Shown piece after piece: positions 1 to 46,861 of a stretch of DNA of 46,861 nucleotides. The DNA is from a virus, in the IMG/VR virus record IMGVR_UViG_3300042328_001505, positions 1 through 46,861 of that record; one strand, 5' to 3'. The position numbers and the translations under genes are program-made. Every line of letters begins with the position of its first letter. The stretch's first letter is position 1. The notes below the pieces were generated by a model. The model made no database searches. It saw only the letters and a list, made by a program, of their open reading frames with translations, and was not told the DNA's origin.

Positions 1-2053
1 CACCTTTTGCACTACATTGTTCAATAATTTCAGAAAAATTAGGGATGTCAATTGCAACCCATTCACCATTTCTGGCAGTGAAATAGTTATAATTTGCGAT
101 TATCTCGTCAATGATTTGGCGAGTACTTCGTTCTTTATCACGGTCTATGGATAGTTTTTCTTCAATATTAACCATAATAGCCATTGATGCTTCTAAATCA
201 CCAATAAATACACCACAGTTAGTTTTACCATCACTTACTCTTCCAACCCGGCCAGTTGCTTGTTCAAAGAATTTTATGCTATCGCCAAGGTTGCGAAGAA
301 ATACAAAAGTGCCCAACTCTGGGATATTAGCGCCAGTGCAATCTCTAATACATGTCAATGTTAATGTGCTACCTACTGACTCTGCGATGTCATTTTTTCG
401 TTGTCCCAAGTTATCCTCATACGCATCAAAGATCATACCTTGGAATACACCATGATGTATTAAAAGTGATTTTAATGCACTTATGTATACTTTTGCACTA
501 GCTGATTTACTACCAGTTGGTAATGCTACCATGATATGTTGTTTGGCTTTTTCACATAATTCTGGTGCATTGAAGATACTTAAGCGATCACCATTTTCAT
601 CAAATGCACTACTGCCAAACATTCTAGTAAATAGCCACAGAATTGTTTTTTCATACTTGAACTTGTTGGTTTTTGCATGGAAAGAAAATAATTTCTGCCA
701 GGTGAAACCTTCACTATCAGATTGCCAGTTATCATCAGTTTTAAGACGGGCGGTAATTTCTTTTACATCGATCCCATAAAAATTGAAATCTGGATAATTC
801 ATGAAATCACTATTAGGATTTGTTCGTTTGTCTTTATACAGGTCATTCCGTGTGAACAATGAATATTCAGACCTTGTGAAATGTTCAGCAGCTGTTTTTC
901 CATAAATGAAGTCATATGGGGTACCTGTTACAAACAATTTGAAACATTCTGGGAAAGCACTATTTAATTGTTGCCACATCACATTGTTGGAGTTACTTAA
1001 CATTTGGTGTGCCTCACCTATGCTAAAAGTGCCAATCCGATCAGAAAGTCCTGCGTATCTAGAATTTAACAAATTGCCTGATTTTTTTGCAATATCGTGG
1101 TAACTTCCAAATAATACTGGAACAATACCGTCGTCATGATACATTGGGATATCAGTTATTTTATCGATAATCACTGCGTTGGCTCTAACCATTTGTCTAG
1201 TTGCATAATTGCAATTATTGATATATGAATCATACCATTGGCGAGTTATGTAAATTTTTATTGTCGAAAAGTCAACAAATCCATAATCACCTACGTTGAT
1301 GCCTGATACTGATGCTAATTCGTTGAGTAATTCACTTATAGTACTAGGAATTGTAGCAACAGCAACATTCACTTTATCATTTGTGAAATTTTTAATCTTG
1401 TGAATTTGAATCAACAACGCCAGCGTTGATGTTTCCTTTCCAGCCCCTGTTGCCGCAGCTAACAGATGCTTGTCGGTATTGATTATTTTGTTGAAACTAT
1501 CTACCAAATAATCACGAGCATCATACGTTTTTAAGACTGGTGTATATGAACCATTTTTGATCATTTCATGTGCAATATTCCACTCTATGACAATATCAGT
1601 CCTCCAATTTGGGTTTGAAGTAATATATGATTCTGGTACTGGATGAAGTTCTAAACTTCTTCCTTCCATGTCATTAATGTAATACTTTTTCTTGATTGGC
1701 ATTAAGTCACGAATTTCGTTATCATAACCTTTTCTGCAATTAACGTCGCCATCTTGAATGTTTGGATCATAGCATGGATCAACTGAAATAGCGTGATCAG
1801 TCATATCCCATACACCTAATAAGTTTTTTTCTTCAGTTAATGGTCCTCTGAATTTCCCAACTGACACGTCTAGTGCGTATTTTATAACTTCTTTGCGTGT
1901 GAATCCACGATGATCGCCGTATTTAACGAAAGTTTCATCATCAAGTTTGATTATTAGTGCATAAGTCCATAGTCTTTTCAGACCTGTGGATAATGCTTGT
2001 TGTTTAATTTTTAGTTTTTTCATTGCCTCTTCCGTGTGCCTTATAATTTCCAT
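1..2053 (-). CDS. SF2 (DEAH/type III restriction-like) helicase, 3'-truncated by window edge
   Basis: The reading frame stays open from the ATG at 2053 to the window edge (684 codons), so the C-terminus is missing. Superfamily 2 helicase motifs appear in order: a P-loop TGAGKET with Lys about residue 206, a Walker-B-like GEAH at 346-349, motif III TGTP at 376-379, and motif VI QATGRVGR at 598-605. This matches an ATP-dependent DNA helicase or translocase used in phage DNA metabolism. Two positions are unusual: Glu follows the P-loop Lys where Thr/Ser is normal, and Gly replaces the Asp of DEAH. An alternative start at 2023 has a better ribosome site (GGAAG five bases upstream), while 2053 has none obvious. 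A sigma70 promoter sits at 2081-2109. The helicase class is secure; the exact role is not. Confidence 0.82.
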   Translation of the reverse strand, partial: MEIIRHTEEAMKKLKIKQQALSTGLKRLWTYALIIKLDDETFVKYGDHRGFTRKEVIKYALDVSVGKFRGPLTEEKNLLGVWDMTDHAISVDPCYDPNIQDGDVNCRKGYDNEIRDLMPIKKKYYINDMEGRSLELHPVPESYITSNPNWRTDIVIEWNIAHEMIKNGSYTPVLKTYDARDYLVDSFNKIINTDKHLLAAATGAGKETSTLALLIQIHKIKNFTNDKVNVAVATIPSTISELLNELASVSGINVGDYGFVDFSTIKIYITRQWYDSYINNCNYATRQMVRANAVIIDKITDIPMYHDDGIVPVLFGSYHDIAKKSGNLLNSRYAGLSDRIGTFSIGEAHQMLSNSNNVMWQQLNSAFPECFKLFVTGTPYDFIYGKTAAEHFTRSEYSLFTRNDLYKDKRTNPNSDFMNYPDFNFYGIDVKEITARLKTDDNWQSDSEGFTWQKLFSFHAKTNKFKYEKTILWLFTRMFGSSAFDENGDRLSIFNAPELCEKAKQHIMVALPTGSKSASAKVYISALKSLLIHHGVFQGMIFDAYEDNLGQRKNDIAESVGSTLTLTCIRDCTGANIPELGTFVFLRNLGDSIKFFEQATGRVGRVSDGKTNCGVFIGDLEASMAIMVNIEEKLSIDRDKERSTRQIIDEIIANYNYFTARNGEWVAIDIPNFSEIIEQCSAKG

Positions 2054-2080
2054 ATATCGGAATCCATATCCGATGAGCCT

Positions 2081-2109
2081 ATTTTATAACATAAAATTTA
2101 TTCTGTCAA
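2081..2109 (-). promoter_or_regulatory. sigma70 promoter for the helicase gene
   Basis: On the minus strand, TTGACA (2109-2104), a 17-base spacer, then TAAAAT (2086-2081). It lies just beyond the bS21 terminator and about 30 bases before the helicase start. A short inverted repeat (ATCGGA/TCCGAT, about 2054-2072) lies between the promoter and the start codon and could be an operator or an mRNA hairpin. Confidence 0.65.
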
Positions 2110-2111
2110 CT

Positions 2112-2137
2112 AAAAAAGGGGGAATTTAATTCCCCCT
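2112..2137 (-). terminator. Rho-independent terminator after bS21 gene
   Basis: A G5AATT/AATTC5 stem of nine pairs with almost no loop is followed on the minus strand by six T. It begins a few bases after the bS21 stop codon. The other side carries TTTT, so it may act in both directions. Confidence 0.85.
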
Positions 2138-2141
2138 TTTG

Positions 2142-2381
2142 TTATCTTTTTTTAGGTAATGCTTCTTTTTGAAGTTTTTTCTTTAATCGTGCCTTTGCTG
2201 CGCCTTTAGCCCGTTTGCGTTCGGTTGTTGGTTTCTCATAATATTCTTTGGCACGTAGGTCTTCTAATTTGCCTGATTCTTCTACTTTCTTTTTAAATTT
2301 ACGAAGAGCCTGGTTGATATTATCGGTTTCTTTGATAACAACACCTGTTCTAGTCTTCCTGTTGATCATCATAATCGTCAT
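2142..2381 (-). CDS. rpsU: Phage-encoded small ribosomal subunit protein bS21
   Basis: A 79-residue basic protein with the bS21 signature: VVIKETDNINQALRKFKKK, then a YEKPTTERKRAK core and a Lys/Arg-rich tail. Cellular bS21 sits on the 30S subunit near the anti-Shine-Dalgarno end of 16S rRNA and assists initiation. Phage copies are known in T4-like marine phages and large phages and are thought to enter host ribosomes to favour phage mRNA. Several in-frame ATGs exist (2402, 2381, 2372, 2369). I chose 2381 because AAGGAG ends three bases before it and bS21 proteins need little N-terminal extension. The start overlaps the upstream gene by about 30 bases, suggesting coupled translation. A strong terminator follows. 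Confidence 0.9.
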   Translation of the reverse strand: MTIMMINRKTRTGVVIKETDNINQALRKFKKKVEESGKLEDLRAKEYYEKPTTERKRAKGAAKARLKKKLQKEALPKKR

Positions 2382-2778
2382 CTTCTCCTTCATTGATGTC
2401 ATTGTTTAATTCTTCAGCTACCCAATCCAAATTGTAAATCCTGTTTTTTGAAATTAAATTATATGGTGTTAATTCATCCGATGTAATATAAAATACATTA
2501 GGTTGTGCTAACAGGAAAGATACAAACGATCTGGTTAATTGATTACATGTATCTACATCTATGATTACGACATCAACCATATGTGATACACTCAATAACC
2601 AATCAATATCTGATTCATCGTGTTCATAAATAAACACGTTTAAATCATCGATACTTTTGCTCAGGATCGATTGGAATTGCTGTTTAACGTGCATAGATGG
2701 ACTGACCAACAAGTAGCTTACGTTAAGATTGAAAATTTTATCTGGTGGGGTAATTATTGTAATTTTACCTAAATTCAT
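2350..2778 (-). CDS. Conserved phage protein of unknown function, acidic C-terminus
   Basis: A 142-residue protein. The body has alternating hydrophobic strands and helices (for example VDVVIIDVDTC near 68-78), and the last 15 residues are strongly acidic (EGEDDDYDDQQED). I recognise no catalytic motif. It overlaps the start of the bS21 gene, so the two are probably co-translated, and a T4-like late promoter sits about 60 bases upstream. The acidic tail next to a basic ribosomal protein is suggestive, but any interaction is speculation. Confidence 0.75.
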   Translation of the reverse strand: MNLGKITIITPPDKIFNLNVSYLLVSPSMHVKQQFQSILSKSIDDLNVFIYEHDESDIDWLLSVSHMVDVVIIDVDTCNQLTRSFVSFLLAQPNVFYITSDELTPYNLISKNRIYNLDWVAEELNNDINEGEDDDYDDQQED

Positions 2779-2838
2779 TTTACCTTCTAATATAAGAAAA
2801 TAATCACTAGAAAATATTTTCTAGTGATGTATTCATAT

Positions 2839-2846
2839 TATTTATA
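2839..2846 (-). promoter_or_regulatory. T4-like late promoter (TATAAATA)
   Basis: A perfect TATAAATA on the minus strand, upstream of the gene at 2350-2778 and just after the rlpA stop. It matches the T4 late-promoter -10 element read by a gp55-type sigma factor. Confidence 0.55.
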
Positions 2847-2855
2847 ATACCAAAG

Positions 2856-3314
2856 CTAATTCAGTAAGTTTAATGAAACTTTTTCAACTCCGCTGATATT
2901 TAGTGCAACTGCAGCACTTTTTGATAAATCCATAATTCTATTCTTGACCCATGGGCCTCTATCATTTATCCTAACAACAACTGATTTTTTATTTTTCAGG
3001 TTAGTTACCTTTACTTTACTTTGCAATGGGTATGATCGATGTGCTGCTGTCATTGCATATTGATTAAAAATCTCCCCGGATGCAGTTGGTCTGCCATGGA
3101 ATTTTCTTCCATAGAAAGATGCTAATCCAACGTTTTTAGCAGGTTTTTTAATAGGTTCTTTCTTATTCTTGATTGCTGTCTTTTTCACAGCTTTTTTCAC
3201 ATTTGTGTGACTAACTTTTTTAGCAGTAGAATGGTGAGCAACATGCCCTTTTGCTTCTACCGCAAACGAAACTAAACTAATCATTAAGATTAGTGATAAA
3301 AGTGAATATTTCAT
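2856..3314 (-). CDS. RlpA-like secreted protein with double-psi beta-barrel (putative lytic transglycosylase)
   Basis: A 152-residue protein. Start 3314 was chosen because AAGGAGA lies six bases upstream and it begins a clean signal peptide ([14 protein letters not shown], likely cut after VEA at about residue 21). A Lys/His-rich linker (22-60) leads into an RlpA domain: [43 protein letters not shown] and RIMDLS. The three residues tied to catalysis in Pseudomonas RlpA are present (Glu81, His92, Asp118). RlpA enzymes cut septal peptidoglycan lacking stem peptides. There is no lipobox Cys, so it is probably soluble in the periplasm. It may serve in lysis or wall remodelling. It has its own sigma70 promoter and an unusually long structured leader. 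Confidence 0.88.
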
Positions 3315-3365
3315 TTTTTCTCCTTTCACTTGGTGTATCCTACAATAGCGATACATTACATTAAG

Positions 3366-3522
3366 GGAGATAACTGCCAAGGATTTAAACCCTGTGTCAC
3401 TGGCGTTTTCTCCATCAGCCATAATATCTGTCACATATTATGCCTTTGGCGAGTATGGCTTCCCGACTTTCGGGTTTCTTATTGGCCAAGACTCGCGGGG
3501 TTGATACATCTTAATTCAACCC
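3366..3522 (-). promoter_or_regulatory. Structured 5' leader RNA upstream of rlpA; candidate riboswitch or other cis-regulatory RNA
   Basis: Between the predicted transcription start (about 3579) and the rlpA start (3314), roughly 265 bases carry no good ORF but several stems on the transcript strand. Stem A pairs 3516-3522 with 3498-3504 (7 bp). Element B pairs 3491-3496 with 3449-3454, then GCCA/TGGC, then a CCCGA/TCGGG hairpin. Stem C is 3435-3442 with 3420-3427 (8 bp, loop GTGACAG). Element D nests GGAGA/TCTCC, GCCA/TGGC and AGG/CCT at 3366-3413. GTGACA occurs in the loop of C and again inside D. I cannot match it to a named riboswitch family by eye. Confidence 0.6.
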
Positions 3523-3585
3523 AACTATCTTATTTCGTTAGAAACTTAATTTTGTTACTATGTATTTAGCGTTAACTGAAAAGAC

Positions 3586-3614
3586 ATTGTACTATTAATG
3601 CAAATGGATGTCAA
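3586..3614 (-). promoter_or_regulatory. sigma70 promoter for rlpA and its leader
   Basis: On the minus strand, TTGACA (3614-3609), a 17-base spacer, then TACAAT (3591-3586). The -35 box overlaps the stop codon of the gene at 3611-3829. Confidence 0.65.
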
Positions 3615-3829
3615 CCCCAAATTAATGTTAAATCATCCAGTTTAATAAGTTGATTAGATTTGAAGTTATTAGAACTGAATTTTAACATGGATATAAGTAC
3701 CGTCATCTCATCATCGGCGATATCTATTGTTTGAATAGATACCCAATTACTATTAAATTTCAAGTATTTGGGCATCATGTCAACTAATTCTACATCGAGT
3801 TCAAATGGTGTTTTTATTAAAAGTTTCAT
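3611..3829 (-). CDS. Small protein of unknown function
   Basis: A 72-residue protein with no recognised domain. It begins MKLLIKTPFELDVELVDMM and alternates short strands and helices. Start 3829 was chosen because GGAAAG lies five bases upstream; the frame is open to an ATG at 3895, which would overlap the upstream gene by 20 bases. An 8-bp inverted repeat (3839-3861) lies immediately upstream and contains a GGTAAATA element resembling the late-promoter box. Confidence 0.6.
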   Translation of the reverse strand: MKLLIKTPFELDVELVDMMPKYLKFNSNWVSIQTIDIADDEMTVLISMLKFSSNNFKSNQLIKLDDLTLIWG

Positions 3830-3875
3830 ACACTTTCCATATGGTATAGTATTTACCATATATGCCTGCGTAATT

Positions 3876-4247
3876 TTATGATACTTTATGTACAATGAAT
3901 GCAGTTTTCACGCCGTTAAACTGCAATGTTCTTGGGTCAAACGTTAATTTGAGAACATGATAGTTAGCTCTTAAACGTTGTTTAATAGAATCAAAGATTT
4001 CTTTTGATGATTTTGATCTACCTGATAATTGGTCAGCCAACCGTTTCACATCTTCTTTGTATAACAAAATTGAAGAGTTCTCATTAACATTGGTCTCGAT
4101 GTGGGTAAATAGCTCGTTGATTTTTTCAGACCGTTTTTCGCTTTCTAATCTAAACTCATTATCTGTGTATTGAATACCAGCTGTTTTACCCTTGTTAAGA
4201 TTGATTGGTGTTACGAACACTACTGGTAATGATGCTAATTTGGACAT
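3876..4247 (-). CDS. Protein of unknown function, mostly helical
   Basis: A 123-residue protein beginning MSKLASLPVVFVTPINLNKG, with a charged helical middle (about 30-90) and a beta-like C-terminus. I recognise no catalytic signature. AGGA lies about seven bases before the ATG. A consensus sigma70 promoter sits upstream at 4276-4304, so this gene may be expressed apart from the tail genes to its right. Confidence 0.7.
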   Translation of the reverse strand: MSKLASLPVVFVTPINLNKGKTAGIQYTDNEFRLESEKRSEKINELFTHIETNVNENSSILLYKEDVKRLADQLSGRSKSSKEIFDSIKQRLRANYHVLKLTFDPRTLQFNGVKTAFIVHKVS

Positions 4248-4275
4248 TGTTTGATCCTAAAAAATTGAAAAAACA

Positions 4276-4304
4276 ATTATATCAATGTAAATCAATTCTG
4301 TCAA
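4276..4304 (-). promoter_or_regulatory. Consensus sigma70 promoter
   Basis: On the minus strand, TTGACA (4304-4299), a 17-base spacer, then TATAAT (4281-4276): a perfect match. It is placed just after the PAAR gene and reads into the gene at 3876-4247. Confidence 0.75.
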
Positions 4305-4313
4305 TAGAAAAAA

Positions 4314-4604
4314 TTAATTTGCAAATACATTGGGACTGCCAGTTAATGCAAATGACGGATCCCACGTACCGTGTCCGGTTGTCTGGTCATTTTGTCTATG
4401 CACTGGTTTGTTATTAATGAATACATTACTGCTCCCATCTTTAGCTTGGTCGCCGCATGTGAGTGAATCACCTACTCTAACTGCGGATTCATTATTCACA
4501 AAAACATTAGGACTACCAGTGTTATAGAATGTTTTATGATAAGGCCCTGGGTGCCCAGAATGGCCATTGTGATTATCGACATTTTTTCTTACAATACCGG
4601 TCAT
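4314..4604 (-). CDS. PAAR-domain protein, membrane-piercing spike tip
   Basis: A 96-residue Gly/Asn/His-rich protein with PAAR-type repeats: TGSPNVFVNN, AVRVGDSLTCGD, SSNVFINNKP and a final GSPNVFAN. PAAR proteins form the pointed cone capping the VgrG or gp5-type spike of contractile tails (T4 gp5.4) and bind a metal through His and Cys residues. It starts inside the stop codon of the fibre-assembly gene (ATGA overlap), so it is translated with the tail-tip cluster. Its presence supports a contractile-tailed phage. No toxin extension is present. Confidence 0.85.
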   Translation of the reverse strand: MTGIVRKNVDNHNGHSGHPGPYHKTFYNTGSPNVFVNNESAVRVGDSLTCGDQAKDGSSNVFINNKPVHRQNDQTTGHGTWDPSFALTGSPNVFAN

Positions 4605-5020
4605 GCTGGTTTCTCCGGCCAGATAATTTCAAATGGGTATTTTTCTTGCAAGGTAATATCTCGAAGTGCTTGACGGTATGTTTGCCACTCGTTGTAGTTT
4701 TCTAATCTTGTAGATGCTGATACCGTGTCTGTCCAGTCACTCATTGATAGTAATTGCTGCCTCTTACTCAATACCTGGCGTTTAGCAGTCGCAGGGTCAT
4801 CTTCCCATTGTTTTGTTTGCCAGTTGAATTCGCTGTAATCGTTGAGTTTTGGTGGTATATCTCGGATTTCTGCGGTTTCAACGTCTATATATTGAGTCGC
4901 ATCATTAGCTTCCCCAAAGAGTATAAACTCTCCTTCTTGTTTTTGAAGAATGAGATATTCTTCTGGTGCATCTACTTGGCGCAATATTTGGCCATTTTGA
5001 TTGTAATAAATTGCTTGCAT
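4601..5020 (-). CDS. Tail-fibre assembly protein (Caudo_TAP/DUF4376-like)
   Basis: A 139-residue protein. The C-terminal half has the layout typical of phage tail-fibre assembly chaperones: a repeated Lys/Arg/Gln helix, then MSDWTDTVSA, NEWQTYRQALRDIT, and a closing YPFEIIWPEKP. The N-terminal half is a small beta domain. Such proteins usually lie directly 3' of the fibre gene they help fold; here the ATG overlaps the stop of the 1,204-residue fibre gene (TAATG), with AAGAAG before it. Function is inferred from family pattern and position. Confidence 0.8.
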   Translation of the reverse strand: MQAIYYNQNGQILRQVDAPEEYLILQKQEGEFILFGEANDATQYIDVETAEIRDIPPKLNDYSEFNWQTKQWEDDPATAKRQVLSKRQQLLSMSDWTDTVSASTRLENYNEWQTYRQALRDITLQEKYPFEIIWPEKPA

Positions 5021-8000
5021 TATCTTCTTGCTCCAAGGCAGCTTATATACCTATTATCTGCATTACCATTATAATCTCCATTCGTTAAAACTGATAATGT
5101 AAGTGTTTTAGAGGTGTTAGCTGGCAGCGTATAATTTATATTTGCATTTCCTTGCAGCCCCCCAGCAAAGCTATAACCATTAAGCCACCAAGCCTCATAT
5201 AAAACAATGTCTCCACTTAACAATCTAACAATAAACGGCCCATAATCTACGGTGTAACATAAACCAAAAGGTATAATTAAAGATGTAGTTTCTGTAGTGC
5301 TCAACACTGGTATGGTAAGTGTCTGCACTGTTGTCCAAATTCCTTTAACCAGACCAATCGATGATATTGTATAAGCGTTCATTGGCACAGTAACTGCATT
5401 ACCCGCAATCTTCAATGTTTCTACACTAGCATCAACAATATCGGCAGTTACTACTTTAAGTTTATTAACAGAAGCTCTATCTATTTGTGCATTACCGATA
5501 GCAGCATCTCCTATCTTGGCTTGTGTGATGGCTGCATTCTCTATCTGCGCAGAATTAATAGCAGCATTAGCAATATAAGTGATTACATTAGTGGAATTGA
5601 TTTGATTTAAGTTTGCAAAAGCACCTGCTGGAGCTCCTGGTACATAGGCACTTGCTGTGGTCTGACTTGGAGCAGCTTCGCCGAAATAAGGTTGTGTTAT
5701 CCACATCCAACTGTCAGCTTGACCAGCTTGGGTATTACCTTTTCTGAAATAGGGTTGTACATAAGCTGCGGTTGGGTCTGATATAAAGAAGATTGAGTAT
5801 TGTGTATAATTACTTAAGTCCGTACCACCCGTAGCTGGTACATACCAAGAACTATAAGGTAGTGACCAATTACTTATATTATCCCCGTTTGAATTATATA
5901 CAGCTACATACATTTCGATGCCGATACATCTGTGTGCAGCAATCCTGGCTGAAAATTCATATTTGGTATTAGGCTTAACTGCTATGCGTTGGTCATTAGT
6001 GCCCCAAGTACCACCATTATAAATATCAATTGCTATATCGTTTGAACCTATACCATCTTGTTCTATAGCAAGAGCATTGCCGCCTTTCGGTCTCCAATAC
6101 GCATCAACCCCCCAAATAGTAGTAGAATCATTGAAATTGACTATATTTGCACCTCCCGGATTCCAACCTTGAAACCAACCTGTAATGCCTTTGAAATCAG
6201 TATTGACTAATCTATTAACACCTAACCCAGGTAAATTTGTTATCTCAGAGGAATAATCAACATTAGATTTTGTGGCCAATGATCCTTGGTTTCTAATACT
6301 AGCAGCATCAATCAAAGCATCAGCGTAATCTTGAGTTACAAGTTGCGGTGTAGAAGTAACAATATCAATCACCCAACCTGTTTCCCATACGCTTCGTGCA
6401 AAGTTTGAATACCCAGCAATAAAGTCTTTAACCATTACTTTTGGATAACTCCAAGAGCTGGTAGGTTCACCGATATAAATACAACATTTACCCAGTGTGG
6501 AATCATAGCCAAAGCGGACGCGATTATCTGCTGCAGTTGAACCTATTAAATTGGCTTCTGTGTTGTACCAAGTACCATTATCTTGATAGTTATAGCCTGC
6601 TAAATTTAAACTAAATGATTTATCAGAACTATAGGTATAGACATTCACCGTGAATTTCATCATAGTATCAGTGAAACCTTGCGGCAATATAATTCTGATC
6701 ATGCCCGTGACAGCACCTTGATTTGAATTATAACTAGCCCCGATAGGACGAGCAACAAACAAAGTACTATTTTCTTCAATAACATTTGAAACTCTTGTGT
6801 CATTGTAGTTAGTTACATCCGCATAATCAGCAGGTCTTTTACCATCATTATTTTGTACATCAGACCATTTTTGCTGTGCATTTAGTAACGCAGAATAACC
6901 AAGATTGTCAAACAATTTACTTTCTGTGCCATCCACAACTTCAACAACAGGATAACCAAATACTTGTGTTTCTCCTGCAGTTCCACAGTAAAACTGATAA
7001 GCACGAGTGCCTGTGTATTCAACATCACTTGCCCAACAATAATTCCATCTTTCAGCGATCAGTTCACCTGTGGTCAAATCGAATATACCTGAACCAGCAT
7101 TGGTGTTCCCCGTACTTCCAGCCGGAAACACATAACCAACCAACAAATACCAACGATTTGCCACGAGACCAACGCGTTGCCCATAAACAAAATAAGGATT
7201 ACTATCTTTATTACTTGTGTTTAAAGCACAAACTGTATCTCCACCAATACCCCAATAATATGAACCAGTAGTGCCACTTGTTATTTTGACGGGAACCGCA
7301 AATCTATATGATTTATTTTTATCGACTTTAAACCAATTTTTACCGGCATTTGCATCAGCATTCCAGCCACCGTCAGCAGCATTGTCACCGTTAGATGTAC
7401 ATTTCCAGACAGGAACACGAGTGCCTGTTTGATTTGTGTCATACTCTATGGAATTTTCTGTAGCAGCTCCAATAAAAAGCCAAGGAGGAGTTTGACCAAC
7501 AATCCAAGTATCTGTTTGAAGGTTATTGAACATCAAATCATTACTGGGTTGTCCTGAGATGTTAGTGCCCCAAGTGGCACCGACAGTTGCACCAGCCGCC
7601 GCAGATGATTTTTCTAATCTAACTATTGTATAATCATCCGTGTAGGTTTGACTATTATAAGTTACCGTAACAGTGACTTTTGCTGATTTTGAAGTTCCAA
7701 AATGTGTAGCAGATATCGTTTGTGATGATGTGCCACTATTAGAAGGTGCAGTTTGAAATCCAGAAAATGTCCAAGAATAAATTGGGCTAGTCATATTGAT
7801 AATATTTGCTGTGAAAATAATATCAGCCTGTCCAGCATCTATTGTGCCATCGGTTGCAGTAAATGAAACTTCACGGTTAGATGTGATAGAAACAGTAGAG
7901 CCTAATCCAGATTGGCCATCCGTGCCTGCTTTAGATTTACTAAATGTTTGTGATTTGACAATTGTAAAGGCAGTATTACTAGCAGATTTGCCAGTTATGG

Positions 8001-8634
8001 TATATGTAATACTAGAGGTATCAATATTATTAGCCACGCCTGAATGATCACCTACTGTTAAATAAGTACCAGAATCAGTTAAAGATCCTCTTGTTATATT
8101 AGTAGCAGTGGATGTAACAGTCCATGTTCCAGCAGAGGTGCCAACCCCGTCATATGATAATTGGGTTGCGCCTTCGTACACATAAACATTAGTACCAGAC
8201 CCAGTGTACGAACCTACTACTCCGGTAGAGGTTGCTGGAAATGTAAATGATTCGTTTGATAATATCGCTGAAATCCCATTAGTGCCATTCGTTCCATTAG
8301 TGCCATTAACAACAAACAATACCGGTGTCCCCCATGTTCCACCAGTACTAGATGTATTGGGTGGTATTATACTAAATGTATAAGTTGCAGCCCATGTTGG
8401 CGTAGTGGTAGATGTTGGAATTGACGCTGACCAGATTGTAGCACCGGTGGATGGGTTAGTTGCTGGATTTGGATCAGTTGGTACGGTTAACACTTGTGTG
8501 CTAAAATTATAAGAACCCCCTGATGGTGTGTCTGGTTGACCAACTTGTTGAGCATAAACTGTGGCAGTATAAAAACTGCCACCATCATTGACATCAACTA
8601 TTGTAATTTCGCCACTTGAAACTTTTGTTGCCAT
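5020..8634 (-). CDS. Large tail-fibre/tail-tip protein with carbohydrate-binding-like modules
   Basis: A 1,204-residue protein. Its N-terminus (SSGEITIVDVNDG) is nearly the same as in the neighbouring 490-residue protein, suggesting a shared virion attachment domain. Then come a NGTNGTNG hinge (about 110-120), an Ig-like module (YDGVGTSAGTW ... FSKSKAGTDG) also found in the 1,036-residue protein, two jelly-roll-like Trp/Tyr-rich modules (about 350-600 and 790-980), a short repeat series (AAITQAKIGDAAIGNAQ, about 1040-1090) and a compact C-terminal head. The repeat series resembles the trimeric rod of lambda J-like and central fibre proteins. It probably binds host surface sugars. AAGGATA precedes the ATG; the assembly chaperone follows directly. 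Confidence 0.75.
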   Translation of the reverse strand: MATKVSSGEITIVDVNDGGSFYTATVYAQQVGQPDTPSGGSYNFSTQVLTVPTDPNPATNPSTGATIWSASIPTSTTTPTWAATYTFSIIPPNTSSTGGTWGTPVLFVVNGTNGTNGTNGISAILSNESFTFPATSTGVVGSYTGSGTNVYVYEGATQLSYDGVGTSAGTWTVTSTATNITRGSLTDSGTYLTVGDHSGVANNIDTSSITYTITGKSASNTAFTIVKSQTFSKSKAGTDGQSGLGSTVSITSNREVSFTATDGTIDAGQADIIFTANIINMTSPIYSWTFSGFQTAPSNSGTSSQTISATHFGTSKSAKVTVTVTYNSQTYTDDYTIVRLEKSSAAAGATVGATWGTNISGQPSNDLMFNNLQTDTWIVGQTPPWLFIGAATENSIEYDTNQTGTRVPVWKCTSNGDNAADGGWNADANAGKNWFKVDKNKSYRFAVPVKITSGTTGSYYWGIGGDTVCALNTSNKDSNPYFVYGQRVGLVANRWYLLVGYVFPAGSTGNTNAGSGIFDLTTGELIAERWNYCWASDVEYTGTRAYQFYCGTAGETQVFGYPVVEVVDGTESKLFDNLGYSALLNAQQKWSDVQNNDGKRPADYADVTNYNDTRVSNVIEENSTLFVARPIGASYNSNQGAVTGMIRIILPQGFTDTMMKFTVNVYTYSSDKSFSLNLAGYNYQDNGTWYNTEANLIGSTAADNRVRFGYDSTLGKCCIYIGEPTSSWSYPKVMVKDFIAGYSNFARSVWETGWVIDIVTSTPQLVTQDYADALIDAASIRNQGSLATKSNVDYSSEITNLPGLGVNRLVNTDFKGITGWFQGWNPGGANIVNFNDSTTIWGVDAYWRPKGGNALAIEQDGIGSNDIAIDIYNGGTWGTNDQRIAVKPNTKYEFSARIAAHRCIGIEMYVAVYNSNGDNISNWSLPYSSWYVPATGGTDLSNYTQYSIFFISDPTAAYVQPYFRKGNTQAGQADSWMWITQPYFGEAAPSQTTASAYVPGAPAGAFANLNQINSTNVITYIANAAINSAQIENAAITQAKIGDAAIGNAQIDRASVNKLKVVTADIVDASVETLKIAGNAVTVPMNAYTISSIGLVKGIWTTVQTLTIPVLSTTETTSLIIPFGLCYTVDYGPFIVRLLSGDIVLYEAWWLNGYSFAGGLQGNANINYTLPANTSKTLTLSVLTNGDYNGNADNRYISCLGARR

Positions 8635-8642
8635 GTATATCC

Positions 8643-10115
8643 TTATGGTCTGTTTGCATCCACGGTGATTCTGGATTTGAAATCTACTTCGTCACCTGAC
8701 AAAGTTATCGAAGCACCTGCGGAAGTTGTTCTAGTACCACCTGTGACACAGCCGTATAATTTACCACCACTAAATGTTGTAGTAGATGAAGGCGCTGGGA
8801 AATTAGTGAAACTTAACCATGATGAATTTGTAGATGGGGTTCTGATAGTGACGGCATTAGTGGTACTAGATGCAACTTCATAAAAATAAGCACTACCATC
8901 TGCTGCTACACATTTAATAATATCACCAGCTGCAAAAGCATAAGATGTACCAGAATAGCTAATTACAGCAGAGTTGCCTGGTGTTGCAACACCGGTGATT
9001 GGTGCACCACCTGCGGTTGATATTTTGCTAGTATCAATAAAAGCGCCACGTTTACCATTTTTATCCCAAAAATACCAAGTAAAAGACCATCCAGTTAATG
9101 TTACAGCAGAATCGCCATACCAAACTGATGGTGTTAAATTGGTGCTGCCTTTACCATTCTGTAATTTGTCACCTGAATCAGAATTGATAGTACAGGTATA
9201 CGGATCAGATACATCATAAATTGTAAAATAAGTTGAATAAGTTTTAGAATCAGAGTCAGTGACATCAACTCGATATATACCAATTTTAGTAACTGCATTT
9301 TCATTAATTACTAACGTATTATAGGTTGTAGATGCACCAGCAGCTGGGATATTTACGTTTAACTCCGCTAAAGATCCAGTAGGAATGGTAGGTGATGCAA
9401 CTGTTTTAAAGCCATATTCTGTGCCAACGTTAGCTAGTGTAGCATCAATCAAGGTACCACCGTTATTTTCGTACCACTTATAAGTAATCCCAGATGTATC
9501 AACCACCCCACCTGCGCGAATAAGGTCAACCGAAATGGCAGTATTTGATTTAGATGAGGTTGTTGATTTTTCAATACTATTGGATCCACGTGTCATAATA
9601 TAAACAGCATTAGTACCAGTTTTCACTGTATTCAATGTGATACTGCATGTGATATGTGTAGTTAATGTGGTACGTGCATCATAGTAATCTGCATCGAAAA
9701 ACACAGTAAATGTGCCAACGGTATCTAGTAAATTAGCACCGAGTACAAAAGTGGATGAAGTGGTAGCACCGGCTGCACCGGGTGTGATTGTAAATGGGGC
9801 ATTAACGACAACATATGAATTATTAACAAAACTGGTTGAGGTCGAAGCAGTAGTTAATGCGGCACCACCTTGAGTAAGTGCAAATTGTTTATTGGTTAAT
9901 GCAGCCCATACTTCTGCTGTAGTTAATCCAGAAATACTAATTACTGGAGTAATCGTAAGTGCAGAAGAAGAATAGTTTGGAGTAAATGAAAGTGTACTTT
10001 CATCTTTTGTAAAAATTTGTTGAGTCCCACCACTTGAAGATAAGTATGCAGCGATAGAACGTGCATCGTTATTATCTACAATGGTAATTTGACCAGTTGA
10101 AACTAATGTTGCCAT
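8643..10115 (-). CDS. Tail-fibre-associated beta-rich protein with shared N-terminal domain
   Basis: A 490-residue protein beginning MATLVSTGQITIVDNNDA, a close relative of the start of the next gene downstream. The rest is Thr/Ser/Gly/Ala-rich with Ig-like beta modules (for example ISVDLIRAGGVVDTSGITYKWYENNGG) and no enzymatic motif. It ends eight bases before the ATG of the 1,204-residue fibre and has GAGGA before its own ATG. It is probably a virion fibre component, adaptor or decoration, possibly competing with or assembling on the same attachment point as its neighbour. Confidence 0.68.
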   Translation of the reverse strand: MATLVSTGQITIVDNNDARSIAAYLSSSGGTQQIFTKDESTLSFTPNYSSSALTITPVISISGLTTAEVWAALTNKQFALTQGGAALTTASTSTSFVNNSYVVVNAPFTITPGAAGATTSSTFVLGANLLDTVGTFTVFFDADYYDARTTLTTHITCSITLNTVKTGTNAVYIMTRGSNSIEKSTTSSKSNTAISVDLIRAGGVVDTSGITYKWYENNGGTLIDATLANVGTEYGFKTVASPTIPTGSLAELNVNIPAAGASTTYNTLVINENAVTKIGIYRVDVTDSDSKTYSTYFTIYDVSDPYTCTINSDSGDKLQNGKGSTNLTPSVWYGDSAVTLTGWSFTWYFWDKNGKRGAFIDTSKISTAGGAPITGVATPGNSAVISYSGTSYAFAAGDIIKCVAADGSAYFYEVASSTTNAVTIRTPSTNSSWLSFTNFPAPSSTTTFSGGKLYGCVTGGTRTTSAGASITLSGDEVDFKSRITVDANRP

Positions 10116-10138
10116 GTATATATGTCCTCTATTTTTAT

Positions 10139-13100
10139 TTAGGTTGGATTCACAATGTCACAGAAAAAACTTGCTTGTGAATTTACGTCATCTATATTTA
10201 TGAAAATTTGCTTGTATCCGCTATTATATGCGGCATTCCAAGTTTCATCATCATTTGGAATTTCTTTTGGAATAACTGAAACACGCCGCCATCTAAACCA
10301 ACTAGCAGGAGTAATTTCTGTTACATCAACGCCATTTAAAAATAAATGTGCTTTTAACGTTGATGTTTTTGATTGACCAACCCGAAATTCTGTGCCATTT
10401 GTTGATTCAATAATCAACAAATAAGCCTCGCCATTTTTGCCATTAAATACTACATTAATAGTCTGTGAATCTAATAAAACCGCCCCGGATATAACACTTT
10501 GATTGTACAATTTTACAGTAACACTGGATGCATTCGAATTACTTGGTAACGTTAAGACATAGGGCGATGTTGATACATCAATTGCAGTGGTTGCTTCAAC
10601 CCCATTATTTGGAGTAACTGTAATCCATCCGTAATATGATGTTGTATATGCAGCATTATCCGTCATTTTTCCGTAAATGGTAATTGGCGTGTAGTTACCT
10701 TCACTAACTGCATCTGCTGCACTTTTGACAATAACGGCGGCATCGGTTTCTATGGAATATGATGGAGGAATAACTGCAGTTGTGCCAGCCTTTGATTTAC
10801 TAAATGATTGATTGGTGATGATTGAAAAATCGTCCCCATTCATTCGTTTACCAATAATAGTATATGTTATTGATGCACTATTAATATTAGCAGCCATGCC
10901 AGAATGATACCCAACCGTGACATAATCACCAGAATCAATTAAACTACCAACTGTTATGTTTGTTGATATTGTTTCAACCCGCCATGTGCCAGCGGTGGTA
11001 CCAGTTCCGTCGTATTCTAACTTAATGGTCCCTTCAAAAACTGTTAGTGATGTTCCAGAATCAATATAAGATTCAGTTGGTACTGTACCATCTGAATAAG
11101 CTGATAGTGTGTGAGATTGATTAGGATTTATTACACTAATAGCATCCAGTGATTTAGAGCCAGATGTAGTCCAAAATGAATTAGATTGCGCCGGTAATAT
11201 AGGTAAAATATGATTGGATAGGTTTGAATTATGATTAGCCGTACATATCCAACTATAACCAGCATTGTCGGTGACAATATCCCCAACTGAATAATTATGT
11301 GATGGTTCCCAGAAGCCAACATATACATTTCTGGTGGCATTACTTTGTGGTTTACCAGTGCCATATATATAATCCCATGCGGCACCACCGCTTGCCATTG
11401 TTACATTACCATCACTATCTTTAATAATAATAGAATTAAAGATAGCAGTACCGCTTTTATCAATACGCCAACCTGAAAATGTTCCACTATCAGAATAGTT
11501 TTCAGATTGGATATATTCGCCAATATGAGCATTAGTTATTGAAGCATTCTGGATATACGCACTATCCATGTAAATACCAGGATCAATTAACACACCATTA
11601 ATGGTAGTTGGTGTGGTTTGTACAACGAATGGTACGATTGGGTTGAATAAATCCCACGAAATGCCATTATATAAATAGGTATGTTTGGTAGTCGAATTGA
11701 ACCAAGTATCGCCGTTGTTAGGTGATACTGGAGTGGTTGGTGATGAAAATGTAGTCGGTGCCGAAATCCAAAATGTGTCGGCATTAACACCAAACGCCGA
11801 TTCTGTTGCAGATGATGCCAATCCAAACCCAGAAATCCTACCATTAACATCAACTTTTAATGTATATTGTGCATATAAACTACTAATGTCTTCGGAAACG
11901 GTAGTGAACTTTTGCTCAATAGTTGCATCGGTGTTATCAACACCATTCAATCTGGAACTAATCTGTGTGACTAAATCTGCCATATCTGCATTAGTTAACG
12001 CAAGAGTAGTAATCTGTGAACTATTGGATTCTGATGTTGTTACTAGTTGATTGAGTGTGCTAGAATAATTTGCAGTAGTGGTATTAATGGACGTAATAGC
12101 TGATTGCATGTTATCAACTTTGGTCAGCATTTGTCCAAGGGATTCAGCTTGGGTTGCAGAAGCAGTATTAAGACTTGATATACTAGATTCAGCGTTAGCA
12201 GTTCTTGATAACAGACTTGTAAATGTCTGTGCTTGTTCGGCTACTGTAGTATTAAGACTTGATATACTAGATTCAGCGTTAGTTGTTCTTGTTAATAAAT
12301 TATTTAATGTTTGCGCTTGTGCTGCAGTGGTAGTACTAACATCAGTAATTGCAGATTCATTTGTACCAACCCTGGCCAACAGTTGAGACAATTCTGTGGC
12401 TTGTGCTTGGGTTACTTGTGAAAGATTAACTATTGATGATGACATATTCCCAACATTCACCCCCAATGTTGATAAATCACTCGCAATTGCGGTATCTCCT
12501 GCTATTCGGGCAGTACTTTCATTAGATACAAATGCTTCGGCGGTAAACCCAGAATTATTGAAATTGTTTAATCTTGTTGCGACTGTTGTAATATCAGAAG
12601 CTAATGCAGTAGTCGCGGTAGTTCTTGATATTGATTCTTGTTCAATAGCACTAGCATTGCCAGCAAGGGATGAATGTATGGTTGTTATATCAGACGCTAA
12701 TGATTCATAGCTGTTTTGTCTAATTAATTTTTCTGCATCAATCGCTGCTCTTCTATTAGTTGCTTCATTTAATATTTCAGTTGCGCGAGTTTGTGATTCT
12801 TCAAGTAATGAATCAGATAATGTGGCATATGTATTAACCAGTGAGGTGACATTATCTGCTACTATTTTTATGCGAGATGCAACACTATTTGCTAATGTAT
12901 AATCGCCATCAATTAAATTAATTCGATCATGTAAATCTTTATACAAATGTGTTTCGGTTATCTTGCCCGATAATAGTGCTAGAATATTTTCAGGTGTTAG
13001 CTCATTAGACCCAGTTGACCCAGATGCACCACTAGCACCGCTAGCACCGCTAGCTCCCCCAGATCCAGATCCACCACCTGATCCACTACCAGAGCCAACT

Positions 13101-13249
13101 GGTAACCCACCATAAGTAGCGCCATCGCCAACGAATATTTGTTTTAATGTGGTATCATAGATTATTTCGCCTGCCAATGGGCAAAATGCTAGTCTATCAG
13201 TAGTTGGACCACGTCTGAGTAAAATGCTTCCTTTAGAATTAGTTGTCAT
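10139..13249 (-). CDS. Tail-fibre protein with N-terminal head domain, coiled-coil rod and J-like C-terminal modules
   Basis: A 1,036-residue protein. Residues 1-50 form the small fibre head found in many phages (ILLRRGPTTDRLAF ... GEIIYDTTLKQIFVGDG), also present in the tailspike at 19990-22533. A Gly/Ser hinge with four GAS triplets follows (about 52-85), then a long coiled-coil rod with repeated AESSISSLNT-like units (about 100-460). Next are a lambda-J/DUF1983-like segment (VDVNGRISGFGLASS), a CBM5/12-like sugar-binding motif (WEPSHNYSVGDIV ... YSWICTANHNS) and an Ig-like module shared with the 1,204-residue fibre. It is likely a trimeric receptor-binding fibre. Its start overlaps the upstream small gene by 11 bases. 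Confidence 0.77.
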   Translation of the reverse strand: MTTNSKGSILLRRGPTTDRLAFCPLAGEIIYDTTLKQIFVGDGATYGGLPVGSGSGSGGGSGSGGASGASGASGASGSTGSNELTPENILALLSGKITETHLYKDLHDRINLIDGDYTLANSVASRIKIVADNVTSLVNTYATLSDSLLEESQTRATEILNEATNRRAAIDAEKLIRQNSYESLASDITTIHSSLAGNASAIEQESISRTTATTALASDITTVATRLNNFNNSGFTAEAFVSNESTARIAGDTAIASDLSTLGVNVGNMSSSIVNLSQVTQAQATELSQLLARVGTNESAITDVSTTTAAQAQTLNNLLTRTTNAESSISSLNTTVAEQAQTFTSLLSRTANAESSISSLNTASATQAESLGQMLTKVDNMQSAITSINTTTANYSSTLNQLVTTSESNSSQITTLALTNADMADLVTQISSRLNGVDNTDATIEQKFTTVSEDISSLYAQYTLKVDVNGRISGFGLASSATESAFGVNADTFWISAPTTFSSPTTPVSPNNGDTWFNSTTKHTYLYNGISWDLFNPIVPFVVQTTPTTINGVLIDPGIYMDSAYIQNASITNAHIGEYIQSENYSDSGTFSGWRIDKSGTAIFNSIIIKDSDGNVTMASGGAAWDYIYGTGKPQSNATRNVYVGFWEPSHNYSVGDIVTDNAGYSWICTANHNSNLSNHILPILPAQSNSFWTTSGSKSLDAISVINPNQSHTLSAYSDGTVPTESYIDSGTSLTVFEGTIKLEYDGTGTTAGTWRVETISTNITVGSLIDSGDYVTVGYHSGMAANINSASITYTIIGKRMNGDDFSIITNQSFSKSKAGTTAVIPPSYSIETDAAVIVKSAADAVSEGNYTPITIYGKMTDNAAYTTSYYGWITVTPNNGVEATTAIDVSTSPYVLTLPSNSNASSVTVKLYNQSVISGAVLLDSQTINVVFNGKNGEAYLLIIESTNGTEFRVGQSKTSTLKAHLFLNGVDVTEITPASWFRWRRVSVIPKEIPNDDETWNAAYNSGYKQIFINIDDVNSQASFFCDIVNPT

Positions 13250-13496
13250 AGAATACCGTCACTATATCTTCAGGGCCATAAATTTTAGATGGATAGTAGG
13301 ATGCAGTTCCGGCGAGCGGGATTTCACCCCCATCATGTAAAATTTCTGTTGGTAGTCCTTGAGTAAAATCGCCTCCATCCATACTTTGAACTATGGCAGA
13401 TTCATATAGTACTTTTATTGGACCAGCATCCAATCCAGATGTGGTGAAAAGATTGTTTTTGTCGAAAGGTGCACCTGCTAATATTTTATAACCCAT
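13239..13496 (-). CDS. Small conserved phage protein, probably structural
   Basis: An 85-residue Gly-rich protein beginning MGYKILAGAPFDKNNLF. No known domain is recognised. It overlaps the start of the 1,036-residue fibre by 11 bases, which implies co-translation and a tail-related role. There is no clear Shine-Dalgarno site. A GATAAATA late-promoter-like element lies only four bases before the ATG, so the mRNA could be nearly leaderless if that element is real. Confidence 0.62.
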   Translation of the reverse strand: MGYKILAGAPFDKNNLFTTSGLDAGPIKVLYESAIVQSMDGGDFTQGLPTEILHDGGEIPLAGTASYYPSKIYGPEDIVTVFYDN

Positions 13497-13500
13497 GACT

Positions 13501-13508
13501 TATTTATC
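13501..13508 (-). promoter_or_regulatory. Possible late promoter (GATAAATA) at 13.5 kb
   Basis: GATAAATAAG on the minus strand, four bases before the ATG of the gene at 13239-13496. The position is too close for a normal leader, so it is weak evidence. Confidence 0.3.
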
Positions 13509-13559
13509 AGAAATATTGAGTACATTATTTCTGAATTAGGTATTAGCAGGTGCTTGTGA

Positions 13560-13847
13560 TTAAACGATGATACCAGTTGTTGATTTGGTATATTGAGAAG
13601 CTGATTCTTTATCAGAAGGTTCAAGAACAACGATAGTTGATCTAGCCAACTTGATATCCCTATCGGGATCTACTGTGAATAAATATGGGACCATGCCAAT
13701 TCCATTATGACCACTTGCTAATACTTTTGGTTTTGAAACTTTGATGAAATCATTACGTTCTTCAACTAATGATGCAATCAATTCCTCGCCGGAGGTTAAT
13801 TTTACGGTGACTACTTCACCAGGTGAAACGCCTTTATCTATAATCAT
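13560..13847 (-). CDS. Small Sm-like/beta-barrel protein, function unknown
   Basis: A 95-residue protein. The first 45 residues (GEVVTVKLTSGEELIASLVEE ... KVSKPKVLA) have the strand pattern of an LSm/Hfq-type barrel: a VxVxLxSG turn and a conserved acidic position. T4-like cyanophages carry similar small proteins of unknown role. It begins within the stop of the glutaredoxin gene (ATGA overlap), tying it to the same mRNA. RNA binding is only a fold-based guess. Confidence 0.6.
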   Translation of the reverse strand: MIIDKGVSPGEVVTVKLTSGEELIASLVEERNDFIKVSKPKVLASGHNGIGMVPYLFTVDPDRDIKLARSTIVVLEPSDKESASQYTKSTTGIIV

Positions 13848-14146
13848 ACTGCTTCCTGTAAATATTGTCTTAATTCTGTGAACCCGCCGATATAATTGCC
13901 ATCGACGAAAATTTGTGGAACGGCTCGTGCGGTGGGAACGGCTTCGAGCAAATCTTCACGAGTCCATCTATCACCTGAAATGTTACGTTCTTCATATTCA
14001 TAACCTTTCATTCGTAATAATGCTTTTGCTTGATCACAGAATGTGCATTGATCCTTTGACCAAACAATTGCTACATTTTTTGAATATGGCTTTGTTAAAA
14101 ATCCTTCAGCATTGACCACATAATCTGCTGGAACTTGATCTGACAT
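13844..14146 (-). CDS. Glutaredoxin
   Basis: A 100-residue protein. Residues 24-95 form a glutaredoxin/thioredoxin fold with the dithiol active site CTFC (Cys34, Cys37), the cis-Pro loop AVPQIFVDG (Pro77) and a GG turn (87-88) for glutathione binding. A 20-residue N-terminal extension is present. It most likely re-reduces the ribonucleotide reductase encoded just upstream, as NrdC does in T4. It lies between a 55-residue gene (two-base gap) and the Sm-like gene (4-base overlap), behind a strong sigma70 promoter. Confidence 0.93.
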   Translation of the reverse strand: MSDQVPADYVVNAEGFLTKPYSKNVAIVWSKDQCTFCDQAKALLRMKGYEYEERNISGDRWTREDLLEAVPTARAVPQIFVDGNYIGGFTELRQYLQEAV

Positions 14147-14147
14147 T

Positions 14148-14315
14148 TTATGCTCTCTCTACTTCTACAATAACATTACTACCGACTAATTCTTGAACAA
14201 TTGATTCAACAGTTGATTCAAACTCTTCTCCAATTAGCGATTCTTTTAACGCATCATCATTTTTTACCAATTTGCTTAATTTAATTACTACTACTTCTTC
14301 TTGAACTTGTGCCAT
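14148..14315 (-). CDS. 55-residue acidic protein, first gene of the glutaredoxin operon
   Basis: A short ORF starting MAQVQEEVVVIKLSKLVKN and ending EVERA, with AAGGAA six bases before the ATG. It is acidic and probably mixed helix-strand, with no known domain. It ends two bases before the glutaredoxin start and follows a perfect sigma70 promoter, so the coding call is well supported though the function is unknown. Confidence 0.8.
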   Translation of the reverse strand: MAQVQEEVVVIKLSKLVKNDDALKESLIGEEFESTVESIVQELVGSNVIVEVERA

Positions 14316-14338
14316 TTTTATTTCCTTATATTTGTGTT

Positions 14339-14379
14339 GTGTGAAGTACTATTATACATCATACTTCACACGTTGTCAA
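14339..14379 (-). promoter_or_regulatory. Perfect sigma70 promoter with -10 box inside a 10-bp inverted repeat
   Basis: On the minus strand, TTGACA (14379-14374), 17 bases, then TATAAT (14356-14351). A perfect inverted repeat GTGTGAAGTA/TACTTCACAC occupies 14339-14348 and 14362-14371, with the -10 box in its 13-base centre. This looks like an operator for a dimeric repressor. With no T-run it is not a terminator. It drives the 55-residue gene, glutaredoxin and the Sm-like gene. Confidence 0.75.
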
Positions 14380-14384
14380 ATCTA

Positions 14385-14939
14385 TTATGCGTTTTTGAAC
14401 GCATTTACTTTTGCTTTAATTCGGTCTAATTTGGATGGTTTAGCCTCCAAATAATTAACAGAAATATTCCTGAACTTCACCATTTCTTCGCGATCTTTTC
14501 GTCGTTGTTCTAGATACACTGTATTTTCTGGAATACCACCATGCTGTGGCATTGGCGGCAATTCTGGTTTAGGACTACCTACTATACTACAGACGGGTGC
14601 ATTAATTTTGGTGATTGTATATTCACGTATGTTTTTCGCTAATGATTTTGAAATAGATCTAGGTTTATCAAAAAAATCAGCTACTGCAAACATAAATTTA
14701 ACTGTGCGACACTCATACTTATCATCTACTGCTTTTATGTGTCCTTTGATTACTTTCATTTCTGATGCAATTTGCTCTAAATTTTGTAGTTCTAATGATT
14801 TGAATTTTTCAACTTCAGCTTTTGCTTTTATTAACTGTTCTTCAAGGGATTCTTTCCAAGCATCACTGATATCAGCACCTTTTAACTCTTCTTCTAACTT
14901 TTTAACTTTTTCTTTTGCTTTTTTTAACAAATAACTCAT
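14385..14939 (-). CDS. Coiled-coil protein of unknown function in the nrd operon
   Basis: A 184-residue protein. Residues 1-65 are a charged coiled coil (LLKKAKEKVKKLEEELKG), the middle is mixed alpha/beta with a Pro-rich stretch (KPELPPMPQHGG, about 127-138), and the C-terminus is basic and helical. Start 14939 is the ATG preceded by GAGG about seven bases away; the frame also opens from a TTG at 14951, which overlaps the nrdB stop. It follows nrdB with no gap. I do not recognise the family. Confidence 0.75.
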   Translation of the reverse strand: MSYLLKKAKEKVKKLEEELKGADISDAWKESLEEQLIKAKAEVEKFKSLELQNLEQIASEMKVIKGHIKAVDDKYECRTVKFMFAVADFFDKPRSISKSLAKNIREYTITKINAPVCSIVGSPKPELPPMPQHGGIPENTVYLEQRRKDREEMVKFRNISVNYLEAKPSKLDRIKAKVNAFKNA

Positions 14940-14947
14940 AATATACC

Positions 14948-16060
14948 TCAAATGTTTGGTAGTTCATCATAATTTAATTCGCTGCTCATCACACCAATTA
15001 CATAACTAATCGATTCGCTTTCTTGTAAAGCGGTTTGTTTTTTACTAGGATCAGTATGACGTGTAAACCATGGTATTGGAGTGGTTTTTGGTGCAGTTCC
15101 TTGGTACTTAATACCAATTTCTTTTAATGAACCAACTGCTGTGTAATCGACAAAATCTTTTAAGATATTGGCATTTAACCCGATCACTGGTCCTTTCATA
15201 AACAAGTAATCTGCCCAAGATTTTTCTTCTCTGATCACTGATTCGTAGATACCATATACTTCACGTTCTAACCGTACTTTAGCTGCTGCAAATCTTGGAT
15301 CATCTTTAACTAATTGATTAATAATATAAGCAGTCCAGTCTTTGTGTAATAATTCATCTTGTAAAATTAATGAAATTATATTACCATTTCCGATGAATAG
15401 TTTATTCTCTACCATGGCTAAACTAGTAGCAAATGATACCATAAATCGGAAAGCTTCTAATGCATAACTAGCATGTAAAGCCAACCAAATGTGATCTATA
15501 TGTGCTTCTTCGTTGTAGAGGAAGTTAACAGTATCTTTTACTTCTGCTAGGCAGTTATATTTGTGAAGTTTGTCATAATATTTACCAACACTAGATGCCA
15601 TGTCGATAATTTCTTTTGTGTCATGAATGGTATTGAATACTTCTTTTGGCACATTGTAAATATTTCTAATAATATGGCTATAACTGCGGCTATGAATGTT
15701 TGTTTCAAAAAACCCCCAATTATACATTAATGCTTCGACTTCTGGAACCGAGCATACTGGTGTGAACACTTGGGTTGGCCCACGTCCCTGTAAACTGTCT
15801 AATGCAGTTTGTCTTAATACATTGCTAGTGAAAATATGTTTAACAGCATCACTTGCATCTTTGAAATCATTGGCATCTTTACTCAATGAAATTTCTTCTG
15901 GTACCCAAAAGAAACCACGAGCAGTTTGTTCAAATTTTTGAATTTTGGGATATCGGACTTCTTCAAACCGTTGAATAGTTACTGGCCCTGCTGGGTCAAG
16001 GAACATTTTACGATTTAAATAATCTGTTTGTGTTTTTAAGTTATATTGTTGTTCTGACAT
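14948..16060 (-). CDS. nrdB: Class Ia ribonucleotide reductase, beta subunit (NrdB)
   Basis: A 370-residue protein carrying the diiron-tyrosyl radical site needed to reduce ribonucleotides together with NrdA. Visible ligands are Asp88 (ALDSLQ), Glu119 and His123 (FETNIHSRSY), radical Tyr127, Glu202 (LEAFRF), and Glu236/His239 (QDELLHK). The first helix pair reads Glu-x3-His, one residue longer than the Glu-x2-His of E. coli. Length is normal for the family. AAGGACAAGGA precedes the ATG. It lies downstream of the split nrdA, separated from it by two small genes. Confidence 0.96.
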   Translation of the reverse strand: MSEQQYNLKTQTDYLNRKMFLDPAGPVTIQRFEEVRYPKIQKFEQTARGFFWVPEEISLSKDANDFKDASDAVKHIFTSNVLRQTALDSLQGRGPTQVFTPVCSVPEVEALMYNWGFFETNIHSRSYSHIIRNIYNVPKEVFNTIHDTKEIIDMASSVGKYYDKLHKYNCLAEVKDTVNFLYNEEAHIDHIWLALHASYALEAFRFMVSFATSLAMVENKLFIGNGNIISLILQDELLHKDWTAYIINQLVKDDPRFAAAKVRLEREVYGIYESVIREEKSWADYLFMKGPVIGLNANILKDFVDYTAVGSLKEIGIKYQGTAPKTTPIPWFTRHTDPSKKQTALQESESISYVIGVMSSELNYDELPNI

Positions 16061-16069
16061 TCCTTGTCC

Positions 16070-16216
16070 TTATTCGTCTGGTAATCTTCTTTCGTGATAA
16101 ATTACTAATGCATCTTCTAGTAATTCGATTTGTTTTTCAATCCTCCATTTTACTAGAGGATCGGTTTCTGTTTCTAATTTTTGTTTTAGATGTTCTATAT
16201 CAGGTATTTTGTTCAT
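16070..16216 (-). CDS. 48-residue helical protein between nrdA and nrdB
   Basis: Starts MNKIPDIEHLKQKLETE and ends RRLPDE; charged, and predicted almost entirely helical. The start is uncertain: the frame is open to 16258, but 16216 gives a compact product that overlaps the upstream gene by 17 bases. No clear ribosome site is seen, so translational coupling is likely. Unknown function. Confidence 0.6.
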   Translation of the reverse strand: MNKIPDIEHLKQKLETETDPLVKWRIEKQIELLEDALVIYHERRLPDE

Positions 16217-16478
16217 CGATATAAGCTTGCAACCCTTCATTAAAAATATTCCCACCATTTGTAGCCATATAGCCGGTTACTGAACTATGGTCTTCAAATT
16301 TAACAATCCATTTTTTATTTAATTTACTAAATCTAAAAACAAATAATTTAGAACCTAATTCGGTCATTGGGATCTTCTTTCCATATCTAACTTTAAATCC
16401 AAAACTTCTTGTATCAGACAACGGATAAAAATTAAATCCATTATGTAGTTTATTTCCTTCTTTTAAAATGTGAATCAT
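16200..16478 (-). CDS. Small protein of unknown function between nrdA and nrdB
   Basis: A 92-residue protein beginning MIHILKEGNKLHNGFNFYP, rich in aromatic and basic beta strands (FGFKVRYGKKIP, KWIVKFEDHS). Start 16478 has GGAG six bases upstream; an ATG at 16490 overlaps the nrdA stop (TAATG) and is the alternative. No domain is recognised. Confidence 0.68.
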   Translation of the reverse strand: MIHILKEGNKLHNGFNFYPLSDTRSFGFKVRYGKKIPMTELGSKLFVFRFSKLNKKWIVKFEDHSSVTGYMATNGGNIFNEGLQAYIDEQNT

Positions 16479-16489
16479 ATTATTCTCCA

Positions 16490-17449
16490 TTATAATTTGC
16501 AAGATTCGCAATCTGCTTCACCTTCATCAATACCGCTTGGTAAATCAACTTCATCTTCTGCTTTTGAACCAGCTTTATCTATAAGTGAGTAATAAAAGGT
16601 TTTTAGTCCCCATTTATGTCCTAACATCAAATTTTTCGCAATTAATGTTCCTGGTACTTTTCTATCTGGAAAGTGTTTAGGCGAATAAAAAGTATTCACT
16701 GAGATTGCTTGATCGACATATGCTGCTAAAACAGATGCAGTTTTTAAGTAACCTATGCAATCAGTCTGGTCCCATAGTAACTGATATTTATTTTTCAGTT
16801 TATGGTATTCTGGAACTACTTGCGTTAATGATGCAGCTTTTGATTCTTTGGTTTGAATTAACTGCATTGGCATTTCAATTCCATTTGTGCTATTGATAAC
16901 AACAGAACTGGATTCAACTGGTGCGATAGCCATTTGTGTGGCATTTCTAACTCCATATTGTTTCATACTAGCTCGTAAGGTTTCCCAGTCTAATTCTGGT
17001 GTGAAATCAGTTAACTCATTAACACCCTCTGCACGTAATTCCCATGGGAATATACCTTGGCCGTATCTCGTTAAATGACTATGCTCACACGCACCGCGTT
17101 CTTTTGCTAATTCAACACTGGATTCGGTGGTATAATATGCTAGATGTTCAATCCAACTTTTTACTTCTGATAGCATATCTGGATCACCGTATTTGAATCC
17201 ACGTTTAGCAGCCCAGTATGCAAGATTTGTAATACCAATTCCTAGCGGTCTAATTTCATCATTAGATAATTTAGATTGGATTGATAAGAAGTCTTGGTAA
17301 TCCAAAATATTGTTAAGACTGCGGTGTAGAATACGACACGCCCTACGCATATCTTCTGGGTTTCTGAAAGCCCCCCAGTTGATACTTCCAAGTGTGCATA
17401 AACTGATTTTTGGCACAGCACGGGTGCATTCTTTTTTAATTATTTTCAT
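16490..17449 (-). CDS. nrdA: Ribonucleotide reductase alpha subunit, C-terminal piece (split NrdA)
   Basis: A 319-residue protein. From residue 15 it aligns with the C-terminal part of class Ia NrdA: ISLCTLGSIN holds the active-site Cys equivalent to E. coli Cys462 (here Cys18), followed by ILDYQDF, GIGITNLAYW, ATNGIEMP-type loop, and a C-terminal CESC pair (314, 317) that shuttles electrons. The first 14 residues (MKIIKKECTRAVPK) are not NrdA; they resemble the start of split-intein C-halves (KIIKRES type). It has its own ribosome site (AAGGAA seven bases upstream) ten bases after the endonuclease stop, so it is made as a separate chain that must join the N-terminal piece. Confidence 0.93.
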   Translation of the reverse strand: MKIIKKECTRAVPKISLCTLGSINWGAFRNPEDMRRACRILHRSLNNILDYQDFLSIQSKLSNDEIRPLGIGITNLAYWAAKRGFKYGDPDMLSEVKSWIEHLAYYTTESSVELAKERGACEHSHLTRYGQGIFPWELRAEGVNELTDFTPELDWETLRASMKQYGVRNATQMAIAPVESSSVVINSTNGIEMPMQLIQTKESKAASLTQVVPEYHKLKNKYQLLWDQTDCIGYLKTASVLAAYVDQAISVNTFYSPKHFPDRKVPGTLIAKNLMLGHKWGLKTFYYSLIDKAGSKAEDEVDLPSGIDEGEADCESCKL

Positions 17450-17459
17450 TAATTATTCC

Positions 17460-18236
17460 TTAATTATTCCTTAATAATTTTCCGTATTTTATTAAAATAT
17501 ATCTACTCTTTCCAGTACTAATAGATGCATCGACTAGTGAATTATAAATAATGCCATCAAATTCTATTTTTGGCAACGCTTTCAATCTCTTTGCAGTTTT
17601 AACAGATTCACTATTAATTTTATTTTTTTCTTCTGATGTCAGGTATCGATATGTGGCATATTCGTAAGGTACATTTCTAATATTTGTAAGTTTTTTACAT
17701 TTATAGCCATGGTGATGACCACGCTTTCCTCTAGCAACAGCACTCATAGTTGATGGATTTAATGAATGTGTTTTACAAAAATCTAACATATTCCTTACTA
17801 TAAGTGTGTCCCCGTCTGGTGTTATAATCTCCCAGGTATCTATTGATAAATTGGCTTTTTGGTTGCAGGTTAGGGTGCATCCTTTGTTCCAAGCTTTGCG
17901 AGTTCCAGTTTCAAATGCAATTTTATGTGCTTTGCTAATTTTATGACCAGACCCAGTATCCCCACCACCCGCTGATGGTGAAATGTTATAGTAAGTTTTA
18001 CTATTAGCACAATCACGGGCGGTTAGATAAAATTGTTCTCGAATAAACAATTGTTCTTCGGATTGTACATATTCAACTATAACCCGGGTGAATATATCTA
18101 TTCCATATTTTCTAACCGCATTTAAAAATCTATAACCACTGCCGGTATATCCATCGTCTATAGTTCCTTTATGTGACCCTAAATATTTCATACCATTTAC
18201 ATTATTAGTCCATTCGTAAATAAACCCAATATACAT
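17460..18236 (-). CDS. GIY-YIG homing endonuclease inserted in nrdA
   Basis: A 258-residue protein. N-terminal GIY-YIG nuclease: GFIY (residues 4-7) and KYLG (17-20), a conserved Arg region (about 36-42) and the catalytic Glu in REQFYL (Glu67). The C-terminal part holds DNA-binding repeats of homing endonucleases: TWEIITPDGDTLIVRNMLDFC with a SAVARGKRGHHHGYKC tail (about 134-181), and a NUMOD1/IENR1-like KIEFDGIIYNSLVDAS (about 223-238). It has AGGAG before its ATG and a late-type promoter upstream. It lies exactly between the two halves of nrdA, with only about 50 bases before it and 10 after, leaving little room for a group I intron. Confidence 0.92.
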   Translation of the reverse strand: MYIGFIYEWTNNVNGMKYLGSHKGTIDDGYTGSGYRFLNAVRKYGIDIFTRVIVEYVQSEEQLFIREQFYLTARDCANSKTYYNISPSAGGGDTGSGHKISKAHKIAFETGTRKAWNKGCTLTCNQKANLSIDTWEIITPDGDTLIVRNMLDFCKTHSLNPSTMSAVARGKRGHHHGYKCKKLTNIRNVPYEYATYRYLTSEEKNKINSESVKTAKRLKALPKIEFDGIIYNSLVDASISTGKSRYILIKYGKLLRNN

Positions 18237-18258
18237 TATACATTCTCCTTTTATAATG

Positions 18259-18266
18259 TATTTATG
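18259..18266 (-). promoter_or_regulatory. T4-like late promoter (CATAAATA) before the homing endonuclease
   Basis: CATAAATAC on the minus strand, about 22 bases before the endonuclease start and after the nrdA N-piece stop. It would give the endonuclease and C-piece late expression apart from the upstream piece. Confidence 0.45.
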
Positions 18267-18287
18267 TACATTAGGTTATGTTAACTA

Positions 18288-18419
18288 TTACATTAGTAAA
18301 TCTTTAATATCATCATCTTCGGTTAGTTCTCTAACTTTTTTCTTATCACCGTTAGCTAACAGAACTTTATGCTGTCCTGGTAATACCACATCAACGCCAT
18401 TATCCAATGTTAATTTAAA
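18288..18419 (-). other. Intein N-half (Hint) remnant fused to the NrdA N-piece
   Basis: Residues 467-509 read LTLDNGVDVVLPGQHKVLL, then ANGDKKKVRELTEDDDI. This matches intein block B and the strand after it (G-x-x-h-x-x-T-P-x-H-x-h, then KxxDLxxxDxI), with the block-B His kept but Thr changed to Leu. Block A with the splicing Cys1 is absent, so self-splicing is not expected. Confidence 0.6.
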
Positions 18420-19817
18420 CTCACCTTCATCGTTTAATGACTTAAATGGAACTGAAGGCAACACTATCTCTGCACATAAATTTGATTGATAGATTGGGTG
18501 AATGTTAGTATCAAATGGTCCTTGATTTTGGACATTATCAACATACATTAGGTAAATACGCCCGGTATCAGTGCGTTCTTTAAGTAATCCACCTTTGAAT
18601 ACTTCTTCTGCTGAAATAACTTTTTTTCTTAAATCTTTGCGTTTTTCGTATTTTACGTATAATTCTTCAAATTGTGCATTATTTCTATAGAATGCTTCGT
18701 ACAATTCTGGAACTTCATTTGGATCAAAGAATGTGATATTTTCTTTAGCTTTGAATCGTCTCCAAAATAGCGCCGATAATACAACCCCATAGTCCATATG
18801 TCTAACACGGGTTTCTTCTGTGCCTTGGTTATTTTTTAATACAATCAAATCATCAAATTGATAGTGCCAGATTGGGAAATATACTGTACAAGACGCATTT
18901 CTGATACCACCTTGGCTACAGCTTTTCAGATCACCAAACCATTTTTTTAAGAATGGAATCATGCCGGTATGCATGATTTCTCCACCTCTGATAGGCGAAC
19001 CTAACGGACGTAATCTACCAACTTCTAATCCGATGCCAGCACGTTTGCTAGCATATTTGGCCATCATTTCTCCAGAGGCGAATATACTATCAAGATCGTC
19101 GTCGCTGCGTATAAGAACGCAACTGCTAAATTGTTTTGTGGGGGTTCCGAGGCCAGCGAGAACAGGAGTAGCCAAAGTAAAAAGGCCATCAGATGCGGCA
19201 TTGTAATATTCCTTTATGTATTTCATTCTAGCAGAATTTGGTTCTTCTTTATGGAAGACAGTAGCTGCCGCAACCATGTATCGTATTTGAGGTGTTTCAA
19301 ATACTTCTTTTGTTGAACGATTTCTGATCAGATATTTTTCAATCAACTGCTCAATTGCAGCATATGAATATTGCTCATCTTTGTCATGATCAATAAACGA
19401 GTCCATTTTATTCCAATCATCTTCACTGTACCATGATAATAATTCAGGTGTATAAAGACCAATTGCTATATTGTTTTGCACAATTGAATAGAGGCTCGGT
19501 GGGTTGTATTGTCCGTATACATCTTTGCGAAGCATAGATAACCGTTGTTTACCGGCTACAAATTGATAGTTAGTGTGACCAATATCAGGATTAGCTTCAA
19601 CATCAATAAGATCAACGATTGCACGTAATGTTATTTCATCGATTTCTTTGGTTGTGATACCATCATAATAGTGTGGCTGACTCTTGATTTCAATCATTGA
19701 TTGACTGACATCTGCTATTCCCGCGCATACTTTAGCGATTTGGGACTGCCATTTTTCAATGGTCAATGGCTCTCTTTGGCCATTTCTTTTTATTACTGTA
19801 ATTTTGTTCATATCCAT
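18288..19817 (-). CDS. nrdA: Ribonucleotide reductase alpha subunit, N-terminal piece (split NrdA)
   Basis: A 509-residue protein. Residues 5-95 form an ATP-cone (ITVIKRNGQREPLTIEKW), so dATP feedback is plausible. The barrel follows, with the redox Cys233 (FSSCVLIRS, E. coli Cys225 equivalent), SPIRGGE, KSCSQGG, and the radical loop SNLCAEI (Asn446, Cys448, Glu450). NrdA similarity stops after NDEGE at residue 466, where intact homologues continue into ...CTL. The last 43 residues are a Hint/intein-like fragment. The rest of the enzyme is encoded at 16490-17449. The start at 19817 has only a weak GAGAG upstream; 19811 is an alternative. Confidence 0.94.
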   Translation of the reverse strand: MDMNKITVIKRNGQREPLTIEKWQSQIAKVCAGIADVSQSMIEIKSQPHYYDGITTKEIDEITLRAIVDLIDVEANPDIGHTNYQFVAGKQRLSMLRKDVYGQYNPPSLYSIVQNNIAIGLYTPELLSWYSEDDWNKMDSFIDHDKDEQYSYAAIEQLIEKYLIRNRSTKEVFETPQIRYMVAAATVFHKEEPNSARMKYIKEYYNAASDGLFTLATPVLAGLGTPTKQFSSCVLIRSDDDLDSIFASGEMMAKYASKRAGIGLEVGRLRPLGSPIRGGEIMHTGMIPFLKKWFGDLKSCSQGGIRNASCTVYFPIWHYQFDDLIVLKNNQGTEETRVRHMDYGVVLSALFWRRFKAKENITFFDPNEVPELYEAFYRNNAQFEELYVKYEKRKDLRKKVISAEEVFKGGLLKERTDTGRIYLMYVDNVQNQGPFDTNIHPIYQSNLCAEIVLPSVPFKSLNDEGEFKLTLDNGVDVVLPGQHKVLLANGDKKKVRELTEDDDIKDLLM

Positions 19818-19930
19818 ATGTTGTTACTCTCGCTTATCTGTCTACTTAAATCCGTTTAGGTAGTATTTATTGATGATAAGCAAGATGTTAAAAAATTGAT
19901 AAGTTATTGAAAATTAAGGATTATTAATTA

Positions 19931-19980
19931 ACTTATCACCTAATACAGAGTATTATACACTACAATTGGTGATAAGTCTA
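19931..19980 (-). promoter_or_regulatory. nrdA promoter with 10-bp inverted repeat
   Basis: On the minus strand, TAGACT (19980-19975), 17 bases, then TATAAT (19957-19952). Perfect arms ACTTATCACC (19977-19968) and GGTGATAAGT (19940-19931) flank the -10 box with a 27-base centre. Further CTTATC/GATAAG copies occur at about 19834, 19875 and 19898. A late-type AATAAATA lies at 19864-19871. This is probably the regulated nrd operon promoter. Confidence 0.6.
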
Positions 19981-19989
19981 GTAAAATTT

Positions 19990-22533
19990 TTACTGAATCG
20001 ATGATTTATACGTAAACGAGAAGATACCAATATCGTCTAGTAGACTGTTTGTATAATAGATACCGATGGCGGATTGACCACCTGAAAATGCTGCTGTAAA
20101 ATCAAGCCAACCAAGAAAATCCTCATTTCCTACGTAATCATATTCATCTGACGAATGGATTTGTGAATTGGCTATATCAGCAATTACTGTGATAATGCCT
20201 TTTCTTGTAAACTCTCCTACTGTACTGGAGTATACATATTCTATTTCGTGAATAATTGATCGTTGTTGAACACCCTCGATTGACACGGATGATGGTAGAT
20301 TAAACAATTTTCTACTAGTCAATGTATATATCAATGGTAGAGCTATAGTTTCATCTACCTCGTACAGACCCTTGCCACTAAATTCAGGTACATAAGTTGA
20401 TCTGATTGGTAATGAATAATAATCCCAGCGGTCAGATTTGATATTTCTAATTATATTGCCAAAATTATCAGAATAAATTTGAGGAATAAGGACCCCATCA
20501 TTATCACCAACATTCGCTAGGATGATATTATCGATTATGTTTTTTACACCAGTCTTAATCCAAATTGCTTGTTTTATAATATTAGAAAATTTTAAATTGC
20601 TAATTAATGTATTTCTAGCGCCATATTCTTTTCCTACAATTGATGGATTGAAAAATTCACCAAAGACCATGCCATAAGTACCAGATGAAATAGTACCATC
20701 AACAAATTTATTATTATCGATATCGTAATCGGAGTAAACACCATAACCAAAATTATTAATAATTATATTTTTGAATAAGTTATTAGTAGTGGTAACACTC
20801 TCACTTACAGCCGCCATTGAAATACCATAATTGGTGGTTCTTGTGCCAGAACTCCATGTACTAGACAATGCGATATTTTCAAATATACTATCTTTTACTG
20901 CATCTAATTGTAACCCATCTGACACATTATCTAACACGCTAATAGATAAATTTTTGAATATAATATTTTTCGGTTGATTTAATGATGTGGTATTCTCAAT
21001 AGAATTAGGTGATCCAGGACGTGATAATTCATTTACAAATTTAACAACAGCGGTGTCTTGAACCATTGTTAAAACAAATTCGCCATTAGTTACATCATCT
21101 GTAGCAACGTTATTTAATATTAAACTTTCAGAATCAATGACGTCTACGACAATAGTGCCGGGTGAGATTGATGGCCCTGATACTATTGCACCAATCATAT
21201 ATTCTGCTGCACTAATAGTAGATATTGTAAAACTATTATAGTTTGCATTTCCTGTAATGTGTCTATCTCTGTTAAATTTTAAAATGGTTTTATCAATACC
21301 AGCACCTACTATTGTTGCATAACTGGGAACATATAATGTATTGGAGATATTATATGTTCCAGGTGGTATTTCAAGGATAGATCTAAATTCTGGATTAGCT
21401 GATGCCAAACTCCCGGCTGCTGGTAATATGATATCAAAAATTTGCGGATCGGTTTCTGTGCTAGAAGATGGATTATCCATTGTAATACTAATACCTGGTA
21501 TTACTGATAAAATAACGGTATCAACTGGAATTCCTGGGCCACCTATTTCTGCTCCAACATACGAATAACTAGCACTAGCAGTATTGATTGTATAACTTCC
21601 TGGCGCTGATACAGCATTGATTGTAATAACGGGTGGAACATTCAGAAATAATTGATTAATAGCATTTTGTAAGCTAACAGTGTCGTCAACTATGCCATTC
21701 CCATATGTGCCAAAATCGGCAGTATTCACTCTATCATCCAAGCGAGACTGTATGGTTCGTAAAGCAGTATACTTGACCGGCACTGATGGACCAGTTACCG
21801 ATATTGCCCGTAACAAAAAGTCAACACTTCTAGTGTTCAAATTTACTGTTTGATCAGATATAATGTTGGAATTATTTGAAATAGTTACAGAAGAACTCCC
21901 GATTTCAGTTACCACTGAATTATTCAGGATACCGGTGCCATATATCTCCATTCCAACCACAAATTTATCTATATTTTGTGTGATATTTGTTATTATATTT
22001 GATCCTGGATGAACAGTTCCTGTAAATGTAAAACCTGTTCTGATATTATCCAATCCTAATGCGTTAGTTGGTACCGTAAATTGTGATCCATACGATATCC
22101 CATAACCAATCGATGTAATGTTTACAGTTACGACCGCGCCATTAAATACCGTGATAGTTGCGGTTGGTAATGATATTGGCCGATCACCATATGTAACCCA
22201 CTCTAATTCAACATTATTGTAAGTACCATCTGTATAATCAGTGCCAGGTGCTACGATTTCGACTCTTTGTATTGATCCACTTGCTTTATAGATATAATCT
22301 AAATTGCCAAGTAAATTAGCTGATTCGCCTTTTAAATTTGGTACATCAAGTTCAGTTAACAATCGAGTGTTGCCAACATGTGGTGCACCTTCGGCAACAG
22401 AGCCATTGCCAATATATAATTCTTGGGAATCAATCGCCCACCCTAATTCACCACTTGCTAATTGTGGTAATCCAGTGCCACTGAATTTTCTTCCGCGACG
22501 CTGTTGTATTCTTGAAATGGAAACTATTGCCAT
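19990..22533 (-). CDS. Tailspike with parallel beta-helix (pectate-lyase-like)
   Basis: An 847-residue protein. The N-terminal head (residues 5-50, ISRIQQRRGRKFSG ... GELGWAIDSQELYIGNGS) is the same fold type as the start of the 1,036-residue fibre and attaches the spike to the virion. The central region has the pectate-lyase-3 entry signature TADFGTYGNGIVDDTVSLQNAINQ (about 273-296, written as two parts: TADFGTYGNGIVDD then TVSLQNAINQ) and EIPPGTYNIS, then Asn/Ile/Phe-rich rungs to about residue 690. Such spikes bind or cut capsule or O-antigen. I cannot pick out catalytic acids with confidence. It stands alone between the nrd block and the exonuclease, with AGAGGA and a late promoter upstream. 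Confidence 0.82.
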   Translation of the reverse strand: MAIVSISRIQQRRGRKFSGTGLPQLASGELGWAIDSQELYIGNGSVAEGAPHVGNTRLLTELDVPNLKGESANLLGNLDYIYKASGSIQRVEIVAPGTDYTDGTYNNVELEWVTYGDRPISLPTATITVFNGAVVTVNITSIGYGISYGSQFTVPTNALGLDNIRTGFTFTGTVHPGSNIITNITQNIDKFVVGMEIYGTGILNNSVVTEIGSSSVTISNNSNIISDQTVNLNTRSVDFLLRAISVTGPSVPVKYTALRTIQSRLDDRVNTADFGTYGNGIVDDTVSLQNAINQLFLNVPPVITINAVSAPGSYTINTASASYSYVGAEIGGPGIPVDTVILSVIPGISITMDNPSSSTETDPQIFDIILPAAGSLASANPEFRSILEIPPGTYNISNTLYVPSYATIVGAGIDKTILKFNRDRHITGNANYNSFTISTISAAEYMIGAIVSGPSISPGTIVVDVIDSESLILNNVATDDVTNGEFVLTMVQDTAVVKFVNELSRPGSPNSIENTTSLNQPKNIIFKNLSISVLDNVSDGLQLDAVKDSIFENIALSSTWSSGTRTTNYGISMAAVSESVTTTNNLFKNIIINNFGYGVYSDYDIDNNKFVDGTISSGTYGMVFGEFFNPSIVGKEYGARNTLISNLKFSNIIKQAIWIKTGVKNIIDNIILANVGDNDGVLIPQIYSDNFGNIIRNIKSDRWDYYSLPIRSTYVPEFSGKGLYEVDETIALPLIYTLTSRKLFNLPSSVSIEGVQQRSIIHEIEYVYSSTVGEFTRKGIITVIADIANSQIHSSDEYDYVGNEDFLGWLDFTAAFSGGQSAIGIYYTNSLLDDIGIFSFTYKSSIQ

Positions 22534-22553
22534 AAATAAATCCTCTTTAGTAT

Positions 22554-22561
22554 TATTTATG
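22554..22561 (-). promoter_or_regulatory. T4-like late promoter (CATAAATA) for the tailspike
   Basis: CATAAATAATAC on the minus strand, about 20 bases before the tailspike ATG, with AGAGGA between. Confidence 0.5.
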
Positions 22562-22590
22562 CAATACTTGGTGTCTAAAAGGTATTGAGT

Positions 22591-23304
22591 TTAAATATTA
22601 GAAAAATATTGATCAACCCGATCCCACATTTTTGATTCATATAACTGCCATTCTGAACCTTCTATAATGAATTCTTGGTATTGTGGATTACTTAAATTCG
22701 AACCAACCAATTCAGGCTTAACGCACATTAGGATTACTCCCTTTTTAATATTAGTTCCATGAATTTTATTATGAGCAGTCCCATAAAAAACCAATTGTAT
22801 TAAGTAATCTTCGATATATTCTAGTTTTTTTGGTTTGTTGGTTTGTTTGTAATCAAAAATTGATTCTGAATCTTTGTGGACACCAACTGCATCTGCTGTA
22901 CCTGCGTACAGACCTGGGTAGTATAACCCAACTTCGGTTCCCCAGATTTCATTGATATTAACTAATCCCTGATTTATGATAGTTGACGCCATTAAATGAC
23001 TTTGTTTACTATACGGATTAGTACCGGGGGTTGATAATTGACCGGTCATGACAAAATCTTCAAGGTACTTGTGCATTCGTGTACCCCTTCCAGCAGATTC
23101 GAGTGTTATTTCTTGTGCTTTCTTATCACCAACAGACTTTCGCCATGCTTGCAATGCAGCTACTTTTTCTACTGGTTTAGTTGAATCTAGGATAGTAGTT
23201 ACTGATGGGACTTTTGATCCGTCTGGGCAAACATAAAGACGTTTGCCTTCGACGGATTCTCTGTTGATTTGTGTATAATTGAATCGTTCTTGTAATAATT
23301 TCAT
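22591..23304 (-). CDS. PD-(D/E)XK exonuclease (Cas4/RecB/MGME1-like)
   Basis: A 237-residue protein resembling exonucleases of T4-like cyanophages. Motifs: PSVTTILDSTKP (33-44), RGTRMHKYLE with His78, GTADAVG with Asp138, and FDYKQTNKPKK giving Asp151-x-Lys153, then a QLVFYGTAHN helix with Gln170. These are the metal-binding and catalytic elements of the PD-(D/E)XK fold with the RecB-type Gln motif. It probably degrades or processes DNA ends in phage replication, recombination or host genome breakdown. A perfect sigma70 promoter ends only five bases before the ATG, so its mRNA may be leaderless. Confidence 0.87.
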   Translation of the reverse strand: MKLLQERFNYTQINRESVEGKRLYVCPDGSKVPSVTTILDSTKPVEKVAALQAWRKSVGDKKAQEITLESAGRGTRMHKYLEDFVMTGQLSTPGTNPYSKQSHLMASTIINQGLVNINEIWGTEVGLYYPGLYAGTADAVGVHKDSESIFDYKQTNKPKKLEYIEDYLIQLVFYGTAHNKIHGTNIKKGVILMCVKPELVGSNLSNPQYQEFIIEGSEWQLYESKMWDRVDQYFSNI

Positions 23305-23309
23305 ACAGT

Positions 23310-23338
23310 ATTATATGATAATAATTAAAGAATGTCAA
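23310..23338 (-). promoter_or_regulatory. Consensus sigma70 promoter, start codon at predicted +1
   Basis: On the minus strand, TTGACA (23338-23333), 17 bases, then TATAAT (23315-23310). The ATG of the exonuclease (23304) falls where transcription should begin, and no Shine-Dalgarno site can fit. Confidence 0.72.
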
Positions 23339-23341
23339 CTT

Positions 23342-23710
23342 TTATTTTGATTTTAGTGCATGCATTGCAGTTTGTGTAACCGTACCGTGTGTTGGATCAA
23401 TTGGTGGTTGCCCTGGATTACCTCCGCTATTTGTAGTGGCTGTTGTACTGTTTAGGTCAAATTCTACTCCATCACCATCTACTCTGCCGGTTTTATTGTC
23501 AATCATATTTTGCAGAACTGGTGTACTATCCAATAATTTAGTAAATTCATCATACCCAGGTATCCTTGGTGCGCCTGTATTGGCATCTTCTAATGCTCTA
23601 TTCATTGCATCCCATGTTAATGTAACTGGTTTACCGGTTCTTTCAGATGCTGCACGAGCCGCCAAAAATAAATCTGCTAGCGGCTCAATAGATTCACGAA
23701 GTTGATTTAC
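23342..23710 (-). CDS. Possible -1 frameshift extension of the upstream virion-like gene, or separate small gene
   Basis: This frame overlaps the end of the gene at 23707-24648 and is open back through the A9 run at 23711-23719. It has no ATG or GTG start in a sensible place; the first usable codon is a TTG at 23665 with no ribosome site. A -1 slip on A9G would give a 435-residue fusion with 122 extra residues that begin VNQLRESIEPLADLFLAARAA. The C-terminal half is Gly/Thr/Asn-rich and looks disordered. A single-base sequencing error in the A run would give the same picture. Confidence 0.55.
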   Translation of the reverse strand, partial: VNQLRESIEPLADLFLAARAASERTGKPVTLTWDAMNRALEDANTGAPRIPGYDEFTKLLDSTPVLQNMIDNKTGRVDGDGVEFDLNSTTATTNSGGNPGQPPIDPTHGTVTQTAMHALKSK

Positions 23711-23737
23711 TTTTTTTTTGAGCTTAACAATAACCCT
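23656..23737 (-). promoter_or_regulatory. Candidate programmed -1 ribosomal frameshift signal
   Basis: On the minus strand, in order: AGGG (23737-23734), 14 bases, A9 then G (23719-23710) giving the in-frame heptamer A-AAA-AAG, directly followed by the TAA stop. After 23 bases comes a perfect 7-bp stem GAGCCGC/GCGGCTC (23686-23680 with 23662-23656). This is the E. coli dnaX layout of upstream SD, slippery run and downstream stem, though the stem is further away than usual. Confidence 0.5.
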
Positions 23738-24648
23738 AGTTTACGGCTATACTCAACACTTTCTCTTTTCATTCTACCTGCTTCTGCAGCTGGTGGTGGT
23801 AATTCTTCACCTTCTGGTGCAGGGGGTAATCCGCCTTCTTCACCTGGGATTTGTGGTGGTTCTTCACCTAACCCTGAAGCCACCGCTGACCCCGGTGTGC
23901 CACCGCCCATGGTTTCTGCTTGTTCACCTGAAACGATAGCCAATCCATTTGATAATCCTTCACGAGCTGACACCAATGCACTATATAAGCCTTCTAATGC
24001 ACCACCTACCACTTCACTGAATTGTTGTGATACATCACTGCCTTGTTCTCTACGAATGGCATCTAACAATTCTAATAATTGGTCTGCTTTCATGGCAGCT
24101 GTATCTTCAATCCAGTTAGTAATTTTACTAACCATATCTTTGGTTGATAAGATGTTTTCAGCTTTTTGTTCTTCGCCTTCTAATAAAACCCAACTAGCTT
24201 GTGCTTCATTAAGATCATAGCGTAATGATAATTCAGCCGATAATTCTTCTCTATCTGATTCACCCAATTTCATACGTTTGATAGCATTGTTGATCCAACT
24301 TTCTGGAACTGACATGTTTTGTGCTCTATGGCGGATTGCTGTATACATAGCTTGTTCACTCACTTGTCTTGTTTCAACTGGTTCTTCAACCGATTCTGAT
24401 CTTTCAAAGATTTCTTGGTTGATAACATCCAATAACGCTTTTGTTTTTTGATATGATTCATTTTCTAAAATAGAATCATAGCTTTCTGATAATTCAAATT
24501 GACTGATATCAGTTCTTAATTTATTACGTGCGTCTTCTAATTGCACGTCACTAAACTGCTCTAATTTTAATTTATAACCAAATGTTTTACTTAAACTTTC
24601 GTTAAGTTTTTTGCTGGTTACCGGTTGTGATAAATCTTTAATTTGCAT
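23707..24648 (-). CDS. Conserved phage protein, probably virion or assembly related
   Basis: A 313-residue protein beginning MQIKDLSQPVTSKKLNESL. Start 24648 has AAGGAA about seven bases upstream; the frame opens at 24666. It is largely helical and acidic, with a region TNWIEDTAAMKADQLLELLD (about 175-194) like proteins seen in T4-like cyanophages, and a Pro/Glu/Gly-rich low-complexity segment near 270-295. No enzymatic motif. A perfect T4-like late promoter precedes it, which supports a structural or assembly role. Its last codons form an A9 run before the stop (possible -1 frameshift). Confidence 0.72.
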   Translation of the reverse strand: MQIKDLSQPVTSKKLNESLSKTFGYKLKLEQFSDVQLEDARNKLRTDISQFELSESYDSILENESYQKTKALLDVINQEIFERSESVEEPVETRQVSEQAMYTAIRHRAQNMSVPESWINNAIKRMKLGESDREELSAELSLRYDLNEAQASWVLLEGEEQKAENILSTKDMVSKITNWIEDTAAMKADQLLELLDAIRREQGSDVSQQFSEVVGGALEGLYSALVSAREGLSNGLAIVSGEQAETMGGGTPGSAVASGLGEEPPQIPGEEGGLPPAPEGEELPPPAAEAGRMKRESVEYSRKLGLLLSSKKK

Positions 24649-24677
24649 GTTAGGTTCCTTAAACATATTTTATAATG

Positions 24678-24685
24678 TATTTATA
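24678..24685 (-). promoter_or_regulatory. T4-like late promoter (TATAAATA)
   Basis: A perfect TATAAATAC on the minus strand. It overlaps the stop codon of the upstream gene (24681-25118) and lies 30 bases before the next start. Confidence 0.6.
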
Positions 24686-25118
24686 CAAAAGTATTCTTAA
24701 ATAGTTTAGAAATTCTGTTTTTGTAAAGCGATGCTCTATAATCACATTCTTCTAGTTTGGTTAGTAGTATTGGGTATTGTTCATTATTTGATGATTTTAT
24801 GTAATTCTTTGAGATCATAAAATCAGTATAGTTGGACCAATAACTATTATCTAACTCTTTAATTTCAGAACATTTGCTGAAAAATCTATGATGATATGCA
24901 TTAGCAGCCATCAATGCACAGCTTTTCAAATGATATTGATTAATCAAATCTTTATTGCTGGTATTGTAAACTCCCCAATTTTGATTGGGTAATTGTCTAA
25001 CCAAAAAGTTTTTATATAACAATGACCCATTTGGGAGTATATTTATTGGCAATTTTTGTTGTAATTCTGCATCAAAATAGGATGCTAAATCTTTAATTGT
25101 ATTTGTTGATTTCTTCAT
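24681..25118 (-). CDS. Protein of unknown function
   Basis: A 145-residue protein beginning MKKSTNTIKDLASYFDAEL, rich in Tyr, Asn and Ser, with a likely beta core (GSLLYKNFLVRQLPNQNWGVY) and a helical, Cys-containing remainder. No known motif. Its start overlaps the end of the small gene upstream by 26 bases, pointing to co-translation with 25093-25308. Confidence 0.68.
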   Translation of the reverse strand: MKKSTNTIKDLASYFDAELQQKLPINILPNGSLLYKNFLVRQLPNQNWGVYNTSNKDLINQYHLKSCALMAANAYHHRFFSKCSEIKELDNSYWSNYTDFMISKNYIKSSNNEQYPILLTKLEECDYRASLYKNRISKLFKNTFV

Positions 25119-25308
25119 TGGCTATAACAACTGGATTTTCAAATCCTCTTTTTATTACTAGATTTTTTCTTATCATATATTCCAATTTTACTCTATCGTG
25201 ACTATTGAATGAAGATAATAATCTGGGTGATTTAATTTTTTTTAAAATATCAGCTTCTTCATTTGTTATCCAAATATCAATTGGATTAATTAAATCACAA
25301 ATTCGCAT
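25093..25308 (-). CDS. Small protein of unknown function
   Basis: A 71-residue protein beginning MRICDLINPIDIWITNEEAD. The chosen ATG lies one base after the stop of the nucleotidyltransferase-like gene; an ATG at 25326 would overlap it. Helical, mixed charge, with a short basic segment (RKNLVIKRGFE). It forms a tight string with the genes on both sides. Confidence 0.62.
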   Translation of the reverse strand: MRICDLINPIDIWITNEEADILKKIKSPRLLSSFNSHDRVKLEYMIRKNLVIKRGFENPVVIANEEINKYN

Positions 25309-25309
25309 A

Positions 25310-26416
25310 TTATTTAATTCCGGCAATAGTTAACATTTTATATAATAGATCAGATTCAGCCAGTTTTTTATTATTACTCATTGCTGATCTAGCACTTCTT
25401 TCAAACTCTTTATCAGTGATATCTGTAATAAAATCATCACCTTTATCACCACCAACTTTACGATTGTGTCTGCCTTTTTTAATTAAATCTTTGTTAAGTT
25501 CATCCTCCATCGATTCCGATGTAGTTTGATCTCCCATAGTTACAACAGAGCCTGGTTTAATTGATGCTGGGTCCATTGATGGTGCTTTAAGCTGTCCGGG
25601 ATGTTCTTGGTCGGGTGTTAAGGTTTTAGCATCTATTTGTTGGCCGTTTGATAATTCAGCTTTATCGCCACTGATTCCTTTGACTGTGATGGCGTTATCT
25701 TCGCCTAGAATATCTTTGATTTTCATTTGTTCTCCAAGGCTGAGTTCAGCACTTTGTAATTTGTCTATATGTTTGAATAATTTATCTAATTGCCCACGCG
25801 AACGAAGCAATTTATATGCTAAATTTTCAACTGATTGTTCACCGCCTTGCTCAAGCCCAGCTTTACGTAATCTACGTATGTCATCTAATGTATCTTGTGC
25901 AGATGCGATATCATTCGATTTTAATACTTTGATAATTCTGGAAGAATAGTTACGTGCTTTATTTTTAATTTCTTGTGGACTTGCATTTGGTTCTTCTCTG
26001 GAAGGTTTAACTAACCATTTATTATCCAAAATGCTATAAATGCCAGCAGAATAGTGATGTTGTTTACTATCCTGTACATATACTTCAACTGGGATACTTT
26101 TAATTTTTAAATCATACTTGAAATTATAATTGTTTTTCTTTGAATTGAAGTAATCTTCTAATTCTGGATTATCAATATCAACTATTAAGTGAAGATCAAT
26201 ATCTGACACATTTGAATAATTAAAACTGGCATTTGACCCACTGATGGTTATATCTCGTAATTTTAAATTTTTGACTTTTAACGTTTCTAAAAAATTTCTC
26301 GCAATCATCAGTAATTTATGACGTACTTCTGGTCGTAAATCTGTATCTTTCCATAGTACTGGATTTAATATGTCATTGATTGTGAATGATGGAGTTGATT
26401 TTTCTGAGATGTGCAT
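25310..26416 (-). CDS. Nucleotidyltransferase-fold protein with long disordered C-terminus
   Basis: A 368-residue protein. Residues 30-125 show the nucleotidyltransferase (pol-beta) signature: ITISGSNASFNYSNVSDIDLH with Gly60-Ser61 and the metal-binding Asp72 and Asp74, then a third acidic residue in IPVEVYVQD (Glu111). Residues 140-230 are helical; the rest is charged and probably flexible. Similar domains occur in T4-like phages without known substrate. It could add nucleotides to RNA or protein, or be a virion protein that keeps the fold. Intact metal ligands favour activity. Confidence 0.72.
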   Translation of the reverse strand: MHISEKSTPSFTINDILNPVLWKDTDLRPEVRHKLLMIARNFLETLKVKNLKLRDITISGSNASFNYSNVSDIDLHLIVDIDNPELEDYFNSKKNNYNFKYDLKIKSIPVEVYVQDSKQHHYSAGIYSILDNKWLVKPSREEPNASPQEIKNKARNYSSRIIKVLKSNDIASAQDTLDDIRRLRKAGLEQGGEQSVENLAYKLLRSRGQLDKLFKHIDKLQSAELSLGEQMKIKDILGEDNAITVKGISGDKAELSNGQQIDAKTLTPDQEHPGQLKAPSMDPASIKPGSVVTMGDQTTSESMEDELNKDLIKKGRHNRKVGGDKGDDFITDITDKEFERSARSAMSNNKKLAESDLLYKMLTIAGIK

Positions 26417-26417
26417 A

Positions 26418-26657
26418 TTAAAATTTCATTATAATGGTGACAACAGTTGATAATAAACCAGCGATAATTGTTGCAGTAGCCCCAATGATTACTTTGCTCA
26501 TACTTGATTTGCTTTCTTCAATTTTTTCAAATAAGGTTTCAACTTTTGTTTCAATTACTTGCAAACGTGATTCTAAATTTTGGTATCTTAATGCACATAA
26601 TTCTACGTGGCTTTCTAAATTTTCTTTCTCAATATCAGTTGGTTTTAATGTTGTCAT
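26418..26657 (-). CDS. Small coiled-coil protein with C-terminal membrane helix (XhlA/holin-associated-like)
   Basis: A 79-residue protein: a heptad-rich helix (about 10-50, YQNLESRLQVIETKVETLFEK) followed by one hydrophobic segment at 56-77. This layout is that of XhlA-type proteins, which anchor at the membrane and assist holin or endolysin in some phages, and of other small phage membrane proteins. GGAG lies seven bases before the ATG and a perfect late promoter lies upstream, which fits late lysis-stage expression. No endolysin is adjacent, so the role is uncertain. Confidence 0.68.
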   Translation of the reverse strand: MTTLKPTDIEKENLESHVELCALRYQNLESRLQVIETKVETLFEKIEESKSSMSKVIIGATATIIAGLLSTVVTIIMKF

Positions 26658-26693
26658 CGAATTCTCCGTTGACCCTGCTCAAGGGTATAGGTG

Positions 26694-26701
26694 TATTTAT
26701 A
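26694..26701 (-). promoter_or_regulatory. T4-like late promoter (TATAAATA)
   Basis: A perfect TATAAATAC on the minus strand, again overlapping the stop of the upstream gene (26697-27101) and 37 bases before the next start. A CCCT/AGGG mini-hairpin lies in the leader. Confidence 0.6.
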
Positions 26702-27101
26702 GAATTTTACTGAAAACAATATTCTTACCTGGTCCATCAGTAACAAATACTGCATATTTTTGCTCTAGTAATTCGTCCAACCCATTGATATATGGGACCA
26801 ATTCAAAATCATCTTTTAAAAACCCAATTGGATCACCATCTTTTTCGTATACGCCATCACGTTCGGATTCAAAATCAAAACGCCATACTCTGATGATTTC
26901 ATCAGTATCAAACCCCACTAATCTTCCTTTAGTTTCTGTAATTATTGGACTATTCAAAAACATAATATTGGATCGTATACCTAATGTTTGAATAATTGTG
27001 TTAAAATTCTGTTCCTTCCATCGGGCTGATTCCTTTCCAATTTCTGCTCGATATTGACCGGTATGTGTAATGTCTACAAGAGTATATAATTTATAATTCA
27101 T
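26697..27101 (-). CDS. Conserved phage protein of unknown function
   Basis: A 134-residue protein beginning MNYKLYTLVDITHTGQYR, with conserved-looking segments GRLVGFDTDEIIRVWRFDFE and GFLKDDFELVPYINGLDE. The pattern is familiar from T4-like phage proteins without assigned function. Start 27101 avoids the upstream terminator; the frame also has ATGs at 27116 and 27134. No Shine-Dalgarno site is present, and a GGTAAATA element ends five bases before the ATG, so a near-leaderless mRNA is possible. Confidence 0.72.
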   Translation of the reverse strand: MNYKLYTLVDITHTGQYRAEIGKESARWKEQNFNTIIQTLGIRSNIMFLNSPIITETKGRLVGFDTDEIIRVWRFDFESERDGVYEKDGDPIGFLKDDFELVPYINGLDELLEQKYAVFVTDGPGKNIVFSKIL

Positions 27102-27119
27102 GTTGTATTTACCATGCAT

Positions 27120-27147
27120 AAAAAAAGCCCACAAATTTGTGGGCTTT
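27120..27147 (-). terminator. Rho-independent terminator
   Basis: A perfect 18-base palindrome (GCCCACAAA/TTTGTGGGC, 27127-27144) followed on the minus strand by seven T. It ends transcription of the gene at 27174-27623. Confidence 0.85.
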
Positions 27148-27173
27148 ATATGTACTAAAGTGAAAGTTATTGC

Positions 27174-27623
27174 TTAAGAGAAAGCAATAGAAGCACCAGT
27201 CCAAACACCTTCGGTGATAGCAACAGCGCCGTCGTATTTGTCTGCACTGTCAACACCTTTGATAGCTGCCAAGATTGCAGCTTCTGCATCACCCCATGTT
27301 GGAGGAACAGTTACTTCATTTGTATTGACATCTGAATCATTTGCAGTATTATCAGCAATCAATGCAACGAATGCAGTTGAGCTAGGCGCATAAATTGCAT
27401 AGATTTCGGCATTTAATTGTAATGCACGTACTGCAGCTGAATAATAACTATTAGAATCGGTATAAGCACCAGTTGCACCAGATTGTTTTGTCAAATCTTT
27501 GTCATTGCTGCCACTGTTGGTAATAGTTACAGAAATAGTACGTAATTTACGTGTACCGAATTGTGTGCTTGGGCTAGTTTTTACGTAGTTAGCAGCTACG
27601 ATTGTATTTAATAATGAAGGCAT
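27174..27623 (-). CDS. Probable virion structural protein
   Basis: A 149-residue protein beginning MPSLLNTIVAANYVKTSPS, rich in Ala, Thr, Ser and Asn with beta-sheet tendency. Start 27623 has AAGGAGA seven bases upstream. It has its own late-type promoter, an mRNA leader hairpin (ACCCAC/GTGGGT) and a strong terminator, the layout of an abundantly made single-gene transcript. This suggests a decoration or tail component, but no family is recognised with certainty. Confidence 0.68.
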   Translation of the reverse strand: MPSLLNTIVAANYVKTSPSTQFGTRKLRTISVTITNSGSNDKDLTKQSGATGAYTDSNSYYSAAVRALQLNAEIYAIYAPSSTAFVALIADNTANDSDVNTNEVTVPPTWGDAEAAILAAIKGVDSADKYDGAVAITEGVWTGASIAFS

Positions 27624-27674
27624 AATCTTTCTCCTTGTATGCTTTTCACCCACCACTCCGTGGGTTTGTAATAT

Positions 27675-27682
27675 TATTTATC
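27675..27682 (-). promoter_or_regulatory. T4-like late promoter (GATAAATA)
   Basis: GATAAATAATATTAC on the minus strand, about 50 bases upstream of the gene starting at 27623. Confidence 0.45.
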
Positions 27683-27710
27683 TTTTTGCTAAAAAATGTG
27701 GTTTAAATGG

Positions 27711-27962
27711 TTACTTGTTAGAGTTACTTAATTTTTTAATTCCACGTTTAAATTTGCTATTATCACCAGATTTTATACTATTAATAAAACGCCTCTCTAA
27801 ATCGATGGCAGTTTCTGGATCATAATTTTCTCTAATTAATTCAAGTATATTGATAGCACTTTGAATAATGTTTGAGCCACGACTTTCTATAACTAAATTT
27901 GTATCTCTACTAATGCCAATTTGACTTAATTCTTCAAGAATTGAACGTGTTGATTTTTTCAT
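27711..27962 (-). CDS. Small conserved phage protein, helical
   Basis: An 83-residue protein beginning MKKSTRSILEELSQIG, with VIESRGSNIIQSAINILELI and DLERRFINSIKSGD segments. This helical pattern recurs in T4-like cyanophage and pelagiphage small proteins of unknown role. GGAAAC lies close before the ATG and a late-type promoter lies upstream. Unknown function. Confidence 0.7.
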   Translation of the reverse strand: MKKSTRSILEELSQIGISRDTNLVIESRGSNIIQSAINILELIRENYDPETAIDLERRFINSIKSGDNSKFKRGIKKLSNSNK

Positions 27963-27981
27963 AACCTGTTTCCATATATTG

Positions 27982-27989
27982 TATTTATG
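27982..27989 (-). promoter_or_regulatory. T4-like late promoter (CATAAATA)
   Basis: CATAAATACAATA on the minus strand, about 20 bases before the gene starting at 27962. It shares a short divergent region with a plus-strand sigma70 promoter. Confidence 0.5.
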
Positions 27990-28007
27990 GACATTGTGTT
28001 AAATTGG

Positions 28008-28035
28008 TTGACTTTTTTCAAAAGTGTGGTATAAT
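28008..28035 (+). promoter_or_regulatory. sigma70 promoter for the only plus-strand gene
   Basis: TTGACT (28008-28013), 16 bases, TATAAT (28030-28035). GGAGAA follows before the ATG at 28072. Confidence 0.7.
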
Positions 28036-28071
28036 TCATTTCTCATATAACAGACATACACTGGAGAACTT

Positions 28072-28296
28072 ATGTCAACAATCACAAACAAACTTCCACA
28101 AGCTGGTAAAACTGGCTACGATATTAGATCTGATATTTTAATGATGGCCAAAGAATTGGCTATTAAGGAATTTGATGCTGAATTTAAGTATTGGGAAATT
28201 CAGCAACAAGGAATGGAACACAAGCCAGAATTCCCATCTATAGATAAAATTCTTGAAATTGCCAATCGAATGAATGAGTTTGTGGGCAAGAAATGA
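28072..28296 (+). CDS. Small conserved phage protein on the opposite strand
   Basis: A 74-residue protein beginning MSTITNKLPQAGKTGYDIR, helical, with DILMMAKELAIKEFDAEFKYWE and IDKILEIANRMNEFV segments. GGAGAACTT precedes the ATG. It is the only convincing gene on the plus strand; it has its own sigma70 promoter and a bidirectional terminator and is flanked by late-promoter genes on the other strand. That separation suggests early or middle expression. The family looks conserved in T4-like phages but has no function I can name. Confidence 0.8.
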   Translation: MSTITNKLPQAGKTGYDIRSDILMMAKELAIKEFDAEFKYWEIQQQGMEHKPEFPSIDKILEIANRMNEFVGKK

Positions 28297-28301
28297 TGTT
28301 G

Positions 28302-28325
28302 AAAAGGGCTCTCGAGAGCCCTTTT
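28302..28325. terminator. Bidirectional Rho-independent terminator
   Basis: A perfect palindrome AAAAGGGCTCTC/GAGAGCCCTTTT lies between the plus-strand gene (ends 28296) and the convergent metallopeptidase gene (ends 28326). Confidence 0.9.
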
Positions 28326-28733
28326 CTATTCTATTGATTCAAAGCCAAAAAATTCTGGATGTAATTTGCCCCATCTACGCATGGATACAGCTGCCCGAGA
28401 ATTTGCTTCATTTTCCTGTGGGCTACCGTCTTTGCCACTGTCATTAGTTAGCTCACCTTTAAGGTCTTGTATATAGTGGATTAGTTCATGTGTGAGAGTT
28501 CTCATGACATCTTGTATGTGACGATTGGATATCATAACGTTGATACTTTTGTCTGCTGGTCTATATCCACCGAATGAACTATTTTTTACACTATAATCAC
28601 TATTTTTTATTAAATGAATAGTTGGTAGTTCGTCTAATTCTAAATCAGTTTTTAAAAAACTTAAAAATTCTTTAAGTAGTTTTTCTGCTTGATTGTGTGA
28701 TAGACTTTCGGTTAGTATTTCTCGTATTTTCAT
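28326..28733 (-). CDS. Small zinc metallopeptidase-like protein (HExxH)
   Basis: A 135-residue protein. HELIHYIQDLKG carries the zinc-binding HExxH (His82, Glu83, His86); Glu107 or Glu109 in SPQENEANSRAA, about 20 residues on, is a fitting third ligand of gluzincin/ImmA-IrrE type. The N-terminal 75 residues form an alpha/beta lead-in (GGYRPADKSINVMISN). AGGATATCAA precedes the ATG. It could cleave a virion or host protein; the target is unknown. It lies beside structural genes and ends at a shared terminator. Confidence 0.78.
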   Translation of the reverse strand: MKIREILTESLSHNQAEKLLKEFLSFLKTDLELDELPTIHLIKNSDYSVKNSSFGGYRPADKSINVMISNRHIQDVMRTLTHELIHYIQDLKGELTNDSGKDGSPQENEANSRAAVSMRRWGKLHPEFFGFESIE

Positions 28734-28751
28734 TTGATATCCTGATAACTA

Positions 28752-29072
28752 TTATTTAGCAATCTGAGCCCGTGCTTGTTCTGCTAATAATTCTGAAACC
28801 TTTGCATTTAATGCAACGTTATCCCAGGTATTTTTAATAGCGTCATATGAAGAACCCTCCCAAACTACTAACATGCGTTGTGAAATACCACGGTTAGTTG
28901 TAGTTCCATCTGGCATTTCTTCTATTTGGAATGGTCCCATTTCTACTTCAACTTTGATTGTTTTTTCTTTGATATCTTCATGAATTGCAGTAATCAAAAA
29001 TTCACTAGATGAGATATTTTCTGATAAAATGATTTCACCTGTGAAAGATTGAATATTAGTTAGATCTGTCAT
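28752..29072 (-). CDS. Protein of unknown function next to the S74 fibre gene
   Basis: A 106-residue protein beginning MTDLTNIQSFTGEIILSEN, beta-rich in the first 75 residues (TIKVEVEMGPFQIEE, RMLVVWEGSSYDAIKNTWDN) with a helical end. A late-type GATAAATAC lies upstream. Its position after the large fibre gene could suit a small fibre accessory or chaperone, but nothing in the sequence proves that. Confidence 0.65.
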   Translation of the reverse strand: MTDLTNIQSFTGEIILSENISSSEFLITAIHEDIKEKTIKVEVEMGPFQIEEMPDGTTTNRGISQRMLVVWEGSSYDAIKNTWDNVALNAKVSELLAEQARAQIAK

Positions 29073-29099
29073 AATAATTCCTATAATTGTTTGTTATGG

Positions 29100-29107
29100 T
29101 ATTTATC
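29100..29107 (-). promoter_or_regulatory. T4-like late promoter (GATAAATA)
   Basis: GATAAATACC on the minus strand, about 28 bases before the gene starting at 29072 and after the fibre-gene hairpin. Confidence 0.5.
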
Positions 29108-29116
29108 CAATAAGCT

Positions 29117-29147
29117 AACAGCCTAATTCCAAAGTAACTAGGCTGTT
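29117..29147 (-). terminator. Possible terminator hairpin after the S74 fibre gene
   Basis: A 9-bp stem AACAGCCTA/TAGGCTGTT with a 13-base loop starts 12 bases after the stop codon. It lacks a clean T-run on the minus strand, so termination is only probable. Confidence 0.5.
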
Positions 29148-29159
29148 GGGTATTAGGTT

Positions 29160-32100
29160 TTAATTATTTTCCAATTTTTCAACTCTTTCAATTAATTCTT
29201 TAATTGCTTCTATTAATACTGGAACCAATCTTGCATAATCAACGGTTAAATAATTCTCACCAGATTTTGATGTAATAATTCCATCAAATTCCGAAGTTTC
29301 CATATCAAATGGCGCTAATGATACTATTTCTGGTAATACTTGTTGCACTTCTTGTGCAGATACCCCTAACTGAATTTCTTCTTTAGAATACCCAACTGAT
29401 TTTGCTAATTCATTATTTACATATCTAAATCCATTCAATGATTTTATAATATCAATTGAATTGGATATATTTCCTAAATTAGTTTTTAATCTTTCATCAG
29501 AATAGTATGCAGTTATATTACCAGTAGCAGCAATTTCATTTGCAACATATAACGCTTTTGAATTATATATTCGAACCCAAACGGTATCTATCTGATAGAT
29601 ACCACCACCATATGAATCATTAAACCACCCGGTAGTTCCATTACTTCTAAACCATGCAGAACAACTTATTGAATTTGAAACACCAGAATCGAACCCAGTA
29701 TAAATCCTACCAGCCGCACCAATCACATTTAGATACGATGAACTATTTGGGTCGCAATAATATCCAGTATTATTATAATCATAAAATATAGTTCCAGTTA
29801 AACTACTAGTCATTGTTAATGAACCAGTATAAGTTCTACCGCCAGTGCTTAAATATTCAACCCATGATGACCAGGTACCGGATGACACATTGCGCTGGCA
29901 CAATCTATTTGAGTTATCTTCCCAACCCCATGCGATTTGAGTACCCCAGTAGTTACTCGTATTGGAATGTCTATAATGGTCGTAAAACCACCAAGTACCA
30001 CCTGGGCTATTAGTAACAGATGCATCATCACCGGCATGTCTCATACTCCCTGCAGGTGTATTATTGAAGTCAGTATTTAAATTACTGGAAGTGCCTGATC
30101 TAGCCCATCCATTTGGATATATTATATTAAATCTAGACCAACTAGATGGGTCGCAATAATAATATGTGTCATCAGAATCATAAAATATCGGTGCTCGCAA
30201 AGAGCTAGTTGCAGTTAGATAGTTTCTAGTGGTCTGTACAACTCCAGTATGATCGATTGATAAAGCAGTCTTTGATCCTGTTGCAAACGAATCTGTTGTA
30301 GCAATGTATATTTTGGTGCCATAAGATCCAGATGATTGTACATAAATACCGGCTTGTGCCCCAGATGATGACCACCCCCATGTAATTGCTTGAGCATAGT
30401 CAGCTGTAGATTGACCGGTAAAATTCAATTGATATAAAGCTGTTCCTGGAGTAGTAGTGTTTATTGTTTGTGCACCAGCTGGTAAACTGACAATATTTAA
30501 AGTAGAAGTACTTGCTGGATCTACATAATATGCAGTATTATCAGAATCATAAAAACTAGGAGCTCTAAATTGAGTAGATGCTTGTAAGTATCCATTATAA
30601 CCCAATAATGAAGTCCATTGCGTATTTTGTGCATAATTAACCCATTGTAAAATACTATTAGTTCCAGTACTAGATGGAACCATTCTAATAGCATTTCCAG
30701 AAGGATCATTATTAATGAAATATGAATTTCCTCCCAAAAATCCGGCAGAATATAATAATGAATTACTTGCTGGATCTACATAATATGAAGTATTACTTCC
30801 ATCATAAAAAACCCCAGCATATAAATTCCCAGTAGAACCACCGCCATTCGCACCATATAATGGTATTGAATACCAAGAATTCCACGTTGAATCAATACCT
30901 TTTCTAATATTAAGCCACGGATATCCAGTGCCATTTGTTGCCGTTGAACCAAATGCTAATTGATATGACGCATCACCTGTACTAGCAGTTGTACCAGTCC
31001 ATGGAGCGTATGTCATAACACCTGCATAATTTCCACTAGTACCAGTTGTACTTGCATTAGCAAAATCAAATCTTACTGCTTGTGGGGTAGTAGTTGGTAA
31101 TTTTTCAGCAGCATTTCTGTTAACACTATCCACTGAAGCAATATAGGTAGCCGTTCCGCTAGTCGGTCCAGTGGCACCATTAGTTCCATTAGTTCCATTA
31201 GTTCCAGCAGGTCCAGTGGCACCATTAGTTCCATTAGTTCCAGCAGGTCCAGTAGCACCGGTATACCCAATTACACCACTTGCACCTTGAATTCCTTGAA
31301 CACCTGTTGCACCTGTATACCCAATTACACCACTTGCACCTTGAACTCCAGTTGCACCACCAACACCAGCCGCCCAAGATACGGTAGATCCATTTGTCGA
31401 TAAATATTTTCCATTTTGGCCAGAAACCGATGGTATACCAACTGCTTGTGTCACCCCATCTGGGAATCTTACACCGGTAGTAGTTTCAATAGTCCCATTT
31501 ACTAATAATTTTGAACTGTTGACATTGGTGGTAGAGCCAATTAATACATTACCAGAAGCATCAATTCTTAATTTTTCAGTGGGTGCCGCACCATTACTAG
31601 TTAAAAATGCTAGATAATTCGATGTATTACCACCTGAAACTATTTGTGCATATCTATTATCACTATAATCAACCGATCCGGTAATAAAAGTTAATGCAGA
31701 TAATGGTGTGCCAGTTCCATTTCTATTTTGGATTATTGTGTTAGTCACTCCATCAACATCACGTCTAATATGAACTGCACCAGCTATAGTTGAACCTATT
31801 GTTCCAATTCCTAATGTGCCTGTATAGATAGATAAAGTACCATTGCCAGCAGTCCCATTACCGGAAGTGGCCATAATTCTTGTATCATAACCTACTGTTG
31901 TAGCACCACTATTGAAATCAAGATAAGGAGATGAAGCAGTATTATCTAATCTACCTAATGTAATACTACCACCACTATCAGTGCCGATACCAACTCTACT
32001 TGTAGCACCCCAAATTGCAGTTGAGCCATATATATTAGTTGTAGTAGTACCAGTACTACTGCCAATATTAATACCAGTTGTTGAACCACTTACGCCACCT

Positions 32101-34970
32101 GTGCCAATAGCAATATTTTTAGTTGCACCGCTAATAGTAGCACCAGTATCAATATTAAGTGTATGGGTAGCAGTTGATTGACCAATTTGAATTAATCCAG
32201 TTTGACCTGTACCACCTAAAGTTAATGTACCTGTACTAGCTGCTGTTCCCAAAGAAGTTGTAGTTGTAGTTGCACCAACTAACGATATTGTATTAGATGC
32301 AGTTAATGTACTAATAAATGATGCACCAGCTGCAACTGACAATGAAGATTGTAATGCAACAGGGTTATAAAAATAAGCATTGCCTCTACCAATTAATTCA
32401 TTATTAAATATAGTTTTAGGATCAACTATAACATGATTACCGATAACTTTTAATGCATTAGTATTTGTTGTAAATTGATATACTCTATCAGCACTATTAT
32501 CAATTAATAAGGCAATATTATTACTAATATCAATATAGATATCACTGATATTACCAATATTAACACCACCTGCTGCAGCAATTAATCTACTATCATAGAC
32601 CGCAGTTGTTATATTCCATGGTGTAGATAAATTATATTGTAATATTGCATCTGCAACTAAACCAACAATATACATTTTAGTGCCATCGCTATTAAATTCA
32701 ATACCGTTTGGTGCAGTTTCTTGAGTAGCAACTGAGAATGTATAAGTAGGAGTTGTAGCAGTAGTTGTTAAATCCCATGGTGTAGATAATGCGAATTGAT
32801 AAACAGTATTATTAGTATCTCCAATAAGATGCATTTTAGTGCCATCTGGACTAAATTCTAACCCAGCTGGAACTGTATCTTGAGTAAATGTATATGAAGT
32901 TACATAACTAGCAGTAGAAATATTCCATGCAGTTGATAAATTAAACTGTTGAACTGTATCAGTAGTTGAATCATTAACAATATAAAAAGCTGTGCCATCT
33001 GGTTTAAAGAATAACGAATGTGGTGTTCCAGCAGTTGTAGTTACACTAAATGATAATCCTGAATAAACAGCAGTAGAAACATCGAATGCAGTAGATAAAG
33101 TATATTGATAGACTGTATCATTGGTTGATCCAATAATATACATTTTAGTGCCATCTGTTGACATACTTAATCCTAATGCATTGGTTTCTTGTCCAGTAAT
33201 AGAAATACTATTAACATATCCCCATCCTTCAACACCACTAGTTTTAGTTAAGATTTCTTGCGTGTTAGATATTTTAAAATTACCATCTACTTCTAATTTA
33301 ACACTTGGACTTGTTGTTCCTATACCAACATTACCAGTTCCTTTTGGTGTCAATAATATATTGATATTAGTATCAGACCCTTGAGCGGATAAAACCGGAC
33401 TATTTCCTGTTGCAGATCCAGTTATTTGAACATAATTAACAGCAGATGTGGTATGCGATATTCTAAATTGCTCGTCTGATACATTAGATGACGTATAAAA
33501 TCTAACGCTACCTCCACCCGTTGCATATAGACCAAAATTTGCCGAACCCATTGCTCCTAATTTTTGAATATTATTCGAATTGTCGCGAGAAAATAAGGTA
33601 TATTGGCCCGTTGTTGTTGCATCGTCAAATTGTACCTGAGTATTAGAACTTGACCCAGTTTTTATCTTAACTGAACCCGTGCCTTTAGCTGCAATATTAA
33701 AATCAATATTCGAATCACTACCCTGTGCAGATATAGTAGGACCAGAACCAGTCGCTGCTCCAGTAACGTTAACATAATTAACAGCAGATGTGGTATGCGA
33801 TACCCTTAATTGACTATTACTGCCAGCACCCCCCGTTCCAAAATTATGAACTCCCGTACCTTTAGTAACGAAGTTAAAAGTTACATTTGTATCAGAACCA
33901 GTCGCTAATAAAGTTGGCCAATTAGTAGTTGATGCGCCATTCGCTTGAATATAGTTAACAGCAGAATCAACATTAGCTACCAAAAATTGAATGCCGGAAC
34001 TTGACCCCGTACGCAATCGAACAGGACCCGTGCCTTTGGTAATCAAATCCAACCCAACATTAGCATCACTACCAGCAACATTAATGGCTGGATAATTACC
34101 AGTTGTTTGACCGTTCAACTGTAAATAGTTTACAGCGGACGATTGACCTGAAACTATAGTCTGAAGAGCGGCACGGGTATAGAATGAGAGTATGCCAGTT
34201 CCTTTAGTTGCAATATTAAAATCTATATTAGTATCCGAACCTTGTGCGGATAATGTAGGACCAGAACCTGTTGCTGCGCCAGTTGCTTGGGCGTAGTTAA
34301 CTGTAGAAGCAGTATGAGAAACCTGAAATTGTTTATTACCAACCGTATTAGTCCAAAACTCGACAGGTAGATTTCCTTTAGATGATAAAACCAAACCAAC
34401 ATTAGTATCGCTACCTTGCGCCATCATACCAACGGTATATCCAGTTTGACTACCAAATGCTCTAGGGTAATTTACAATAGAACCACCAGTACTATACGGA
34501 TGGTCAGTTGCAGTAAATACAACTCCATTAGCAACTGCTAATTTAGTAATTCCGGTACTAACAGCACTTAATGTTAAATCAGTAGAGGGGGCAGTAACAG
34601 AAGGTGTAATAACAGCAGAAGCATTGGCAGTTCCAGACACATCTAATTTATACGCTGGTGAGCTAGTTCCGATACCAACATTGCCTGAATATTGTGCAAA
34701 TTTTATAGTACCAGTATCTAATACTTCGATACTAGGAATACCAGACACATCATTAACAGCAAATATAGTACCAGACAAACTATTAGTGATACTGAATAAT
34801 TGGCCAGCCGATCCTTCAAAACTTAATGTTCCGCTAGAAGTTGGGTATGCTTTTAATGTAATATTCTGAGCTGCAGTTGATGAGTCTGCCCCAGAAAATA
34901 CAATCTTTGGATCTTCGGTAGACGAACCAATATTTGGTGTAATTACGATGTTACGATCATTATATGACAT
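29160..34970 (-). CDS. Very large tail fibre with C-terminal S74 intramolecular chaperone
   Basis: A 1,936-residue protein. Residues 1-560 hold repeated beta modules (VGIGTSSPAYKLDVSG; GSDTNIDFNIATKGTG). About 580-800 are five propeller-like repeats (SMSTDGTKMYIIG ... YQYTLSTAFD). About 1210-1275 is a short collagen-like Gly-x-y tract. About 1380-1745 are four copies of an FYDSDNTAYYVDP unit. The last 113 residues are a peptidase S74 chaperone: Ser1824 in YSDERLK with Lys five residues on forms the Ser-Lys dyad that cuts itself off after trimer folding. Likely a trimeric receptor-binding fibre. A late-type promoter lies upstream. Confidence 0.88.
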   Translation of the reverse strand: MSYNDRNIVITPNIGSSTEDPKIVFSGADSSTAAQNITLKAYPTSSGTLSFEGSAGQLFSITNSLSGTIFAVNDVSGIPSIEVLDTGTIKFAQYSGNVGIGTSSPAYKLDVSGTANASAVITPSVTAPSTDLTLSAVSTGITKLAVANGVVFTATDHPYSTGGSIVNYPRAFGSQTGYTVGMMAQGSDTNVGLVLSSKGNLPVEFWTNTVGNKQFQVSHTASTVNYAQATGAATGSGPTLSAQGSDTNIDFNIATKGTGILSFYTRAALQTIVSGQSSAVNYLQLNGQTTGNYPAINVAGSDANVGLDLITKGTGPVRLRTGSSSGIQFLVANVDSAVNYIQANGASTTNWPTLLATGSDTNVTFNFVTKGTGVHNFGTGGAGSNSQLRVSHTTSAVNYVNVTGAATGSGPTISAQGSDSNIDFNIAAKGTGSVKIKTGSSSNTQVQFDDATTTGQYTLFSRDNSNNIQKLGAMGSANFGLYATGGGSVRFYTSSNVSDEQFRISHTTSAVNYVQITGSATGNSPVLSAQGSDTNINILLTPKGTGNVGIGTTSPSVKLEVDGNFKISNTQEILTKTSGVEGWGYVNSISITGQETNALGLSMSTDGTKMYIIGSTNDTVYQYTLSTAFDVSTAVYSGLSFSVTTTAGTPHSLFFKPDGTAFYIVNDSTTDTVQQFNLSTAWNISTASYVTSYTFTQDTVPAGLEFSPDGTKMHLIGDTNNTVYQFALSTPWDLTTTATTPTYTFSVATQETAPNGIEFNSDGTKMYIVGLVADAILQYNLSTPWNITTAVYDSRLIAAAGGVNIGNISDIYIDISNNIALLIDNSADRVYQFTTNTNALKVIGNHVIVDPKTIFNNELIGRGNAYFYNPVALQSSLSVAAGASFISTLTASNTISLVGATTTTTSLGTAASTGTLTLGGTGQTGLIQIGQSTATHTLNIDTGATISGATKNIAIGTGGVSGSTTGINIGSSTGTTTTNIYGSTAIWGATSRVGIGTDSGGSITLGRLDNTASSPYLDFNSGATTVGYDTRIMATSGNGTAGNGTLSIYTGTLGIGTIGSTIAGAVHIRRDVDGVTNTIIQNRNGTGTPLSALTFITGSVDYSDNRYAQIVSGGNTSNYLAFLTSNGAAPTEKLRIDASGNVLIGSTTNVNSSKLLVNGTIETTTGVRFPDGVTQAVGIPSVSGQNGKYLSTNGSTVSWAAGVGGATGVQGASGVIGYTGATGVQGIQGASGVIGYTGATGPAGTNGTNGATGPAGTNGTNGTNGATGPTSGTATYIASVDSVNRNAAEKLPTTTPQAVRFDFANASTTGTSGNYAGVMTYAPWTGTTASTGDASYQLAFGSTATNGTGYPWLNIRKGIDSTWNSWYSIPLYGANGGGSTGNLYAGVFYDGSNTSYYVDPASNSLLYSAGFLGGNSYFINNDPSGNAIRMVPSSTGTNSILQWVNYAQNTQWTSLLGYNGYLQASTQFRAPSFYDSDNTAYYVDPASTSTLNIVSLPAGAQTINTTTPGTALYQLNFTGQSTADYAQAITWGWSSSGAQAGIYVQSSGSYGTKIYIATTDSFATGSKTALSIDHTGVVQTTRNYLTATSSLRAPIFYDSDDTYYYCDPSSWSRFNIIYPNGWARSGTSSNLNTDFNNTPAGSMRHAGDDASVTNSPGGTWWFYDHYRHSNTSNYWGTQIAWGWEDNSNRLCQRNVSSGTWSSWVEYLSTGGRTYTGSLTMTSSLTGTIFYDYNNTGYYCDPNSSSYLNVIGAAGRIYTGFDSGVSNSISCSAWFRSNGTTGWFNDSYGGGIYQIDTVWVRIYNSKALYVANEIAATGNITAYYSDERLKTNLGNISNSIDIIKSLNGFRYVNNELAKSVGYSKEEIQLGVSAQEVQQVLPEIVSLAPFDMETSEFDGIITSKSGENYLTVDYARLVPVLIEAIKELIERVEKLENN

Positions 34971-34995
34971 TTAAAATCCTACTTTTTATATTCTA

Positions 34996-35003
34996 TATTT
35001 ATC
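34996..35003 (-). promoter_or_regulatory. T4-like late promoter (GATAAATA) for the S74 fibre
   Basis: GATAAATATAG on the minus strand, 25 bases before the fibre ATG and overlapping the stop codon of the upstream LamG gene. Confidence 0.5.
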
Positions 35004-36252
35004 ACAATCCATATCGGCCTCTTAACGCATTGAAACTTTGTACGATATCAGCAGCTGATAATGCTCGATTGTAAATATTAGTAACACCAATTCTACCGTC
35101 AAAACGATTACCGCCACGCACACCTATTGTTAATGTTTTAACGGTATTAGTAATAGCACCAGTTGATGCACTACTAGTGGAAACATAGGACCCATTTCTA
35201 TATATTCGCAATAAACTACCATCATAGGTTGCTACAATATGATGCCATGCATTTACTGACACACTTTCATATAATGTTATCCAAGTAGCAGAAGCTGTAC
35301 CCGCAGAAAATCGTTCGGCAGTAATTTGGGTAGTAGCCCCAGCAGTACCACCAAGAAAGTATAAATTATACCCATCTCGTCCAGACCCAGGATTGCTTTC
35401 ACGGTCAAAAATACCAGTATAATTTGATGCTCCTGGATTTCTAGTAGGATATATCCATGCTTCTAATGTATATGGTGAATTACCCAAGAATTGTAGATTA
35501 GGGTTATTAGCAAAGGTTAATTGTTGCGATTTAGTATAATCATAACTAAAATATCCGCTTGAGTTGTATACAGGCGAATTAACTATAGTTGCAGTATTGT
35601 TGTTATTACTAATATCAGATACTGTAGTAGATTGAGTAATTATAGAACCAGTAGTTGGTGTGTAAGCTGTTAACCCTGTTTTTTTAGTTAATTGTGGACC
35701 AGAAACATATAATCGTTTACCGATTGCTAACGGAGTTGTCCATATTATTGACATGATTGCAGTACCCGCTTGATCTGCAACGGCAGTTAATGATAACCGA
35801 TACCACCCATCACCAATATATTTAAGTTGTTTATCAACAATTACGCCACTATAATCGACCATAGTACTGGATGACAACGTATAATCAACTTGGCGTTGGG
35901 TTGTCCATGCTCTGCCAGTACCTGTCCAAAATCTTAATGATATAATATTAATAGAATCTATATCTCTAACATACCAACTTTGTGTTACTGTATCGCCTGC
36001 AGCAACTGATGATGCCCCTTCATAAATATATTGCGCCCCAGAATTATCAGATATGGTTATGATAGTATATGAGTTATTAACTGGGCCGCCGGTTGATATT
36101 AATGTTTTATAACATCGAGTAGCATTTAGAGAACTTAAACTTTCGCTATCGGGATACAAATTTTCCGATTGATTATAACTTTTAAGATTCACGGGGTCTA
36201 ACGATAATACCAATCCAGAACTTGATAGTTCTGGTCCACTATAACAACTCAT
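35002..36252 (-). CDS. LamG/concanavalin-like lectin protein 3 of 3 (virion adhesin)
   Basis: A 416-residue protein. The N-terminus (SSGLVLSLDPVNLKSYN) is shared with its two upstream neighbours. Residues about 60-190 resemble a CBM-like beta-sandwich; about 230-400 is a LamG-type domain (PYTLEAWIYPTR, AWHHIVATYDGSLLRIYRNG, GRIGVTNIYNRALS), ending FNALRGRYGL. Such domains bind glycans. It overlaps the previous gene by four bases (ATGA). Likely a head or tail surface adhesin that helps the phage hold host or mucus sugars. Confidence 0.78.
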   Translation of the reverse strand: MSCYSGPELSSSGLVLSLDPVNLKSYNQSENLYPDSESLSSLNATRCYKTLISTGGPVNNSYTIITISDNSGAQYIYEGASSVAAGDTVTQSWYVRDIDSINIISLRFWTGTGRAWTTQRQVDYTLSSSTMVDYSGVIVDKQLKYIGDGWYRLSLTAVADQAGTAIMSIIWTTPLAIGKRLYVSGPQLTKKTGLTAYTPTTGSIITQSTTVSDISNNNNTATIVNSPVYNSSGYFSYDYTKSQQLTFANNPNLQFLGNSPYTLEAWIYPTRNPGASNYTGIFDRESNPGSGRDGYNLYFLGGTAGATTQITAERFSAGTASATWITLYESVSVNAWHHIVATYDGSLLRIYRNGSYVSTSSASTGAITNTVKTLTIGVRGGNRFDGRIGVTNIYNRALSAADIVQSFNALRGRYGL

Positions 36253-37541
36253 AATCCAAATCTCCCACGTAGCGCATTGAAGTTTTGTTTGATTTCTAAT
36301 TCAGTTAATGTACGATTATACATCTTAACATTGCTAATATTGGATTTGGAATAATACGAATAACTACCAACATTAGCAGCACCAACACGCAATACACTTT
36401 GAACCCCAGTAAATGGAATAGTATCTATAGTATCAGTTTTTTTCAACACACCATTTAGATAAGTTTTAAAAATTGAACCGCTTTTAGTAACCGCAACTTG
36501 GAACCAATTTCCAACTATTATATCGGTACCAATAACCAAACTAGTTGTATTAGGATTAGCTGGTCCGGTATTAGTCCACACACTATATCGAAGTGTGGTA
36601 GAATTATATAAGAACATACAATGAAACCCTTGATATGCAATTAATGCGCTAAAAGATTCGGTTGCATCATAATTCCCAGGAGCAGAATCATTAATTCTAG
36701 CCCATACTTCTGTGGTATGATCATTATACAAATAGGTTTGAGAGCTTAATAATCCGCTTGTGTTTCGTACAGCATATCCACCTATTTTAGTAGACGCATC
36801 ACGAGTAAAATTTATTGATTTTGTAGTATTATCGTACGAATAATACGATGGATTATTTAATGTAAAATTATAACCATTTCCACTAGTATCTAATAATGAG
36901 GTACTTCTAGCTATAGCTGTGGATATGGTTTTTGTATAATCGGTTAATGATGTGTCGATTTCTAATTGTGCACCCCATAAATAAATACCGGATACACCAT
37001 CCCCGGTGGCAGTCCCATTCCCATTAGCGTCGCCCAAACTAATTTGAAGATTATATGAACCTGATACTGTAGCAGTAAAAGTAATATAACATCTATACCA
37101 ACCATTTGACGCATTAACGATTGTAGTTTGCGAACCAGCAACAGTGCCTGCGGCCAGGTTAATTAAACTACCTGCACCCATGTATGCATTTGGTGATGAA
37201 TTAGCAGTATCAAACCATATCATCGCATTGGTGAACCCAGCTTGTTTTAAATATATACTAAAAATGTAAGTAGTACCAGCAGTAAACTCTGAATAAGTTT
37301 GGTATGTAGATTTCCTGCTAGTTATACCATTATTACCAATTAATTTATCAGCAGTAAAATAGCCATTAGGATCAACCGCAGCATTTGCGGAAATTGTTGT
37401 ACTAGTTCTACTCCAAACAACATTGCTAAAATCTTCACTATATCGCAATAAATTTTCATACTTATTATAACTTTTCGGATTAGCAGCATCTAAACATAAT
37501 AATAGATTACTGGTAACGACAGATGGAGAATGAGATAACAT
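36249..37541 (-). CDS. LamG/concanavalin-like lectin protein 2 of 3 (virion adhesin)
   Basis: A 430-residue paralogue of the genes on both sides: N-terminal NLLLCLDAANPKSYNKYENLL, a first beta-sandwich (about 60-200, with WYRCYITFTATVSGSYNLQ), a LamG-type second domain (about 220-420: HTTEVWARINDS, NWFQVAVTKSGSIFKTYLNG), and a closing FNALRGRFGL. Its start overlaps the previous stop (TAATG), so all three are read from one mRNA. The divergent middle suggests different sugar targets. Confidence 0.77.
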   Translation of the reverse strand: MLSHSPSVVTSNLLLCLDAANPKSYNKYENLLRYSEDFSNVVWSRTSTTISANAAVDPNGYFTADKLIGNNGITSRKSTYQTYSEFTAGTTYIFSIYLKQAGFTNAMIWFDTANSSPNAYMGAGSLINLAAGTVAGSQTTIVNASNGWYRCYITFTATVSGSYNLQISLGDANGNGTATGDGVSGIYLWGAQLEIDTSLTDYTKTISTAIARSTSLLDTSGNGYNFTLNNPSYYSYDNTTKSINFTRDASTKIGGYAVRNTSGLLSSQTYLYNDHTTEVWARINDSAPGNYDATESFSALIAYQGFHCMFLYNSTTLRYSVWTNTGPANPNTTSLVIGTDIIVGNWFQVAVTKSGSIFKTYLNGVLKKTDTIDTIPFTGVQSVLRVGAANVGSYSYYSKSNISNVKMYNRTLTELEIKQNFNALRGRFGL

Positions 37542-38704
37542 TATAACCCAACCCTTCCGCGAATTGCGTTAAAATTCTGATCAATTTCTGCCTGAGATAA
37601 TTGCTTATTGTATATTTTAAATGTTATCAAATCCATGGGAATTTTATAACTAGAATCATTCACCCAACCGGAAATTCTACCAGTACCTGCAGTAAAATTA
37701 CGAGGCGTTGCGTGTTGAGTACCAGCCGTTTGTGATAATGTTTGATTAACAGTATCAATGTACATTTTATTACTTGTATAGGGGTTACTTGATAGTGATG
37801 TATTATTGACCATTACAAAACAATAATGTTTCCAGGTATTCAATAACCCAAGATTTGTTGTTTGAGTTGACGTTAACCCATATCGATCGCTTGCTCCGGT
37901 ATTAAATCCCATGTACCCTCCAACCGCATAAACATCATAACCAGAGAAGCCAAATGGCATAACACCATTTAAACTTTTTAATTTTGCTACCATTTCAACA
38001 GTAATAACATCACCTAACGTTCCTGCGGAAAAATCTGCGTAATTAGTAGAACCATCAAACGTTAACATATTTGAACCAAATACCGGACTAGCATACAAAG
38101 TTGCATTTGTTGGAGTTATAAGATTAGTCCAGTTTGCTCTATTTGGATTAGTAAATGAATTAAAGGTGGTAGCAGATGAAGAACGTTCTACTTGAACGCC
38201 ATCCCACCAAATAATATTTCCAGTGCCGCCAGAATTAGTTCCGTCTAATCGAATAGCAATACCTACTGTATTAGCATTTGAAAAAGTAGTTGTAAACGAT
38301 ACTCGCGTCCAATCTGGAGTTATATTAATTGCCCCAGATGGTGCTTCAACATATCCATTGGATGAATTTAATCCTAATATAAACAATTGTCCTGTTGTAG
38401 TTACAGAACCTTTTACATATGCGCTAACAGTCCAGGATTGACCAGATGCAGCATCAGCTAATTTTATATCTGTTGTATTTTGAAAGGGATCGTCCCCGGT
38501 AATTACCATTTTCATCGGTGTATTACCAACAGGTGAACTCATAGATGTATCACGAGATATTGTAGCACGAGATGCACTAGTCTTCCATCCATACAAATCC
38601 GTTGGGTTAGGATGTACGTTTGGACTAAAACTTTTTGGATTAGCTGCATCTAAATGCAATACTAATCCATCTGTGACAATAGATGGATTATAAGATATTC
38701 CCAT
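37541..38704 (-). CDS. LamG/concanavalin-like lectin protein 1 of 3 (virion adhesin)
   Basis: A 387-residue first member of the trio: DGLVLHLDAANPKSFSPN at the start, a CBM-like sandwich (about 45-180, with WTVSAYVKGSVTTTGQLFI), a LamG-type domain (about 210-375: ITVEMVAKLKSLNG, NTWKHYCFVMVN), ending FNAIRGRVGL. It begins immediately after the stop of the giant collagen-like gene, so its translation is likely coupled to it. The shared C-terminal motif in all three may be a capsid- or tail-docking or trimer-forming tag. Confidence 0.77.
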   Translation of the reverse strand: MGISYNPSIVTDGLVLHLDAANPKSFSPNVHPNPTDLYGWKTSASRATISRDTSMSSPVGNTPMKMVITGDDPFQNTTDIKLADAASGQSWTVSAYVKGSVTTTGQLFILGLNSSNGYVEAPSGAINITPDWTRVSFTTTFSNANTVGIAIRLDGTNSGGTGNIIWWDGVQVERSSSATTFNSFTNPNRANWTNLITPTNATLYASPVFGSNMLTFDGSTNYADFSAGTLGDVITVEMVAKLKSLNGVMPFGFSGYDVYAVGGYMGFNTGASDRYGLTSTQTTNLGLLNTWKHYCFVMVNNTSLSSNPYTSNKMYIDTVNQTLSQTAGTQHATPRNFTAGTGRISGWVNDSSYKIPMDLITFKIYNKQLSQAEIDQNFNAIRGRVGL

Positions 38705-41700
38705 CTAAAACTCCACTTCCATATCGTCTATATCTTTTCTAATAGCAGTAAATGACCAATAAAATGCATATTCTTTTCGATCAAAACAATTCCTATTCAT
38801 ACCAACTGTAAAACAATCATTTTCAATATCTATGCTATCAACCCAAAGAACTTTATTATGTTTAATATTGGTTATTTGAACTTGGCTTCCTGCTATTTTT
38901 ACCAACCCATGAATATAATCGGGCAATTTAATAATTACCGATATGCCAGATATTGTAGCTTCCCCAGTTAATCTAACGCCATGGTATGGCGATTCCAAAC
39001 TACCATATCGCAAACTCATATTTGGTTTAATTGGATGTTCAATCAAAAATGATTTACTGGTGGCTGCAAAAGACCCATTTACGTGTAATTTATATAATGG
39101 CGTAATCCCGATACCAACAGTGCCATCTGCTGTAATGACAAATGGTGTTGAATCAGGGTTGGCTTCGTCTTCTACTACTAACGCATTGCCTGATCCAGTT
39201 TGAGTGATTCTTAATGCATCACCAGCTCCCGAACTAGCCACCCGCACTTGTTGGAAAAAATCTGTTGCCGTACCAACCGCTGCCGTATAAGTAGCTATAC
39301 CAGTAGTACCGTCGGTACTACCATCATAATAGGTTGCTGCAGTTAATCCATTACTTTCGGTATATAATTGGATAGTTATTAAATATTCTTGCCATTGTTT
39401 TTCATTGGAGACTTGGATTTCATAATTACCAGTGCTTAATTTAACTGCTCGAATATGACTACCAGGACCGCTGATATAACAAGCATCTGGTGTGTCTAAA
39501 GTAGTCCCTTCAGTGCGAATACACGCAATATAATATACGTATGTGTCTGCATTAATACTTCCTTGTACCGCGTGATTGGCATTTGGATCAACTATAACAA
39601 TTTTATATCCAGCCGATGTATAGGTAGCAGTTCCCAGCGCAACAGTGACTATTTTACGCCAAGTTCCTGCTGTAGCACTACCGAAATCCAATTTTGTTTG
39701 ATACATTGACAATGATACTGGTCCTGTAGCACCTTGAATACCAGTAGCTCCAGTGAGGCCAACTAATCCAGATGCACCACTAGCTCCTTGCGATCCAGTA
39801 GGGCCAGTTGATCCACTAGCACCTTGAATACCACTAGCTCCTTGAATGCCTGTTGCACCACTAGCTCCTTGTACACCACTAGCACCTCTAATACCAGTTG
39901 CGCCACTGGCGCCTTGAATGCCACTGGTACCTTGAATACCAGTTGCACCACTAGCGCCTTGAATACCAGTTGCACCACTAGCTCCTTGGGGACCATACGC
40001 ATATAATGCTGCTGAAATCCAGGTGCCTGATCCCGATCCGTTGATATTTTGTGAAGTGGTGTTTGCTGTATATGCAGTAACTTCTACATAGTCGGTTGTG
40101 CCGTTAAAATAAGCAATTGTAGATAAATTTTGACCATACCCTGCACCTGTTAAAATCTGTGTTTGATCAATTCCAAGTTGTGTACTTCCGTTCTTTCTTA
40201 ATTGGATATTAGATTGTTGGGTTGTGATAGCACCAGCATCCCACCACACTGCAACATTGATATTATAATAACCAGCAATATTAGGTTTAAATTGACTGGA
40301 TGTTAACCAGTTATTAGGATCAAAATCATCAACGAATGTAACAACTTGATCAGATCCGCTGGTGATAGTTTGAGCTGTTCCATTTTTAACACCGCGAACT
40401 ACATACGAGCCAGCAGTTAAAAATCCGCCATTTGCACCGCTTGCTCCCTGTATACCAGTTGCACCGCTTGCACCAACTCCAGTTGCACCAACACCACTTG
40501 CGCCTTGGGTCCCGGTTGCACCTTGCAATCCTTGTACCCCAGTAGCACCAGTGATACCAGTAGAACCACTAGCACCTTGTGTTCCAGTAGCACCAGTTAA
40601 TCCTACAGATCCACTAGCACCTTGAATACCACTTGCACCTCTAATACCGGTTGCACCACTAGCACCTTGAATACCACTAGCACCTTGAATACCGGTTGCA
40701 CCACTAGAACCTTGAATACCAGATGCGCCTTGAATACCACTTGCGCCTTGAACGCCACTAGCACCTCTAATACCGGTTGCACCACTTGCACCCTGAATAC
40801 CAGATGCACCTTGAATACCACTTGCACCTTGAATACCAGATGCGCCTTGAATACCACTAGCACCTTGAATACCAGATGCACCACTTGCACCCTGAATACC
40901 AGATGCACCTTGAATACCACTGGCGCCTTGTAATCCGGTATCGCCTTTATCACCTGTTCTAGCAAAAGTTATAATTACATCTAATCCATTAGTCAATGAA
41001 GTAGTTCCGGAGATATAACTAACTGGTACCTTAAAATAATTCCCCGATTGTGTTAAAGTACCAGTGATAGCAAACATTGAATACGTTGCTTCATTCACTT
41101 CGTCTTTGATTGAGAAATGCCCTTTTATAGCAGATGTCGAATCATCAATTGTTAATAATAAATTAGTTACTACAATGCTATTGTGATCAGTATTATTGAT
41201 GTATAATACCGTGGCACTAGAAAAAATAGAATTATTAAATTTTAAATAACCAGTGCCTGGATCAGTATCGGCGGTATTAGTTGAATAGAAATAATCAAGA
41301 GCAGCACCACCGAAGGAACCTTGCGGACCAGTAGCACCGGTAATACCAGTTGCACCACTAGCGCCTTGAATACCACTTGCACCTTGAATACCAGATGCGC
41401 CCCTGATACCAGTTGCACCACTAGCACCCTGAATACCAGATGCGCCTTGAATACCAGATGCACCTTGAACGCCACTAGCACCCTGAATACCACTAGCGCC
41501 TTGAATACCAGATGCGCCTTGAATACCAGATGCACCTTGAACGCCACTAGCACCCTGAATACCACTAGCGCCCCTGATACCAGTTGCACCAGATGCGCCT
41601 TGAATACCAGATGCCCCTTGAATACCACTAGCGCCTTGAATACCACTAGCGCCTTGGGTACCAGTTGCCCCAGTTAAACCAGATGATCCGCTGGCTCCTT

Positions 41701-44700
41701 GAACACCTTGAATACCAGATGCGCCTTGAACACCACTAGCTCCTCGGATACCACTTGCGCCTTGGATGCCACTTGCTCCCTGGGCACCACTCGCACCGAT
41801 TACGCCGGTAGCACCACTTGCGCCTTGTGGACCATCTGGTCCAGCAGATCCAGTGGGACCGACTGGACCAGATGGTCCTACTAATCCAGTTTGACCAATT
41901 GGGCCCGTAGATCCTGTATAACCAATCGAGCCACTAGCACCTTGAATACCAGATGCACCTTGAATACCAGATGCGCCTTGAATACCAGATGCGCCTTGAA
42001 TACCAGTTGCACCACTAGCACCTTGAATACCAGATGCGCCTTGAATACCAGATGCGCCCCTGATACCAGTTGCACCACTAGCACCTTGAATACCAGATGC
42101 ACCTTGAATACCAGATGCGCCTTGAATACCACTAGCACCTTGAATACCACTAGCACCTTGAATACCAGATGCGCCCCTGATACCAGTTGCACCACTAGCA
42201 CCCTGAATACCAGATACGCCTTGAATTCCTTGAATTCCTTGAATGCCACTAGCGCCTTGAATACCAGATGCGCCTTGAATACCAGATGCGCCTTGAATAC
42301 CAGATGCACCTTGAACGCCACTAGCACCCTGAATACCACTAGCGCCCCTGATACCAGTTGCACCAGATGCGCCTTGAATACCAGATGCCCCTTGAATACC
42401 ACTAGCGCCTTGAATACCACTAGCGCCTTGGGTACCAGTTGCCCCAGTTAAACCAGATGATCCGCTGGCTCCTTGAACACCTTGAATACCAGATGCGCCT
42501 TGAACACCACTAGCTCCTCGGATACCACTTGCGCCTTGGATGCCACTTGCTCCCTGGGCACCACTCGCACCGATTACGCCGGTAGCACCACTTGCGCCTT
42601 GTGGACCATCTGGTCCAGCAGATCCAGTGGGACCGACTGGACCAGATGGTCCTACTAATCCAGTTTGACCAATTGGGCCCGTAGATCCTGTATAACCAAT
42701 CGAGCCACTAGCACCTTGAATACCAGATGCACCTTGAATACCAGATGCGCCTTGAATACCAGATGCGCCTTGAATACCAGTTGCACCACTAGCACCTTGA
42801 ATACCAGATGCGCCTTGAACGCCACTAGCCCCTTGAATACCACTAGCGCCTTGAATACCAGATGCGCCCCTGATACCAGTTGCACCACTAGCACCTTGAA
42901 TACCAGATGCGCCCCTGATACCAGTTGCACCACTAGCACCCTGAATACCAGATACGCCTTGAATTCCTTGAATTCCTTGAATTCCTTGAACACCTGTTGC
43001 ACCTGTATACCCAATTACACCACTGGCACCTTGAATACCAGTTGCTCCACTAGCACCTTGTAATCCGGTATCGCCTTTGTCACCTGTTCTAGCAAAAGTT
43101 ATTATTACATCTAAATCATTAGTCAATGAAGTGGTGCCAGAAATATAGCTAACTGGTACTTTAAAATAATTACCTGATTCAGTATGATATCCGGTAATAG
43201 CAAACATTGTATACGTTGCTTCATTTAATTCGTCTTTAATTGAAAAATGCCCTTTTATCGCAGAAGTGGAATCATCAATTGATTGTAATAAATTAGTTGC
43301 AATTATGCTATTATGATCAGTGTTATTAATATATAATACGGTAGCGCTTGATAAAGTAGTGTTATTAAATTTTAAATATCCGGTGCCAGGGTCGGAATCT
43401 ATTATGTTAGTGGAATAGTAATAATCTAGTGCAGTTCCACCAAATGAACCTTGCGGACCAGTCGCGCCAGAAATACCAGTAGAACCACTAGCACCTTGAA
43501 TACCAGATGCACCTTGCGGACCAGTAGCACCAGTTAACCCGATAACCCCACTAGCACCTTGAATACCTGATGCACCCTGAATGCCACTTGCACCTTGAAT
43601 GCCACTAGCACCTTGAATACCTGATGCACCCTGAATGCCACTAGCGCCTTGAATACCAGATGCGCCTTGAATACCAGATGCCCCGTGAATACCAGATGCG
43701 CCCCTGATACCAGTTGCACCACTAGCACCCTGAATACCAGATGCGCCTTGAATACCAGATGCCCCTTGAATACCACTAGCGCCTTGAATACCAGATGCGC
43801 CTTGAATTCCTTGAATTCCTTGAACACCTGTTGCACCTGTATACCCAATTACACCACTGGCACCTTGAATACCAGTTGCTCCACTAGCACCCTGTATTCC
43901 CTGTGATCCTAAAGTACCTTGGGATCCACTTGCACCTTGGAAACCCTGAGTGCCTGATGCTCCTTGAACTCCCTGTGCACCAGTTGCACCTGTGATACCA
44001 GTTGAACCACTAGCTCCTTGAGTTCCGGTCGCACCAGTTAATCCTATCGATCCACTAGCACCTTGGATACCTTGAATACCACTAGCTCCTTGGATACCTT
44101 GAATACCACTAGCTCCTTGCAATCCTTGTACCCCAGTAGCACCTGTGATACCAGTTGAACCACTTGCGCCTTGGGTTCCGGTCGCACCAGTTAATCCTAT
44201 AGATCCACTAGCACCTTGGATACCACTAGCGCCTTGAATACCACTAGCACCTTGAATACCACTGGCACCTCTAATACCGGTTGCACCACTAGCACCTCTA
44301 ATACCGGTTGCACCACTAGCACCTTGAATACCGGTTGCACCACTTGCACCTTGAATACCAGATGCACCACTTGCACCTTGAATACCAGATGCACCACTTG
44401 CACCTTGAATACCAGATGCACCACTAGCACCTTGAACGCCACTAGCACCTTGAACGCCACTAGCACCTTGAATGCCACTAGCACCTTGTAATCCGGTATC
44501 TCCTTTATCACCTGTTCTAGCAAAAGTTATAATTACATCTAACCCATTAGTCAATGAAGTAGTTCCGGAGATATAACTAACTGGGACCTTAAAATAATTG
44601 CCCAACTGAATTGAATCACCAGTGATAGCAAACATTGAATATATTGATTCATTCACTTCGTCTTTGATTGAGAAATGCCCTTTTATCGCAGAAGTGGAAT

Positions 44701-46861
44701 CATCAATTGTTAATAATAAATTAGTTGCTACTATATTATTATGATCAGTATTATTGATGTATAATACTGTGGCGCTTGATAATGAAGTTGTGTTGAATTT
44801 TAAATAACCAGTACCTGGGTCGGTATCGGCGGTATTAGTTGAATAGAAATAATCAAGAGCAGCACCACCGAAGGAACCTTGCGGACCAGTTGCACCTGTA
44901 ATACCAGTTGATCCACTAGCGCCTTGAATTCCACTGGCACCTTGAATACCACTAGCACCTTGAATACCACTAGCACCTTGAATACCACTAGCACCTTGAA
45001 TACCAGATGCGCCTTGAATACCAGTTGCACCACTAGCACCTTGAATACCAGATGCGCCCCTGATACCAGTTGCACCACTAGCACCTTGAATACCAGATGC
45101 GCCTTGAATACCACTAGCACCTTGAATACCAGATGCGCCTTGAATACCTGATGCACCTTGAATGCCACTAGCACCTTGAATTCCTGGAGTACCAGTTGCA
45201 CCTGTAATACCAGTTGATCCACTAGCGCCTTGAGTACCAGTTGCCCCAGTTAAACCAGATGATCCGCTGGCTCCTTGAATACCTTGAATACCTTGAACGC
45301 CACTTGCGCCTTGAACACCACTAGCTCCTTGATTACCTTGAGTTCCAGTTGCACCTGTGATACCAGTTGATCCGCTAGCGCCTTGAATTCCGGACGCACC
45401 TTGAGTTCCCTGAACACCAGATGCACCTTGAGTTCCCTGAACACCAGTTGCACCAATACTGCCAGCATTTCCTGATTGTCCCGCTGCCCCACTCGCTCCA
45501 CTAATGCCAGTAGCACCGATTACTCCGGTAGCACCGCTTGCGCCTTGCACCCCAACTGTGCCTTGAATTCCAGATGCACCTTGTGCACCACTTGCGCCTT
45601 GTGTGCCAGTTGCACCACTAGCACCTTGGATGCCACTAGCACCTTGAATACCACTAACGCCTTGTGTTCCAGTTGCACCACTTGCACCTTGGATGCCACT
45701 TGCACCTTGGATGCCACTAGCTCCTTGTATCCCACTTGCTCCCTGTGTGCCAGATGCGCCGCGAATACCACTAGCACCTTGAACACCCTGAATACCAGTA
45801 GACCCGCTTGCACCAACGCCGCTTGCACCAATCACCCCGGTAGCACCACTAGCTCCATTCGGACCAATTGGTCCCGCAGCTCCAGTTGGACCAATTGGTC
45901 CGATCTCACCATCAATGCCTTGTGAACCAGCTGGTCCAGTTGCCCCAATATACCCGATTGAACCAGATGCGCCACGACTGCCTGATGCGCCAGGTAAACT
46001 TACACCACTCGCTCCTTGTAAACCAGCTGTGCCTTGGACACCAGTTGCCCCAATTAGGCCAATTATCCCACTGGCACCGGCTACTCCGGTGGATCCACTA
46101 GCGCCTTGTATACCTTGTACCCCAGATGCACCCATCTCACCTTTATCGCCAGTTCTAGCAAAGGTAATAATAACGTCCAAGTTGTCATCATATGATGTTG
46201 CTCCTGATAGATGAGTGATAGGAACGGTGATGTAATCATCATGAATTATGATATTGCCTGTTATTGCAAACATGGCATATACAGCTTGATTTGTTTTGTT
46301 TGAAACTGAAAAATGACCTTTTATCGCGGAAGTAGAATCATCAATTGTCACCAAATAATTGTAGGTGGACACTCCATAATGGTCAAGTGTACTGATATGT
46401 AATAAACTAGCATTATTAAATAAAGTATTATTGAATCGAAAAACACCAGATCCAGGATTTGAATCATCAGTTAATATATTATAAAAATAATCAAATGCTT
46501 CACCACCAAATGTACCAGCAGGTCCAGTAGCACCATCTACGCCAATAATTCCGTCAATACCAGCAGGTCCAGTAGCACCATCAATACCAGCAGGTCCAGT
46601 AGCACCATCTACGCCAATAATTCCGTCAATACCAGCAGGTCCAGTAGCACCATCTACGCCAATAATTCCGTCAATACCAGCAGGTCCAGTAGCACCATCT
46701 ACACCAATAATTCCGTCAATACCAGCAGGACCAGTAGCACCATCAACACCAGCAGGTCCAGTAGCACCATCAACACCAATAATTCCGTCAACGCCAGCAG
46801 GACCAGTAGCACCATCTACGCCAATAATTCCATCAATACCAGCAGGACCAGTAGCACCATC
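38705..46861 (-). CDS. Giant collagen-like tail-fibre protein (5' end beyond window)
   Basis: The frame is open from the window edge to the stop at 38705: 2,718 residues in view. A GTG at 46372 could be taken as the start, but upstream codons continue the same protein, so it is partial. Most of it is Gly-x-y collagen repeats (GASGIQGASG, GATGPAG, and an edge tract GPAGIDGIIGVDGAT), broken by four or five copies of a roughly 128-residue globular module (DYFYSTNTADTDPGTGYLKF ... VIITFARTGDKG). Near the C-terminus are a C1q/TNF-like domain (about 39990-40435) and an end domain (FLIEHPIKPNMSLRYG, SLESPYHGV) seen in T4-like fibres. It probably forms a long trimeric, flexible rod bearing binding knobs. 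Confidence 0.87.
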   Translation of the reverse strand, partial: DGATGPAGIDGIIGVDGATGPAGVDGIIGVDGATGPAGVDGATGPAGIDGIIGVDGATGPAGIDGIIGVDGATGPAGIDGIIGVDGATGPAGIDGATGPAGIDGIIGVDGATGPAGTFGGEAFDYFYNILTDDSNPGSGVFRFNNTLFNNASLLHISTLDHYGVSTYNYLVTIDDSTSAIKGHFSVSNKTNQAVYAMFAITGNIIIHDDYITVPITHLSGATSYDDNLDVIITFARTGDKGEMGASGVQGIQGASGSTGVAGASGIIGLIGATGVQGTAGLQGASGVSLPGASGSRGASGSIGYIGATGPAGSQGIDGEIGPIGPTGAAGPIGPNGASGATGVIGASGVGASGSTGIQGVQGASGIRGASGTQGASGIQGASGIQGASGIQGASGATGTQGVSGIQGASGIQGASGATGTQGASGAQGASGIQGTVGVQGASGATGVIGATGISGASGAAGQSGNAGSIGATGVQGTQGASGVQGTQGASGIQGASGSTGITGATGTQGNQGASGVQGASGVQGIQGIQGASGSSGLTGATGTQGASGSTGITGATGTPGIQGASGIQGASGIQGASGIQGASGIQGASGIQGASGATGIRGASGIQGASGATGIQGASGIQGASGIQGASGIQGASGIQGASGIQGASGSTGITGATGPQGSFGGAALDYFYSTNTADTDPGTGYLKFNTTSLSSATVLYINNTDHNNIVATNLLLTIDDSTSAIKGHFSIKDEVNESIYSMFAITGDSIQLGNYFKVPVSYISGTTSLTNGLDVIITFARTGDKGDTGLQGASGIQGASGVQGASGVQGASGASGIQGASGASGIQGASGASGIQGASGATGIQGASGATGIRGASGATGIRGASGIQGASGIQGASGIQGASGSIGLTGATGTQGASGSTGITGATGVQGLQGASGIQGIQGASGIQGIQGASGSIGLTGATGTQGASGSTGITGATGAQGVQGASGTQGFQGASGSQGTLGSQGIQGASGATGIQGASGVIGYTGATGVQGIQGIQGASGIQGASGIQGASGIQGASGIQGASGATGIRGASGIHGASGIQGASGIQGASGIQGASGIQGASGIQGASGIQGASGIQGASGVIGLTGATGPQGASGIQGASGSTGISGATGPQGSFGGTALDYYYSTNIIDSDPGTGYLKFNNTTLSSATVLYINNTDHNSIIATNLLQSIDDSTSAIKGHFSIKDELNEATYTMFAITGYHTESGNYFKVPVSYISGTTSLTNDLDVIITFARTGDKGDTGLQGASGATGIQGASGVIGYTGATGVQGIQGIQGIQGVSGIQGASGATGIRGASGIQGASGATGIRGASGIQGASGIQGASGVQGASGIQGASGATGIQGASGIQGASGIQGASGIQGASGSIGYTGSTGPIGQTGLVGPSGPVGPTGSAGPDGPQGASGATGVIGASGAQGASGIQGASGIRGASGVQGASGIQGVQGASGSSGLTGATGTQGASGIQGASGIQGASGIQGASGATGIRGASGIQGASGVQGASGIQGASGIQGASGIQGASGIQGIQGIQGVSGIQGASGATGIRGASGIQGASGIQGASGIQGASGIQGASGIQGASGATGIRGASGIQGASGIQGASGATGIQGASGIQGASGIQGASGIQGASGSIGYTGSTGPIGQTGLVGPSGPVGPTGSAGPDGPQGASGATGVIGASGAQGASGIQGASGIRGASGVQGASGIQGVQGASGSSGLTGATGTQGASGIQGASGIQGASGIQGASGATGIRGASGIQGASGVQGASGIQGASGIQGASGIQGASGVQGASGIQGASGIQGASGATGIRGASGIQGASGIQGASGATGITGATGPQGSFGGAALDYFYSTNTADTDPGTGYLKFNNSIFSSATVLYINNTDHNSIVVTNLLLTIDDSTSAIKGHFSIKDEVNEATYSMFAITGTLTQSGNYFKVPVSYISGTTSLTNGLDVIITFARTGDKGDTGLQGASGIQGASGIQGASGASGIQGASGIQGASGIQGASGIQGASGIQGASGATGIRGASGVQGASGIQGASGIQGSSGATGIQGASGIQGASGATGIRGASGIQGASGSVGLTGATGTQGASGSTGITGATGVQGLQGATGTQGASGVGATGVGASGATGIQGASGANGGFLTAGSYVVRGVKNGTAQTITSGSDQVVTFVDDFDPNNWLTSSQFKPNIAGYYNINVAVWWDAGAITTQQSNIQLRKNGSTQLGIDQTQILTGAGYGQNLSTIAYFNGTTDYVEVTAYTANTTSQNINGSGSGTWISAALYAYGPQGASGATGIQGASGATGIQGTSGIQGASGATGIRGASGVQGASGATGIQGASGIQGASGSTGPTGSQGASGASGLVGLTGATGIQGATGPVSLSMYQTKLDFGSATAGTWRKIVTVALGTATYTSAGYKIVIVDPNANHAVQGSINADTYVYYIACIRTEGTTLDTPDACYISGPGSHIRAVKLSTGNYEIQVSNEKQWQEYLITIQLYTESNGLTAATYYDGSTDGTTGIATYTAAVGTATDFFQQVRVASSGAGDALRITQTGSGNALVVEDEANPDSTPFVITADGTVGIGITPLYKLHVNGSFAATSKSFLIEHPIKPNMSLRYGSLESPYHGVRLTGEATISGISVIIKLPDYIHGLVKIAGSQVQITNIKHNKVLWVDSIDIENDCFTVGMNRNCFDRKEYAFYWSFTAIRKDIDDMEVEF
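41500..42045 (-). repeat. Long direct repeat, copy 1 (pairs with 42274-42819)
   Basis: About 545 bases that I read as identical to the copy 774 bases further right. It includes non-collagen-standard stretches (GPIGQTGLVGPSGPVGP) whose third codon positions also match, so the duplication is recent or maintained by gene conversion. Confidence 0.8.
42274..42819 (-). repeat. Long direct repeat, copy 2 (pairs with 41500-42045)
   Basis: Second copy of the 545-base block; the copies first differ at about 42820 versus 42046. Confidence 0.8.
46514..46861 (-). repeat. Tandem 45-bp/27-bp minisatellite in the collagen-like tract
   Basis: Units encoding GATGPAGIDGIIGVD (45 bp) alternate with a shorter GATGPAGID unit (27 bp) up to the window edge. 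Copies differ by few silent changes. The tract differs in residue make-up from the GASGIQ repeats and likely varies in copy number. Confidence 0.85.

What the first reader, a model, noticed from the sequence alone, without database searches (positions are those of the whole stretch)
16490..19817. NrdA in two pieces around a GIY-YIG endonuclease, with decayed split-intein ends
Seen: the N-piece stops matching NrdA after NDEGE and ends in 43 residues that read like intein block B and its following strand. The C-piece starts with MKIIKKE, like split-intein C-halves, then resumes NrdA exactly at ISLCTL. Each piece has its own start; the C-piece has its own ribosome site. Known: 'fractured genes' with split inteins and an endonuclease between the halves, and phage Aeh1 nrdA split by mobE yet functional as separate chains. 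Inference: a split-intein locus that lost block A (Cys1) and the C-terminal His-Asn, now working by non-covalent assembly. The break falls between the radical-site Cys448 and the redox Cys18 of the C-piece, in the active site itself.
Basis: partly seen in the sequence, partly recalled or inferred. Interest (0 to 1): 0.88.

Follow-up and report, generated by a model that had tools for sequence, protein, structure and literature searches.

The report
Split reductase joined by dead inteins
In a family of uncultured viruses of bacteria, a mobile DNA-cutting gene breaks an essential DNA-building enzyme into two proteins, and the broken ends carry leftovers of a self-splicing protein that can no longer splice but are kept by selection, most likely as clips that hold the two halves together.

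Summary
NrdA is encoded in two pieces around a GIY-YIG endonuclease. The N-piece ends in a 43-residue tail, and the C-piece starts with a 14-residue head. Neither is NrdA sequence. A model of active phage split inteins recognises the tail (22.1 bits; best of 20,000 shuffles 9.6), and heads resemble the start of active C-halves. The catalytic ends (Cys1 block; terminal His-Asn) are gone, so splicing is not possible by known chemistry. This is not a one-off: 41 viral-contig loci (17 distinct tails) share the tail. The tail is under purifying selection like NrdA itself, while the DNA between the pieces changes: four GIY-YIG types, one reversed HNH, or nothing. Split and intact alleles differ mainly near the break, and split alleles are not one clade, as expected of a homing element. 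The same arrangement occurs in a second gene, the UvsW helicase, in Dickeya phages (with endonuclease) and 58 Vibrio phages (without). Best explanation: a splicing-dead split intein reduced to a docking module, so the two chains assemble non-covalently, as in phage Aeh1, which is broken at the same site by an endonuclease with a related DNA-binding part. The docking step is inferred, not shown. New variant of a known kind.

The parts
18288..19817 (-). NrdA N-piece, 509 aa; residues 1-466 are NrdA (Cys233 and Cys448 = E. coli R1 Cys225 and Cys439), residues 467-509 are the tail
   Evidence: PF02867 1-221, PF00317, ATP-cone; phrog_84 E 9e-164; alignment to E. coli R1; positions
18291..18419 (-). 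C-terminal tail (43 aa), splicing-dead split-intein N-half remnant: block-B region kept, block A missing
   Evidence: 22.1 bits with HMM of active split inteins vs 9.6 best of 20,000 shuffles; 17 distinct conserved versions; pN/pS about 0.2
18222..18281 (-). Hairpin (-19.6 kcal/mol, z -6.8) that takes in the endonuclease's AAAGGAG and start codon; contains CATAAATA (18259-18266), one base off the T4 late promoter TATAAATA
   Evidence: fold; strong in L109 and L139, weaker in L129, absent in L138
17460..18236 (-). GIY-YIG homing endonuclease, 258 aa, type A; C-terminal, presumably DNA-binding, part related to Aeh1 MobE
   Evidence: PF19835 SegE_GIY-YIG just under cut-off, phrog_314 E 8.7e-29; BLASTP to Aeh1 MobE 39% over 137 aa, E 2e-21
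17457..17461 (-). Ribosome-binding site AAGGA of the C-piece, 7 bases before its ATG
   Evidence: sequence
17408..17449 (-). N-terminal head of the C-piece (MKIIKKECTRAVPK), remnant of a split-intein C-half start; terminal His-Asn region missing
   Evidence: same register as active C-halves MKLIKKTEIKKPETVYNLH...NC; head of L138 8.3 bits vs 7.8 best of 20,000 shuffles; window head alone not significant
16490..17449 (-). NrdA C-piece, 319 aa; Cys18 = R1 Cys462; keeps the tyrosine pair and the C-terminal CxxC
   Evidence: PF02867 223-522; alignment to E. coli R1 from residue 458
14948..16060 (-). NrdB, small subunit, intact, downstream
   Evidence: PF00268 E 4.3e-41

Best explanation
The locus descends from an NrdA gene interrupted by a split intein with an endonuclease gene between its halves. 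Deletions removed the catalytic ends of the intein (Cys1 block on the N side; His-Asn end on the C side) and kept its middle, the strands flanking the split point where the two halves of a split intein recognise each other. Splicing is lost, but the kept strands still pair, so the two NrdA chains are docked non-covalently and build one active site together with NrdB. The cassette (tail, endonuclease, head) still moves between phages by homing, and the endonuclease can be swapped or lost while the docking module stays. Shown by computation: intein ancestry of the tail, loss of catalytic parts, purifying selection, endonuclease turnover, absence of monophyly, a second gene. Inferred: that tail and head bind each other and that the two-chain enzyme is active.
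For: HMM of 27 active phage split inteins scores all 17 tails at 17-25 bits, 20,000 shuffles reach 9.6. Heads match C-half starts, L138 above all 20,000 shuffles. PF14890 detects the tail in five relatives, E 1.6e-4 to 3e-3. Tail pN/pS 0.20 at near-saturated synonymous change (pS 0.78), like NrdA bodies 0.16 and 0.22; type-A endonuclease 0.39. Tail and head persist without endonuclease in L134/L136, with an ATGA stop/start overlap. Five insert types at one site. Split alleles are not one clade, p-AU 0.006. Split/intact differentiation peaks in the 25 codons before the break (0.092) and the 75 after (about 0.035), and is about 0.01 elsewhere. Same arrangement in UvsW. Aeh1 is broken at the same site by an endonuclease with a related C-terminal part; its two-chain enzyme is active (PMC3267527).
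Against: No direct evidence of binding or activity. AlphaFold of a read-through pseudo-complex failed (mean pLDDT 45), so contact of tail and head could not be modelled. The tail-only model is beta-rich (pLDDT 70) and its best fold match is the Npu DnaE intein, but not significantly (E 1.7). The head is short; its homology rests on a few members, register and position, and head pN/pS is higher (0.46). Recombination within nrdA can mimic loss of monophyly. No tail-bearing NrdA was found in the cultured-phage collection.
Confidence: 0.8

Rival explanations
1. A working split intein that trans-splices the two pieces into one NrdA chain.
For: Tail and head are related to active split inteins, and apparently active split inteins occur elsewhere in the same gene in relatives.
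Against: No Cys/Ser at an intein N-terminus with block A, and no terminal His-Asn before a Cys/Ser/Thr, in any of 17 tails and 13 heads.
Confidence: 0.03
2. Tail and head are neutral leftovers; the two NrdA pieces assemble through the NrdA fold alone.
For: NrdA halves share a large interface; other RNRs are split into two chains (NrdJa/NrdJb, PMC3267527). Head conservation is only moderate.
Against: Tail protein sequence is kept while synonymous sites are near saturation; tail and head persist without the endonuclease (L136) and in a second gene. Aeh1 tails are essential (Crona et al. 2011, from own knowledge; the paper is not held).
Confidence: 0.12
3. A group I intron is spliced out of the mRNA and restores one NrdA.
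For: Phage RNR genes often carry group I introns with endonucleases, and one cognate case (LIMEstone uvsW) was annotated as an intron (PMC3296691).
Against: No Rfam match to any intron in the window, also at relaxed threshold over 17300-18600; the tail is selected as protein; L136 has the same tail and head with no insert to splice.
Confidence: 0.02
4. nrdA is a broken pseudogene, or the split is an assembly error.
For: Interrupted essential genes in metagenome contigs can be artefacts.
Against: 41 loci from many samples, purifying selection on both pieces (pN/pS 0.16 and 0.22), all catalytic residues kept.
Confidence: 0.02

Closest known systems
Aeromonas phage Aeh1 NrdA-a / MobE / NrdA-b (genes-in-pieces RNR)
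   Same: Same break before ISLCTL (PF02867 1-221 / 222-522), endonuclease between, non-NrdA tail and head, and the C-terminal part of MobE is 39% identical to that of the window's endonuclease.
   Different: Aeh1 tails are not recognisable as intein-derived; MobE is HNH, here GIY-YIG; Aeh1 is a proven two-chain enzyme, this one is not tested.
Fractured genes with split inteins (Dassa et al. 2009, from own knowledge); compared here with UvsW of Salmonella phage S16 and Proteus phage PM2
   Same: Gene half + intein N-half, endonuclease, intein C-half + gene half; sequence homology of the kept parts.
   Different: Those keep Cys1 and HN-Cys; here both catalytic ends are missing.
UvsW of Dickeya LIMEstone-like phages and of Vibrio phage D506-like phages
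   Same: Same architecture: tail without block A (TEEDDVDDNW / TEDDDVCDKW), head MKPTK..., with endonuclease (LIMEstone) or none with ATGA overlap (Vibrio).
   Different: Another gene; tails are further diverged (LIMEstone 9.2 bits, Vibrio 0.6 bits with the intein model; LIMEstone-Vibrio tblastn E 9e-5). Published as an intron in LIMEstone.
Split gene 43 of Aeromonas phages 44RR and 25
   Same: Essential gene in two pieces, with or without endonuclease.
   Different: No intein-like tail recognised.

Membership tests
Functional split intein | Block A with Cys/Ser at position 1 directly after the N-extein | tested here: not met
   NDEGE runs straight into FKLTLDNG, corresponding to position 52 onwards of the active N-half model; absent in all 17 tails
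Functional split intein | Block-B region with conserved His | tested here: met
   His invariant in 17 of 17 tails; the Thr of TxxH is replaced by Pro (Ala in L148)
Functional split intein | C-half ending in His-Asn (or a variant ending in Asn) before Cys/Ser/Thr | tested here: not met
   Head goes from MKIIKKECTRAVPK straight into NrdA ISLCTL
Functional split intein | Sequence homology to split-intein halves | tested here: met
   Tail 22.1 bits vs 9.6 best shuffle; head family-wise, L138 above all shuffles
Aeh1-type genes-in-pieces RNR | nrdA split by an inserted homing endonuclease (here even at the same site), each piece with its own start | tested here: met
Aeh1-type genes-in-pieces RNR | Non-NrdA tails at both broken ends | tested here: met
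   not detectably homologous to the Aeh1 tails
Aeh1-type genes-in-pieces RNR | Two chains co-purify with NrdB and are active; tails needed for assembly | not testable with these tools
   needs biochemistry
Group I intron | Conserved intron RNA fold around the break | tested here: not met
   no Rfam intron match, gathering or relaxed
Homing element | Patchy distribution with co-conversion around the insertion site | tested here: met
   split alleles not one clade, p-AU 0.006; differentiation peak at -25 to +75 codons
Homing element | Endonuclease cuts the intact allele at the insertion site | not testable with these tools
   needs a cleavage assay

The most novel reading that the evidence does not exclude
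A further way for a mobile endonuclease to be tolerated inside an essential gene, besides self-splicing introns and inteins: a self-docking cassette. The endonuclease is framed by catalytically dead split-intein halves that turn the interrupted protein into a two-subunit enzyme. The cassette moves between phages, occurs in at least two genes (NrdA, UvsW), swaps endonucleases, and is finally domesticated when the endonuclease is lost.
Probability: 0.45. Interest if true: 0.85.

Novelty: new variant of a known kind. Interest (0 to 1): 0.74.

Why it matters
It gives a natural path from protein splicing to permanent subunit assembly: remove the catalytic ends of a split intein and keep the part by which its halves find each other. 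That would explain how essential phage genes survive being cut by homing endonucleases, and how one-chain enzymes become two-chain enzymes. It also offers compact natural protein-pairing tags, in 17 natural NrdA versions plus the UvsW ones, ready to test. Phage genes now annotated as introns or as two helicases (LIMEstone and Vibrio uvsW) may need re-reading.

Tried and rejected
Single-sequence and small-profile searches of the tail against PDB sequences gave only noise, plus one weak intein hit (Npu DnaB, E 1.3); Pfam on the bare tail gave Intein_splicing at E 0.1 only. Sensitivity came from a model of active phage split inteins and from relatives.

AlphaFold: tail alone gave a low-confidence beta structure; the Foldseek top hit was the Npu DnaE split intein, but E 1.7. 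A read-through pseudo-complex of both pieces (L133, stops read as residues) did not fold NrdA and is not used as evidence. An earlier alignment for it (A2) was discarded because MAFFT placed C-piece rows on the tail.

Aeh1 tails and 44RR gp43 tails were tested as further intein remnants and not supported. A pattern search for an intact intein at exactly this site in class I NrdA found none; it found a LAGLIDADG-type intein at the equivalent CTLGSIN site of another RNR gene, probably class II.

phrog_13169 'DNA polymerase', a weak hit of the tail, also matches the split-intein N-halves of S16 and PM2 UvsW at its C-terminal end, so that hit fits intein ancestry; its members were not retrieved.
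Full report
What is there. On the minus strand the window holds an NrdA N-piece (18288-19817), a GIY-YIG endonuclease (17460-18236), an NrdA C-piece (16490-17449) and, two small ORFs later, an intact NrdB (14948-16060). The two pieces together cover the barrel domain without loss: PF02867 1-221 and 223-522. Aligned to E. coli R1, the break falls at residues 458/459, between the radical-site Cys439 (N-piece Cys448) and the redox Cys462 (C-piece Cys18); the other redox cysteines and the tyrosine pair are kept. What does not belong to NrdA is a 43-residue tail on the N-piece and a 14-residue head on the C-piece.

How common it is. A search of viral contigs with the tail gave 42 loci; 41 carry the complete tail (17 distinct sequences) and 40 the head (13 distinct). 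Intact relatives read DDxxGRIALCTLG with nothing in between. The DNA between the pieces is not constant: type A GIY-YIG of 258-262 aa (window, L129, L138, L139), type B GIY-YIG of 232-238 aa (L116, L130), type C HNH-like ORF of 363 aa on the opposite strand (L120, L123, L131), type D of 235 aa (L133, L137, L140, L128), type E of 258 aa (L148), and nothing at all in L134/L136, where stop and start overlap as ATGA. Types B to E were assigned by reading their sequences (GIY-YIG or HNH motifs), not by a profile search. The tail and head therefore do not belong to any one endonuclease.

What the tail and head are. A hidden Markov model was built from 27 active-looking phage split-intein N-halves (mostly in UvsW of viral contigs, plus Salmonella phage S16, Proteus phage PM2 and two from Campylobacter phage WX1). 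It scores the window's tail at 22.1 bits and all 17 tails at 17-25 bits; the best of 20,000 shuffled tails scores 9.6. The match begins at model position 52, the strand before block B, and runs to the end of the N-half. PF14890 independently finds the tail in five related contigs at E 1.6e-4 to 3e-3, profile positions 51-95. Active C-halves start MKLIKKTEIKKPETVYNLH and end HNYIVEGAVVSNC; heads read MKLIKKEMVREPGK (L138) or MKIIKKECTRAVPK (window) and then go straight into NrdA. The head of L138 beats all 20,000 shuffles; the window's own head, taken alone, does not, so its homology rests on the family. Block A with Cys1, and the terminal His-Asn, are absent in every case. Splicing by the known mechanism is therefore excluded; the block-B His is retained in all 17.

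What keeps it. Across 11 loci the tail has pN/pS 0.20 with synonymous sites near saturation (pS 0.78), like the NrdA N-body (0.16) and C-body (0.22); within type-A loci the endonuclease stands at 0.39. The head is less clear (0.46, only 13 codons). Selection therefore acts on the protein sequence of the tail. The module also survives where there is no endonuclease (L134, L136).

It moves. On a tree of the C-body, split alleles are scattered among intact ones; one clade is rejected (p-AU 0.006; 0.003 without the long branch L120). Along nrdA, split and intact alleles are almost undifferentiated (about 0.01) except in the 25 codons before the break (0.092) and the 75 after it (about 0.035). The windows from -25 to 0 and from +25 to +75 exceed every one of 4,000 label permutations. 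This is what homing with co-conversion leaves. Recombination inside nrdA is a caveat, but it too implies exchange between split and intact alleles.

A second gene. The tail search also led to UvsW. In Dickeya LIMEstone-like phages the N-piece ends in IITLEFGNISIMVGDNEKVLLSNGETKVAMFVTEEDDVDDNW..., the C-piece starts MKPTKINKAED, and an endonuclease lies between; this was published as intron I-LimI (PMC3296691). In 58 Vibrio phages the same gene carries a related tail (E 9e-5); in the one read in full (D506) the gene is split with head MKPTKVVHKQG, no endonuclease and an ATGA overlap. Intact UvsW proteins stop matching at residues 401-409 of the Vibrio N-piece, just where the tail begins. The LIMEstone tail scores 9.2 bits with the intein model, at the upper edge of the shuffles; the Vibrio tail is not recognised on its own.

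Relation to Aeh1. Aeh1 NrdA is broken at the same residue. Its HNH endonuclease MobE and the window's GIY-YIG endonuclease share their C-terminal, presumably DNA-binding, half (39% over 137 aa, E 2e-21): the same aiming part with different cutters, which would explain the same site. The Aeh1 enzyme is an active (alpha-a + alpha-b)2 beta2 complex (PMC3267527). From own knowledge, its tails are required for assembly (Crona et al. 2011; not held). Its tails are not detectably intein-like. Like Aeh1 mobE and T4 intron endonucleases (PMC2988022), the window's endonuclease has a strong hairpin over its ribosome site and a late-promoter-like CATAAATA.

Model. A split intein with an endonuclease between its halves sat in nrdA near the CTLG site, a place where an intein is found in another RNR gene. 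Deletions removed both catalytic ends and left the strands around the split point, where the halves of a split intein meet. These strands now serve as a non-covalent clip: acidic tail end (TEDDDIKDLL), basic head (MKIIKK). Intein ancestry, loss of catalysis, selection and exchange between alleles are supported by computation; binding and activity are inferred.

Context. Relatives of this NrdA carry further, apparently active inteins in the same gene. In the contigs of L124 and L125 NrdA is spread over four ORFs: two split inteins with endonuclease-like ORFs, a cis mini-intein after the radical-site Cys, and the dead module. The stretch of NrdA between the two split inteins is SQGGIRNA, eight residues.

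Verdict. It is a new variant of the genes-in-pieces arrangement known from Aeh1.

Noticed in passing
L124, L125 with L196, L197 (contigs IMGVR_UViG_3300031813_000181 and 3300003375_000081): NrdA spread over four ORFs: short IntN (CVTPDTWVEVLDEDNSTDK) / IntC; second split intein (CVHIDSYVDK... / MKFLSNRVKIDEV...LLAHN); cis mini-intein after the radical-site Cys; dead docking module. Only SQGGIRNA (8 aa) of NrdA lies between the two split inteins.
   Followed up: partly
L123, L137, L140: Atypical split intein in NrdA with a very short N-half (about 18 aa), an endonuclease-like ORF of about 365 aa, and a long C-half ending LTHN|SQGG.
   Followed up: partly
L082 1804-4398; L154 1807-3569: UvsW helicase split with the same kind of splicing-dead intein ends in Dickeya LIMEstone-like phages (with endonuclease) and in Vibrio phages of the D506 group (without).
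   Followed up: yes
window 18222-18281: Strong hairpin (z -6.8) over the endonuclease ribosome site, with CATAAATA, close to a T4 late promoter; L129 has an exact TATAAATA.
   Followed up: partly
window 17460-18236; L105 1448-2161: The GIY-YIG endonuclease here and the HNH endonuclease MobE of Aeh1 share a C-terminal half: same presumed DNA-binding part, different nuclease.
   Followed up: yes
L120, L123, L131: The insert between the NrdA pieces is an HNH-like ORF of 363 aa on the opposite strand to nrdA.
   Followed up: no
L152, L153: RNR gene (probably class II) with a LAGLIDADG-type intein exactly before CTLGSIN, the equivalent of the break site here.
   Followed up: no
L002 5505-6359; L005 8664-9416: A further endonuclease-like ORF lies between the NrdA C-piece and NrdB.
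   Followed up: no
window 5020-8634 and 19990-22533: Long ORFs (1204 and 847 aa) without a PHROG match at E 1e-5; several other long ORFs of the window match tail and virion proteins.
   Followed up: no
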